NCBI GenBank assembly: GCA_031308135.1
Contig: JAHLJT010000631.1
Location: 149,913,425-149,977,424, forward strand
Length of the DNA stretch: 64,000 nucleotides
Direction: 5' to 3'
Source of the DNA: Acheta domesticus
Taxonomy: Eukaryota; Arthropoda; Insecta; Orthoptera; Gryllidae
Part shown: positions 1-64,000 of the stretch, one piece after another
Layout: every line of letters starts with the position of its first letter
Numbering within the stretch: position 1 is the first letter of the stretch
Translations under genes and position numbers: made by a program
The notes under the pieces: model-generated
What the model saw: the letters and a program-made list of their open reading frames with translations, nothing else
Database searches by the model: none
Told to the model about the DNA's origin: nothing

Positions 1-313
1 TGGAGAAATTCAATTTTTTTCAGGGTCTTTCTAGAAGTATAATTATGAACATAAGTGTTTTTCTTAGTGTAATCTGTTAAACAGATCTTCAATGCAAGTC
101 ATGTTTAGTTTTTTGAAAAAAATGAATAGTTTTTCAGTAATTTTGCATTTGACGGGTAATAAAATTTTAAATACTTGCTTTCTCAGAAATGTCGCGAAAC
201 GTTTCTTTTTATTCTTCTTTTTATGTACGAAGGCACTGAAAACCATGTTAAGTGATAAAAACTTCTTAAAGTAAAGAAGTGTGTTTGTTAGTTCTAAGTT
301 AAATTTATTATTA

Positions 314-784
314 CTCGTTCACTTTACATTTGCAGACGGCAGAATTAGGAACTAATGTTGTTTTGAAAGTGAAGGCCCGAACACACAACCGAGAATACAC
401 GAATGGCCCCGATGTCAATCAGCATCTGACCAATCAGCTGTCTCCGAAGGCAGCACAAGCGCTACGGACACAGCTGACGAATTATGCCTTCCTGACAGTG
501 AGCTGGATTCGCTATCTTAAATGATTTAAGATAATATACAATAAAATAGATCACACCACACAGTATTCACTACATTCACGTACAATATTTTCATTTCTTT
601 TTTGCACTTATCTAGTGTTTAATGGTTATGTGCTTGCCCCGCCGGGGTTCTGTGTGCTGCTCACTGCCATCTATATCATATTAAACGGTCAGTATACACT
701 GCAGACGTGCGTTTCTCATTCAGTCGGCGGCGACCTCATGTAAACAGATCGCAGCGCTCCGTCTGCAAATGTAAAGTGAACGAG
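314..784. mobile_element. Short TIR transposon (MITE-like), TA target
   Basis: Two perfect inverted arms lie at 312-339 and 759-786 (28 bp, beginning TACTCGTTCACTTTACATTT). The outermost two bases on both sides read TA, so the simplest reading is a TA target duplication around a 471-bp element with 26-bp inverted repeats, as in Tc1/mariner-type elements. The interior has a 64-codon open frame (330-524, no ATG) that overlaps the left arm and resembles no protein I know. The CGTTCACTTTA core of the arm resembles the arm of the larger element at 6578-7684, suggesting a related family. No transposase is seen, so it would be non-autonomous. Confidence 0.7.
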
Positions 785-1269
785 TAGTACCTTCCTTAAA
801 TATATTATTTCTTTTCATAAGGATATTATTTACATCATACAATAACCACGGCCGACAACAATAAAATTATATTATAATGATTATAAAATCACTATGATGA
901 ACAGATTTCATTTTTAAACAAATCTTTATAATTGTAGTGGTATGAAGAATTTCTTCAATTTTTTAAATATCAGGCATTTCAACGAAAATTCGACCTGCAT
1001 TATTTTCTTAAACGAATTTACTCTAGCCAAAGTCAAAACTTAATAAAAAATTTCGTGCCATTTTTTGAAATTTTAAAAAATTTCTAATGAGCTTGATATA
1101 AAATAACCCCCAAAATGTCTGCAATATTGAAGCTTGAGATTTATATTCTAATCCAATCTTTTCTACAATATTAGATTTTAAAATAAATTTAATTCTCAAT
1201 TAAGTTTCAGTTTCGAATAGTTTCTGAATTTTTTCAAGACAATTTTCTATTGTCAACGAAATCCTAATA

Positions 1270-2726
1270 TGCAAAATACTGCATTAGTGAAATCTTGAAG
1301 AGCCGTCTCCTAGCCGAAGTGGTAGAGCGTTTGCTTGTGGTAGAGTCCTTGGTATCGAAAAACCAATTGAAAGGAAAACGTCCGTCTGTCCGTCTGTCCG
1401 TCTATGAACACTACTAGCGCCTAAACCATACGTACGATTTCTTCCAAAATGAATATTCCCCTAACGATTTGATTCTAGTCGAAGCTTTGAGATTTTGAAA
1501 ACGATTCTTCAAAATTTGGGTGTACTTTACATGAAGCCCCCCACACATTTTCAAAATTTTCTCAAAAACGGCTCCAGATTTTTTTAAATTTCTTGTAAGA
1601 TTAGAGGGAAATACAGTTATTAACATGGCCAAGGTCCTATTTTCACAGATAACTCTGAATTTTCGAAAATTGTGAAAGTTTGAATTGTTTTTGTCGTCTT
1701 TCTCCAACTAGAAAATTGAAGAGAGAGATTTTTCCTTCAAATTAGATGTGCTCTCCAAAGTGAGTTTTTTGTTTTAGATCATGTACATTATTCTGAGAAT
1801 TTTAGTAGTTTTCGCGCAATATTGCGTGCAATATGTGCAAATTTAAAAATTACAAAAAACAGATTTTTTCAAAAACGGCTCCAATTTTTTTTAAACTTTT
1901 TGTAAGGATAGTGGCAAATGTACTCTATCAGATGACATAAAGCCATATTGCTGAGTTTTTTTGTTTTTTCAAAACTTGCAAATATGTAATTTATTGACTT
2001 GTCTCTCAGGTCGTTAATATTTACATTAGCGGCAAATTGTTTACGTTATTATATTAATGAGTACATGTGCTTTAAATAATGTGAAGTAAAGTTTATCGAA
2101 AATTCAACCGTTTTCTGTGAAAACTAGCTCAAATTTCCGCATTTTCAGTAACGCTCAAACGCCATTTTCGTATATATAGCTGCAAATTTTTGCTTCAAAC
2201 TTTTGTAATGGATAGTGCTAATTACACTATTTAGTATGGCGTTAAGTTTATTATGAGTTTTTTTTTTCAAAAGTTACATAATTGTAATATTTTTGAATGA
2301 TCTCTAACATCTTTAATATGCACATTACCAGCAATTTGTAAAGCTTGTTATATTTGTGAGTGTAAGTGCTTGAAAAAACTTCAAATAAAGTGTTTTGAAA
2401 GCTCAAAACTTTTTCTGTGAAAAGCTTCAAATTTCGCATTTTTACTGGCGCTTAATCGTAATTTTTATTAAACGGCACATAATTTTGAAAAGAAAATTGC
2501 CATTTATGTCTAAGTTTTTGTGCTCTTTAATATTCAAAAATTAATATTTCCATTCTACCGATAGGAAATCGAAAAATTAAGAAAATGACAAAAAATGTTG
2601 TTTGTGTGGTGATAGATGGCAGCTGGCAAGAAAGAGTATGTGGCAATTCCGAATAGCTAGGGAAGACCCAAGGAAATAGAAAACTAATACGGGAAAGTCT
2701 GTGCGATTCTGTAGCACCACTAGCTT
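1270..2726 (-). repeat. Dispersed AT-rich repeat family, minus-strand copy
   Basis: Read on the minus strand the unit begins near 2726 with ACTAGTGGTGCTACAGAAT-like sequence, passes through a conserved block about cacagac-tttcccgtatt and tagctattcggaattgcc, and runs into repeated segments of the type 'ggagccgtttttgagaaaa' and 'agtacccccaaaattt'. The same blocks recur at about ten other places in this window. No open frame here resembles a protein. The far end near 1300-1390 carries the gtccgtctgtccgtctgtcc tract typical of the family's middle part. Confidence 0.75.
1301..1345 (+). repeat. tRNA-like A-box fragment
   Basis: TAGCCGAAGTGGTAGAGCG matches a pol III A box and D arm. No B box follows, so this is at most the head of a truncated tRNA-derived SINE or tRNA pseudogene embedded in the dispersed repeat. 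Confidence 0.35.
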
Positions 2727-3539
2727 TTTAAATAGGAAGGCGTCTTCTACGAGATGTTTACTGTAAAGAGGTAATGCGTACTTTTTACAAATATATTTGT
2801 AACGGTACAGATTATGTGTGGTTTAGAGAGGATACATTTATAGTGGTCACAATATTTTGGCATTTCTTTTGTTAGTAAATGTTGGTACACGTTTCTTGAG
2901 AGGTCAATTCTTAAACGAGTGCGTATCTTTTCTATCGATTTCTACGAGATCTTTTCTATTGCGAAGGTAAGAAAAATGGTCATCAAAGGTACTATTTTTG
3001 ATCTGATCTAATTGGTTTGCTGCTACTCAGTATTCCAAAAAGCCTTGTTTCTTAGGAGAAATTCTTCTTTGATGCTATTGTAGGGATCTGGATGGTCTAC
3101 AATAGATGAATCAATCGTTTTTTGGTCTTATGTTAACTAATATATTGCCACTAATACCTGGAATCGTTTAGATCCAATTAAAATTATTTCCTTGTTGATG
3201 GATAATAAGTCATAATATAAAAAGTAGCAACTATTGAACAATAGTTCAGAACTGGCTAAACAGACTACTGAACTGCGACGAATCTTGGGAAGAGGCCGTG
3301 AGGGCCCTGCCCCATTTCATTATTTTTGTTGTAATTTTATTCAGTTTTTTCAAAACAATTCTCTCTAATATCACTACATTCGAAAGCATTATTTTCATGA
3401 ACCACGTGCAGACATGCTTTCAAGATATTCAGGTTCTAAAAAAATATTGTAAGTTTATGTTGCTCTGACAATTATCCAGATCTCGGATTCATTTTTTTCA
3501 GTCGTTGAAGATTCACAGAAATATATATGCGATATTTTG
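2727..3539. other. Unassigned AT-rich spacer
   Basis: I see no long open frame, RNA gene or repeat structure here. It separates two oppositely oriented copies of the dispersed repeat. Confidence 0.6.
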
Positions 3540-6500
3540 ATACTTCGTGTTTCTGGATAGCTATTCGGAATTACCACATAAATCTACCAGCTGCCAAAGT
3601 ACATTTTTTTGATATTTTCTTAATTTTTTGGTTTCTTAATCGGAAATATTAATTTTAAAATATTAAAGAACAGTAAAACCTCGTACTAAACAGCAATTTT
3701 TTTCGAGGTGTTTTTAACAAAATGGCGTTTAAGCACTACTAAAAATGCGAAATTTAAAGCTCTTTTTCAGATAATTTGAGTTTTTTTAAAAACTTCATTT
3801 CAAATCATTTGAAGCACTTTAACTTATAAATACAATAGTGTTTACAAATTGATAGTAATGTGCATATTAAAGGTGTGACAAATCTTTCAAAAAATTTCCC
3901 TTTATGTAATTTTCGCAAAAACTAGAAAATACCCCAAATTGAACTTTACGTCATACTAAAGAGTGCAAATAACAGAACCTCTTCCAACAATTTGAAGAAA
4001 AATTTGGAGCCACATAGGAGAAAATGACGTTTGAGCGTTTCTGAAAAGGCGGAATTTTGAGCTACTTTTCAGAAACTAGTGGTGTTTTCAAAGAACATAC
4101 TCTCTTGCATTGTTCCTAAATGCTCAGCAATATAATATTACTACATAAACCAGCAAATTTTTTCCACTCCGAGACACGATCTCAAAACCACACGTTTAAC
4201 TTGCTTGCATTCATGTCACTACGCCACAAAAGCGCGCAATGACCAAACTCGGACAAATGCATAAACACGTAAATGTCCAATTGTCCATTAAAAAAACAGC
4301 AAATAATTCAGGGCAGAGTATAAAATATTCCACTCTAGATACATTTTTTCTTTTCTCATTCATATCTAAAACGTCATATTCAACACAAAGTACTACCAAG
4401 GCACATACATTTTTGAATCATTTAAAATGCTCTGCAAAATCATACTCTTACATAAAAGCCACAAGTGTTTTCAGCCAGCAATTAATTTTTCCATTCCGAC
4501 AAACGAACACATTTCCTCAAATTTAACGTGCTGACGCTGACACAACTACTTAACATGCGCAGTACGTAGGAAAGATCGTTTCCGGCTCACGATCTCATAA
4601 CTTTCTCTTCTTACAAAGTATTCGTAAGGCGAGAAAATAATAACAATTTCGGAACCGTAAGGGGTATGTAAGTTGTACCCCCCAAATTAAAATATCGGTT
4701 TCAAATTCCAGGATCCATGACATCAGTGAAAACGATTGGGGAAAATCAATTTTCAAGAAAATAGGCTGGACGGTTCAGGTGCTAGCGTTGACCACAGATT
4801 CAAGAACCAACAAAACATGGATTTTGACGTCTCCACGAGGTAGAGGATTTTTTTTTCTAAATTTAGCCACAGGTTTTATCCACTTTTTCCTTATCAGGCC
4901 CCAGATAGAGTTTTCTGACGAAAATTCGCCATTTTCCGGCGCACGATTACATAATTTTCTCTTCTTACGAAGTATATGTAAGGCGGGAAAGTAATAATAA
5001 TTTCGAAACCGGTATGTAACCGTTCGGTTACGAAAGTAATAATAATTTCGGAACTGCTTTGTAATCGTTCGATTCGGAATCGGTAGGGGTATGTAAGTTG
5101 ATCACATATGTTCTGGTGAACTTGTATTTCAATTTGATAGTGAAATACTCATAATTTTACTTCAATCTTCAGTCTGCGCCATTATATATCACCATTTGTT
5201 TATTTATTTATTTACCGTCCCTTATTACACAATGTGGAGAAAATTTGAAGAAAATATTTAGAGCGGTTTTTCAGAAATTTTTTGCAAATTTAAAGCGAAA
5301 ATTATGCAAAAACGACTTGTTTTTCAGAAAATTCTACATAACGTTTTAACTACATAACGAAGCTAATTTTGTACAACAGAGTTTGTCTGAGTTAAATATC
5401 TCTACCCACAATTTTGTAGTTTTACATTTTTTTGGGCAATTTTCAAGAAACCAAAATATTCCCGGAAGTAGGACTAAGACCAATTATTTTATCATCCCTC
5501 ATTACATAAGTGAAGAAAATTTGGAGCGGTTTTTGAGATTTTTTTGTAAATTTGAATTGCAATTTATGCAAAAATGACTCTTTTTTTCAAAAAATTGTAC
5601 ATGACCTTATTTACAGTGATAATTTTGTAAAACCGACATTGTCTGAGGGAAAAATCTCTATCATCAATTTTGCAGTTCTGAAATTGTGTTTTGCAATTTT
5701 CGAAAAATTGGGGATATCAACGAAAGTGATACCTACATCATTCTCTTAAAAGCCTTTCGCATTATTCTACAACAAAATGTAATCAAAAATTTTGGAGCGG
5801 GTTGGTTTTTAACTTTCAAAATCTCCTAAGGGCTTCATGTAAAGTACTCCCAAAATTATAATATCGGTTTCAAAATCCAGGAGCTTTAACATCAGTGAAA
5901 ACGATTGGGGAATGACAATTTTCAAGAAAATTGGCTGAAGGGTTTAGGCGATAGCGTTGACCACAGACGGAAAGACGGACGTTTTGCTGTCAATAGATGT
6001 TGCAGTATCAAGAAGCAACAAAACATGGATTTTGAGTGCACCACAAGATAGAGGACTTTTTTCTAAATTTAGCAACAGCTTTTACCCACTTTTTTCTCAC
6101 CAGACCCCAGCCGTTTTTGAGGAAATCTTATTTTTGTATTTTTTTATTATTTCACATATTGCACTCATACTGCGCCAAAACTACTCAAATTTTAAAAACA
6201 AATATACATGACGTTAATGAAAGAACTCAAATTGGTGAAATAAATTTATTTGAAGAAAAAATCTTTAATTTTTAGTTGTAAGAAAACGGCAAACAAAATT
6301 CAAAATTTTGAAAATTTCGAAAAATCAGAGTTAACCATGAACATTGGACCTACGCCACCTTCATTAGCGCATTTTACATTTTACTCGATTCTTACAAAAA
6401 ATATAACGAAAAAATTGGAACCGTGTTTGAGAAAATTTTGAAAATTTCAGGACTTCGTGTAAAATACCCCCACATTTTCGGAAGAATGTTTTTCAAAATC

Positions 6501-6577
6501 GCGGTGCCTCAAGTGTAGCAAGTTTAACCGGGGAAATATCCATTTTCAAAGAAATCGTAGTTGGGGTTTAGGAGCTA
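3540..6577 (+). repeat. Dispersed AT-rich repeat family, compound plus-strand copies
   Basis: Several units follow each other: a truncated start at about 3555 (tagctattcggaattacc), another start at 4074 (actagtggtg), and palindromic ends near 4605-4653 and 4962-4992 (CTTCTTACGAAGTATATGTAAG type), followed by repeated 'ggaaccg...ggtatgtaagttg' sequence. A block 'gcgttgaccacagacggaaagacggacgttttgctgtcaat' type occurs at 5955-6000. All ORFs here are short and are by-products of AT-rich repeat sequence. The copy is interrupted at 6577/6578 by a TIR transposon and resumes at 7687. Confidence 0.75.
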
Positions 6578-7684
6578 AGGTCCGTTCGCTCTAACTTTAC
6601 TCAGCACGTAAACAAATGCACGTGGTCGTCACTTGTTCTCATTGGGTGACGGACACCACACTCTCCTTCAAGGCGTCGTTCGCTATAGGAGTTAGGTCCC
6701 TTTCAAAACTGATTTATTTCCTGACTCTCTACACAAACAGTCTAAATAATTTTCTCCTTTGCCTTGAAGTAAAATCAGACACCAAGCATGACCTTAACTG
6801 CCAACCTTCAGCTGTCAACGGACCTCTTTGAGATAATGTTCGATGGCCAGGCCGTTGACGCCGTTCCTGCCAAATTTTAAAAGTTCCATTCTCGAATGAG
6901 AAAGTTCTAAAAGAATGCTGTATTTGTGTTTGGTTAGTGAAAGGTGTGGCCACTCATTGCGTTGATTTTTGTTTCCACATTGAACACAATAAGTGAAGCA
7001 GTTCCCGGGATAATCCGGTTTGAAACATTCGCAAGGAAAATCCCTCAGAAGTGGTGAGAAGAAGGTGGTATTGATGTGTTTGAATAATTCGCGGCTAAAA
7101 ATCCGTCAATGACTTTGTGGCAGGTGGAAGAAATGACTGCTGAATTGCAGGTGTCGGTATCAGAAGTGTTTGAAAACTGTGTAATGAATTAAGTCAGAGG
7201 AAAGGTAACTTCTCCACGTAAGAAGAGATGTAGAGCAAAACAGGTGGAGGGCGAGTGCGATGAATTTGTTAATCTGCCATTCGTAATCATGTGCACATTT
7301 TTTCATAGAAACAAATTTTCAACATAAAATGACATTCTTTATGTGGTTAATGAAGATTCAGGACTGCCAAATTTTAAAAGAACGTCACTGTATGTTCTAT
7401 TGAAATTCGTGCTTTGGGTGGGATTTCACTGCTACCTTCCAAGAACACACGTAAATGTAAGTGCTGTGATATTTAAGCGAATTATCTGCGTATTTTGGCT
7501 GGTATTTTGGGCATATTAAAGAAGTACTAGTGAAAGTAATATGCTATGACAGTTCTGGCTGTGGCACGTGCGGGCATTTGAGTATGGTCGTGGCGCGAAT
7601 GGCGTAGCCGATCAGGAACTACAGAGCGGAGGGATACACTCAAAGTTTGTTTACATGCGGAGTGAAGTTACAGCGAACGGACCT
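6578..7684 (+). mobile_element. TIR DNA transposon with TA duplication, nested in repeat
   Basis: The left end (6578, AGGTCCGTTCGCTCTAACTT) and the right end (to 7684, ending AGCGAACGGACCT) form imperfect inverted repeats of about 40 bp. TA flanks both ends (6576-6577 and 7685-7686). Removing the insert and one TA joins 'tttaggagc-TA-gtgttgttcacagac', the uninterrupted form of the dispersed repeat seen at 21810-21840. The length is 1107 bp. The TA target and the transposase remnant inside suggest the Tc1/IS630 group; I do not recognise the family. Confidence 0.75.
7105..7450 (+). pseudogene. Decayed Tc1/IS630-like transposase N-terminal region
   Basis: One plus frame from about 7105 to 7450 reads through with only two stop codons. 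It shows LWQVEEMTAELQVSVSEVF (helix-turn-helix-like), a basic SPRKKRCRAK segment, DEFV, and VNEDSGLPNFKRTSLYVLLK. This order resembles the N-terminal half of insect proteins with a DDE_3 (IS630/Tc1) catalytic domain, in which a helix-turn-helix is followed by a basic linker and a 'LPNF-RTSLYR-LK' segment. No catalytic DDE half is visible before the right end at 7684, so the gene is truncated and dead. The assignment comes from remembered motif similarity and could be wrong. Confidence 0.45.
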
Positions 7685-7686
7685 TA

Positions 7687-9245
7687 GTGTTGTTCACAGA
7701 CACCGGACAGTCGGGCAGACAGACGAACGGACGTTTTAAAAAGAACCACTTTTTCAGTATCACGGTACCCCAAAACGTGTATTTCCGTTGAAATATCGAA
7801 ATCGGTTTTCCGGACCATCACATCGCTTTCCCTTTACTACTTACGTACGTACGTATACGGGACAGTAAACTAGTGGTGCCACAGAATGCCAGGGACTTTC
7901 CCGTATTTGTTTTCTATTTCTTTGGGTCTGGAGTAGATATTCGGATACATACTTTTGCCAGCAGCCATTTATAGCCACGCAAACTACATTCTTTTACATT
8001 TTCATAAGTTTTCTGTTTCCTAAAGGTAGAACGGAAATATTTATTTTAAAGTATTAGAGAACTTAAAAAGCTCGTTTTAAATGACAATTTTCTTGTAAAA
8101 ATTTGGAGCCGTTTTTAAGGAAATGGTGTTTAAGGGCTACTAAAAATGCGACATTTGAAGCTCTTTTTGACAGAAAATTTTTGACTTTTCAAAATGCTTC
8201 ATTTGAAGTCAATTGAAGCACCTACACTCACAAATACAATAATGATTACAAATTGCTGGTAGTGTGCATAATAAAGATTTGAGAGTTCTTTAAAAAAATA
8301 CATTTGTGTAATTTTTGAAAAAACAAAAAAATACCCTAAATTGAACTTTACATCATATTAAAGAGTGCAATGAGCACTGTCAGTTCCAAAATTTGAAGAA
8401 AAAATTTGGATATTTTTTTCAGAAAAATAACGTTTGAGCGTTTCTGGAAATGCGGAATTTTGAGCTTTCACAGAAAACGGTTGAGTTTTCGAGAAACTTG
8501 ACATTATTTAAAGCACATGCACTCATTGATATAATAATGTGAACAAATCTTACTTTAGCAACTGGATTTATCCACTTTTTCGTTACCAGGGTCCTGTAAT
8601 AAGAGTTTTTGTGCCGAAAATCCGCTGTCTGTTCGCTCAGCTTTACATAACTTGCTCTATACTATACGTACGTACAGTATACGGGAAAGTAAAAAAATTC
8701 TTCAATATTAAAGTTTTAAAATGGCGCCCAAAAAATTGCACTTAAACAATTTACAAAAATTCTGAAATTTCAATGGACATGAGGCCTGTACCTTGATCTT
8801 AAGCTTTCTTTACGTTATCTGAAGAAAAAGTGTATTAAAAAAATGTGTCATTTTTCAGGAAATTTTGGAAATGTTTTTAAGGGTTCCTGTAAAGTACCCT
8901 CAAAAATCTATATATCCTTTTGAGACTCCCAAAAATACAAGTTTATTCAGACCGATTGAGGAATATCAATTTTCAAGAAAATGAGCTGAACTGTTTAGGA
9001 GCTAGCGTTGACGGACAGATATACGATTTGCAGTCAATCGATTTTTCGGTATCAAGGACCCACAAAACATGGATGGTGTCTACACGACGTGTTAGAGGAT
9101 TTTTTTCTATACTGAGCAACTGGATTTATTCACTTTGTCATTACCGGGGGCTGACAATAAGAGTTTTCCTGTCAAAAACTGGTCGTTTTCTGCGGCTCAA
9201 ATACATAACTTTATCTTTTTACGAAGTACCTTTCTAAGTACTACT
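7687..9245 (+). repeat. Dispersed AT-rich repeat family, plus-strand copies
   Basis: After the TA duplication the repeat resumes with gtgttgttcacagacaccgg and gacagacgaacggacg. A unit ends near 7866 with a GTACGTACGTATACGGGACAGT arm and is followed directly by a new start, AAACTAGTGGTGCCACAGAA, at 7867. A second palindromic end lies at 8649-8690 (acttgctctatac...gtatacgggaaagt). No protein is recognisable. Confidence 0.75.
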
Positions 9246-9282
9246 TTCTAACTTTCTACTTTTCTAACTTTCAACCAGTAAA

Positions 9283-9312
9283 CTCATGGAGCTTTTATAG
9301 CCCCATGAGTAA
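9283..9312. repeat. Hairpin-forming inverted repeat
   Basis: ACTCATGG and CCATGAGT pair across a short AT loop, with an additional GCT/AGC pair inside. It follows the end of the dispersed repeat. It does not resemble a histone-type stem-loop and its role is unknown. Confidence 0.4.
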
Positions 9313-9509
9313 AGTACATGAAGTACGTGAGCCAATATTATTTTTACTGGATCAGTTTTTATTTTAAAAATACAAATTATTTGTGTGTTCCAATGACCAG
9401 AGTGACTGAAATGGCATTGATGCATGAGGAATATTTAGGAGTTTTAAATTATTTTCTCATTTCTCGAGTTACATATCCTGAGCCAAAACTCAGGCTACGT
9501 CACTGTTTA

Positions 9510-9740
9510 CTAGAGGTCTGCAATCAGGCGAAAACAACCGCTCGAGAGTCTCGGGCTTTGCGGTGACGCTCGGCAAAGTGGGGGGGAACTTACTCGGGGG
9601 GAAGGAGATAGCTGTTTAACGGACATTTCAACCGGCCGCCTTGCAGCTTCCATTTCTTGGCAGGACAGTCGAGCGTCGGCGAGACTCGGGGAGTCGCAGA
9701 GTGCTCCACCGTCGCCGAACGCTCGGTAGCTCCGTTACTC
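9510..9740. other. GC-rich patch of unknown origin
   Basis: This stretch is CpG-rich in an AT-rich setting and contains gctcgagagtctcggg, a G run and gcgagactcggggagtcgcag. It begins after 'tagaggtctgcaat', which resembles a hAT-type terminus, but no matching inverted end was found. No protein is recognised. Confidence 0.3.
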
Positions 9741-9779
9741 AACGCATGTACTGGATTTAAAGTGACGGCGCGTAATGAT

Positions 9780-10349
9780 CACAAAACACTTTCAATTAAT
9801 TGTAATTAATTACTTGTAATCAAAAGAAAGTACCATTTCAATTAAACTATTAATTGATTGAAAAGTATCGAATAATTGGAAATTTATAGAATTATTGGAA
9901 ATAATTGTACAGAGACAAAACAATTTTTTGAAAGAATTAAAGGCAAACAACGAGACGGAAAAGAAATTTAAAACAAACTTTTAGCTATATCAATAAAAAG
10001 GAATACAACTAAACAAAAGTAATTTTCATCAGTACTTTTTATATTGTAACTTATTACAAAAAGTTGAAGAACAAATTGTCTTAATTGGGATCTAATAATG
10101 TAAATATGGACCTGCGGCATATTTTCAAATGAGCAAAGAAAATACTGTAATATAAAAATAGCAAAGAAAATACTAGAAAAACTAAAACTTTCGTTTTAGA
10201 TGGCTGAAAAGCCCAAAAAAAACCAGCAAGAAAAGGCAACAAAAATTCAAAATTGGAAAGGAAAGGTACAAATGTATTTTATTGCACTCGTATCTAAATT
10301 TAGTAGAGTATTTGTATTTACACCATATAAAATAAGGGCAAATTATTCT
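9780..10349. other. Unassigned AT-rich spacer
   Basis: Low-complexity A/T sequence without a supported gene, directly upstream of a 5'-truncated LINE. Confidence 0.6.
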
Positions 10350-12879
10350 TTATATGTATAAAATGCGTAAAAAATTGCTTTAAATCGGTAGAATTGAGGT
10401 CGGATCTAGAGTGTGAAATGATTGCAGTCGAAGTTCATGGTAAAAACGATCGAGATACATGGGAAATAATAGGAATGTATCGACCTCCAGGGGAAAATAT
10501 GGGCATCTTGCAGAAACTTGTAGAAAGAACGCGCGTTGGTATCAGAGAGAACAGACAGTTTATTATCGGCGGAGATCTAAATTTACCTCAAATTCAGTGG
10601 GAAGGTAAAGTGACGGAGGGGAGAGGGGCGCAGACGATGGTAAACGAACTAGTTTGGACTAATACCCTAGTGCAGGTAGTAAATTAGCCAACAAGAGAAA
10701 ATGCCGTTTTAGACATATTTTTAACGCGTCCGGAGGGTTCCGTTACTAGTTGGGAGGTAGTTCCAGGTATAAGCGACCACTCGGCTGTGTGTCTAAAAGT
10801 GAAAGGGAACTGTACACTGCACAGAACTGAGCGTAAGAAAATTTACTTGTACCGTAAGGCTGACGTGGCCAATTTACAAAAGTATTTAGTCGATAATTAA
10901 TCCACATGGGCGGGAATTGGTAGTTCTGTAGAGGAGGTATGGAATAATTTTAAGAAAATCATTGATACGTGTATAGATCTCTACGTACCGTTTAAAATCG
11001 TAACAAGAAATCCCGATCCAGAATATTATAATAATCGGATACGAAAGTTAAAAAGCAAAGCAAGGCGGGCATATGGGAAAAGAAAAATCAGTGACCAACA
11101 TTATGAGAAATTTAAGAAACTAACGAGAGAACTATTGGAGGCGAAAGTATTAGCACAGGAAGGATATTTGGAAACGATCCTTACTGATGAAAATAAAAGT
11201 TGGAGCAATTTTTTTAAATACGTACGTAGGCGTAAGGGAAATCGCGAAGAAATCCCGTCGTTAAGAAACGGTAGTAATAACTTGGTGGTAGACGAAAAAC
11301 AAAAAGTAAATATATTTAATCAATTTTTCGCGTCGGTGTATACAGGTAAAAGGACGATCGTCGTAAACGAATGCGCAGGAGAACATTTTGTACTAAATCC
11401 GAACGCACTTAGGAAAAGAATTGCCAAAATATGTAATAATAAATCTACAGGGCCGGACGGAATTTCGGGGGAAATTCTCAAATTAGGAGGAGAAGCTATG
11501 GTATCGTACCTATTACGGCTTTTCGAGATATCGATGAACAATTCTTGTATTCCTCGGGATTGGAAAGATGCCATAGTGGTCCCAATTTTCAAAGGAGGCT
11601 CGCGTCAAAACGTCGAAAATTATCGCCCAGTAAGTCTAACGTCTGTAGTATGTAAGCAAATGGAATATTTGGTGGCAGAATACTTAAGCAGAATTTGGGA
11701 TAAGAATAATATAATTTACGAAGGCCAACACGGTTTTAGAAAAGGATATTCGTGTGAGAGTCAGATAGTCACCGTCAGTCAGGACATTGCTGATTCTCTC
11801 GATAAAGGTTCCATTGTTCATGCAATTATCATAGATTTCACCAAAGCGTTCGACCTCGTTCCCCATGATAAATTAATACAAAAAATTAGTAAGCTTAACA
11901 TAGACAGAAGAATTGCCCTATGGATTCGAGAATTTCTCAGCTCGCGTACTCAACGGGTGGGAATTGGAACAAATTCCTCATCGAGGGCAGAAGTAACGTC
12001 CGGAGTGCCACAGGGAAGTGTGCTAGGTCCGTTGTTATTTATAGCATATATTAATGATATTTGGCGGGAATTGAATCAAAAATACGACTTTTTGCAGATG
12101 ATTGTATAATTTATCGGGAAATTAATAACACAAATGATACAGAAATATTGCAGGCTGATTTAGATAAACTAGAATCATGGGCAACCACAAATGAAATGAT
12201 ATTAAATCCCTGTAAGTGCAAGTTTATCAAATTCGCGCGTTCTAGAAAGACAGACGACGTAAAATATAAATTAGGAAGTCAGGATATTCCGAGAACTAAA
12301 TGTTGCAAATATTTGGGAATTGTAGTAAATGAGGATCTAGGATGGGCAGAACACGTAAATTATGTAGTGAAAAAGGCGTGGAAGGCATTGCATTTTGTGA
12401 TTAGAATACTTAGGAAAGGAAGTGGAAAATCAAGGGAATTAGGGTACACATCTTCAGTACGTCCGATATTGGAATATGGCTCGATATGTTGGGACCCATA
12501 TCGTCTAGGGCAAATTAAATCTCTCGAAAAAGTACAAAAATATGCCGCAAAATTTGTTAGAAGGGGACGTTTAAATTCTGAATTTATATCGTGGGAACCC
12601 TTGGAAAAACGCAGAGAGAAATCACGTCTTTGTGCGTTATTCAAAGCAATAAGGGGTGATCGGCCGTGGGGTGAAGTTCGGGAAAGACTATCAAAACCAA
12701 CATACGTCGCGCGGAAAGATCATGGCTTCAAAATTCGGCAAAGAAAACAGAGAACAGATGTAGGTAAATTCTCATTTATTAATAGAACCATACAAAATTG
12801 GAACAAATTACCTGCAGCAGTACTAGAGACTTTCCCTCAGAATGTCAAAAATTTTAAAATTAGATTAAATAAGTTGTAA
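10350..12879 (+). pseudogene. CR1-like ORF2 (endonuclease-reverse transcriptase), broken
   Basis: One frame runs from about 10350 to 12109 with two stop codons (TAG 10685-10687; TAA near 10897), then shifts frame near 12085 and continues to 12879. Endonuclease remains include GMYRPPG, IGGDLNLPQI and GISDHSAV. Reverse transcriptase blocks include NYRPVSLTSV, GQHGFRKGYSCESQ, IIDFTKAFDLVPHD, SGVPQGSVLGPLLF, FADDCIIY and YLGIVV, so the FADD catalytic pair survives. The C-terminal TDVGKFSFINRTI segment matches the intact copy. The first 60 or so endonuclease residues are missing. It was probably once functional and cannot now make the full protein. Confidence 0.9.
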
Positions 12880-13153
12880 GTTTTTTTGTTTTTTTAAAAT
12901 ATGTTAACATTAAAATTTTTATTTTTTGTATTATTCTTGTTATTTTATATTAAGATTAGCTTTAGCATAGGGTTAATATATTAATTTTATAAAATTGTAT
13001 TCAGTAATGTAGTTTGATGTTCATTTTGTTTATTTGTTGTATATATGTAGTGGTTTGATGTTTGTTTTATGTAGATTAATTGATTGGAAAACGCTACCAC
13101 CGGAAGTATTTCATGTATCCTAAGTAGCGTAATAAATATTCTATTCTATTCTA
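10350..13153 (+). mobile_element. CR1-like LINE, 5'-truncated, decayed
   Basis: The element starts inside the endonuclease domain, carries a broken ORF2 to 12879, a roughly 260-bp 3' UTR, and ends in a short (ATTCT)n tail at 13136-13153 after AATAAAT. Short tandem 3' tails are typical of the CR1/L2 group. The 3' UTR shares 'CCACCGG' followed by AATAAAT with the intact copy at 24.25-29.12 kb, so both belong to one family or close sister families. No ORF1 is present. Confidence 0.85.
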
Positions 13154-13529
13154 AAATTCTCGTGTCAGAGTTTTAGTTACCGTACTCCTCCGAAACAGCT
13201 TCACAGATTTTGATGAAATTTTATATGTATATTCAGTAGGTCTGAGAATAGGTTGTTATCTATTTTTATACCTCTTAGTGATAAGGGTGGTCCACCCCAA
13301 ATTTTTTTAAAATTTTCGCACGAAACGTTTTAGGCAACCCGCTACACACTATAGGTATTTCACACGGCGGTATTTCACCAGCTAGACGGTGTTTCTCCAT
13401 ATTACGCACCTGGACAGCAATGTGCAGAATCTGCTATTAAATGTGAATAACACGGAGAGAGGCGGAGAAAGAGAGAGAGACAAGAAAGAGAGAGAGAGAC
13501 GGAGAAAGAGAGAGGGAAGGAAAAGGAAA

Positions 13530-15065
13530 TATAGGGGCAGAACAACGTCTACCGGGATCAGCTAGAAAAATCTTTGTCTCCGCCATACATTGTTGCGTTA
13601 CGTTTGAGGAGTCTTAAGCGTATTAGAGACTAATATATCATTAATACTATAATTAGCAGGAGAAAAAGTACAGCAATTACTATTTCACTGCATGCAGATA
13701 TGACATTGGGACTAGGAACATTGTTTTAATAATTTCTGATGTTTGTTGCTGCGGAATGTTTAATTAGCCTTAATTAATTAATGTTTAGTTAGCCTTCGAA
13801 AGTTGATATTAAATTCTCGAATGTACAAAATGGGGAGCAGATTCATTGTTAAACAGTTAAAAATATGTACATGTATTCTATAACATTTTTTAAATGATTG
13901 TTCTTTGGAGAAGATTTATTTATTATCGTTAATTATTTTCTCCTGCCGTCTTTTAATATATAGATTTTCGTTTTTACTGCCATTTAGAGCAACAATAGGT
14001 AAAGAAAACTCTGATTGATTTACATGATGTAATGATGCAATTATCACTTGATCAGTATCCCTGCAAGGAGTATACCGACGTCACTTCGGACTGGTATTGC
14101 AAGATGTACCGCATTTCCGCATTTTTTACCGCATTATTAACACCTAATCCACATTAAGCAATGAGGATGCCAAAAAAATCTGCATTTTCTTGATAGTGGA
14201 TTAAAATCCATTTTTTTTCATTTCCTCAGTTATTACAACGATCGTTAGATGTCCCGCTAACTACGGTTGACAAAGTTTGAAAGTTGAAAATGCTGTCTCT
14301 CTCTATTCGATTAAAGTATAAAGCAATATAACACCAATCATCTACCAATCATTAGGGCTTTATCCAATTGCCGTATTCGAAAATTGATGACCGAGGATCA
14401 AGGTGTTGTCATGAACTCCGTCTTTTATTGTCTTACTGTTCAAGATTCAGAGGAAAGTAGGTGACAACATGTTGGTTAGTCGTTTTTGAATACGCCAAAT
14501 AAGAATGTGGATCGTCGTTCGAATTCATACTGCGTTTATTCAAGCCGAAGAAATGATGCACTTCGCGGGATCTTGAAATTAAAAATGTTGAAATTACGTG
14601 ACTCGGCTTCATATTAAACTGAGATTAAAAATAAATTGAAAATACAATTATAACAAAAGTACTGAAATTTTTTATTTTTAATTTCTTGAGTGAATCGAGA
14701 ACATTATGTAGAGTGAGAACAAACATAGTGAGACTATCGCATTTATTTAATTAATAAAACGGAATTCTTTGTCGATATATGAATTATTGATGTTTTCCCC
14801 TATTTTTAAATTATATTAGTAAAACCGCATTCATTAGAAGAAATCCGCATTTTTGAACTTAAAACTTCGCAATCGCAATTTTCACATCTAGCAACATTGC
14901 TTCTGACCCAATAAACAGCAGGGAGTAGGGATGAGATCTCTCAAACAATTAGCCGTTTCTCACTCACTACAGTTTTCGGACATTATTTTTATTGTTTGGG
15001 CGTTAATCGTAATTTTACAATTACTATTTTTCTATTTCGGTGTAATTTTTAAATAATTTATGATT
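13530..15065. other. Helitron interior, no recognisable coding
   Basis: AT-rich sequence between the 5' Helitron-like segment and the helicase remnant. I find no Rep motifs or other open frames of note. Confidence 0.5.
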
Positions 15066-15069
15066 AATT

Positions 15070-15374
15070 TGCAGGGCTGTAATGAAAAACCTTGAAGCCA
15101 TCATTTTAAATGGCAAATTTCGAGGTGAGAATGTACGGATCCCTACTATACCCACAGATGTGTCAATTCAATTTAAACGTCTTCAATTTCCGTTAAGATT
15201 GGCATTTGCGATGACTATCGATAAGACTCAAGGCCAAACGATGTCTGTTTGTGGCTTATTTTTTAGGACACCATGTTTTCACACGGTCAATTATACGTGG
15301 CATCCAGTTTATTTGTGTTAGCTAAAGATGAGATAACAAAAAATATTGTACACTCTATTGCGTTGAGGGATTGA
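15070..15374 (+). pseudogene. Helitron RepHel helicase, C-terminal remnant
   Basis: The frame from 15082 shows IPTIPTDVSIQFKRLQFPLRL and AFAMTIDKTQGQTMSVCG, the last motifs of the PIF1-like superfamily 1B helicase of Helitrons. Around 15275 the frame shifts; another frame gives PCFSHGQLYVAS and, after a missing segment, LFVLAKDEITKNIVHSIALRD and a stop near 15374, the usual C-terminal ending. The replication-initiator domain and most of the helicase are absent. The ORF's own end (HTVNYTWHPVYLC) is a frameshift product. Confidence 0.8.
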
Positions 15375-15695
15375 TATGTTTTTTAATAAAATTATTATAA
15401 TTAGCAATGTATATCATTTCAAAAAATAAATTACAATAAATTAAAAATAAAAATATTTGGTATTGTGTTATTTTTATATTCCATCATCGTTCACAGCGCT
15501 CCATGACTCTTCAACTCATATTTACCACATCCTCAAACACTGACGATAAGTTAGTCATTTTTTTCTACTAAAATAGTCTTAGGAATAATTTATAGGGCAA
15601 ACCAACATTTGCCGGGTCAGCTAGTGATTTTATAACATTCTTGAAGAATAGGAAAATGCTTAATATTGTCATTCAATGTAAGCCTATAAATTATA

Positions 15696-16990
15696 ACTAG
15701 TGGTGCTACAGAATGGCACAGACTTTCCCGTATTGGTTTTCTATTTCCTTGGGTCTTCGCTAGCTATTCGGAATTGCCACATACATCTTTCTTGCTAGCT
15801 GCCATCTATCACCGCCAAAAGTACATTTTTTTGTAACTTTCTTAATTTTTCTATTGGTAAAACGGATATATTAATTTTAAAGAACACAAAAACCTAGTCC
15901 TATATGGCAATTTTCTTTTAAAAATAATGTGCCGTTTTAAAGGAAATGGCGTTTTAGCGCCACTAAAAATGCGAAATTGGAAGCTCATTTTCACAGACAA
16001 TTTTTGTTTTCAAAATACTTTATTTAAAGTTATTTGAAGCACCTAAACTCACAAATATAATAATGATTACAAATCGCTGGTAATGTGCATATTAAAAATG
16101 TGAGAGATCTTTAAAAAAATTGCAATTATGTAATTTTTGAAAAAACAAAAAAAAAACTAAAAATAAACTTTACGCTATACTAAAGAGTGTAATTAGCACA
16201 ATTCGTTACAAAAGTTTCAAGAAACAAATTGCAGCTATTTATAAGAAAATGGTGTTTAAGCGTTTCTGAAAATGCGAAATTTTGAGCTACTTTTCACAGA
16301 AAACGGTTCTGTTTTCGAGAAACTTTACTTGACATTATTGAAATCACATGTACTTGTAAATATAATAATGTAAAAAAATCGCCACTAATGTAAATATTAT
16401 CAACGTGAGAAGCATGTGAAAAAATTTACATTTTTGTAATTTTTGAAAAATCCAACCTATAGAGCAATATGACTTTTATGTCGTCAGATAGAGTACAGTT
16501 ACCACTATCCCTACCAAAAGTTTGAAAAAATATTTGGAGCCGTTTTTGAGAAAATCTTGTTTTGTAACTTTTTAAAATTGCACATATTGCACGCAATATT
16601 GCACGAAAACTACCAAAATTTTGAAAACAATTTACAAGACCTTTATGAAAGAACTCAATATGCAGAACAAATTTTATTGGACGAAAAAATCTCTATCTTC
16701 AATTTTGTAATTGGAGAAAGACGCTGAAAAAAATTCGAACTTCCAGAATTTTCGAAACTGCAGGCTTATTCGTGAAAATCGGACCTATGCCACGTTAATA
16801 AGTGTATTTTACTCTATTCATTCCAGAAATTTAAAGAAAAAGTTTAGGAGCCGTTTTTGATACAATTTTGAAAATCCCCGGGAGGCTTCATATAAAGTAC
16901 CACTAAATTTTGAAGAATCTTTTTCAAAATCTCAAAGCTTCGACTAGACCCAGATCGACCGGGGAATGTCCATTTTGGAAGAAATCGTAC
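15696..16990 (+). repeat. Dispersed AT-rich repeat family, plus-strand copy
   Basis: It begins AACTAGTGGTGCTACAGAAT at 15696 with the full first block (cacagactttcccgtattgg, ccttgggtcttcgctagctattcggaattgcc, agctgccatctatcaccgcc), then the successive 'ttgagctacttttcacagaaaacgg' and 'ggagccgtttttgagaaaat' segments. It is lost at about 16990, where a GC-rich patch starts. Confidence 0.8.
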
Positions 16991-17399
16991 GTTGGTTCTC
17001 GAAAGACCTCGGGAGGTCGTTCGCGTAGCGCGCGGGAGCAGAGGATGTCCATCTAGCTGCGTCGTCGAGCGGCGGGGCCCCTGCGGTGGACTGCTGGTTC
17101 TGCGTTCGGCGCACAGAGCGTGCTGACGTCGCTGTGGAGCGCAGAGCAGCGCCCGCCCTCCGCGCCGCGCCGGTGGAGGGTTGTGCTATAGATCGCTCCG
17201 CACGCGGGAGCTTGACCTATCCCGGCCAAGGTCAGCGCGCAGCGGCGCGACCTTGCGCGGGCTGCCGGGCGCGCAGCGGCCCCCGTGCAAATGCAAGTGC
17301 TCGCTCGATTATTGGGTTATGATCAAGCACGCCCTCGCGGCGGCGCGGCACGCTAACGGCCGCGCATTGAATACGTCTATTTTCACTCCTAGAACCAAC
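16991..17399. other. CpG-rich patch with short inverted ends
   Basis: The segment is strongly GC- and CpG-rich against AT-rich neighbours. It begins GTTGGTTCT (16991-16999) and ends AGAACCAAC (17391-17399), a 9-bp perfect inverted pair. No target duplication is evident. Open frames across it (for example 17086-17322) are probably a consequence of high GC. The inner right end (gaatacgtctattttcactcctag) resembles 31870-31893, so it may be a transposon end. Confidence 0.35.
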
Positions 17400-17404
17400 A
17401 GATG

Positions 17405-17999
17405 ATGCATAATGCGAATTTTCGCCGAAAATAAAATTATTAATTTATGTTATTATTTATATTACGAATTGCGGCCGTCATTATCGCCTTCTTATCAATG
17501 AGGCGTTGCCATATGCAACAATGACCATTTATTCGTATGGGATACAGTTTGCAAATTAGCATTGTTAATATCCCTGGCCAGAAAATGAAAATGGATAGAA
17601 AAGTATAATATTGTTAAATATTCATCAAAACTATTCGGTTTTTACGCACATTACTCTTCATTCCATCATCTTATTATGCAAAGCGAAATCATATATTCGT
17701 TTTCACATTTAACTCAATCAAAGGACGCAAGTTACAATAGGTTTTAAATAAATTAAAAAATATTTATTTACAAACATAAAACAAAAGCTCGAAAATAAGA
17801 AACGAACAAAGAAACATGAAATAATATACAAATTCTAACTAACGAATCATCTTGCTGGAATTACCTCTACTATGTTGACAAAGCGCAGTCAATTGGAAGC
17901 GAGCTATTACGTTTGTCAACAAATTACAGAAAAGCTGTTCATATTTCAAAAAATTCAACTTCAATTTAAAGATCTGTTTTCTATGAATACAATTCATTA
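17405..17999. other. Unassigned AT-rich spacer
   Basis: No gene, RNA or repeat structure is seen between the CpG-rich patch and the next dispersed-repeat start at 18000. Confidence 0.6.
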
Positions 18000-18297
18000 A
18001 AACTAGTGGGGCCTCAGTTTTTCCCGTGTTAGATTTCTATTTCTTTTGGTCTCGGCTAGCTATTCGCAATTGCGACATATTCCTGCCAGCTGCTATCTAT
18101 CACCGCCCAAATTACATTTTTTCGACATTTTCTTTAGTTTTTGATTTTCTAACAGTAGAACGGGAATATAATTTTAAGAACATTAATGAACCGTGAGACT
18201 TAGTTCTAAATGGCAATTTTCTTTGCAAAATTTTGAACGGTTTTTGGAAAAATGGCTTTTGAGCGCTACTGAAAATGCGAAATTTGAAGCTCATTTT
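18000..18297 (+). repeat. Dispersed AT-rich repeat, part left of the LTR insertion
   Basis: It starts AAACTAGTGGGGCCTCAG and reads to gaagctcATTTT, where the LTR-like insertion begins. The continuation, ATTTTcacacaaaatttttgaattttc, is found at 20306 onward. Confidence 0.75.
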
Positions 18298-20305
18298 TGT
18301 TATGTCCATAAATGAAAGTCGCACGCTAACTCAACAACAATTTATTGGTTCCTTATTTACATAATTGCCAGCCATTACAGAGTTACGGAGTAGCCTCTTC
18401 CTGAGCTGTGCCGTTTTCCTACGGCATCTGACGGGTGGTAACTGTTGGTAAACATATATCATAGGTTTCGTGTGGCACGTTCATGTGTTATACAATGGAG
18501 AAACAAAGGAGTGTTGTTGATCGTAACTAAGTGGTAATGATTTTCTGTCTGGAATAAAACGGAATATCTGCTTACAAAAACCCCTTGTATTTATTGGGTC
18601 AAAGCTACAGTTATACGTAAATAGATAAACTGAGCTTGTTCTCCAACAGTAACTACCACTAGCCACCACATTGCCAGTCCATGGCAATTTCCAGTCCCCT
18701 GCTTCTCCACGCGTCCGGCTCCTAGACCTTTCCCGCCGACTGCTGGCTGTGGCCGTCGCGCTACGACGATAGACTACCGACTGCTGGTTCACTGGACTCC
18801 ACTCACCTGCTCTCGGGACTGCTTTCATGCTGCTGCTGAGTGGGTGGTCATCAGTATTTGCCCGGCCTGCATCCCTTGTTGGGATGCTCAACCGGCTTTC
18901 ATGTTTGTAGATTTGTAATTTATTCTTGAAATCATGGCTCGTGCTGATCAAGTTGGAGCTTTTTCTGGCTAGTAGTAATATTAATTTATTTAACTAGATA
19001 GTTTTAGTCTGGTATTGAGGTTGGATATTGGACAATTAAAAATAGAGGACAGGTCTTTGTACATATAGTAAGTCAGTGGGTATTCGTTTGTTTTTTAATC
19101 TTGGTGGTTTGTGGGCATATTGTTCATAGTTTTTGAAAAAGTTGATGATTCATTTGCGTTTTCAGATTTTCAGTTGCTTGATCATGAATATTTTGATGAA
19201 TTGGTGTGAATTTTATATTTGTTTTGAAATTTTCAAGAGAGATGTCAGGTCTTAAGTTTATAAGCTTTTTTCAGTTTTCAGAGAACGCTGCCTTGGGGAA
19301 CACCAGTTTCAATTGGCCTTTTGGGATTTGTATTTGGTTGGAAAGAATCGATCCTGAAGGAAGTTGTGAAGTATTGCCAGAAGAGAAGGGGGGAAAACTT
19401 TGGAGAGTTTAAATAGTAGAAGGGAGTGATGCACTGTATCAAATACAAATCTGAGGTCAAATAATACTGCTGGGATAGACATACCATAGGAAAAAACTGA
19501 AGACGCCTCTTGTGCTAATCGAAGTGCTTGAGCCGTGCTTGAGCCGAAGAGCTTGACCAGCCTTAAATCCGAATTGTTCTTGTACTATTACATTTTTTTA
19601 AATTAAAATTTCCTTCATTCTATCAAGGATAATTCGTTCCAGAGGTTTCCCCAAAATGTGTAGGAGACTTATAGGTCGAAAATTGTTCGGATTTTTTAGG
19701 TTTTTACCCTGTTTTGGTAGAAAAATTATGATAGCTTTTTTCCAGATGGGTGGAAAGTAGCTAAGTCTGAGACAGACATTGAAGATGAGCAGAATGAGAT
19801 TAATGGCTTTGAAAGGTAAAATTTTGACGAAAGACGATGGAATTCTGTCGTGCCCTCCTGCTTTCCGGCGATTAATGTTTCTGATATGTTGAGTTATTTC
19901 TTCCTTCGTCGTAACCATGTATTCAATTCGTTCTCATGAGCAATTTCACTTGATCCACCATCAGTAACTGGGTCATTTTCATCTTTTTCACCTCTTTGGG
20001 TTTGTAGTAGGATTTCATCTATTGATGGAGCAGTGAATCTGTCTTGGAGAACAGCAGCAAACATTCCAGTTTGCCGTAATGGATCGTACTTCCGTTTGTC
20101 GATTCTCTGCTTTCATAGTGCCAGCTGGCTCCATTTACAGGGCCGAGACTAGGGTGAGATGTGAGACTCGCTCTCACAGCTCAAGCCTACTAGGCCGTGT
20201 CCACGGCTTGCAGCTGCCGCCGCCGACCCCCGACAGAGCGCGCTGTCTTGCCGCGCGCGCACAAATTATAAACGTCATGCGCGACCTGACAAGCGCGACA
20301 TAACA
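18298..20305 (-). mobile_element. Probable solo LTR, itself carrying a LINE fragment
   Basis: The insert begins TGTTATGTC (18298) and ends GACATAACA (20297-20305): a TG...CA element with 9-bp inverted ends. It is flanked by a perfect 5-bp duplication ATTTT (18293-18297 and 20306-20310) and sits inside a dispersed repeat that is continuous once it is removed. On the minus strand two AATAAA signals (near 18345 and 18590) lie in the distal part and a TTTATAATT box in the first 50 bases, as expected for an LTR read leftward. About 1.1 kb of the middle is a Jockey fragment, leaving roughly 0.9 kb of LTR. No primer-binding site or second LTR is present. Family unassigned. Confidence 0.65.
18965..20095 (-). 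pseudogene. Jockey-type LINE reverse transcriptase fragment
   Basis: Read on the minus strand from about 20095, the frames give KYDPLRQTGMFAAVLQDRF, then RRKAGGHDRIPSSFVK, IWKKAIIIFLPKQGKNL and NFRPISLLHILGKPLERII (19918-19598), then AVLFDLRFVFDTVHHSLL (near 19480-19410) and IETGVPQGSVL (near 19310-19280). This is the order of reverse transcriptase blocks in the Jockey clade. Several frameshifts separate the pieces; the palm YADD region is not seen. It lies inside the LTR-like element. Confidence 0.8.
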
Positions 20306-23280
20306 ATTTTCACACAAAATTTTTGAATTTTCTAAAAAAAAATAATTTGAAATCATTTAAAGCACTAACTTGCAAATAATGTAGTGTTTAAAAATTGCTA
20401 GTGCATTTTAACGGAGCAAGAAATCTTTAAATAAAATTACATTTGTGTATTTTTGAAAAAAAAAATACCCCAAAATGAACTTTACGTCATTTTAAAGAGC
20501 GCAATTTGCACTACCCGTTTGAAAAGTTTGAAGAAACTTGTGGTGCTACAAAATATCACAGACATTCCGTATTGGTTTTCTATTTTTATGGGGTCTCGAT
20601 TAGCTATGCATACTTGCCACATACTCTTGCCAGCTGCCATGTATCGTCGCCCACACTACATCTTTTTGACATTTTCTTAATTTTTCGCTTTCCTAGTGGT
20701 AGAACGAAATATTAATTTTAGAATATTAAAGAACAGTAAAACCTCAATCTAAATGGCAATTTTCTTTAAAAAAAAAAGTGGAGCAGTTTTTAAGAAAATG
20801 GCTTTTAAGTGCTAAAATGCAAAATTTGACGCTATTTTTCACATTTTTTTTTAGTTTTCGAAATACTTCCTTTGAAGTAATTTGAGACATTGTAATTTAC
20901 AAATACAATAGTTTTTAAAAATTGCTGGAAATGTGCTCATTAACGTTCTGAGAGATCATTAAAAAAATACATTTTTGTAATTTTTGAAAAAAACAAAAAA
21001 TACTTCGAATTAAACTTTATGTCATATTAAAGAGTGCAAATAGCACTGCCCGTTCGACAAGTTAGAAGAAAATATTTGGATCATTTTTTGACAAAATGGC
21101 GTTTGAGCGTTTCTGAAAATGCGGAATGTTGAGCTAGTTTTCACAGAAAATGGTAGAGTTTTTTAAAAATTTATATAATATTTTTTAAAGTACATATATT
21201 CATAAATGTAGTAATGTGAACAAATCGCCGCTAATGTAAATATTACCGACGTGAGAGATGAGTCAATTGTTTGTAATTTTTGAAAAAACAAAAGAATAAG
21301 CAATATAATATTTATGTCATCTCATGCATTACATTTAGCACTATCCCTACCAAAACTTAAAGAAAAATTTGGAGCCGTTTTTGAGAAAATCTTGTTTTTG
21401 AAATTTTTTAAAATTGCACATACTGCACACAATATTGCGCGAAAACTTAAAATTTTCAAAAAAAAATGTATATGGCCTTCTCGAAAGAACTCACTACTAA
21501 GAACAAATTTTATTTGAAGGAAAAATCTCTATTTGCAATTTTGTAGTGGGAGAAAGACGAAAAATATTCGGAAAATTTGCAATTTTCGATAATTCAGAGT
21601 TAACTATGAAAATGTGCCACCTTAATAACTGTATTTTACTCTATTCGTAGAAGAAATTTGAAGAAAAAATTGGTAGCCGTTTTTGAGAAAATTTCAAAAA
21701 TGTCCGGAGGGCTTTATGTAAAGTACACCCAAAAATTAATGAATGATTTTCCAAATCGCACAACTTCGACTCAGGCCAGAGAGATTTTTTTTCAATCGCG
21801 AAAATCGTACGCATAGTTTAGATGCTAGTGTTGTTCACATACACCGGACGGACGGAGGTTTTGCTTTCAAATTATTTTTCGCTATGAATGACCAACAAAA
21901 CAGTGATTCTGGCTACACCACTTGTTAGGGGATTTTTTCTTAATTTTTCTGCTGGATTTATCCACTTATTCGTTATCATGGTCCGGCAACGAATTTTTTT
22001 CTTCGAAAATTTTGCCATTTTCACTTTCCCGTATACGTACGTGTATACGGGGTAATATACGTAGTATATGGAGATTATGTTATGCTGCGCGAAAAAAATG
22101 GCGAATTTTCGGCAGAAACAAACGGACGGACGGACGTTTCCCTTTTAATTGGTTTTTCGATACCAAGGACCCACAAAAGAGGATTTATGGCTACATCACA
22201 TGTTAGGGAATTTTTTTTTCTTAATTTAGCAAATGGTTTTATCCACTTTTTCGTTATCATGGCCCGGCAATGAATTTTTTTCCGCCGAAAATTCGCCATT
22301 TTTTCGCGCAGCATTACATAACTTGCCCTATACTACGTATATCACTCCGTGTATACGTACGTATACGGGAATGTAAAATTTTGGGGTACTTTACATGAAG
22401 ATTCCGGACAAAATTTTCTGAAAAACAGCTGCAATTTTTTTCTTTACATTTCTTGTAAAAATTGTGTAAAATACACTTATTAAGATAGCACAGGTAGAAT
22501 TTTCACGGTTAATGTGCTAATTTTGTATAAACGACTTTGTGGTAAAAATCTCTATCTTAAATTTTGCAGTTTTGAAATATTTTTTTACAATTTTCGAAAA
22601 ATTGGGGATATCAACGAAAATGATATCCACATCATTCCTTTAAACGTCCTTCAAACTATTCAACAACAAAATTTAATCAAAAAAATTGGAGTCATTTCTT
22701 TTTAACTGAAAATCTCCGACGGAGTAAAGTACCCCCAAAATTAAAATATAGGTTTGAAATTCCAGGATCCTTGACACCGGTAAAAACGATTGGAGAATAT
22801 TAATTTTGAAGGAAATCGGCTAGCGTTGACCACAGACGGACAGAAAGACGGACGTTTGGCCGTTAATCGATTTTGCAGTATAAAAAGCAACGAAACATGG
22901 ATTTTGAATACACCACGAGGATTTTTTTTCTAAGCTTAACAATAGGTTTTATCCCCTTTTTCGTTACCAGAGCGCAGATATAAGAGTTATTTTGGCGAAC
23001 ATTTGCCGGTTTCGGACGCACGATTACATAACTTTCTCTTAAGAGAAAGTAAAAATTACAAACACATTTTCTCAAAAATGGCTCCAATTTTTTTCTTTAA
23101 ACTTTTTATAACGATGCACTTCTATAAAATGACATAAACGCCATATTGGTATATTCTTTTGTTTTTTCAAAAGATACCAAAATGTAATTTCTATTAGTCT
23201 GTCACGTCGTTAATATATACATAATCGACGATTTGTTGACGTTATTATATTTATGAGTACATGTGTTTTAAATAAATACT
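20306..23280 (+). repeat. Dispersed AT-rich repeat family, several plus-strand units
   Basis: It continues the copy broken at 18297; a new start occurs at about 20536 (cttgtggtgctacaaaat). Further landmarks are the 'gttcacatacaccggacggacggag' block at 21832, palindromic arms at 22024-22055 and 22317-22376 (gtatacgtacgtatacggga), a second 'gaccacagacggacagaaagacgg' block near 22828, and a perfect 20-bp palindrome ACTTTCTCTTAAGAGAAAGT at 23031-23050. No coding sequence is recognised. Confidence 0.75.
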
Positions 23281-24240
23281 ACTGAAGTATTATAGTAGAT
23301 GATAATAGGAACGCTTGTGCAATAAATGCTATCGAGAGATTCGCTGACCTTACCCACATTCGTTATCCATTGTTGCCTATTTGCCCGCCGACAGGGGCAC
23401 AGCCCAGCAACAAATCCAGGGCAGACATCGGTCGTTTCCGAAATTATCATAACTTTACGGGAGTTACCATTTATGCATAAAGTGGATGCTAGTTTCGTCG
23501 CCGAGATCGATCAGAACTCGGTGTCTTTTTGTCCGGCTCTAGTACAATTACACCTGTCCATCATTAAAACGCCCTTATTTTAAAGTCTCTGCCCGTCGGA
23601 TGGTGTGTGCGGGACAGATTTGAAATTTTAAATTGAAAACTTCGTTGCTGATTCGGATTTTCCCAGAAAAATATTGGTGACATTTCGTTGTATGATAGAT
23701 GGTATTGTAATGAATAAGCTCATATCTTCTTGTAGGTTTGTTATGTTGGCCATACCTAAGTATTTCATGCTGAATCTGTAATAAGCAATATAAATTTGTC
23801 TAATGTTTTCGTGATTGCTGACTTTATTGAAGAATTTCTGGCTGATAGATAACTCTGTTGTCCCACGTATTGAAACGTTTTACCGGAAAGTCGATTCGGA
23901 TCAGAGACGAATAATGATATCGTTGTATCAGCAATAAACCAAATTAATTAAGATAAAGACCGGGTAATTTATTATCAACATCCAAAAATATTAGAATTAT
24001 GCATGATTTCGACAAAGTAAATTCTCTAGGTAAAATCCCTAACGATAAGTAACATGTATGTGCGACTATACCATACCGTTCATTTTACCACTTGTAAATA
24101 TAATATTTCAAATAATGCTGACTCCAAGAAACCATTACATGCAGACTGTATCAGTCTTACCTGAAGAAAGAACATGGAAGCCTCATACAAAGCAAAATAC
24201 AATAAAATATTATTACAGATATCAAAACTGTTTCTTCTGA
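23281..24240. other. Unassigned sequence
   Basis: An ATG-initiated 85-codon frame occurs at 23326-23583 on the plus strand and an overlapping frame on the other strand. Neither matches a family I know, and the composition gives no clear coding signal. The rest appears non-coding. Confidence 0.4.
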
Positions 24241-24401
24241 AGAATGCACAATCCACAATTCAGTCAGTCTGTGCCTGGAGATTCAGAGTGCCTGTGATCT
24301 GGGACCTGGGTTCTGTGCCTGGGATTCAGAGTCAGTCTGTGCCTGGACGTTGTAGCGAGCGGACGTGCCTTGGGGATCGCTCTCGCGCAGGTAAAGGGAT
24401 A

Positions 24402-25433
24402 ATGGGCTGCGACGTGGAAATGTACCGGGCCCGCATCGGCGGCTGGGCCGCCCGCGTGGCGTGCGTGCTGAGAAAGGGTAGCGTCCCTGCTCCCTCTCTG
24501 GACGCCTTTGCACTGCTAGTTATAGCAGTAATGTTAGTAATTGGTAGCGTGGAGATAAATCCTGGCCCGGTATCTACGCGACGTGGCGCACCAGTGGATG
24601 TTTCATGGAGGTGCGTCGAGTGTTGCAACGGCGGTCTGCGAGGTGAACTGTCGCGCCTTCGACAGGAGTTCTTGCAGGTTACTGCTAAGCTTGCAGCGAC
24701 TCAACAGGAGCTGCAAGTTTTGAAGGCAGCAGCAAGAGTAACGGAGGTGGAGGCGATAGCAGCTACTGCGACGGAGGAGGCAGTGACGTTGGTGGCTCAG
24801 CCGGCCACAGCGGTTCTGCCAGTAGAGGTGACGTCGCCAACTCCGGCGGCGAGTTCCCCAAACGTGGTGTCCACGGCGGTGACGGCATCAACCACATTTG
24901 CATCGGTTGTCAAGGATTCAGCGGCAACGAAAAATTCTAAAAAATGTGTTGTGTTCGGTGACTCTATTGTGCGTCACGTAGGTCACGCAAACCTGCAAGT
25001 TAAATGCTTTCCGGGAATCCGCGTGGAACAGCTGAAATCGCAAATTGAAGCTAGTGACGTGGAAGCCCCGGAAACTGTTATCATTCACGGAGGCTCCAAT
25101 AATTTACGGAGATGTCGCTCATTTGATCACCTCATGGGCGACATCTACGAACTTGGGGTAGCAGCCAAAACGCGCTTTCCATCCTCGCGTATAGTGCTTA
25201 GTGGCGTCATTCGCCGCCGGGATGTTTGGTCCCGTAAGGTGGCGAGGATAAATCGGGACATGGACTTTGTGGCAAAAGCTCTCGGATTCATGTTTCTGGA
25301 TCCAAACGGGTGGATCTCAGAGAGCTCACTAGGTCGAGACGGCGTCCACCTCAACCGGAGGGGCGTTGCGGAGCTCAGTGGCCTCTATACTAGAGTAGCT
25401 GAATTCTGCACACGCCCTCCCGTCGCCCGTTGA
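24402..25433 (+). CDS. CR1-like ORF1 with 2A-like motif and SGNH esterase domain
   Basis: The open frame extends back to 24174, but ATG 24402 is a better start, because it puts the hydrophobic segment near the N-terminus. From that start, residues about 34-48 (DAFALLVIAVMLVIG) form a membrane or signal segment directly followed by SVEINPGP (24546-24569), a 2A-type ribosome-skipping motif. Next come a Cys-containing segment (WRCVECC), a leucine-rich coiled coil (RLRQEFLQVTAKLAATQQEL), an Ala/Thr/Val-rich linker, and an SGNH/GDSL hydrolase domain: GDSIV (nucleophile Ser), HGGSNNL (block III Asn) and RDGVHLN (Asp-His). ORF1 proteins of CR1-group LINEs are known to carry such esterases. The frame ends TGA at 25433; the same frame then reopens through the triplet array. 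Confidence 0.85.
   Translation: MGCDVEMYRARIGGWAARVACVLRKGSVPAPSLDAFALLVIAVMLVIGSVEINPGPVSTRRGAPVDVSWRCVECCNGGLRGELSRLRQEFLQVTAKLAATQQELQVLKAAARVTEVEAIAATATEEAVTLVAQPATAVLPVEVTSPTPAASSPNVVSTAVTASTTFASVVKDSAATKNSKKCVVFGDSIVRHVGHANLQVKCFPGIRVEQLKSQIEASDVEAPETVIIHGGSNNLRRCRSFDHLMGDIYELGVAAKTRFPSSRIVLSGVIRRRDVWSRKVARINRDMDFVAKALGFMFLDPNGWISESSLGRDGVHLNRRGVAELSGLYTRVAEFCTRPPVAR
24546..24569 (+). other. 2A-like ribosome-skipping motif (SVEINPGP)
   Basis: The codons read S-V-E-I-N-P-G-P. The 2A consensus is D-V/I-E-x-N-P-G-P; here Ser replaces Asp and all other fixed positions are met. Skipping would separate the product between G and P, leaving the hydrophobic segment on the short upstream peptide. 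2A-like sequences next to signal-like hydrophobic stretches have been described in APE-type LINEs including CR1 elements. Confidence 0.75.
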
Positions 25434-25549
25434 CGCTGTGAGCGACCGCCGGTCTCGCGTTCCGCGGCCAAATTAAATCTACCGGCAGCGGCGATAGGAG
25501 CGGGGGCTGTTGGTTTCACTCCGGTAACGGTGGCTTCAGCGGAGACGTG

Positions 25550-25687
25550 TGTGACGGTGGAGAAGGCGGGGACGGAGGAGACGACGGAGACGACGGAGGC
25601 GGCGGACACGGCGGCGGTGACTGAGCTGGCGAAGGCGACGGCGGCGGCTGTGACGGCGACGGCGGCGACTGCGGTGTCGTCGTCGTC

Positions 25688-25719
<32 letters not shown>

Positions 25720-25895
25720 CGGCGGAGACGGCGGCCGCGACGGCGACGGCGACGGCGATGGCGGCGGCGACGGCGGCGGCGACGGCGACGACGACGGCGA
25801 CGGCGGCGGCGGCGGCGGCGGTGACGACGATGACGACGGCGACGGAGACGACGAGGGCGGAGACGACGGCGGCGGAGGCGACGACAGAGGCAGCG
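25550..25895 (+). repeat. GGC/GAC triplet array between ORF1 and ORF2
   Basis: Nearly pure (GGC)/(GAC) triplets for about 340 bp. In the ORF1 frame they encode Ala/Thr-rich sequence, continuous with what follows the ORF1 stop. In the ORF2 frame they encode Gly/Asp-rich sequence from 25625, open without a stop into ORF2. The opposite strand is also open in more than one frame. The strand asymmetry and triplet purity suggest slippage expansion. Confidence 0.85.
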
Positions 25896-28639
25896 ACTTC
25901 GAGGGACGCGCCCTTTCAAGAACACTTTCAGGTGAGGAAGGGTTCCTTAGGTTGTTGCAGGTGAACTGTCGTAGTATAATCAATAAAGAAATAGAGTTTT
26001 GGAATCTAGTTGATGCCTGCGATCCCGACATAGTGATAGGGACTGAGTCGTGGCTAACTGAGGAAATCAGGTCCTCTGAAATTTTTCATTCCCATTACAA
26101 GATCCTTAGGAGGGATAGAATTAGCAGAGGGGGCGGAGTCTTTATTTGCGTCAAAGAGGACATTAATATTAGATTAGAGTGGGTCAGTAGAGAGTTTGAA
26201 ATGATGGGAATAGAAATTATTACGTCAGGAACTGTTTTAGAAATTATTGCATGCTATAGGCCTCCGAGCGATGGATATGACATTTTAGATAACATCATTC
26301 AGAGAACGGGAAACGAAAATGGCCATGCTATTGTTATTGGAGGCGACTTAAATATTCCGAGCGTAAACTGGGAGGGAACCGTTAGCGAAGGGAAAGTCCA
26401 AAATTTAGTAAACGGGCTGGTCTGGGAAGAGGGTTTTATCCAGGTAGTTCGGACCGGGACGCGACAGGATGCGATTTTGGATGTCTACCTAATTAGGCCG
26501 AAAGAACTTTTCATATCTTGTGAAGTTGTTGAGGGTATTAGTGACCACAAAGCGGTTCTTCTTGACTTAGACGGAAATATTTCAAGGAAAGGCATTACAA
26601 TAGGAACGAAAGTACGGCAATACAAGAAAGCAAATGTAAGCGGGCTTCAAGGCTTCTTTAGGGAACAATATGACCGCTTTCTAAGAACAGAGGGCGGTAT
26701 GGAAGAAATATGGGGCGTGTTTAAAGATATTATATACGAAGCTTTGCAAAAGTTTGTTCCGTGCAAAATTCTAAAAAATAATCCGGATCCAGAATACTAC
26801 AATGCAAAAATTAGGAGAATGAAGAGGATAACGAGAAAGGCATTTAAGAACAGAAAGCGTAGTAGCGAGCATATGAATATTTTTCGAAATCATTCAAAAG
26901 AATTGGAGCGCGAAAAGAAAATTGCTCAGGAGGCATATTTAAAGAATATTCTAGGTGGGAAGGGAAATAACTGGACAGGCTTTTATAAATATGTTCGTAG
27001 AAGGAAAGGAAATAAAGAGGATATCCCAGTTATTCGCGAAAATGGAAACACGCTAATTAGTGACAATCGGGCAAAAGCGGATGCATTTAATAAGTATTTT
27101 AGTTCGGTTTTCAAAAATAGTACGGACCATCCATTTATTCAAGGGCCTTCGGTTGCGAATCAGTTTAATATTGAAGTAAACGTTCTATGGAATAAAGTAA
27201 AGTCAATGAAAAATGGTAAGTCAAGGGGTCCAGACGACCTTTCTACGGATTTAATTAAACTGGCAGGAAAGGCAATATTACCGTACCTAATTAGAATTTT
27301 TCACGTGTCTTTGAATAATTCAAAAGTACCGGAAGATTGGAAATTAGCCTTTGTCGTACCAATTTTTAAAAGTGGTGACAAAACTAAATTATGCAATTAT
27401 AGGCCGGTAAGTCTTACGTCAGTGGTGTGCAAGCTTATGGAGAATCTAGTTGGGAGTTACATTAAGAAAGAATGGGAAATTAAAAAATGGCTCTACGATG
27501 GGCAACACGGGTTCAGGAGTGGTTATTCATGCGAAAGTCAGGTAGTCACGCTATTTCAGGATCTAGCAGATGAAATTGACGCGGGCGGGAGAGTAGATGC
27601 AGTAGTTATAGATTTTGCTAAAGCATTTGATGTGGTTCCACACGATCGGCTTGTACAGAAATTAATGAATTCAGGCATAGACCCCAGGGTGGTGGCGTGG
27701 ATTAGCGAGTTTCTGCGAGATAGAAAACAGAAAGTCCGAATTGGACAAGAGTTATCTTCCGGGGCAAGCGTTACGTCAGGAATACCGCAGGGGAGTGTCA
27801 TTGGACCCCTTCTATTTCTAGCTTTCGTCAATGATCTGTCGGCGCAATTAACCTCAAATGTTCGGCTATTAGCAGACGATTGCATAATATATCGTAGTAT
27901 TAACTCGAAAAGAGATGAAGAAATACTGCAAAAGGATCTTGATGCGTTACATTACTGGGCGGAAAATAACGGAATGTCCATAAATAGCTCTAAAAGTAAA
28001 TCCATCATTTTTGGCAGGGGTCATAATTACAGTGAAACACATTACCGTTTAAATAATGACATTATTCCGAGAGTTTCCTCGTGCAAGTACCTAGGAATTC
28101 ATTTCGATAGTAAATTAAGTTGGAAAAAACACGTAGATTTTGTTGTAGGGAAAGCCTGGCGATCTCTTCACTTTGTAATGCGCATCCTAAAAAAGAGTAC
28201 GGCAAACGCGAGGGAAATTGCTTATTTATCTCTTGTTCGTCCAATAATGGAATATGGAACAATTTGTTGGGATCCGCACAAGATTATGCAGTGTAAACAC
28301 TTGGAAAGGATTCAGCATAGGGCAGCTAAATTTACTTTCAGGGACAAGAAAACGGCAGGGTGGGATTCACTCAAAAACAGGCGATCAGTAGCAAGACTCT
28401 GCGCCTTGTATAAAGCTTATAATGGTCATCCAGCTTGGAAAGAAATTAATCGGCGGCTATGTATTCCTACATACATCAGTAGAGTGGATCACAGGCACAA
28501 AATAAATTTAAGACAGCAGAGAACGGATGTCGGGAAATTTTCTTTTACAAATCGAACGATTACGGAATGGAATAGATTGCCTGCAAAAACCTTTGAACCC
28601 TTTCCTCAAAGTGTTCAACAGTTTAGGAAATTAATTTAG
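25625..28639 (+). CDS. CR1-like ORF2: AP endonuclease and reverse transcriptase
   Basis: The frame is open from 25625 (after TGA 25622-25624) to TAA 28639. There is no early ATG; the enzyme proper begins near 25952. Counting from 25952, the endonuclease has N5 (QVNCRS), E32 (GTESW), GGDLNIPSVNW and GISDHKAV, all catalytic blocks of APE-type LINEs. The reverse transcriptase has NYRPVSLTSVV, GQHGFRSGYSCESQ, VVIDFAKAFDVVPHD (Asp 554), SGIPQGSVIGPLLF and the active-site LLADD (Asp 642 and 643), then YLGIHFDSKLSWKKHV. The C-terminus TDVGKFSFTNRTITEWNRLP matches the broken copy at 10.35 kb. It should cut the target and copy the element RNA by target-primed reverse transcription. How translation starts is unclear: reinitiation or frameshifting after ORF1 are both possible. 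No lesion is seen. Confidence 0.93.
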
Positions 28640-28804
28640 GGTATTATTAAGTAAATGAGGGAGAATAGTGGGTTATATAGCGATGCATAAGTGTTCTATT
28701 GTGAAGTGAGGTGTAGTGCAGTGTATAGCAGAGAAATAAAGAAGGAAATGTTTTCAGGTCTTAGTGAAGTGAAGTGCAGTGAAGTGCAGTGTAATACTAA
28801 TGCA

Positions 28805-28805
<1 letters not shown>

Positions 28806-28835
<30 letters not shown>

Positions 28836-29007
28836 CTCTTAATGTAATTTAATGTTTTATGAATCAGTCAGTTTTTAATATTATTATCATTATTTTACCA
28901 TTATTATTACTACAATTAGTATATAATTTGCATCTTCTTCTTCTTCTTCTTCTTCTTATTATTATTATTATTATTGTTGTTGTTATTATTATTATTATTA
29001 TTATTAC
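28806..29007 (+). repeat. Microsatellites in LINE 3' UTR: (GT)n, (CTT)n, (ATT)n
   Basis: (GT)n at 28806-28830, (CTT)n at 28932-28958, then ATT with interposed GTT to 29007. They lie between the ORF2 stop and the AATCTA tail. Confidence 0.9.
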
Positions 29008-29124
29008 TATTAGTGGTTTTGGAGTTCTATATTACGGAAAGGCTGTGTATATTTATGTTTTTGTAATTAGCTGCCACCGGGTTATGCCCAATTGCAGTTT
29101 AAATAAATCTAATCTAATCTAATT

Positions 29125-30376
29125 AAAGTTGATGGTTGACTTTTATTATAGAAATCATTCATTGTATCTTCCCAACTCATGCACTCAATATTTGGGTAGT
29201 CACTCTAGTTAAAAGCCTCCAAGAATTAACAATAATTCAATACAATTTTTAAGGAGACCTTTAAGTACTTCATCGTTTATTAATACTTATATTCTATGAT
29301 TTATATATAAGGTAATGGGAAGTAACATTGCACGATCTTTGTTTCTTTTTAAGTTCTATTTTGTTTCATTAATATTCACAATAATATTGAGAATTTAATC
29401 CTTCACAAACGTTCAAGGTTTCTTCAAAATATTGAAGACACAGCTTCCATAATTTGAAAGATTTTATTACTTTTTTAAAAGCAAGCCAAGTGTCAATGCT
29501 ACCCTGCAAGGGTCAAACATTGCTACCTCTATTTATTTCCTAGTCTTTGGCAATGTTTAAATGTGTGAGAGTTGGATAGGAAACAGAAACACTTTAATAT
29601 GCACCAGAAAATTATTAGTTTGGTTTTTGACAGTTCAAATACTCTAATCAGGGATAAATACTGCTTTGAGAACTTACTAATCTAAAAAGGTTTTATTAAC
29701 TGTTTTACGTTGTGATAAAGTGCGTCAGGGAAAAAGTGCTCACTCCTCTTTATTTTTAGTCTGGGAAACTCATTGTCAGCAACAGTATCGTATTTTGGCA
29801 TAACACTTTCATCAACGTCATGTTAAGTGGATTTTCCAATTCCAGACAGTTCAGTAGATTTTTCCTACTTAATTTTCCACTATTTACTTTTTCCATTGCT
29901 TAGTGCATTTTCACTTCATCATAGAATTGTTAATGTTAGATATTGGAATTTTTATTTGTTTACGTGGCAGAGTTACAGTGCAAATATGGCGACAAAAAAG
30001 TAATTTTGTATCAAATGTAATTAATGTTTACAATTTATAAGTCATATGCTTTAGAAATGATATAAATAAACTCAATTATGTCAATTGTTTTAATGTAAAT
30101 GTAGGGGCAAGATGGCCAGTATGGTAATGTCACTCTGAAAATAGTATATGCTATTAATGCATTTTGTCTTGTTTATTTGTATGAGTTGAAATGTTAGATT
30201 CATGCAAACTTACACAATACAACTTTTCCATCAGTGGAAAAACCTTATCCAGGAATGTAGTTTAAAGTGGCGGATCCAGGGGGAGGCTTGGGGGTCATGC
30301 CCTCTCCCCAAAGGCCTAGTTTTCATTTGTTAAATTTCTTTTATTTGGCAAAGTTGATTTAAATATTTATGTTAAA
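29125..30376. other. Unassigned AT-rich sequence
   Basis: No supported open frame, RNA gene or repeat boundary. Short ORFs are absent or random. Confidence 0.6.
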
Positions 30377-30377
30377 A

Positions 30378-30660
30378 CTAGCTTAAGTACCCCGCGTTGC
30401 TGGGGTATTTATCACAATAATTTATTAGACAGGAAGAGGCATTCCATCTATTCCCGCCCTGCCGGGGAGCCTTCTTGTATTTATTTTATTGTATCCCCGG
30501 TCAATCTTTCCCAACCTCTCTTTGCCTTGCTCCCACCTGGAAATACTCTTGTTCTTATAACTCACTTTCTCACAAAAAATGTTTAAATTTTTGAAACTGG
30601 GGTTTCCTCCCCCAAACTTAACTCACTTTAATATTAAAAATAGTAATCAAATCTAAACAA
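30378..30660 (-). mobile_element. Helitron 3' end in reverse orientation
   Basis: On the minus strand the sequence reads TACCCC-AGCAACGC-GGGGTA (30407-30388, 6-bp stem), then CTTAAG, then CTAG (30381-30378) followed by T. This hairpin-plus-CTAG arrangement is the Helitron 3' terminus, parallel to the one at 15596-15624. The body would extend to the right; its 5' end was not found, so 30660 (where the next repeat starts) is only an outer limit. Confidence 0.55.
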
Positions 30661-30661
30661 A

Positions 30662-31091
30662 ACTAGTGGTACTACAGAAAGGCACAGACATTCCCGTATT
30701 AATTTTCTATTTCCTTGGGTCTTCGCTAGCTATTCGGAATTGCCACAAACTCTTTCTTGCCAGCTACCATCTATCACCGCCAAAAGTACATTTTTTGTCA
30801 TTTTCTTAATTTTTCGGTTTCCTTGGTAGAACGGAAATATTAATTTTATAATATTAAAGAACACAAAAACCTAGTCCGATATGACAATTTTCTTTTAAAA
30901 GGTATGTGCGGTTTTAAAGAAGATCGCGTTTTAGCGCCACTAAAAATGGGAAATTTGCAGCTCATTTTCACAGAAAATTTTTGAGTGTTCAAAATACTTT
31001 ATCTGAAGTTATTTGAAGCACTTACACTCACAAAAATAATAATGTTGACAAATTGCTGGTAATATGAATATTAAAGATGTGAGAGATCGTT

Positions 31092-31097
<6 letters not shown>
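30662..31097 (+). repeat. Dispersed AT-rich repeat family, plus-strand copy
   Basis: It starts AACTAGTGGTACTACAGAAA and carries the conserved first block (tagctattcggaattgcc, ctatcaccgcc). The copy closely parallels 15696-16100 and ends in the (AT)n tract. Confidence 0.8.

Positions 31098-31136
<39 letters not shown>
31094..31136. repeat. (AT)n microsatellite
   Basis: About 42 bp of pure AT dinucleotides. Confidence 0.95.
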
Positions 31137-31139
<3 letters not shown>

Positions 31140-31221
31140 GAGGTTATATATAGGTAGGTATTACATAATATGTTATTAGATCATTGGTAATACCTATGAT
31201 ATTAGTAGGTATTACATTACT

Positions 31222-31246
31222 AACCTCCATATATTATATGGAGGTT
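31222..31246. repeat. Perfect hairpin AACCTCCATATA/TATATGGAGGTT
   Basis: Twelve-base-pair perfect inverted repeat with a one-base centre. A related ggaggttatatata copy lies just upstream at 31139. It abuts a tRNA-like segment. Confidence 0.7.
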
Positions 31247-31312
31247 TAGATCACTGGTCAGCGTGCTCGCTTTCTATGAACACGACCCCGGGTTCTATTC
31301 CTAGTCGAGCAA
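31240..31312 (+). repeat. tRNA-derived SINE head
   Basis: An A-box-like TAGATCACTGGTCAGCGTGC (31247-31266) and a B-box-like GGGTTCTATTCC (31290-31301) are spaced as in tRNA. The anticodon arm does not fold cleanly, so it is a tRNA-derived SINE or pseudogene. Confidence 0.5.
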
Positions 31313-31559
31313 GATTACAATGTGCGTTTTCATTGTAATATCCCAGAATATGTTGCTGTATGACGATAAGATGACTCACTTCTCAAGTTGAGAAGACCAG
31401 AATACTGCGTGGAGATGTCTTCGTGCTAATCACACATACCCCTTAATCCATGGTCCGTACGCAGGCTGTCACGTCAAGTACGGACAGACTTAAAACAAAA
31501 ATATTTTTATAGAAAATATCATTACGTCCCACAGGCGCAAGTTCGGGTACCGCTGTCGT

Positions 31560-31800
31560 GAACAATGCGGATGTGTTTAAAGCGCATGGCAAGTAAGCCT
31601 GCGGCCGAGAGCCGCCCCCACCCCCGTGCAGCGCGAGGACACTGCGTCGGCGCGGCGCGGCACGGCGCGGCGCGGCGCTGCAGCGCGCGCTGACGTCAGG
31701 CTCCCCCTCCCCTTCCCTCCCCCTTTCGCACCCCCCTCCTCACCGGACGTCTTCCCACTGCAACCAACTGCACGCTTATGCCTTCATCTTGGAAACCCCG
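31560..31800. other. CpG-rich patch with a CRE palindrome
   Basis: gcggcgcggc-type repeats, a TGACGTCA palindrome (31691-31698) and CCCTCCCC runs. It could be a CpG-island promoter or part of a mobile element. No adjacent exon is recognised. Confidence 0.3.
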
Positions 31801-32019
31801 TCGTTCGATTGATTGATGTTTCCACGTACGTCAATTGCTATCGTCATTGGTTCGGCTAATGTAGTGAATACTCGTATTTTTAGTCCTGGAAGTGGTGGCG
31901 TTCCTCCTGACATATGAACAGGGAGATCCGGCGCTGACCTGCATGTCGTTTTGTGGAGGATTTTTATCTCCAATCTATATTCCATATTGGACATCTGAGC
32001 ATCCGACTGGTCTCCTGAC

Positions 32020-33617
32020 ATAATGTTTTGCTTATAAGTGTGAGAAAGGGTCGTAAAGCATGTAGTTAGGACAAAGAAAGGGAAATAATGATTACGTGCG
32101 GTGCGTGCTCTTTTGTTAGGTTACTGACTCTTTTATAGTTACTGAACCTGGTGTTGTTCGGATAAAGATGGAAAGATAGCGATCAGAGCCGCCGGACAAT
32201 AGAATTGTAGCGACTGAATTCCTCCAGATAGCGGCTAACTGAAGTGTTAGTGATCAGAATCCCCCACTACCGGGTCTAGAACCCTCGCACCATCTGGTCA
32301 GAATCGCTGCAGAATCTATCGCAATGGTAGCTCTGATCTAATCTCAGCCTGTAATCTCCATCCATCTCTCACTTTTTTCAGACGATTTCGACAAGAGCTA
32401 TCCAATTTAAATACTTCTACGAACTGTATTACTATTACTAATACGAAGTTAAATTGAACTCTGTATTCTTTTCTCTTGGTGTTTCATCATTACTTGTTTA
32501 GCATATTTTCCCAGGGCCTTCATTGCTTCTCATAGTTTCACTTCGTTAAATTTCCGTGTCATGTCTCAAGTCAGTGTATTGCACGTCGTACATGACACTT
32601 CTTGGTATCACCACAGTTTCCGATACTTCTCCTTTATTTTCCTCTAAATAACGCTTTGTTGCCTTGTCTCACTTTAAAAACATGCGTCTTTCCATTATCC
32701 CTATGACCTTTCTCTTGGGCCCTTTCTACTGATCTCAGTTGCTTGACTTATATACCCACGTACAGAGCGTACAGGCTGTACACAGCATTACACAATGTAC
32801 TCCAGAGCAAGGTAGGGCTTACGCATTTAATTAAAGCACGAGGCCCTCCGAACTTCTGATAGCCGATATCTTGGAACCAGAGAAAAAGGCGTCTTTTCGT
32901 GACCCCGATAATTTGAACCCATTTCTATCTTCAGCACGCAATAAATACTGATAAATTGTTTCCCGGAGTTGCGACACTCAGAATGTCGAAGGCTCTAATA
33001 ACTAACGCCTGCCCCTTTAACCTGCACATAATCATGAAAAATCACTTCGGAACACAGCCCTCGTGATATCAAGCCCCTTGCTTCGGAGTCTCCCCTCCGC
33101 CCGTGATAAGGGCCACCCAGAGCGCGTCCGCGCCTCTGACAAGCGTCTCCCCCTCCACCGTGTATCTAGAAACAGGAGTGGGGATTAAATCTATATAGTT
33201 TGTAAGAAAGCGTTGTAATGTGTTCACAACCATTTTAGACTGAATAGTAGAAATTTGTATCATTTTGTATAACTTTGTATTTGTTCACTTCTGCAATAAA
33301 CTCAGTGTGTTCTCACTCTCTGAGGTTCATTTCACCAAGTCTGTCTGGAGAACCGTCGACTTGCCATCGACGTATTTTACTCTTGTATCTCAGGATCCCA
33401 ACATAGAGTTATCCTTTACTCAAATCACAAGACTGAATCCTACTACATCCTGTACCCTGTCATGTGTTTTCTGTTTTCTTCCTAACCATACCATCTTCTA
33501 GAGGATCAGATACCTATTCTTCTTCATTCACTACATGGAATACGTTGATTTTTTAGTTCATTTTGCATCTAAATAAAAACAAACGGGTTAGTTACACCAT
33601 TTTAAACACAAGAAGGG
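32020..33617 (+). other. Unassigned; possible LTR-like segment at its right
   Basis: Most of this stretch shows nothing definite. Between about 32745 and 33410 there are TATA-like boxes (tatatacc 32749; ctatatagtt 33190) and an AATAAA (33296) followed by GT-rich sequence, an order that fits an LTR on the plus strand. No second LTR, primer site or target duplication was found. Confidence 0.3.
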
Positions 33618-33631
33618 CTGGACCAATATTA

Positions 33632-34361
33632 ATTCCCCTCAGGGGCTGCGTAGGTGGACACGACCTCTGGTGGAGAGTTGGAGACGACCACCCGGATCCC
33701 TAGTTTCACGGCGACACTCCCGTCGTTAGCCTCAAGGAGGAGGCAGTGAGTAAGCGAATGCTAAGCTCCTGGTCGACGGTTCAACCCTGCCAGTTGGGCC
33801 CCTGGCGCGTCAATCTTAAGGCAGGATTGGGTGAAGGAGACCTAGGGTACTCTGGAATCCACAAATAGAAGTCCGGCGGGGCATTACCTACCGTCAGGTG
33901 GCCTTGGTTACAGTCCAACCCAGATCTATAGCCTGAAGGTGCAGGCAGTGGGAAGACGGGATGAGGGCCCCGAGCCGCCCGGACCTTAGTTCGGGTGACC
34001 CCCTGGGGCTCTTGGCTTCGTGGTGGCAGTGGCCCGATACTCTGGGCATAGAGGAGGGACTTGGTGTCCCGGCGCATGTGAGTGGCGCGTTGTCATATAG
34101 GCAACATTGACTCCGGCACTAGCCCGGATAGCTAGTAGCTCTGAGCTGGCAGAGCGGCCTTAGACCCAGGCATTGTATGGGGAAGTTGCCGAGAAGGCCA
34201 ACTGCGTTCCGGCGGGATCCGGATATTGTCCGAGAGGATACTTGTACCCCTGAGGGGGGTGTAGGTTAGAGGCTAACGCCTAGGTACTCACCCCGAGGCT
34301 TGCCCCCTAATACAATAGAAGTGCAGGGGTGCCAATAACGCCATGTACGTATACACATATA
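33632..34361 (+). mobile_element. Retroposed insertion with 14-bp target duplication
   Basis: CTGGACCAATATTA occurs at 33618-33631 and again at 34362-34375, flanking a 730-bp GC-rich segment in AT-rich DNA. The insert starts ATTCCCCTCAGGGGCTGCG and ends ACGTATACACATATA, a simple A/T tail. A long, variable target duplication with a tail fits target-primed retroposition (SINE, or an internally deleted or truncated LINE). No tRNA, 7SL or 5S promoter and no reverse transcriptase motif is seen. The reverse-strand ORF at 33781-34077 is not a known protein. Confidence 0.65.
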
Positions 34362-34685
34362 CTGGACCAATATTATAAAATTGATTCGTTAGATTCATCT
34401 CCGCCCATAATAGCAAAATAACTATTAAAATATCGGGAAAATTAACTAGATGGCGCTGTAGCACAATACTAAATATGTATGTTAAATACAACGCGCAACA
34501 CTCTGCAGCATTTTTGAATCTGTGTCGTTAAATAACACCTAAATGAAGCATTCTAGTGGATTGAAAACCAAAATTTTGACGCCTAGGGACTCAAAGGAGC
34601 GTTTATCACTGCGTTCTCAACAGGATGAGATCTTCTTAAAAGTTTATTGCATTTTTGCTGTCCGGCGATCCTCGATATTACCCCA

Positions 34686-35560
34686 ACTCCTCAGAGAACA
34701 CAAAAACCTTGTACTAAATGGTAATTTTCTTTGAAAAATTTGTAGCCGTTTTTAAGGAAATGGCGTTTTACCGCTTGTAAAAATGCAAAATTTGAAGCCC
34801 TTTTTCGCAGAAAATTTTTGCGTTTACAAAAAACGTAATCGGAAGTCATTTGAAGCACTTACACTCACAAATATACTAATGTGTACAAATTGCTGGTAAT
34901 GTGCATATTAAAGATGTGAGAGATCTTTCAAAAAATTACATTTGTGTAATTTTTGAAAAAACAAATAAATACCTCAAAATAAACATTTATTACTCGAAAT
35001 AAACGCCACTAAAGATGCAAAATTTAAACCTCTTTTTCGCAGAAAATGTTTGAGTTTACAAAAAAACTTAATTGAAAGTCATTTGAAGAACGTACACTTA
35101 CAAATATAATAATGTTTAGAAATTGCTGGGTAATGTGCATATTAAAGAGGTAAGAGATCTTTCAAAAAACTTACATTTGTGCAATTTTTAAAAAACAAAA
35201 AATACCTTAAAATAAACTTTACGTCACATTAAAGAGTGTAATTAGCACTTTCCGTTCCAAAAATTTGAAGAAACAGTTTGGAGCCATTTTGGAGAAAGTG
35301 GCGTTTGTGAGCTACTGAAAAATGCGAAATTTTGAGTTTGTTTTCACAGAAAACTGCTGAGTTTTCGACAAACTTTACTTGACATTATTTAATTCACATG
35401 TACTCATAAATGTAATAATGTGTACAAATGGCCGCAAATGTAAATTTCAACGACGTGAGAGACACGTCAAAAAATTACATGTTCGCAATTTTTGAAAAAA
35501 AAATAATAGAGCAATATGGCGTTTATGTAATCTCATTTAGCTCTATCCCTACCAAAAGGA
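34686..35560 (+). repeat. Dispersed AT-rich repeat family, interior segments
   Basis: This stretch lacks the family's start block but has the interior units 'tgaagcacttacactcacaaatat', 'tgctggtaatgtgcatattaaagatgtgagagatc' twice in tandem (34860-34930 and 35090-35170), then 'tttacttgacattatt...acatgtact'. No coding sequence. Confidence 0.75.
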
Positions 35561-36149
35561 AAAAAAATTCGTATTCGTAGATACATTAAGAGCAGCATAT
35601 TGAGCGGCCAATGGTAGCTGAGATCTTTTAACGACGGTGTGTAATGTCGAAGGTATGGATGTTCGAATGTTGACCGCAACTTTTTTTCTTTTGTTCCATT
35701 TTCTGTTTTAACAAAGTCTGAGAACTACAAGACAAGAAAGTTTAGCGGAAAATACTTGTATTTATTTGCTCCTTATAAAATCTTTACTGCCTACGAAATG
35801 TGCCTTGCTACTAACTACGGGACGGGAGATAGTGGATTTTTACACGTGTCTAATGTGTAATTAGTTCGCAGGAATTTTTATCCCGCTTTATTCACACTCG
35901 CCCTGGTGAAAGTATCATTTGATGACAAAGATTATGCCAGAAGTGTCACGGAATGGTGTATGAAACATCATAGGTCACAGGTTACATTCTTCACTTTGTA
36001 CAGTCTTTGTACTGTGTACTTCGTCGCAACATTGTGACTCGCTACGAATATGTATTTATTTATACTCAGTTAATAAGAATTTAATCAAACCTGACTTGAA
36101 ATTAAGATAGTGAATGTGTTGGCATACATTTTGCATTTAGTACCCAAAA
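35561..36149. other. Unassigned AT-rich spacer
   Basis: Nothing recognisable. Confidence 0.6.
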
Positions 36150-36520
36150 AACATTTTTTGTCACCATTCTATTACTGCTTAAGGGAAATCAAATACAAGG
36201 GAAAGTTTATTCCCCTCGCTAATGATATCCATGCTGTGACCTGTTAACCGTGTAACCGTATCAAATGAGAACAAAAGATGTGAGTCCCTCCGAACGGGAA
36301 TCGAATACGCGTTGTTTGATTTACGTCCAGTTGCCCTGACCACTGAGATTCCGAGAAAGCGTTTTCTCAGTGAGGTTTTTGATGTCATGTAACCCCCAAG
36401 CATTTGATATTTGTCACCACTCTATCATCATTTACAAAAGTCAAATTCGACGGAGGGTTTGTTCCGTTAAGTAATTGACAACCAAGTTGTTTCATTTACG
36501 CACAATTGTGCCCACATTGT
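36150..36520 (-). repeat. Two adjacent copies of a tRNA-derived SINE
   Basis: On the minus strand the first unit has an A-box-like TCTCAGTGGTCAGGGC (near 36350-36335) and a B-box-like GTATTCGATTCCC (36308-36296), a body, and a 3' part ending AATGGTGACAA (near 36155). A second partial unit lies upstream (36520-36400), with CGTAAATGAAACAAC and a tail ending AGTGGTGACAAATAT. The tRNA part resembles the SINE at 50.4 kb (GTGGTCAG-GCA-CTGG-CGTAAA), whose tail also ends GGATGGTGACAA, so I treat them as one family. Confidence 0.55.
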
Positions 36521-36539
36521 GACAAATTACTCATTTTTG

Positions 36540-38260
36540 TTTTTCTGTAGATAAATACATTCATATTTTAAAATTTGAATCGTTTATAAAAAATACACTG
36601 ACCTTTAAATGGTCCTCGCAAAGAACAAGTTAGAAGTCAGTAATGTGGACACTTTTTTCAAATCTCACTTTTTGGAACTGCTGTAATAACTTTAGATGGA
36701 TTTTGAACTGTGATTCTTCGACATCTTGGCACAAAACAATACTTATACACTCTTTATCTTTTAAGTATACCGCGTTCTATCGCTCCTTCCAGAAAGTATT
36801 CGTAAGCATACTCCCAAACGCGCGAACAGCGTGGCGGCGGATCGTGAGGTCAGGGCGCAATGGCGCGCATTTCTCACCGTTTCAAACGATATGTATTTTA
36901 AACCGGTATTATTTTTGCCAAAACGTATTTTTGTGAAGAAAAATCTCATTATACATTTTGTTTATGATGTGAACTATGAAAGCTGTTTTTAGAAAATCGA
37001 AAATGACCCCAATATGGAGATAATCCATTTTAATCTCTTACTCCGTATCAAAACTCTCATATTCACAAGCACTTGACACAAAATGAAATCAACGTTTGTG
37101 TGGCGTGTCGGAAGAATGGCAATTTTAGTGTTGATCTTATTATAGACTACTAGAACTTTCAAATTTACAGTGTCTCAGGAAATCAGAGATTTTTTATTTG
37201 GAACACCAATAATTTGATAGTTTGTATATTTTTGGCTCTGGCTTAAAATATGTGTGTGACACGCTATGGGCAGACGGGTACTCTGAGCACGTTTTTTGAA
37301 ATTCTCGGATCCCTACCCTGACACATTAACAAGTTGAATTCGGAATACAGATGAAATGTGCACTTTTATCAAGAATTAATAGGAAAATTCGATCGAGTGT
37401 AATAAAACCTATTTGCAAAGGCAAATCAGCTGTTCAATTTGATTACGTTTTAGTATACCGATCATTCTATTTCACTCATGTCTGTCCGTGCCGTAAGTAA
37501 CCAATGATAAGCAAGGATATATTCAAATTAAACCAATCCCAGATGTATATTGTCATTTATGATAATCACTTTGTTTGTCTGTGCACTCCGCTGTAATCAC
37601 TTTGTTTACCTTTTTCAGATAACGATAGCAATTGTTTCAGATCCAAAATAGATTGTGCGCATCAATATAATATTACAATTTGTCGTTTTGGTAATGTTTA
37701 AAACTGAAATGGAATATGTTATTAAAGATTCAGTGCCGAAAAACAGCGAAAGGAACAGAGATAGCGTGTGGGATCAAACATTTTGTGAAGAAAGAAAATA
37801 CAAATGGGTAGCATACACGCCAAATGAAGAAATTATACACATTCTAGGCAATTAATACTCAAAGATTAGATAGTGAAGAGTACAAAGAATATGCTGTCAA
37901 AACTGTGTGAAACGTTAAAACCAAAATTATTCAGGAACATACTTGAACGAGTTCACATGTGTGTTTAATCCATTCGAAGATGACGAACTCCTCTGCTAAT
38001 TCAGCTTGTACAACTTCCATTTTAAATACTTCCACGAAAGGCCAAGGAAAACTGAAACTTGGAACTTGAACTTGGAAAACTGAACTTCCTACAACTTTTA
38101 TAATTGTATTTTTAATAAAAGTTCTTGTCAGTAGCTCTGTTATAATTGTTTTTTGAAAGTTTTATTACCAGAAAATTGAAGCATATTTGAAATCATTTTC
38201 TGCATTAAACTGTTATTCAAATGTTACTTGATTACAAGTTATTCCAGGGGGCAGTAATAA
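36540..38260. other. Unassigned sequence with a few short frames
   Basis: An ATG-started plus frame (37695-37855: MFKTEMEYVIKDSVPKNSER and beyond) has a protein-like composition but no recognised family and no flanking exons I can define. A GC-rich segment lies at 36810-36880. The rest is AT-rich and non-coding. Confidence 0.35.
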
Positions 38261-38269
38261 GTTGAAACT

Positions 38270-39000
38270 GAATGAAAGTTTCTTCTTTTTCGGTAGTAAT
38301 TTTGAAAAATATTCTCAATTTCGTAATTCTTGTGACTTAAATTATCCTTTCAAATCATGTAATGTGTTTATTCGTGAAATAGTCACACTAAATATCACTC
38401 GAAGTGCTATGAAAACGTTCCGGAAACAAACATCGGGGCTAAAATCTTGGTCCTTAGTGAAATCGACAGCCATTTTCAAAACATTTTGGTTGAAGAGCTT
38501 AGCCACTGTTGTTGTATCGTTCACTTCTCTAATGTTATTTTTTAAAAAATTCTCTGCAAGGTTTCTAGTTGATGTGATGGTATTTTTTATTTATTTAGTC
38601 AAAGAACGACAAAAACTGTATGTGACATATGAGGGAGAAGTATCATCACGCTTTCTTGAGTTAGTTTGTTGTTGTTAGTTTGTTAGTTTTAGCTCCAGTG
38701 TTCTGCCATCACGGTTGGTTGAAGAACATCCCAATAATGTATTTTCAGGATTTAAATCACCTTATATAATTATTTTTTATTTAGTTTCAATAAGTTTATT
38801 AGACTATTCGTAAAGATTTTTTGAGCTGGAGATTTGTAGTCAGCAGTTATCACCCAAGGTTTGTTAGCATTTTTCACGTTTATTGCAACTTTTTTGGGGT
38901 TAATATTAACCCATTTCTTCCTAGAATAATTCTGTTCGCACAACGCTCACCCATTGTTGTCGCATTCGTGCCCGCACAGGTGCCGTTGCAGACCTCTGGC
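38270..39000 (-). pseudogene. LINE endonuclease-region fragment (Jockey-like)
   Basis: Minus-strand frames, with several stops and shifts, contain RKKWVNINPKKVAINVKN, ANKPWVITADYKSP and a stretch around 38690-38760 resembling 'DLNP-HxxxGCSSTNRDGRTLE', the endonuclease block before the Asn/Asp catalytic site in Jockey-type LINEs. A 60-residue frame (38524-38342) lies downstream. The plus-strand ORF 38262-38678 is its antisense shadow. Identification is tentative because of heavy decay. Confidence 0.4.
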
Positions 39001-39204
39001 AGCATGTTTTTGCCACTTTTAGTGCTATTCAATTGCTATGTTGCTAAATTATATTACTAGAGCGCTCCTAAAGCGCCAAACTTGAAAGCGCGTTGAAACT
39101 TAGCTGCATAAGCCCCGTCAACTTCGATGCGGACCAACCGTTTGTTTTACATCGGCCTCTCCCTCAGACTTAACCATAGGCTTATAGCAGCTAAGCACGG
39201 TTTT

Positions 39205-39295
39205 AGATGAAGATTCGAACCGACCCAAGTCATATATACACCCTGGCCAGGAATGTACAATGACTTAGCGATCACGGCTAAACCAACATCTGGCA
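39205..39295 (-). repeat. tRNA-like SINE segment
   Basis: On the minus strand an A-box-like GGTTTAGCCGTGATCGCTAA (39284-39261) is followed by a B box GGTTCGAATC (near 39221-39212). The clover-leaf is only partial. Confidence 0.45.
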
Positions 39296-39339
39296 TTCAA
39301 GAATGAAAAATCGTGCCTATATGTTATATACACTGTATA

Positions 39340-39620
39340 ATAAGCCATGATGCCACACTTTGTCAAACGCTTGCGTAATATCTAGAAACAAAGCTGAACT
39401 ATACATTTTATATTCTAGAACTTCATTGATGGTGCTTTGTTTAAGTATAATATCCTGGGATGAATACCTTTCAAATTCCTTTCCGTCGCGGAGGATATAT
39501 CAATTTTATGGGAATAGAGAAATTGTACGAGCTCAGTGTTTTTATTGCAAATGCTTTTACCATTCCACTTAACCAGGATTGAATTTATATGGAGCTGAGC
39601 TGCCATAACTGGTTCCAATA
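39340..39620 (-). pseudogene. Jockey-type LINE fragment, endonuclease start fused to RT core
   Basis: On the minus strand the frame from 39618 reads NSILVKWNGKSICNKNTELV and FLYSHKIDISSATERNL, the N-terminal endonuclease pattern of Jockey LINEs. Within about 90 bases another frame gives KQSTINEVLEYKMYSSALFL and DITQAFDKVWHHGLLY, the first catalytic Asp block of the reverse transcriptase. Some 400 codons that should lie between are absent, so a large internal deletion has joined the two. Confidence 0.75.
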
Positions 39621-39984
39621 TAATTGGAGACTGTATTCTGAATGTAGTTTAATATCGGAGGGATCAAGGAGTTTATGAACTTAACTGTATATGGTTGTTA
39701 TTGAATCTATTATTGTTTGTAGGAATGAGATTTTGGATTTGTGGTTTAGTTGGGTATTGAATTGGTTGTTAATTCTATTGGGGTTGTTGGGATGGGTTTG
39801 ATTTGCCATGTCATTTACATGGGTAAAATTTCTAATATGTTGAGTGTGTGGGGGGTAAAGAGGGTGAAGACTTGTGAATTTGAGTGCTTAGGTGGTGGGG
39901 GGACCGATGCTGACGCGGTTGGATTGTTGCCACTTCGGGAGGGGGAATTCTTTCTAGGAATAAGTGACGTGACGGCGCAGACGA

Positions 39985-40062
39985 GGCGGGGCGGGGCGGG
40001 GAGGGAGGGGGCGGGGCGGGGCGGGGCGGGGCGGGGCGGGGCGGGGCGGGGCGGGGCGGGGC
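39985..40062 (+). repeat. (GGGGC)n array, G-quadruplex-prone
   Basis: About 75 bp of GGGGC pentamers with one interruption (gggagggaggggg). Open frames on both strands across it (Gly/Arg- and Pro/Ala-rich) come from the repeat. The next 170 bp are CpG-rich. Confidence 0.95.
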
Positions 40063-41271
40063 GATGAGTGCTTCGGGCCACGCGCCCTGTGTTTGGAGCG
40101 CCTTCACACATCTCCTGTGCGCGCGCGGCCTCGGCGATGCACGCGACCGCGAAGCAGCGTTCCTCGGCTCGTCGCTCGGATTGGGGCTGAGAAGAGCAGA
40201 CTCCTTGGCGAGCGCATGAGAATCAGACGACTTTATTTCCAACTCAATGCTACATTATGTTCGTGTGTAGAACCGAAAACGTCCGAATAAAATGTAGGGA
40301 GGAAGACGTTTGAGCAGTACCAGGAACTTCACCATTACATTACAAAATTATTATAAGTCATTACTTACTTACTTCCCCTTCATGGATTAGGCAAATTGCC
40401 TGTTCCGACCTCAATGTTCACACCATCGCATTCTTGGTCTTCACTAGTTGAGGTTTCTGATGGGTATTTTTGCAATCTAGTTTGATATAGATGTTTAATG
40501 CTATTACAAAATTATTATTACAAAGTCATTACAATAATAAGTTACAATTATACAATTATACAGTAGTACAGAAGTACAATTATATCTCATTACAAAATTA
40601 TAAATACAAGTCAGTGTCCTTTTGAAGTGTCTGAAGAGACAGATCTAGACAGGACAGAATGCCATTTTAGTTGACATCTATGACTAAAGTGGAGTTCTCT
40701 AAAGCTAATAAATAAAATGTTTCTCGCGGAAGACGTGCCTGCTTCGCTGCCCACTCTCCCCTTCATAATTACACTCTCTTGGTAGGCTTTGGTCCCCTCA
40801 CTCTTCATCGAAGTTTGGATATAAATATTGCAGAATAGTGGATATTTATGGGTTAAGAGCGACCCGAGGGAAAGAAATAGTGACGAGACCCTAGAGGCTA
40901 CCAATTTGAAGTTGGAGATCTGTGGATAACGTACATCAGCAATTGCATTGTATATTTCAACTCACCTTGTGAATATTGAATGTAAGCACAACACAAGAAA
41001 AGTTCAGTAAATATTATAATATGTGATTTTACAGATGCGATATTGAGATAATGTTTCGAAGTGGGCCTGGACGAGGCGCAAGCGCTGACGGCATTCCTGG
41101 ATACAGAGTTTCCAGCTCTGAGCTCTGAGTCTCCAGCTCAGTTGCTCGGACGCCGCCATTCAATATGCTCTTGCTCGCTAGCCCCGCCAAAGAGCATTCA
41201 GAAATTGATGGGAGATACACGATGGGAAAATATTACGAAAGCTTTCCAATATGTAAATATTGGTTGTTCCG

Positions 41272-44200
41272 TAGACTCCTTTAGTACAAGCCGTGCTGTG
41301 CTATCTGGCAACATCGCTCACCTACCGCCCGGTAGTCCGGGTCGCAAGCACCGCGAACATTAGCATGTGTTTTGAAACTTTTTTCCCTCGCCTCGCCTAA
41401 CTACAAATAGCCTCTGCAACACAGTTTTCTGTTATTTTACCCACGTACAATAATCAGTTTTCTGTTGCTAGTTACTAAAAAGTGTTCAGCGTAATAGCAC
41501 TGAATGAAAATTCAAATGGTAACTAATAAATATTAAATGGAGAAGTTTTATTTTTATTCTCCATATTTTATACACATAATTTCCTGAATACATTAATAAA
41601 CACACTGAATATTTTTAAAATATATTGGCAATTTTTAAATGACACCACTTTTATCTAAGTATAATTCTTTTTGACTTATAAAATTTTAACCTAACACTAG
41701 AATTGTCACTTTGCTTATCTAAATCAAAATCTAGAATCTCATCAAAGAGACTTTGGTGATGGGGAAGGAGCTTTAAGGGGAAATACTAGAAGAAGCTTAC
41801 ATTGGTATTAAAGTTCATTTGAAAGTTTTTAATTTCCTTTTCTTGGCAACATTTACCACACAATCATTTTGTATTTTACAAAAATTAAAATTGATAATAA
41901 TTAATTAATAAATTAAAATTGATAATTCACAAAAATTGAAATTGTAGAGACAAACAATACAGTTGAATTCTCCCCACATTCACAACACTCACCGGGATCA
42001 TTATAAAAGTTGTGATCTTGCAGGCTCATTCTTGCAAGAGAAATCAAAATACATTTTTGATTTTTTGCCATCATAAATTTTTTTCTAATTCCTCATCCTT
42101 CAATATGCTTTGAAATACAGCACTTGCATGTTCAAAAATTGTAAGCATATACTTTGAGGGGAAACTTAATCCACCTCTTTGCAAAATATCGTAGTACTTA
42201 TTTCCTACTTTACAACCTTTGGAATGCCTGAAGGTACTGATACACAAATTACACACAATATTTCTGCATACTGATTGAGCTGCATAGCCACAAATATAAT
42301 ACTTAGCAGACTCATCATGTTCAACATTTTGCAAATAATCCTCAGACAAAATGCATGACAACTCATTTGTTAAGCTCTCCGTCAACACATCACTGACATC
42401 AGTAACTTCAGAAACTGTTGTCACCTTATCTGCCAAAGAGAGTTTACCAATTCTTGCCATTTCAAAAACCTTTTGTATCTTAATTGTTTTTCAGATTCAA
42501 GAATTTGTTGATAGGAAATATTATAGTTACATCCTGATAAAGACCTGTACTGCGAAAACCGTTTCACAAGACAATCTGTTTGAAGCTTGCCCGCATGAAC
42601 ATAATTAACATTTTGATGTTTCAAAGCATATTCTATTAAATTTACTAAAACAGAAGTACACCTCATTAATGCCTTATATGTGTCTCTAGTCAGTGTCCCT
42701 TCTTTACCAGAATCCCAATTTCTTAACCATGTCATAAAATGTTTCAGAAAATGTATTTTCTTGTCAGCAACATCTGCAATAGGTCCAGACCAGTCATCCC
42801 TTTTTACAATTCCCTTGAAACAGTTCTTGGAATTCATCACAGACCACCACTTTTTTATGCGTTTTAAATATTCAACTGTATCTTTATATTTTATGTCAGT
42901 ATCCAAGGCAGCAATTGTTGAATCATGGAAAATATTTTCTACATATTGTACACACTGCCTTTCAAGTTTGGATGGAAATAAACTTTTCACATTCAATTTG
43001 TATGCTTTTTTGCCAACACATCACGTTCCCTATTAAAACATTCTCTTAAATGATCAAAACATGCTACCCTGGTGACTGACGGATTCACAAAATCTGGTAA
43101 AGTTATACTTTTCAAAGGATATTTTTGATTAATCCAGTTGTTGCGCAAATTTTTAAATATGTAGACTGAATCATAAGTTAAAAATGTAGGAATTTTGTTA
43201 TTGTCTGGGTTATTAAAACGCTCATTTGTAGACATGGCACAGAACATTTTTTGATTAATCCTATTGTTATCTGTTATAATTGCAATTACAAGAAATCCAA
43301 ACTTTTGTACATACTGAACAACTTAAAGGCATAAGTCCTTTAATTCTTCACCGGTAAAGCAATTAACAGGAAATAATTTAACAATTTCTTTGAACCTGCC
43401 AAACGCTGAACTTATCATAAATGACTGGACAGTTTTGGCAACTTGAGTGCTGCCTTCAGCATAACCTACAATATTGTTTCCCTTGAAACTCAGAGCCGCT
43501 TTTACATAAACCTCATCTATCAATAAGGTCACATATCTTTCCCTTCCATGAAGACATTCTGCCAGCTTTTTGAGGTAATGATTATTAACATTTTGCTGTG
43601 GCACTTGTAATGATGATGAAATTTCTTGGAGGTACCTCTTATGTGGAAGAATCATGTAATCTCTAATCAATTTATATGTTGATGAGGATGTCAGAAAAAC
43701 CATAAAAGCAAACAAAATTGTGGCTGGGCTATACCTCCTCTGTTGGCATTTAATAAATTAATTTGATCAGCTATAATTTCATTATGTTTCTGAAACGGGT
43801 GACCACCACAATTTTCTGCAACTCTATTGAAATATTTTCCAGCCATGATTAAATTTTGTTCAGTACTGTCACAGGACTCAGTGTCACTACTTACATTTTT
43901 ATATCTTATCAATAGATTTTCTAACTGAGACCATTTACTTACTTTAGACGATGTAGGTAGCACCCACTTTAAATCATGAGTGGGAATTTCCACATCTCTT
44001 AAAAAACTTTGGTTTGTAGACAATTATTTACATACACACTACACTTTACATGCAAACCACTATCAACACTTTCTTTGCTTTCAGTATTTAAAATATACAG
44101 CCACACTGTATCATTCTCATTAATCATATTCCAACACAAACCCCTGGATGTTGTGATAAATTTTTTATGCGTTTCACACAGTCACTGAAATTACTAATGT

Positions 44201-45270
44201 CAACACTTTTGAGGAATTCCTCTACCTGCTGCTCTTGTCGAAGAACAAAAGTTCTCCTTCTGTCTTGAGGATCTGTTCTGTGTGGTGTGTCAGCTTTTGT
44301 TAAGTAGGAAGGCAGGTTTTTGAAAATCGTTGGCAAAGCATCATCAGTAAGTCTTGGGCAATTTAGCAGTAATTGCTGCATACCATCAGGACCTTTGTAG
44401 GGCTGGGTCTTTATGATACACTCTTCATTAAAATGTTCTGCACAAACAGATGAAGAAGCAGATGGCACCCAATTTTTTCTTGGTATAGCACGCAACCACT
44501 TTTTTCTTCTTTCTTCATCTTTTGGAAAAGAAAATGTGGTCACTGGCTTATTCGTCTTTAAAAACTATCATAATTGGAGTTGCATCCTGGTACACAACAT
44601 CTCCTGGGCATCTAAAAGAAAAAAAAATTAGCTGATGTTTTCATTATAGTACTGAATATTATTTTTCATATTAAAGTAACAAGCAACATACCTTGATAAA
44701 ACGAAGTCAGCAAGATTATCAGTTTATACCGAGAGGTAATCACATGGACAGAAGAAAGCTTGAAAATAACAAACAAAATCATTAAACATGCTTTGCATTT
44801 TTCGACGATTTCACAATAAATTTTTTACTTACCTAATAAAACAAAGTCTGCCTTCGATGAATGTGGTCGCAGAATCCAGATTATCTTCAAACTACGCTGT
44901 ATGAAGAGATCTAGAATGCAAAAGCAAGACCACGTGTGAAATGTGATGTTTTGAATTTTAAGTTTGAGTTCACATTATATAAACAACTTACCGTGTTCTT
45001 TCCGTAGAGATTATCTTGAAGAAATTTCTTTTATAAATCCTACATCAAAGTGAGACTCTTGCGAAAAATTCTCGCGCACTGCAAATTGATATATGTATCC
45101 AAAAACTCAATTACTCGGACAACTTCTCACAGCACGCACTACACTGCACCAAAAGCAACCGCTAACAACAGGTTGCTATACAGGTCCGGCCGCGTCTCCC
45201 ACGCCGCTAGCGTAGGACTTGGAAAATCGATGCCAAATTTCTACAGCACGGCTTGTACTAAAGGAGGCTA
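41272..45270 (-). mobile_element. P-like DNA transposon with 28-bp inverted ends
   Basis: The arms at 41272-41299 (TAGACTCCTTTAGTACAAGC and onward) and 45243-45270 pair at 27 of 28 positions and bracket a THAP-type transposase gene read leftward. The total is 3999 bp. Looser similarity (TTTGGCA/TCTGGCA) continues inside the arms. An 8-bp duplication typical of P elements is not evident; a shared TTGTTCC lies just outside each arm but not at the same distance. The arms could therefore be subterminal repeats. Confidence 0.6.
42071..44611 (-). pseudogene. THAP-domain P-element-like transposase, broken
   Basis: The start ATG is at 44611 (MPRRCCVPGC), right after a TTCTTTTAG that would serve as a splice acceptor. 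The THAP zinc finger follows: Cys pair, TTFSFPKDEERRKKW, and SVCAEHF. Further in are a linker, SSSTYKLIRDYM, the RNase-H-like block LLIDEVYVKAALSFKG, TYDSVYIFKNLRNNW (P-transposase/THAP9 signature), and GKLQTDCLVKRFSQYRSLSG near the C-terminus. The gene is broken by frameshifts (A/T homopolymers at 44560-44564 and 43006-43011; also near 44130, 44010, 43735 and 42475) and by a TAA at 43323-43325. Intact, it would bind the element ends and catalyse excision and insertion; now it cannot. Confidence 0.88.
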
Positions 45271-45649
45271 TGATTGTTCCCACCTCACAAAATACTCCAC
45301 AGTTCGAACTCTTCTGACAGCTAACTATAAAATGGCGGAATCTGCCGCGGAAAGGAATTCACGGCTCTCTGAGTCAAGGGACTCGAAGCCACAGGGCAAC
45401 CACCTACATCTGATCAGTGCCATGTTAACGCACGGGCCGTCAATGTTCAAGAGCCCCGATAGTTAAAAAAATATTACTACATTTTTCAAAAAGTAAAATA
45501 TAGAACCCTATAATAAGTAATATATGATTAAATTATATGCAAACAATTGGCGTAACGGACTAGTGACGCGCGTCATTAGATAATATTTACAACACTGAAT
45601 GTTGCAGGTTGAAGTGAGAAAGTCATTCAGTATTGAAAAGTTTATTTTT

Positions 45650-46895
45650 TGCTTTCCGTACGTACGCATAGTATAGGGAAATTTATGTAATACTGAGCGA
45701 AAAAACGGCTGATTTTCGTCAGAAAAACTCTTATTATAGAGCCCTAGTAACGAAAAAGTGGATAAATCCAGTTGCTAAATTAAGAAAAAAAAATCTCCTA
45801 ACACCAGACTCCTTAGAATGCTGCCAGAATCCCTATTTTGTGGGTCGTTGATACCGAAAGACCAATTGAAAGCAAAGCGTATCTCCCTCCGTCTGTGAAC
45901 AACACTACCGACTAAACCGTACAGCCGATTTTCTCCAAAATTGATACTCCCCAATCCATCTAAATGATCTCGCGGCCCCTTGAATTTGAAACCCATATAT
46001 TAATTTTGGAGGGTACTTTACATGAAGCCCCTGGGACATTTTCAAAGTTTTAAGAGAAATAGAGCCAACAATTTTGACAAAATTTTGTTGTTGGATGGTC
46101 CGAAGGTCATTTAAGAGAATAGCGTAGGTTTCATGTTGGTTAAAATCTCTCTGATTTTTCGAAAAATCAATTTTTTCGGCATCGTCCTACAACTACAATT
46201 ATGAAGATACATTTTCCTAAATGAAATGTGTTCATAAAAAATAGGTCTTCAAATAAGGTCATGCTCATTTTTTCAAGAACATAAATATTTGTTACCAAAA
46301 ATTGTGTGAAACAAAGACAATTAAAACCATTTTTTCTTAAAAAACGCGCAATGTTTTTTTATTAAATTTAGACCTGAGATAGCATAAAAGAAGCTTAAGA
46401 GAATGGTGCAGATTTCATATTCGATTAAATGCCAAATTTTGCAAAACTTTTAAAAATTAAAAAAGGGGTCTTTCTACAACTACAATACGATTGTATTAAC
46501 ACTATTGTTTTTCTCAATGAAATATGCTAATCAAAAACAGATATTCAAATAAGGTCATGTTGAATTTTTTGAAAATATGAGTAGTTTTTCTATAATTTCC
46601 TGACAAACATAATAGCTCGCTCGGAATTGACTGCGCTTCGTTTTCGTCGTTTTCTTACAACTACAATTTTAAAAATTACAATTTTTCTCAAATGTATTTA
46701 TCAAAAATACATCTTTTTAATTTTTTAAAAAGGCGAGTATTTTTTCTATACTTTTGTGACAAACATTATAGCCCACTATAAATTTACTGCGCTTTGGACA
46801 GGTGGATGCGTCATAAGTTAGAATTTGCAATTTTCTAGAATATTTCTTTGTTCGTTTCTTACATTCGACCTTTTGTTACACATTTACACATTAAC
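45650..46895 (-). repeat. Dispersed AT-rich repeat family, minus-strand copy
   Basis: On the minus strand the palindromic end (ctttccgtacgtacgcatagtatagggaaa, 45656-45686) comes last, preceded by 'gctgattttcgtcagaaaaact', the 'ccgtctgtgaacaacactaccg' block at 45888-45910 and 'gggtactttacatgaagccc' at 46012. It is the mirror arrangement of the copies at 4.6-5 kb and 22 kb. Confidence 0.75.
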
Positions 46896-46896
46896 A

Positions 46897-46965
46897 GTGG
46901 CGAAGCGTCAGGGTAGGCAGAGTAAGCTGAGCTATCCCTAAGAATCTTGAAGACGGTGAGAAACA
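46897..46965 (+). mobile_element. hAT-like left terminus, truncated
   Basis: CAGTGGCGAAGCGTCAGGGTAGG resembles the 5' end of ZMYM1/TTF-type hAT elements and parallels the terminus at 49029 (CAGTGGCGTGCATTCC). The sequence is cut off by the dispersed repeat starting at 46977. Confidence 0.5.
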
Positions 46966-46974
46966 TTTCTTCAT

Positions 46975-48118
46975 TAAAACTAGTGGTGCTTCCAACGCAC
47001 ATACTTTCTCGCTCCGCTTCTATACGGTCCTTATTGTAATTCCACTACTTCATAAACCAGCAAAAGTGTATTATACCAGCAAACGTTTTCCGTACCGAGG
47101 CACGACTGAAAGTCAACGAACCAGCACTTATAACACTACGCCACACCAACATCGCCTATGTCGAACAGAGCCACGAAAGAATAGAACCGACCTATAAAAT
47201 GGTAAATGCATTATAAAGAAACAATCGATAAGATGGTACATAACGCTTTACAAATCCAAGAAGATAAGTAAGAAATGATTAAAGGTTAAAAATTTGAACA
47301 AATATATTCAGACATTTCCAGTATATTTCTCGCAATTAGTTATATTTTTGTCAAATGTAATTGTATGGGTTTTATCATTAGAAGCCGGTAATTATCAACA
47401 TGCGAAAAACATGTCTTTCAAACATGACCAAGGAAGGCAGCGGTGAATCGCTTAACGAAGTATTCGTAAGGCGAGAAAGTAATAAGAACTTTTTGGAACC
47501 GTTAGGGATATCAAAGTTCATCGCATGCCTTCTGGTTATATTGTGTTACAATTTAGCGTTAAAATGCTCATAAGTTTACTTCAATTGGTTCATACAGATA
47601 TATACTAGACAACGGTTGATTTGACATGTCATACGCTTCAGAAATCGAATAACAGAGTTGAAAAATTGTTTAAAAGACGCAGTTAGGGAAAACACAGACA
47701 AGTCCTGTCTATTTATCTATATAGAATCTATTCGTGAGTAGAAGTACTTCAAATGATTTTCAACACAGTATCTACACTCTTCAATGTTTTTTCCTGCAAC
47801 ATCACATTCATCAAATTAAAATTCCCCTCGGGGATCGAACTCGGTACCCTCCTTATTGAAAATCTCAACCCAAAGGTTGCATTAACCAACCGCGTAACGA
47901 GACCCACTTGCGGAACAACTGCTAATATTTCAGTCAAAACGTACTTGTATCAGTTCTATCATTAGGAAGGCGGTAATTGTCAACATGCGAAAAACATGTC
48001 TTTCAAAAAACATGACCAAGAAAGGCAGTGGTGAACTGCTTACTCCACACAATTTATCGGATGATCGGCATTTGGAAAATAACTACTGCGAGAAAGTATG
48101 TGCCATTCTATAGCACCA
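46975..48118. repeat. Dispersed AT-rich repeat family, divergent ends
   Basis: A plus-strand start occurs at 46977 (AACTAGTGGTGCTTCCAACG), of the same subtype as 4074. A palindrome arm and 'aaagtaataagaactttttggaaccgttaggg' follow at 47455-47512, matching 4630-4670 and 5035-5100. A minus-strand start ends at 48118 (atgtgccattctatagcaccact). Between them are unassigned sequence and a SINE fragment. Confidence 0.65.
47828..47906 (-). repeat. tRNA-derived SINE fragment
   Basis: On the minus strand: an A-box-like TTACGCGGTTGGTTAATGC (47898-47880), a B box GAGTTCGATCCCC (47842-47830) and a poor anticodon arm. This is a SINE head rather than a functional tRNA gene. Confidence 0.55.
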
Positions 48119-48124
48119 CTATTT

Positions 48125-48890
48125 TATTTATATATTTACCTTCCCTTCTTACACACGTGCAGAAAATTTAAAGAAAAAATTTGGAGCGGTTTTTGAGAAA
48201 TTTTTTTTGTATATTTGAATCGCAATTTACGCAAAAACTATTCGTTTTTCCAAAAAATGGTACATGGCCTTATTTGAAGTGCTAATTTTGTACAACCGAC
48301 TTTGTCTCAGGCGAAAATCTCTATCTTCAATTTTGCAGTTTTTAAATAGTTTTTTGCAATTTTCGAAAAGTAGGGCCTATCAACGAAAATGATGCCTACG
48401 TCATTCCCTTCAACGTTCTTCGCACTATTCAACAACAAAATATAATCAAAAAATTTGGAGCCATTTTTTTTAATTTACAAAATCTCAAAATGGGCTTCAT
48501 GGAAAGTATCCTCAAATACTAAGATATCGGTTTCAAATTCAAGAGGCCTTGAGACGAGTAGAAACCATTGGTGAATATCAATTTTGAAGAAAATCGACCG
48601 AACGGTTTAGGCGCTAGCGTTGACCACAGACGGACAGACGGACGGACGGACAGACGGAGGGAATGCCGTCAATCGATTTTGAAGTATGAAGAAGCAACAA
48701 GTCATGGATTTTGACTACACCACGAGATAGAGGATTTTTTTTCTAAATTTAGCAACAGGTTTTATCCACTTTTTTGTCACCAGACCCCTGCTATAAGAGA
48801 TTTTCTGGCGAAAATTCCCCGTTTTCCGCCGCACGATTACATAACTTTCTCTTCTTACGAAGTATTCGTAAGGCGAGAAAGTAAAAAGAA
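48125..48890 (+). repeat. Dispersed AT-rich repeat, best-preserved 3' end
   Basis: The block 'gcgttgaccacagacggacagacggacggacgg' at 48617-48650 is followed by 'aggttttatccacttttttg' and a nested palindrome at 48844-48882: ACTTTCTC pairs with GAGAAAGT and, inside it, CTTACGAA pairs with TTCGTAAG around GTA. Confidence 0.8.
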
Positions 48891-50328
48891 AATTGTCAAT
48901 TTATGATGATATTTTAGGCAATTAATACCGTACGTATGCACACCAAATTAAGTTTTCTGTTCTTATGCGTATTCAATGCGATGTGTCTTTGCCGCTGCCA
49001 CAGAGAACCCACAACGATGTGTCTTTGTCAGTGGCGTGCATTCCAGGTAAGCTAGGTAAGCTGCGCTTACCCTGAAAAAACAAATGCGTTAAATGTAATT
49101 ATTATAGTGTGAAATCGCAACTTTCACCATGATGAGAACTCAAGTAGGAGTTTAAATTTCTGTCAAGGAAGGGTACACTGCCTTGCCAAGGCGCCCGGCC
49201 AGAGCGTGGACCTATATCGGGTATACAACGCTGATGCAGACGGAGACGGAAAGCGGATGAAAGAGACGGAGGTAGTAAGCGCCGCCACTCGGCCCGAAGT
49301 GAGCATTGCGATGTTCTCCATCTAAATGCATTAGGGAGTTCGCGCATGCGCTCTTGACATTTAGGAAGCTTCATTTGGTTGTATGTAGCCCTCTGGTAAG
49401 CGCAGCAACCCAGGCCCGCTGCCTACAGCACCACCCAGTGTGGCCCTGAAATGAGCTTGTAGACGCGTTCGCATATGACACAGTGGTACGCGCCGCCTAG
49501 TGAGTCTGGTGTTGTGATAATACAAACTTGTGATTTTTTTTCATCTGTGCGTATTATTTCTGTGTGCGTTCTTCCTGTGTGCTGCCTTTTATGCTTCATA
49601 GCGGTAAGGCTACACGGCAGAAAATACACGTATAATTGAGGATATTTTAAAAAATCCGTTCAGTTGTCGTACTTTTGTGGAGAAAAGTGATGTTATTCGA
49701 GTAGGGAGGTCTGTTCCGGAACTTCGTGACTTCAGGTGTTTGCACAAAGAAAGGGGAAGGGAATATTTTCGCTTTTTTAATACTAAAATGTATGATCTCA
49801 CTAATTGGTTAACAGGTAGTAGAAAACTTAATAAAGTATTTTGCTGACCTGTTTTCCCATGATCATAATCTATGGAACAAAGAAGGCAATAACAATTTGA
49901 ACAACCTTCCCAATGCAATAGAAAACACGAACGTTCACAAAGTCATTTGCGTTCACTTGTTCAGCTGGCCAGTTTTGGAAGTGTCCGCATCGAAACTGAA
50001 CTTGATCTTCAGTTGAGACCAGACGTAATGGGACAGAAAAAATAGAGACGTATTAAAACGCCTAATTGACGCAACTTGTTTTTTAGCAATGCAGGAATTG
50101 CCTTTCTGAGGGCATCGTGAAAATGAAGAGTCGGTTAACGAAGACAATTACATTGAATTTCTAAATTTGTTAGGTACGTATGATACTACATTGCAACAAC
50201 ACCTAGAATTTGCGAAAACATTTAAAGGCACTTCCAACAGAATTCAAAATGATTTGATTTCTGCCATTTCTTAAGCAAATCTATCAAAGATGATACTGCC
50301 ACCGCCCAGCACGTTGCGATTATTTAAG

Positions 50329-50494
50329 ATAATTAAATTTGTTCAAAGAATTGGTCGGCCCGACCGGGATTCGATCCCTGTTCAAAGGGTTGGTTGACTC
50401 GGTAGCTTAGTGGTCAGAGCAGCTGGGCGTAAACCAGAAAGCCCGGGTTCGAATCCCGGTCGGGCCGACCAATTCTTTGAACAAATTTAATTAT
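50329..50494. repeat. 46-bp perfect inverted repeat around the tRNA-like head
   Basis: Left arm 50329-50374 and right arm 50449-50494 are perfectly complementary over 46 bp, with a 74-base loop containing the A box. The right arm contains the B box and the sequence just after it; the left arm is its reverse complement and sits exactly at the 5' insertion boundary. Confidence 0.95.
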
Positions 50495-50631
50495 TAAAAC
50501 GCATTGTTACTTGGTAACATGGTCACAATTTGGAGTTTATCAACATCCGATGGGTGTTGATTCTATATGACTGCGGAACATATTCTCCGAGCATATAGCT
50601 TCCAACAAGGTGACGGGATGGTGACAATTAT
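50331..50631 (+). mobile_element. tRNA-derived SINE with 12-bp target duplication
   Basis: ATTATTTAAGAT at 50319-50330 and 50632-50643 flanks a 301-bp insert inside the hAT transposase. The insert holds a tRNA-like head with A box TAGCTTAGTGGTCAGAGC (50403-50420) and a perfect B box GGTTCGAATCC (50446-50456), a unique body, and a tail ending GGGATGGTGACAATTAT. The acceptor arms pair imperfectly, so it is tRNA-derived rather than a tRNA gene. Its 5' end is an inverted copy of its own tRNA-3' region. Confidence 0.8.
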
Positions 50632-50899
50632 ATTATTTAAGATGAAACATCCTACGTAATTAACAAATCACAATTTGCTACTTCTCTTAGATATGTTCAG
50701 GAAAAACTGTAGAAATTGAGGAGACATTTAGATCGTTTGTGGATGTAAGCGCGGATAGATCAGGTAATGGATTATTTAATCATGTGGAAGAAATAGTAAA
50801 ATGTGACGACAAATTGGTTGCTCAGACGTATGATGGAGCAGCAGAATTTGCCAAACAAGAGAGGAGAATGAAGTTTATTTTCATGTAAATTAGGTAAGA

Positions 50900-51600
50900 T
50901 TACTGGATTACTTTCAACATTATTTATCCAGTAGATATGATGTAATAACAAATATTTGTTGTTCCTTATGCTTTACTTCAAATGTTATAACAGCGTTTGT
51001 ACGTCTTCAGTTGCCATTTTATTGCGGCTCAATTGCGAGTGGCACGCAGGAAATCGTAATACAGTACCACCTTTGTTCTCGGTTGCTTCATCTGTGATAC
51101 TTTTCGTTTTGTTCCCTGACAGCATAGGCTTAAGGGGGAAGAGGGGCACTTGTCTCCAAATATTTCAAGCTTCTTTGAATTTTTACAAAGTAAAATGATA
51201 AAAAAATGTTAATATAAAATATTAAACAAGATTTAAAACATATTACTATCGGATAATTTCAAAGTGGAAATATGTGAAAAAGGTGTAATGAATTATTTCC
51301 GACTCCCCCTAGGCATTCCGTGCCATATAATCTCCAAACGTTCTTTCACACATCAGACACAATGTCATGGGACGGAGGGCACTACCGTTGCGGAGGCCGC
51401 TTCCTCGAATCGGTTCCGACGCGTGAGCTTTGCCGTATCAGCACAAAGGATAGTGTTTCAATTCAGCGTTCATCACGTCCCGATGGATACGAGGAACATC
51501 TTTTCGACGTGTGGGTCGTTCAAATGCCAGCGACTGTTGGTGACTGGTAGTTCATAGAAAATTGTGTGCGCAAATGCTGGGGACTCGTATTCTTCCAGAA
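50900..51600. other. Unassigned sequence with overlapping short frames
   Basis: Two plus-strand frames overlap at 51264-51557 in a slightly GC-richer patch; neither is recognised and which, if either, is coding is unclear. No other structure is seen. Confidence 0.35.
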
Positions 51601-51605
51601 TAAGC

Positions 51606-51663
<58 letters not shown>
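51606..51663 (+). repeat. (AAT)n microsatellite
   Basis: About 57 bp of uninterrupted AAT trinucleotides. Confidence 0.97.
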
Positions 51664-52844
51664 GTTTTCTGATCTCTAATCTAATAACTTGTAGTCTTCT
51701 GATATCTATTTTCGAAATATTCGATATTTCACAAATTAAATTTGTGTTTTTACACTATGTTCGTGACTCAGCTTATCCAAAAATTAACCTCACGCTTTGC
51801 CACTGTCTATTAATATTTTAGAAATTGTTAATTTTGAAATATTTGAAATAAAAATTAAAAAAAAAAATAGGTCTCAGAATAGCGAGAATGCAAGGTCTGC
51901 AACAATGGAATTCAGTTTGCGCTCGCGAATATCTATTAATTACCTGTGATTGTTGTGACCTGATGGAGCTGTATGAAAGGGAGTCATAACTGTCTAATTT
52001 ATGTTGATATTTGCATGAAAATATTGAATTTTCGCACCAAAAGCACCATTTGTAGTGAGTAGAGTATTTGTTGCATGGTTTTAAAACACTCTTCCCTAAT
52101 CATGGCCCTATGGAATGCATTTCTATATTGTCCAGGGTATTAGTCTTCTTTTTCCAATGCAGGTTTGCAAAACGTTTGTATTCTATTTTTGCAATTGTAG
52201 AATTTACATAGTTCTGACAACACTGTGATGGAAACAGTGAGTTGTACGCTTCTTGGTTGAATTAGACGTTTTCAAATAATAGCTAAGATGTTAGTAGCGA
52301 TAGATGTTAGTTGCAATGTTTCAGAACTGCGTAGCGGTTTCCAACAACGCGGGAAAATAAGTGCTGTTGTAGCACCATTAGTTTTAAACTGAGCTTGTCT
52401 TTTAATATTTAAATGTTTTGATTTGTATATATTTTCAATAATAATTTAAATTCATCATGCACATCACGTTTTCTATATTGAGTAATGTTAAATTGAAACA
52501 CTTAAACAAATGTAATATACAATGTAAATTGATAAGATTTTCTTTATATTTCAGCTACGAAATTGGGGGGACAGTGAAAGTAACAAAAGGGGCCCCCAAT
52601 GGTGTTACTTAGGAACAAGGTCCTCCAATGGTGTTCAAACGGGCCTGCATCTTATGAAGCGGAGTGACTTGCTTCGCTCCCTCTCATATAGTGTCGGTCA
52701 ACGCAAAAAACAATATTGGTGGTTGTGTATCTCCTTAGACCGATAACAGTATAAGTGAAAGAGGAAGATAAACACCTTGTAACGTCATCACATCCTCATG
52801 TGATGGTCCTCATATGTGGTCATGACATCCTCATGTGTGGTCGT

Positions 52845-52925
52845 CGATATATTACGTAACGCTAAAGAGGGGGAGGGGGTTTGAGGCAGCGTTACACTGC
52901 GTTACATAGAGGTAGGGGCGTATTG
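52845..52925 (+). repeat. Short interspersed repeat 'ATTACGTAACGC' type
   Basis: cgtcgatatattacgtaacgc, a G-rich run and cgttacactgcgttacatag. The beginning recurs at 53748-53770 (cgtccataaattacgttacgc). I recall similar short repeats from many arthropod genomes but cannot name the family. Confidence 0.35.
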
Positions 52926-53229
52926 GCTTTGGTATTGTTAAGCAACATTGATATTATTTTTTTAACATTAGCTGAAATAATTCCTTTTTCGGACACTATC
53001 TGACAAATGGCGCGGTTCAGACACTATCTGACAAATGGACAGAGAGCAGGCGGACGGACAGACGGGGAGACGTTTTGAAGTAAACCGATTCTTCTGTTTA
53101 ATTTGCGCACAAAACTTTAATTCTGACCACACAACGTTTCAGATGGAGAAACTGGCCACTTTGTTCGGTATTAGGACCCCGTAATATAAATTCTCTCGAA
53201 AAATCGTCACATTTTGGTGCAGCTTTGTG

Positions 53230-53755
53230 GAGGTTGTGGCGTCGGGGTGGCAAAATTACAACACAGACACGAGCTCTATGTATAATCTGTTTATTTACAG
53301 CCCGTTTATTTACAATATATACAGTTCTGGGATTACGTTCGCCAGTACCTCCGTGACTCCCATACGCCTGTTCCCCGACCCTTAGACTTGTGCATCCCCC
53401 ACCTTGCCGCTTTACCGCGCCGGTGGCCCGACACCAGTGTTACGCCCACGCTGTCTTTCGGAATCCTCATCCGTCTCGGGCGAGCGTACACGTCTGCTCT
53501 CGAGGTACTGTCAATTCGAACTGCCCGCTCCTGCCTTTCTGCTAAGTTCTTTTGGCGGTCACGTGATCGCCTCCAGCCCTCTAAAGGTGAGGGGGCAGTT
53601 AGCCCGTATGTGCGCTCACCAGGGGATTCGGTGTCCTCTGCCCGCTCGCCTTGCCTCAACGGGGGCATGGCATTCTCCATTGCTTTGTCCGTCCCATGTG
53701 GCCGGCAGCCTGCATGCCCAGCCGTTTGACGATCTGGTGCTCTGGGGACGTCCAT
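53230..53755 (-). other. GC-rich segment, possible LTR-element 3' part
   Basis: A 140-codon minus-strand frame (53755-53333) of Arg/Gly-rich composition is followed on that strand by a TATATATTG box and two AATAAAC signals (53310-53285). That order would suit the end of a retroelement coding region plus an LTR. Overlapping open frames exist on the plus strand and no catalytic motif is seen, so this is weak. Confidence 0.25.
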
Positions 53756-53980
53756 AAATTACGTTACGCAAATTTGGAGTATTTTGAATACACCATCTCC
53801 CCCCTGTACCTAAAATCTCTTTTTCAGGATCAAACACCCAACACGTAAGCGTTTTGACCACCCTATGTATAGAAAGTAATATAGAAGAACAACTTTGAGG
53901 GTTGTTTGGGGGATTAAAAAACAAATAGAGAGTGGCGGCGAAACAAAAAATACAATTTCGTAATAAAAATTGAAATTCAA

Positions 53981-54325
53981 CGAAACAAAAAATACAATTT
54001 CACGGCGTTTTTTGCAATTTGAAAAAACTGGAAGTCGCGGCATTCTGGCTGGAGATTCGGCTTCAGCGCGTCGACATACACAGAAAAACGTGTAAAATCT
54101 TTGGGCCTGACAAGAACTCCCGAAAAAAAAAAAACAATTTCACGACGGTTTTTTGCGATTTATAAAAATTAGAAGGTAGTGGTGGTGTAATTCTAGCTTT
54201 AGATTGAGATTCTCCGCATCGTCATTCATAGACAAACATGTGTCAAGTGCTTGGGCCTGACAACAACCCCCGAAAACAAAAGAGTACAATTTCACGGTGG
54301 TTTTTCGCGATTTAAAAAAATAACA
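53981..54325 (+). repeat. Tandem repeat, unit about 150 bp, 2.3 copies
   Basis: The motif 'tacaatttcacggcggttttttgcgattt' starts units near 53990, 54130 and 54285; each full unit also has 'gagattc', 'acatgtgt'-type and 'gggcctgacaacaaccccc' near its end. A shorter fragment (gaaacaaaaaatacaatttcg) precedes it at 53940. Confidence 0.75.
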
Positions 54326-54329
54326 TGTT

Positions 54330-57300
54330 TATTATATAAGTTGGCATTATACGAAGCAAGAAACATTGTTTTTCATTTGATTGTTCAACTTCATCAATAA
54401 CACGTAATTTTCTCATCTTATCAGTTTCTTTAATCTCAGACCGCCAGTGAAGGTATGAATCAAATAATACTTAAAGCAATGAATTACACTAATTACACTT
54501 AGATATTTCAGTGTTTTACAAATAATACTGTGAGTAAATATGTGTGTAGTAGTTTATAATGGCTAAACTTTTTCAAAGAATGAACATTAGAAACCTTGAA
54601 TGGCCTGTTTTTGTTTGATACATCGCTTTGTCCTCACGTTACAGATGACCATGCACACGTCAAGGTTCCAAGAGTTTCATAGGATGACGACCAGCGTCCT
54701 CGAGAACGAAATGCAACAATTACAAATTTATAAACAATTTTTAACCTCCCTATGTCACAGCTGAAAACGCGAATTTACAATTTCGCGATACATTAACAAT
54801 TTTATAAACAAATTCGAAATATGCTTTTGAACGGCCGGGAGAGGTCCACAAATTGTGCCTGAAATGAATATTTTAAAATTAGACAGGAGTTATCAATTCA
54901 TTGCTTTAAGTTAGTATAATTGTTGCTAAAATGCTAAATATTTACTGTTCTATTGAGTCTATTGACAGTAAATCTGGACGGAAAACCCCGCTCAGAAATA
55001 TTTTTTCGTAATGGCATACGCGCTGGCACAATCCGTCCTTCGGCAGGGAAATACGATATTTCCGCATCATACGTAAGCGAACTGGGCCCCTCCCTCTGAG
55101 ACAGCAGCGCTTCTACCCCTTGGGACTTTGCACCAATCACACACAACTGCGGTGTACCTGCTAGTGATTGGTCAACGCGTCCCTCCTTCTGTCCGTGGGG
55201 TGTCCAAGTTTGTCGGCGCCGCGGCGTTGAGAAGATAGAATTTCACCGGAGAGATTCTCTGAGGGGTATTGTATATCAAAGGCCAGCTGGAAACTTATAA
55301 ATAATTCATTTGATTGATATTAAAGTTATGGTGTCGGTTCATTAAAATATTCAATACGCAAACATCGCGTGAGCAACATTCCATGTACCGAAGTGAAGTT
55401 TAAGCTTACTAAACTGTTTCTAATGGTAACGAATGGTATTTAGTGCTCAAAGGTAAAAATATTAGTTTGATTACTTTTTGGCTTAGAATTGCTTTTCTTG
55501 AGGTACGTAAGAACGCAGAAAGTAATCCAATACTTTTTCGTACATAAATACTTTTTCAATTTTTGCACTTCAGCAATCTGGCACCCTGACTTTCCAAAAT
55601 CCCGCCTGTTCCTTCTAACAAATCAAAGAATGTTAAATAATATTCCAAAGAGTAGGATTGTACTTTCCCGATCCGATGTTTTTGCACTACTTTACTTGGC
55701 TTTCTCAAGAGTAAAAGCCTTTTCTAATATTTTTATGACTATGAAGAAAGGCGAAAAGCTAACCCTCAAGGAAGATCGATAATTTCTTCAAATGTTTTTA
55801 AAAAAGTATGTATTGTTACAAGAACATCTCTCTATAATACTGAAGAAATCTTTATTGAAAATTTGTTTTCAGCATCAATTGCATTGTTATTTTTGTTTGA
55901 TTGTAAGTAAATTAGAAGTTACATTTATATATTTTTAAACAAATAAACCCGTTTCATTAACAACTTTCCTTCTTAATGGAAAGGATAGACAAATGGATAG
56001 GGGAAGTGTGGGGTTTAGCATGCAAGAGATCTCGCACGGGTATGCTAGTCTTTATTTTAATAAGAAAATACACTGTTTAATGAAAATGATTTACTAAGTA
56101 TAAAAGTGCATTACCAAGAATGAACTTCTATTATTGGTGAGGTGCGGTCATCGAGACCGAACCGTAACTTCAATTGATTCTCAGAAGCAAACGGCTGCAA
56201 CTAGATAAGCTAGCCCTCGCCAGAACACTGTTTAGAAAGAGATAAGAAGGTACTGTAAACCAAAACTTCCTGAGTTGGACCGGTCGACAGTACCGTGAGT
56301 TTATTTTTTCTCGACGGTCACTGGGATCACACGTCACCAGTTAACAGTTAAGTTTTAGGAGTCGACGAGTATTGCATTTGATTCCCCGTGGCAAGAATGT
56401 GCGGAAAACTATCGCGACATTTGCAGGATTTTTTCGTCTTCCTACGTCTAATATAAACTCTGCTTAGGATTTACAACTTCAAATGAAATTGCTCAGAAGC
56501 TCGCAACTCTCCTTTATTGTCATTACTCTATTCCGTTGAACTGAGAGATTTTTCAAGACATATTATCGTATAAACTATTGAAAGTATTGCTCCTAAATAG
56601 GGTGTACGTTTTGCAATGATTCGCGTCAGTTCTTATTCACATCGCCCAAATAAAACATAATTTCAAAAATAGTTTTTCTACTTTCTCATTTCTGCTTTGC
56701 TACCTGTCTTTCATCATTGCTTAGTAATGCTTCGTACAAAAGACGAAAGATGGTATCGGGTATTTGTTATATGCTATTTTCATGCATACAGTTATTATTT
56801 CTTAATTTTTGTAGCTCGTGTATTACTTGATATGCACAAATTTATAACATACATTTTTATCTCACCTTCCACATATACCTTTATAAATATTCCTTAGGAA
56901 TGAGAATGAGAACTAATTCAATTAATGGGAAAAGTATGTATTATCAAAGAATGCTTGCATTAGCTAACATTTCACAATTACGTATACATCTTATGACGAG
57001 ACATACCATGCAATGTAATTAGAAGACAAGTGAAGTCATGGCAGCCCGTTGTATTGGAAGGCCGACGCGAGGCTCATGTACGGAAGTTTCGCAGAATAGA
57101 GAAAGGGACGACAGCGACAAATGTTGGCACACGTCGCAGCGGGCGTTGCTGCTTTCAGAATACAAAACAGCGCAGGCATAGGCAGCTTCCTTGAACGGCT
57201 AGGCCATCGCCTTCTTCAAAAGACGTCCCCCTTCCACATGAATGCGTCAGCTATTTGCAGTAGCAGTTAGCGTCTGCAGTAGCATTCCTCAGCCATTGCT

Positions 57301-59860
57301 AAACTGTCCCCGACGACGCTAAACTGGTTGGTATTCTAAAACGCACCTAATGAATGAGGGAATTTGAGTTGCGACAAATTGCAGAACAAAGGCTAACAAA
57401 CGAATTTCAAATCTAATTTAGTTGTGCTACATAAAGACCTGCCTTGAGACCTTCCTTTTACACTGATGCGTCAAATATTGCAGAATATTCGCCGCCCTGC
57501 GGTACACGCGGTCGATTGTTCATATGTCTTAGTTGTTCTCTGTTCGTACCAGCAAGAAAACTTCTTAATTAATCATATGTTCATCGCAAATACCTTTGTG
57601 AATTGTACCAACTTTCATTTTGTATTTATTCAACCACGAGTTTGCCAGCGCCTTGCGATTTCTCAGAACCCCTGTTTCCGTTTCACCACTAACGTTGCCC
57701 CTTACTTAGAACCGCATGCAACGAACCCAAATTCTACGTAGTAATTCATTCACTATGAAGTTAACTGCACAAGGCACATTGAAAATTCTTAATCACTTAC
57801 ATTTCTTTGATAACTTACATTACTTTAACAATTTACATGCCTTAATAACTTACATTTCTATGCAATTTGTTTAACTGACAATTCAAGTTACAACTCTCTC
57901 ATTACATGAACACGTGTGCCTATAATCTTGGTGCCACTAATCTTGGCGGAAAGCCGGCCTGACCGCCCCAGGCTCCACACGGCACAAGTTCAGTTGAGAA
58001 CGCGACATCACAATGTACAAACGTGCGCGTCCCTCGCTCACATTTGCAACACGTGACGCGTGTGCAAGATTCTTTGGTTTTTCTTTATAGTTCAATGTCA
58101 TACAACGAACTAGTCTGTGCCATCAACTACGTCGTATGGAAGTTAACATGTCTTAAGTGAACTGTTGTACGTGTGAACCATGAACTGCATCTTGAGTGTT
58201 ATGAGATACGTGTTCTCGCGCTGCCATTCGGAACAGTGAATTAGTACATTTATATTGTGACTAAACATTTCTACACAATACAGAAGTTGATTCTCAGGTG
58301 TTATGCAATAGCGCCATACTTCTTCTTTGGCAGTATCCTTTCGTGTGCTTACATTTCGCTAAACAACTAAGTACAATGCAAGCCTTCAACATTTTGCGCA
58401 ATATGACGCAACCCTTCTATTCGTAACATTCTCGCCTTGTACACTTCATTGAACATCTAATTCCCAGTGTGACAACATTGCAACAGTGTAACAAGTGATC
58501 TGTGCATAACAGCAGGGTGCTCATTAATTCTATCGTGCGTCTCCTGTATACAAGATACATCATCCTATTTGCTGCGCGCGTGACACATATGCCACCCCAG
58601 CGTCACCCCCACCACGTCGGCTCTGCCGGCGAAATCTACAGCTCACTTTCGCCAGGACAATAGCACAAGCGTTTGTAACACCCAGTATAATAATTATCTG
58701 TGATACAACAGCCTCACGTTTTACCTAAATTCAAATTCTGAATTTTGCTGGTGTCAAGAACTTTAATTTTAACAATTTCAATAGTTTAATTCAAATCAAA
58801 ATAATTTCATGTTTATGCTTAATTGATACAGTGTCATTCCATTCCTTGCAAGGTATTAATTTCAATTATGTAACTTGTAATGTGTAACAGTCTTTGATCT
58901 AATTATATGTGTTCATTCTATACGCCTCTCAATTCATTTGTGGCGATGACAGATCCTGAGAGAACATTTCCAGAAACGCGAGACTGGTGACTGGCTCATC
59001 AACAATAAATTCATCGCCAGTGGTCCACCAAGTATGTAGCAATCAGAGGATGTAAGTGGCAGCGTAAATTGATTTCGCCTTAATTTATATACACTCTGCT
59101 AATCACAACACGCGTTGAAATTTCCATTAGTTAAAACTTTTCGAAACACTCAGAACCTCTGTTATTATACCCAGAAGTCATAGCTTCCTGTTCGTGCCAA
59201 CAGGCTTCATATTGTCAAGAGAACAGCATCAATAACACCGTACACGGCACAGCATCATGCAGACCAAAGCGAGCAATAAAATAACAAAAGATACAGCTTT
59301 CTAATACATAGCTTGTTCTTATTATTGTTATATATTGCAGGTTTTAAAATTTTGAGGTCAGTTAAGTGTTTAATGTTATGCCAGAAACATCTCACAACCT
59401 GTTTGTGACAAGCCAAAATTTAAATGATACATCTGAGAGATCACCGCGTGTACGCGAGTAACTTCAATAAGCGTACGTACATGACTGTTAATTCATTTTT
59501 TGAAAATCACAAATGTGCCTTCTTTGATATCCAACGTAATTCCCTAAAATACAACTGTTGTGAGAGATTCAAATGTTTCTCCTTTTGTGTCGCTTCTTTA
59601 AAAAGTTTCATAAGCTGCAAGTTTACCAACATGTTGTCATGTAGGGTCAATTATACAAAAAACTCTACGTATCTTTTAATATGAGTGATCGGGTTGTAGA
59701 TCTTCGCTGCTTTTATATTATTTTTAAGATATGATCAAGCTGCCACAGAAAATTGCATTGTATTATCTGATGCATACATTCGACTACCGTGCTGGTAGAA
59801 TCTCGGGGACTGAGTATCGCGGACGATTTTGTGACAATTAGGGAACGGAATATATTGTAA
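54330..59860. other. Long unassigned region
   Basis: I find no supported gene or complete mobile element here. Local features are a GC-rich patch with an inverted CCAAT pair (ACCAATCAC 55130 / GTGATTGGT 55165), a CpG-richer segment at 57040-57330, and a region ending in tttgtaacacccag (58672-58686) that could be an LTR edge. Short ORFs look random. Confidence 0.5.
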
Positions 59861-59861
59861 A

Positions 59862-60000
59862 CTAATGCTGCTACAGAATTACACAGACATTTCCGTATGT
59901 TTCCTATTTCCTTCGGTCTGAGCTACCTATTCGGAATTGCCATATACACGTGCGAGCTGCCATCTATCGCCTCCCAAAGTACATTTTCTGACGTCGTAGG
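59862..60000 (+). repeat. Dispersed AT-rich repeat family, start block
   Basis: AAACTAATGCTGCTACAGAATT, cacagacatttccgtatg, ctattcggaattgcc and gctgccatctatcgcc identify the family's 5' block; it is cut off where the Penelope-like fragment begins. Confidence 0.75.
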
Positions 60001-60009
60001 CTTCTGCGG

Positions 60010-60250
60010 CCGGAGTCATGTGGATGATCATGGCTGTCCGGGTGACGCCGCGTCGAAGGCTGTGTTGCCGACGTTTCGACCATTTTGTCGTGGTCTTCCT
60101 CAGGGCTGGAATGCGCCAGGATTTTTCTTTAATTTCCCCCCCTCCAGTTACCCTGGGGGGCAGAAATTTATTCAATGTTCGGGGTACAAATTGAGCTGCA
60201 GCCGATTAGGCTTGTGCAGCGGGCTTCGGATCTATCTTAAATAAACTATT
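60010..60250 (-). mobile_element. Penelope-like retroelement terminal fragment
   Basis: On the minus strand the sequence reads CCTGAGGAAGACCA...TGGTCGAAACGTCGGCAACACA, followed by CGGCGTCACCCGGACAGCC. I recall this 'CTGAxGAAG - stem - GAAACGTCGG' pattern from terminal repeats of Penelope-like elements, which can encode hammerhead ribozymes. No reverse transcriptase or GIY-YIG nuclease is present. A C-run/G-run hairpin lies at 60137-60161. Confidence 0.45.
60073..60103 (-). ncRNA. Hammerhead-like core (CUGAGGA / stem II / GAAAC)
   Basis: CUGAGGA (60103-60097) fits CUGANGA; GACCA/UGGUC form a 5-bp stem II; GAAAC is at 60077-60073. A stem III ACGUCG/CGGCGU with GUC after it can be drawn, but stem I does not pair well, so activity is doubtful. 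Confidence 0.35.
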
Positions 60251-60459
60251 TACTTGAAAACTATCTTAAAATTAGTTACCACAACAATTACCACTTTGGG
60301 CATTGGCTAGTATTTATACAAAAGGATTGAGAGTGAATTCTCTATAAAGTTCTTCCTGCCGAGACTTTTGAAATCATGCTCACTCTCATTCATTCTTAAG
60401 GTATATTTACAACACATTCACTCACTCATACATACATTGCACTTCACTATTTACACTAT

Positions 60460-61668
60460 TTACATCACTTTTGATCGGAGAAGAGGTTTTAGAAGAAGGG
60501 TTCTAATTTTGTTTTTGGCAGCGAGATATCGAGCGTGTGCATGCCAGCAAAGACCGCTGTCAAGAAACACGCCCAAATATCTCGCTTCGCTCTGCCATGG
60601 GAGACGCGTGCCCGCCAAGCTCACCGTTTCATTGGGGTCTGCCCTCTTACGAGTAAATTTGACAGCCACACATTTTCCTAGGTTTAGAGCGAGTCGTTTC
60701 CGACTCAGCCATTCGGGAAAGGCGGCGAGACAATTGCTTAAGTATTTAATTGACTGCCTTCCGTTCGCCGATTTCGCGTAATACGCAAAATCATCCGCAA
60801 ACATCAGGAGACCGCAGCATTGAATACCAGTCCTTTTATCAGCAGGAAGCGGCGCGTCATTAACGTATAAGCCGAAGAGCGTAGGACAGAGAACGCTCCC
60901 CTGAGGTACACCCGTCTCGGCACGTCTGAGGGACGAATGTACTTTGTTAACTCGCACTTTGAACGGCCTGTCAGAGAGGAAACTCGCGATCAATCTGAGG
61001 TAGCAGTCGCTTACCCCCAACCGCGCGAGACACGCGAGCAACCCCGCATGCCACACGGAGTCGAAAGCAGACCGCATGTACAGAAAGACAGCAGGCAAAT
61101 TTTGCCGTCTCTCGAGGGCGAGGCCGATCTCTGTGCAAAGCCGCGTAAGCTGCTGCGCGGAGCTGTGACCAGCTCTAAAGCCAAATTGTTCATGTCTGAA
61201 AAGGTTGAGACGACGTATTTCCTGTTGCAACCGCGACAGAATCAGTCTCTCAAACGTCTTCCCTAAGATGGAGAGTAGATTAATAGGTCTATAACTGCTC
61301 CGGAGTAATTTGTTTTTGCCAGGTTTAGGTAATAGCGAGATGGTCGCTAATCTTCATGCCTTGGGAAAATATCCGCGCGCCAGGCATGCATTCAGGAGCT
61401 CGAGTAAAACCTCGACTCCGTGCCCACCCAGAGCGCGCAGTTGCGCTGCTGATACACCATCTGGGCCACGAGCTTTCTTAGGATTTAAAGCTCTCAGCTC
61501 CGTCTGTAACTCCCTCCTCGTCACCCGGCGCGCCGAGAAGAGGGGGGCCGGCGGGCCAACGGCATTGTAGCTGGCTGTGCGCGCCAATGGACCACCGCCT
61601 GTTACAGTGGTGACCGACGGCGGCGCAGCGGCGCCCATTCCGAACGAACGAAACTGCAGCTCGAGCAA
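60460..61668 (-). pseudogene. Jockey-type ORF2, reverse transcriptase domain
   Basis: RALNPKKARGPDGVSAAQLR opens the domain. A TGA near 61354 interrupts; beyond it the same frame gives LLPKPGKN, YRPINLLSILGKTFERLIL, EQFGFRAGHSSAQQL, VFLYMRSAFDSVWHAGLL, TGVPQGSVLCPTLFGLYVND and LMFADDFAYYAKS. In the first catalytic block 'FLYMRSAFD' the usual Asp before the aromatic/Ser run is Tyr-Met, so a key Asp appears lost; FADD is kept. YLGVFLDSGLCWHAHA follows. Confidence 0.85.
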
Positions 61669-62249
61669 ATCCGCGAAGATTTCACTCTTTGCTGCGTCGT
61701 CCCACGCGTAAGCAGGCGTAGATGGTGGAGCACCCGGCGCCCCCGTCCCGGCATTGCTCTGGATTGGGCTGTTTACTCCCGGTTTACGGCCCAGCGCACG
61801 AAATAGATCCCAAATGTGCCTCTCAAGAAGATTGCACTTTGCAATGGTTTCAGACCATTGAGCAGCTCTCTCATCTCGTAGAGATGAACGGAATTCTCTG
61901 CTTAATCTGCGCGCCCGCTCTCCGTCAACGGGATCACCGTAGCGGCGATGAACCTTAACAGTTCTGCGCAGATCTGTTAAGATCCTTCTTTGGTTATCTG
62001 TGAGCTGAGGGCGAGAATTCTCTATTCGCGTGACAGTTGTATTTTACTTGAAAACCGATTTCAACGTTACAGTGAAATGATTCACTGCTTCGTCGATCTC
62101 AGCTTCCGTATTTAGTGGTTTCTGCTCAAGCTGAGAATTCAGCTGTGTTGCGAAACCTGCCCAGTCTGTGTCATTCGAAGTTCGAAAGTTAGCTCGGCGT
62201 GTCACTGCAAGAGACGCCACTACATGTTACAGGATTATGATCGGAATCC

Positions 62250-62861
62250 AGTGCGGCGATTGAACGGGGAACCACGCATTCAACGCCTTTCACGATCATA
62301 AAATCAATAACGCCCTGGTTCCGATTTCGTACCTCCAGAAAATGTGTAGGGCTATTCGGTGCGCAGATCTCTACTGCAGATCCGCCTTGTCGCTACAAGA
62401 TTGGCAATTTTGTTGCCGTTTCTATTTGCTCCGAGGCCACCCCAATTCCTATGTCTAGCGTTAAAATCACCCAGAAGGATGACTTTGGAATTAAATGCAA
62501 GAAGTGCATCAATTCCAGACGATTGGTCTGGGCAGTAGACGGATACCACTAGAAGTCGACCGCTTCCCACCCAAACGTACGACCGCCTCTAGAGACGCTA
62601 GAGCAATAGCAGGGATTTCTCTTTTCGCTGCGGCAATTCGCGGCCAAGCGCGATCGCTACACCGCCACCTGGCCTGCATACGCGGTCTCGGCGATAAACA
62701 GCGAATCCCCGGAGTTTGAATTTGTTTTCATCACTAAGCCACGTTTCTTGTAAAGCCAAGATATCTAGTTGAAATTCAACTGAGAATTGTTCCAATTGCT
62801 GGGCTTTTAGTATTGCACTTCGCGCATTCCAGGTGCAGGCGCGGAGAGGTGCTGTTCGCAT
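62250..62861 (-). pseudogene. Jockey-type ORF2, endonuclease domain
   Basis: ATG 62861 begins MRTAPLRACTWNARSAILKA (catalytic Asn), DILALQETWLSDENKFKLRG (catalytic Glu) and YRRDR..GGGVAIAL. A frameshift near 62600 moves the reading to the frame that gives VVSVYCPDQSSG and VILLGDFNARHRNWGG (catalytic D-x-N). The domain pattern is the APE-type endonuclease. Confidence 0.8.
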
Positions 62862-63690
62862 AGCTACGCGGTTATTTGAGTTAGGCAATTGTTCGTAAAT
62901 ACGCTCTAATATCACCAAAAACTGGCTTTTGGTGAGTATGGGCGTGGCAGCTGCGGGTGCAGTGGGCCCCGCTCCGGACGCCTGTGAATGCGTTGCTTTG
63001 GCCTGCGCGGTGCGTGCCGCGCCAGAGCGTTGCACGTCCGCAGAATTGGCCGGCCCGCCGCTAGCTGCCTGCCGAGGCGCCTTGTTCCTTCTAGGATCTT
63101 TTAGGCGATTGAGTCTCTCGGCCTCTTTTGCACGCGCGTCGGAAGGACGCGTGGGCAACGTGCAAAATTTGCACCCTGTGTACGATGCATCATGGTTCTT
63201 CTTACAATTGCAGCAAACAGGTAAAAGATTGAAATTACCTCTGTTTGGGCTATGCGCCCTTCCTTTCTTATCGGCCTCTGCTTGGTGACCCTCGCCCGTG
63301 CAGAGGCGGCAGCGCACTTAGCACTCATAATTGCGAGCGATGTGGCCCCAACGGCAGCATCGCAAACAAAATCGAGGTCTTGCCCACTTTTCGCGTTGGA
63401 CCTCGATTGTAAAGGATTCTATTTGTTTGAGATGATAGATCTTGTGCGACTCGACGCTGTCACGAAGTGTGACAGCAAAAGTTCCTGTGGGAACTTGTAC
63501 TCGCCGAGTTTCGGTGCCTGTTGCACCTTCGGCTGCACCAGAATCGTGGTTCCTTGCGACCACAGATTCTTTCAGCAGACAGATTTGCCTGACTGCATGA
63601 AGATCATAGCCCAGCTCTCTTAGCTTACTGTCTACAACTTCTTTGGTATAGCCGAGCGGAAGCTCTCGAATAAATACTCTTAAGAGCTCT
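62862..63690 (-). pseudogene. Jockey-type ORF1 (gag-like, CCHC zinc knuckles), one stop
   Basis: The N-terminal part reads RELPLGYTKEVVDSKLRELG, the PRE_C2HC-type domain that precedes the zinc knuckles in Jockey gag proteins. CLRCCRWGHIARNYEC is the first CCHC knuckle; RCRLCTGEGHQ and CCNCKKNHDASYTGC are the second and third. A TAA (63318-63320) sits between knuckles one and two in the same frame. An Ala/Thr/Pro-rich tail with KSQFLVILERIYEQLPN follows. Such proteins package the element RNA. It is inactive through the stop unless read through. Confidence 0.8.
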
Positions 63691-63794
63691 TAATGCTCGG
63701 GTTTATATATTGGTGGGGGCCGAATAAGATTGGCTGAAACAGCCGGCCAATCGGGAGGCCTCCCAATCGGGAGGGGGTGTGGTCAGGTGGCGCG

Positions 63795-63915
63795 GCGCGT
63801 TATCGGACGGCGCGGAACGGTCCGCCCGGTGGTATGGCGCGGCTCGGGATCGGACGGCACGGGCCGGTCCGCGGTTGGTCCGCAAGGTGTGGTCCGGGAT
63901 CGGACGGCGTGGGAG
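63795..63915 (-). repeat. Direct repeats in the LINE 5' leader
   Basis: 'atcggacggc' recurs at about 63802, 63849 and 63899 with spacings of 47 and 50 bp, each followed by cggtccg/ggtccgc variants. It is a short GC-rich tandem array at the presumed 5' end. Confidence 0.7.
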
Positions 63916-64000
63916 CTTCATTTTCGTTATTTTCTTTATTTTCTTTATTATTATCATTTTGTCACCACACATGTAAATACTGTAAATATTATAATTATGT

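What the first reader, a model, noticed from the sequence alone, without database searches (positions are those of the whole stretch)
24501..24569. 2A-like ribosome-skipping motif fused to a hydrophobic anchor in a LINE ORF1
SVEINPGP follows a 15-residue hydrophobic run 34 or so residues after a good ATG (24402). If skipping works, the ribosome would release a short anchored peptide and then make the coiled-coil/esterase protein from the same mRNA. If it fails, the whole product would be membrane-targeted. The usual first Asp is Ser here, so efficiency may be reduced. 2A motifs in APE-type LINEs are established; this variant in this lineage may be new.
Basis: partly seen in the sequence, partly recalled or inferred. 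Interest (0 to 1): 0.8.

Follow-up and report, generated by a model that had tools for sequence, protein, structure and literature searches.

The report
Insect LINE with ribosome-skipping membrane leader

Summary
The 2A-like octapeptide behind a hydrophobic run is real (24501-24569, residues 34-56 of a 343-aa LINE ORF1 starting at ATG 24402). It is not chance. The own-genome pattern G-x-(V/I/M)-E-x-N-P-G-P gives 426 matches against 2 for the reversed control. Between two subfamilies the 2A core keeps pN 0.107 against pS 0.727.

The family residue is Gly: 20 of 20 fetched sister copies, 18 of 18 copies of a second subfamily, 80 of 80 homologs with an exact motif, and 99 of the first 100 genomic matches listed. 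AGY-Ser occurs once in 2.33 Gb, in this copy. Gly there is an established functional 2A form in viruses (PMC12846837).

Best reading: a StopGo leader in insect LINEs with esterase ORF1. Skipping frees a 55-aa leader (conserved MGC..E.YRARIG.WA.R head plus hydrophobic C-terminus) from the coiled-coil/esterase. Failure would leave the esterase with an N-terminal signal anchor, as in sea urchin 2A signal sequences (PMC4981915). Skipping and targeting were not tested. ORF1 and ORF2 share a frame across one UGA in most fetched relatives, a possible second recoding site.

The parts
24331..29127 (+). LINE copy (family A), about 4.8 kb, ending in (ATCTA)n-type short repeats without poly(A)
   Evidence: blastn of the window against 20 sister copies; shared sequence begins at 24327-24337 in 18 of 20 (two are 5'-shorter) and ends near 29110-29127
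24333..24401 (+). short 5' untranslated region, about 69 nt; ATG 24402 is the first ATG of the element (A at -3, G at +4)
   Evidence: 5' boundary from sister copies; sequence
24402..25433 (+). ORF1, 343 aa plus TGA stop
   Evidence: 137 matched stretches in the own genome, a lower bound
24402..24455 (+). conserved head MGCDVEMYRARIGGWAAR (residues 1-18)
   Evidence: head found in 42 of the 129 homologs held, 42 of 42 followed by the 2A motif or a degenerate form; pN 0.185 in residues 1-22 against 0.738 in spacer 23-32
24507..24551 (+). hydrophobic run FALLVIAVMLVIGSV (residues 36-50), candidate signal anchor and tunnel-binding part of the 2A
   Evidence: Kyte-Doolittle 2.95 over 15 aa; median 2.7 in 56 homologs with enough upstream sequence, against a median of 1.09 for the best 15-mer in the rest of the protein
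24546..24569 (+). 2A/StopGo core octapeptide SVEINPGP (residues 49-56); family form GVEINPGP; predicted missing peptide bond between Gly55 and Pro56
24630..24797 (+). predicted coiled coil, residues 77-132 (a PHD finger present in many relatives is lost here; remnant WRCVECC at residues 69-75)
   Evidence: one long predicted helix, block pLDDT 78-92 for residues 81-120, 64 for 121-130; PHD in relatives
24942..25412 (+). SGNH esterase domain, residues 181-337, with Ser188, Asn233, Asp313 and His316 in the catalytic positions
   Evidence: Pfam PF13472 E 9e-7, 30 bits, below the Pfam cut-off of 32.9; profile match to PDB 4c1b, ZfL2-1 ORF1 esterase, E 7e-18; Foldseek; catalytic roles from PMC3905857
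25431..25433 (+). ORF1 stop TGA followed by C; in most fetched relatives ORF2 lies in the same frame after this one stop
25952..28639 (+). ORF2: AP-type endonuclease and reverse transcriptase (start codon uncertain; in this copy not in the ORF1 frame)
   Evidence: Pfam RVT_1 3.5e-30, Exo_endo_phos_2 1.4e-9; frame

Best explanation
The segment is a selected 2A/StopGo element of the Gly type, GG(V/I)ExNPGP, sitting in a 55-residue leader at the N-terminus of the ORF1 of a young insect LINE family. Shown by sequence: position, conservation across the sampled clade, purifying selection on the core, and Gly at position 12 with Ser as a private change of this copy. Inferred: while Gly55 is in the P site the hydrophobic run is still inside the exit tunnel. 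Most ribosomes therefore release the leader there and restart at Pro56, giving a small peptide with a hydrophobic C-terminus and a soluble 288-aa coiled-coil/esterase protein. Ribosomes that do not skip let the run emerge as a signal anchor with positive charges on its N-terminal side, giving a membrane-inserted ORF1 protein with the esterase on the far side. The element thus sets a ratio between soluble and membrane-routed ORF1 protein.
For: Motif in 426 genomic places against 2 for the reversed pattern. p12 is Gly in 99 of the first 100 listed places with all four Gly codons used (GGA 29, GGG 26, GGC 24, GGT 20), so the constraint is on the residue. Between subfamilies A and B (one copy each) the 2A core has pN 0.107 and pS 0.727, while the spacer just upstream has pN 0.738. 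p12 is Gly in 80 of 80 homologs with an exact motif and in 105 of 106 including degenerate ones, out of 170 held; 64 have no readable motif. p7 is Leu in 76 of 80, p8 Leu in 79 of 80, p10 Ile in 79 of 82, like the L-rich upstream type that ends in (A/G/S)G at p12 in PMC12846837. Gly-type cores are as common as Asp-type in viruses, and Gly-type sequences were active (PMC12846837; PMC6249498). The hydrophobic run is much stronger than anything else in the protein, with net positive charge upstream in 52 of 56 homologs. A sea urchin 2A signal sequence shows this dual targeting experimentally (PMC4981915). [quoted passage not shown]
Against: No translation experiment for any member. The L-rich Gly-type motif 5 was not among the four upstream motifs assayed in PMC12846837 (motifs 1, 3, 4 and 6). 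The hydrophobic run could serve the exit tunnel only. The run is short (12-15 residues) and no signal-peptide predictor was available. Ser at p12 was not among the variants flagged as functional in that survey, and Ala at that position abolished or weakened activity, so this particular copy may skip poorly. Of 106 homologs with a readable leader, 26 have a degenerate motif, though some may be dead copies. The homolog searches list at most their best 120 hits and score only the about 8,000 candidates sharing most words, so distant Asp-type relatives could be missed.
Confidence: 0.68

Rival explanations
1. The motif skips, but the hydrophobic run is only the tunnel-binding part of the 2A and never acts as a membrane anchor; both products are soluble or the leader is degraded.
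For: L-rich upstream stretches are a standard part of several 2A classes, and the upstream residues contact the exit tunnel (PMC12846837). Conservation is highest right next to the core (p5-p11), weaker further out.
Against: Hydrophobicity reaches about 12-15 residues, is kept in 56 of 56 homologs with enough upstream sequence (minimum Kyte-Doolittle 1.85), and has positive charges on one side in 52 of 56. The analogous sea urchin sequence does route a reporter when uncleaved.
Confidence: 0.33
2. No skipping at all: the leader is a conserved signal anchor or structural segment of ORF1 that merely resembles a 2A.
For: No functional data; membrane roles are proposed for esterase ORF1 proteins (PMC3905857).
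Against: Conservation of E, N, P, G, P at p14 and p16-p19 with near-saturated synonymous change, and the match to the (D/G/C/N)(V/I)ExNPGP core, are not expected of an anchor.
Confidence: 0.1
3. The Ser is a lineage-specific, tuned 2A variant that lowers efficiency.
For: Ser is not a flagged functional residue at p12, so lower efficiency in this copy is plausible.
Against: AGY-Ser at p12 occurs once in the 2.33 Gb genome, in this copy (TCN-Ser was not searched); 20 of 20 fetched sister copies have Gly.
Confidence: 0.02
4. Chance resemblance.
For: None beyond the short motif.
Against: 0 of 100 window shuffles; 426 against 2 in the genome; conserved in proteins named from two termites and a cricket.
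Confidence: 0.01

Closest known systems
2A-like sequences in APE-type non-LTR retrotransposons (Odon et al. 2013; reference line only seen, paper not held)
   Same: 2A-like octapeptide in a LINE-encoded protein
   Different: The later paper PMC4981915 describes probing databases with D(V/I)ExNPGP; such a probe would not match this clade, which has Gly at p12. What Odon et al. list was not read.
Sea urchin NLR 2A signal sequences (Roulston et al. 2016, PMC4981915)
   Same: N-terminal 2A with hydrophobic residues; skipped product cytosolic, unskipped product enters the secretory pathway
   Different: There a 26-aa leader on host immune genes, found with the Asp motif. Here a 55-aa leader with an extra conserved head, on a LINE ORF1, Gly at p12, function untested
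Viral StopGo elements, L-rich motif 5 with p12 = Gly (Li et al. 2026, PMC12846837)
   Same: L-rich upstream part, Gly at p12, V or I at p13, E at p14, NPGP
   Different: p15 is mostly Gln or Leu in these homologs, preferentially Pro in the viral Gly-type motifs; source is a cellular retroelement, not an RNA virus
Type IV (esterase) ORF1 of CR1/L2 elements, e.g. zebrafish ZfL2-1 (PDB 4c1b, PMC3905857)
   Same: Coiled coil followed by SGNH esterase with the catalytic residues kept
   Different: In the survey of PMC4120745 the esterase type appeared only in vertebrate L2 and CR1 groups; the named relatives here are insects, many relatives carry a PHD finger, and there is a 2A leader

Membership tests
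2A/StopGo translational recoding elements | Core (D/G/C/N)(V/I)ExNPGP | tested here: met
   Family form GVEINPGP, subfamily B GVESNPGP, 80 of 80 exact homologs with Gly at p12. The window copy itself has Ser at p12 and so departs from the core at one position
2A/StopGo translational recoding elements | Conserved upstream context contacting the exit tunnel | tested here: met
   p5-p11 A-(V/T)-L-L-(V/I)-I-G conserved in about 80 homologs; resembles motif 5 as described in words in PMC12846837; the contact itself is not testable here
2A/StopGo translational recoding elements | Residue-level purifying selection on the core | tested here: met
   pN 0.107 against pS 0.727 between one A and one B copy; all four Gly codons used at p12
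2A/StopGo translational recoding elements | Separated products in translation, abolished by changing NPGP | not testable with these tools
   needs an in vitro translation assay
Dual-targeting 2A signal sequences (sea urchin type) | Hydrophobic N-terminal segment that routes the unskipped product | tested here: inconclusive
   Hydrophobicity and charge pattern fit; no signal-peptide predictor or cell assay
APE-type LINE, CR1/L2 lineage | ORF2 with AP-type endonuclease and reverse transcriptase | tested here: met
   Pfam hits
APE-type LINE, CR1/L2 lineage | Esterase (Type IV) ORF1 | tested here: met
APE-type LINE, CR1/L2 lineage | Placement in the CR1 or L2 clade by RT phylogeny | not tested

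The most novel reading that the evidence does not exclude
One LINE mRNA carries two recoding switches in a row: a Gly-type StopGo after a membrane-seeking leader with its own conserved head, and a leaky UGA between ORF1 and ORF2 in the same frame. It would yield leader, soluble ORF1 protein, membrane-anchored ORF1 protein and a small amount of ORF1-ORF2 fusion, so that an insect retroelement uses picornavirus-like and alphavirus-like expression tricks together to place its RNP at membranes.
Probability: 0.25. Interest if true: 0.75.

Novelty: new variant of a known kind. Interest (0 to 1): 0.5.

Why it matters
2A elements are described as only rarely used in cellular genes (PMC12846837), and the database search described in PMC4981915 used the Asp form. 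A clade of insect LINEs with hundreds of genomic matches and Gly at that position shows where such a search is blind. It offers a natural, well sampled set of StopGo sequences outside viruses. If the leader does control membrane routing, it gives a direct test of the proposed membrane role of esterase-type ORF1 proteins.

Tried and rejected
Ser as a lineage variant: rejected.

Upstream ATG 24174 as the true start: rejected, it lies outside the element.

Asp-type families in the same genome: only 5 matches (reversed control 0). Two (L049, L050) sit in a stop-broken frame unlike ORF1; two (L051, L052) are single PHD-type ORF1 copies; one was not read. So no Asp-type ORF1 family was seen.

Structure after the ORF1 stop as a readthrough stimulator: not supported, z -0.33, -1.35 and -0.90.

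A first loose motif tally over the homologs was confounded by an esterase motif and replaced. A first tally of subfamily B missed L034, whose head is damaged; one search shows it has GGVESNPGP. The p12 = Gly-only genome count never completed. RT clade placement and host naming were not attempted.

Papers, what was seen. PMC12846837: abstract and opening, the sections on tunnel interactions, core variants, upstream motifs and diversity, plus passages. PMC4981915: first parts of the Abstract section and of Results. PMC6249498, PMC3905857, PMC5972666, PMC5009743: passages. PMC4120745: abstract and passages. PMC11512398: listing only. Odon 2013 and Rao 2025: reference lines only, not held. Six octapeptide spellings of the GG form (GGVEINPGP was not among them) gave 0 papers. 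Rao 2025 could already list these elements.

Full report
What is there. The window is part of a 2.33 Gb genome. A LINE copy spans about 24331-29127, judged by where 20 sister copies share its sequence; 18 of the 20 begin at 24327-24337. Its 5' UTR is about 69 nt, so ATG 24402 is the first ATG of the element. ORF1 (24402-25433) has 343 residues. ORF2 (25952-28639) holds an AP-type endonuclease and a reverse transcriptase. Residues 34-56 of ORF1 read DAFALLVIAVMLVIGSVEINPGP, exactly at 24501-24569.

Not chance. The motif occurs once in the window and in 0 of 100 shuffles. In the whole genome the pattern G-x-(V/I/M)-E-x-N-P-G-P, with position 12 left free, has 426 matches against 2 for the reversed pattern. 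Only the first 100 places were listed; they fall into 29 spellings, including several clearly different families, with p15 mostly I, L, Q, P or S.

Gly, not Asp or Ser. I fetched 40 loci chosen from the 137 matched stretches; some loci account for two stretches, and calls its counts lower bounds. In family A, p12 is Gly in 20 of 20 sister copies and NPGP is intact in 19 of 20; L027 has NLGP. In subfamily B (about 56% identical), 18 of 18 copies read GGVESNPGP; the head of L034 is damaged and L032 has a stop in the leader. Of two stop-bearing intermediate copies, L047 keeps GGVEINPGP and in L048 the frame is lost. Ser spelled AGY at p12 occurs once in the genome, at the window copy (the reversed control also gives 1; TCN-Ser not searched). 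Asp at p12 occurs 5 times (control 0). Two of these sit in an unrelated stop-broken frame and two are lone ORF1 copies; one was not read. Three protein searches found 19, 171 and 190 hits; lists are capped at 120, and I hold 170 distinct proteins. Of these 170, 106 have a readable leader motif, 80 of them exact. p12 is Gly in 80 of 80 exact and 105 of 106 in all; 64 have no readable motif, many of them fragments that start further downstream. Named hits come from Zootermopsis, Cryptotermes, Periplaneta and Gryllus. The motif is readable in Zootermopsis P0030, several Cryptotermes and two Gryllus proteins; the two Periplaneta proteins, Cryptotermes P0083 and Zootermopsis P0166 show none. The host is probably a polyneopteran insect (inference).

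Selection. Between one A copy (L009) and one B copy (L029), counted by Nei-Gojobori, residues 45-57 have pN 0.107 and pS 0.727. Residues 1-22 have pN 0.185 and pS 0.489. The spacer 23-32 has pN 0.738. The esterase has pN 0.229 and pS 0.762. All four Gly codons are used at p12 among the listed genomic copies. The constraint is therefore on the peptide, as expected for a nascent-chain element.

Known function of the Gly form. Li et al. 2026 (PMC12846837; parts read) extend the viral core to (D/G/C/N)(V/I)ExNPGP. They count 1,207 cases with Gly at p12 against 908 exact D(V/I)ExNPGP, and describe an L-rich upstream class (motif 5) ending in (A/G/S)G at p12. Motif 5 itself was not among those assayed. 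Rare p12 residues C, N, V and T were active at 88% or more in their natural contexts; [quoted passage not shown] Duck hepatitis A virus 1 uses GxExNPGP, and changing that Gly to Ala weakened but did not abolish skipping (PMC6249498). So the family form is a plausible active 2A, and the Ser copy is of uncertain strength.

The rest of ORF1. The profile matches the zebrafish ZfL2-1 ORF1 esterase (PDB 4c1b, E 7e-18) and many PHD fingers. The window's own Pfam esterase hit is below the curated cut-off, but the predicted model (mean pLDDT 68.7) has SGNH hydrolases among its best Foldseek matches, and Ser188, Asn233, Asp313 and His316 fill the catalytic positions. Many relatives carry a PHD finger between the 2A and the coiled coil. 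Family A and subfamily B have lost it, with WRC..C left over. In the survey of PMC4120745 the esterase ORF1 type was seen only in vertebrate L2 and CR1 groups, so these elements lie outside it.

Leader. A head MG(C/L)..E.YRAR(I/V)G.WA.R precedes the hydrophobic run in 42 of the 129 proteins held, and 42 of 42 go on to the motif or a degenerate form of it. It is conserved beyond what a 2A needs, so the released leader or its unskipped form probably has its own role (inference). The hydrophobic 15-mer has a median Kyte-Doolittle value of 2.7 in the 56 homologs with enough upstream sequence (minimum 1.85), against a median of 1.09 for the best stretch elsewhere; upstream net charge is positive in 52 of 56. 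The leader helices in the predicted model have low confidence.

Mechanism. StopGo acts when Gly55 is in the P site. The hydrophobic run then lies 8-19 residues back, still inside the exit tunnel (established knowledge), so the choice to skip is made before any membrane targeting. Skipping frees a 55-residue leader whose hydrophobic part is at its C-terminus, like a tail anchor, and a soluble protein from Pro56. Failure lets the run emerge as an N-terminal signal anchor. A sea urchin NLR leader was shown to work this way (PMC4981915). [quoted passage not shown] The skipping and targeting steps are inferred.

A possible second switch. ORF2 lies in the ORF1 frame in 14 of 20 sister A copies and 16 of 18 B copies (the window copy, six A copies, L033 and L046 are out of frame). 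In 11 of the 14 in-frame B copies scored there is no Met in the open stretch before the endonuclease; most in-frame A copies do have one about 45 codons upstream. The stop is TGA followed by C in all 23 A and B rows shown. A third family (L055) has TGA-G with the same arrangement; L054 does not show it, and L053 does not reach the ORF1 stop. Dinucleotide shuffles leave that frame open in 52, 56, 70 and 350 of 1000 for two B copies, one A copy and L055, so the support is moderate. No structure clearly more stable than shuffles follows the stop. Readthrough, non-AUG start or reinitiation remain open.

Verdict. Whether Odon 2013 or Rao 2025 already list it could not be checked. The highlighted Ser is unimportant.

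Noticed in passing
25431-25960 and L009-L046, L055: ORF1 and ORF2 share one frame across a single TGA in 14 of 20 sister A copies and 16 of 18 B copies; in 11 of 14 B copies scored there is no Met before the endonuclease; candidate stop-codon readthrough.
   Followed up: partly
24311-24350 and the 5' ends of L009, L010, L012, L016, L018: Some copies carry two to four units like CAGTCTGTGCCTGGACGT at or near the 5' end; promoter monomers or reverse-transcription slippage.
   Followed up: no
24423-24437: Codons 8-12 (YRARI) are identical at all synonymous sites between A and B although synonymous sites elsewhere are near saturation; small sample, could hint at an RNA or promoter element under the head.
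   Followed up: no
25540-25900: GGC/GAC-rich microsatellite between the ORFs, of different length among copies; the ORF2 frame differs among copies as well.
   Followed up: partly
L029-L046, ORF1: Subfamily B ORF1 proteins carry Ala/Thr repeats of variable length between coil and esterase (354 to 409 residues in 15 open copies).
   Followed up: no
L049, L050: A two-copy repeat has a canonical DVETNPGP spelling in a frame broken by stops and unlike ORF1.
   Followed up: no
11135-12879 (+) and 60460-63317 (-): Reverse-transcriptase and endonuclease frames of what look like two other retroelements in the window.
   Followed up: no
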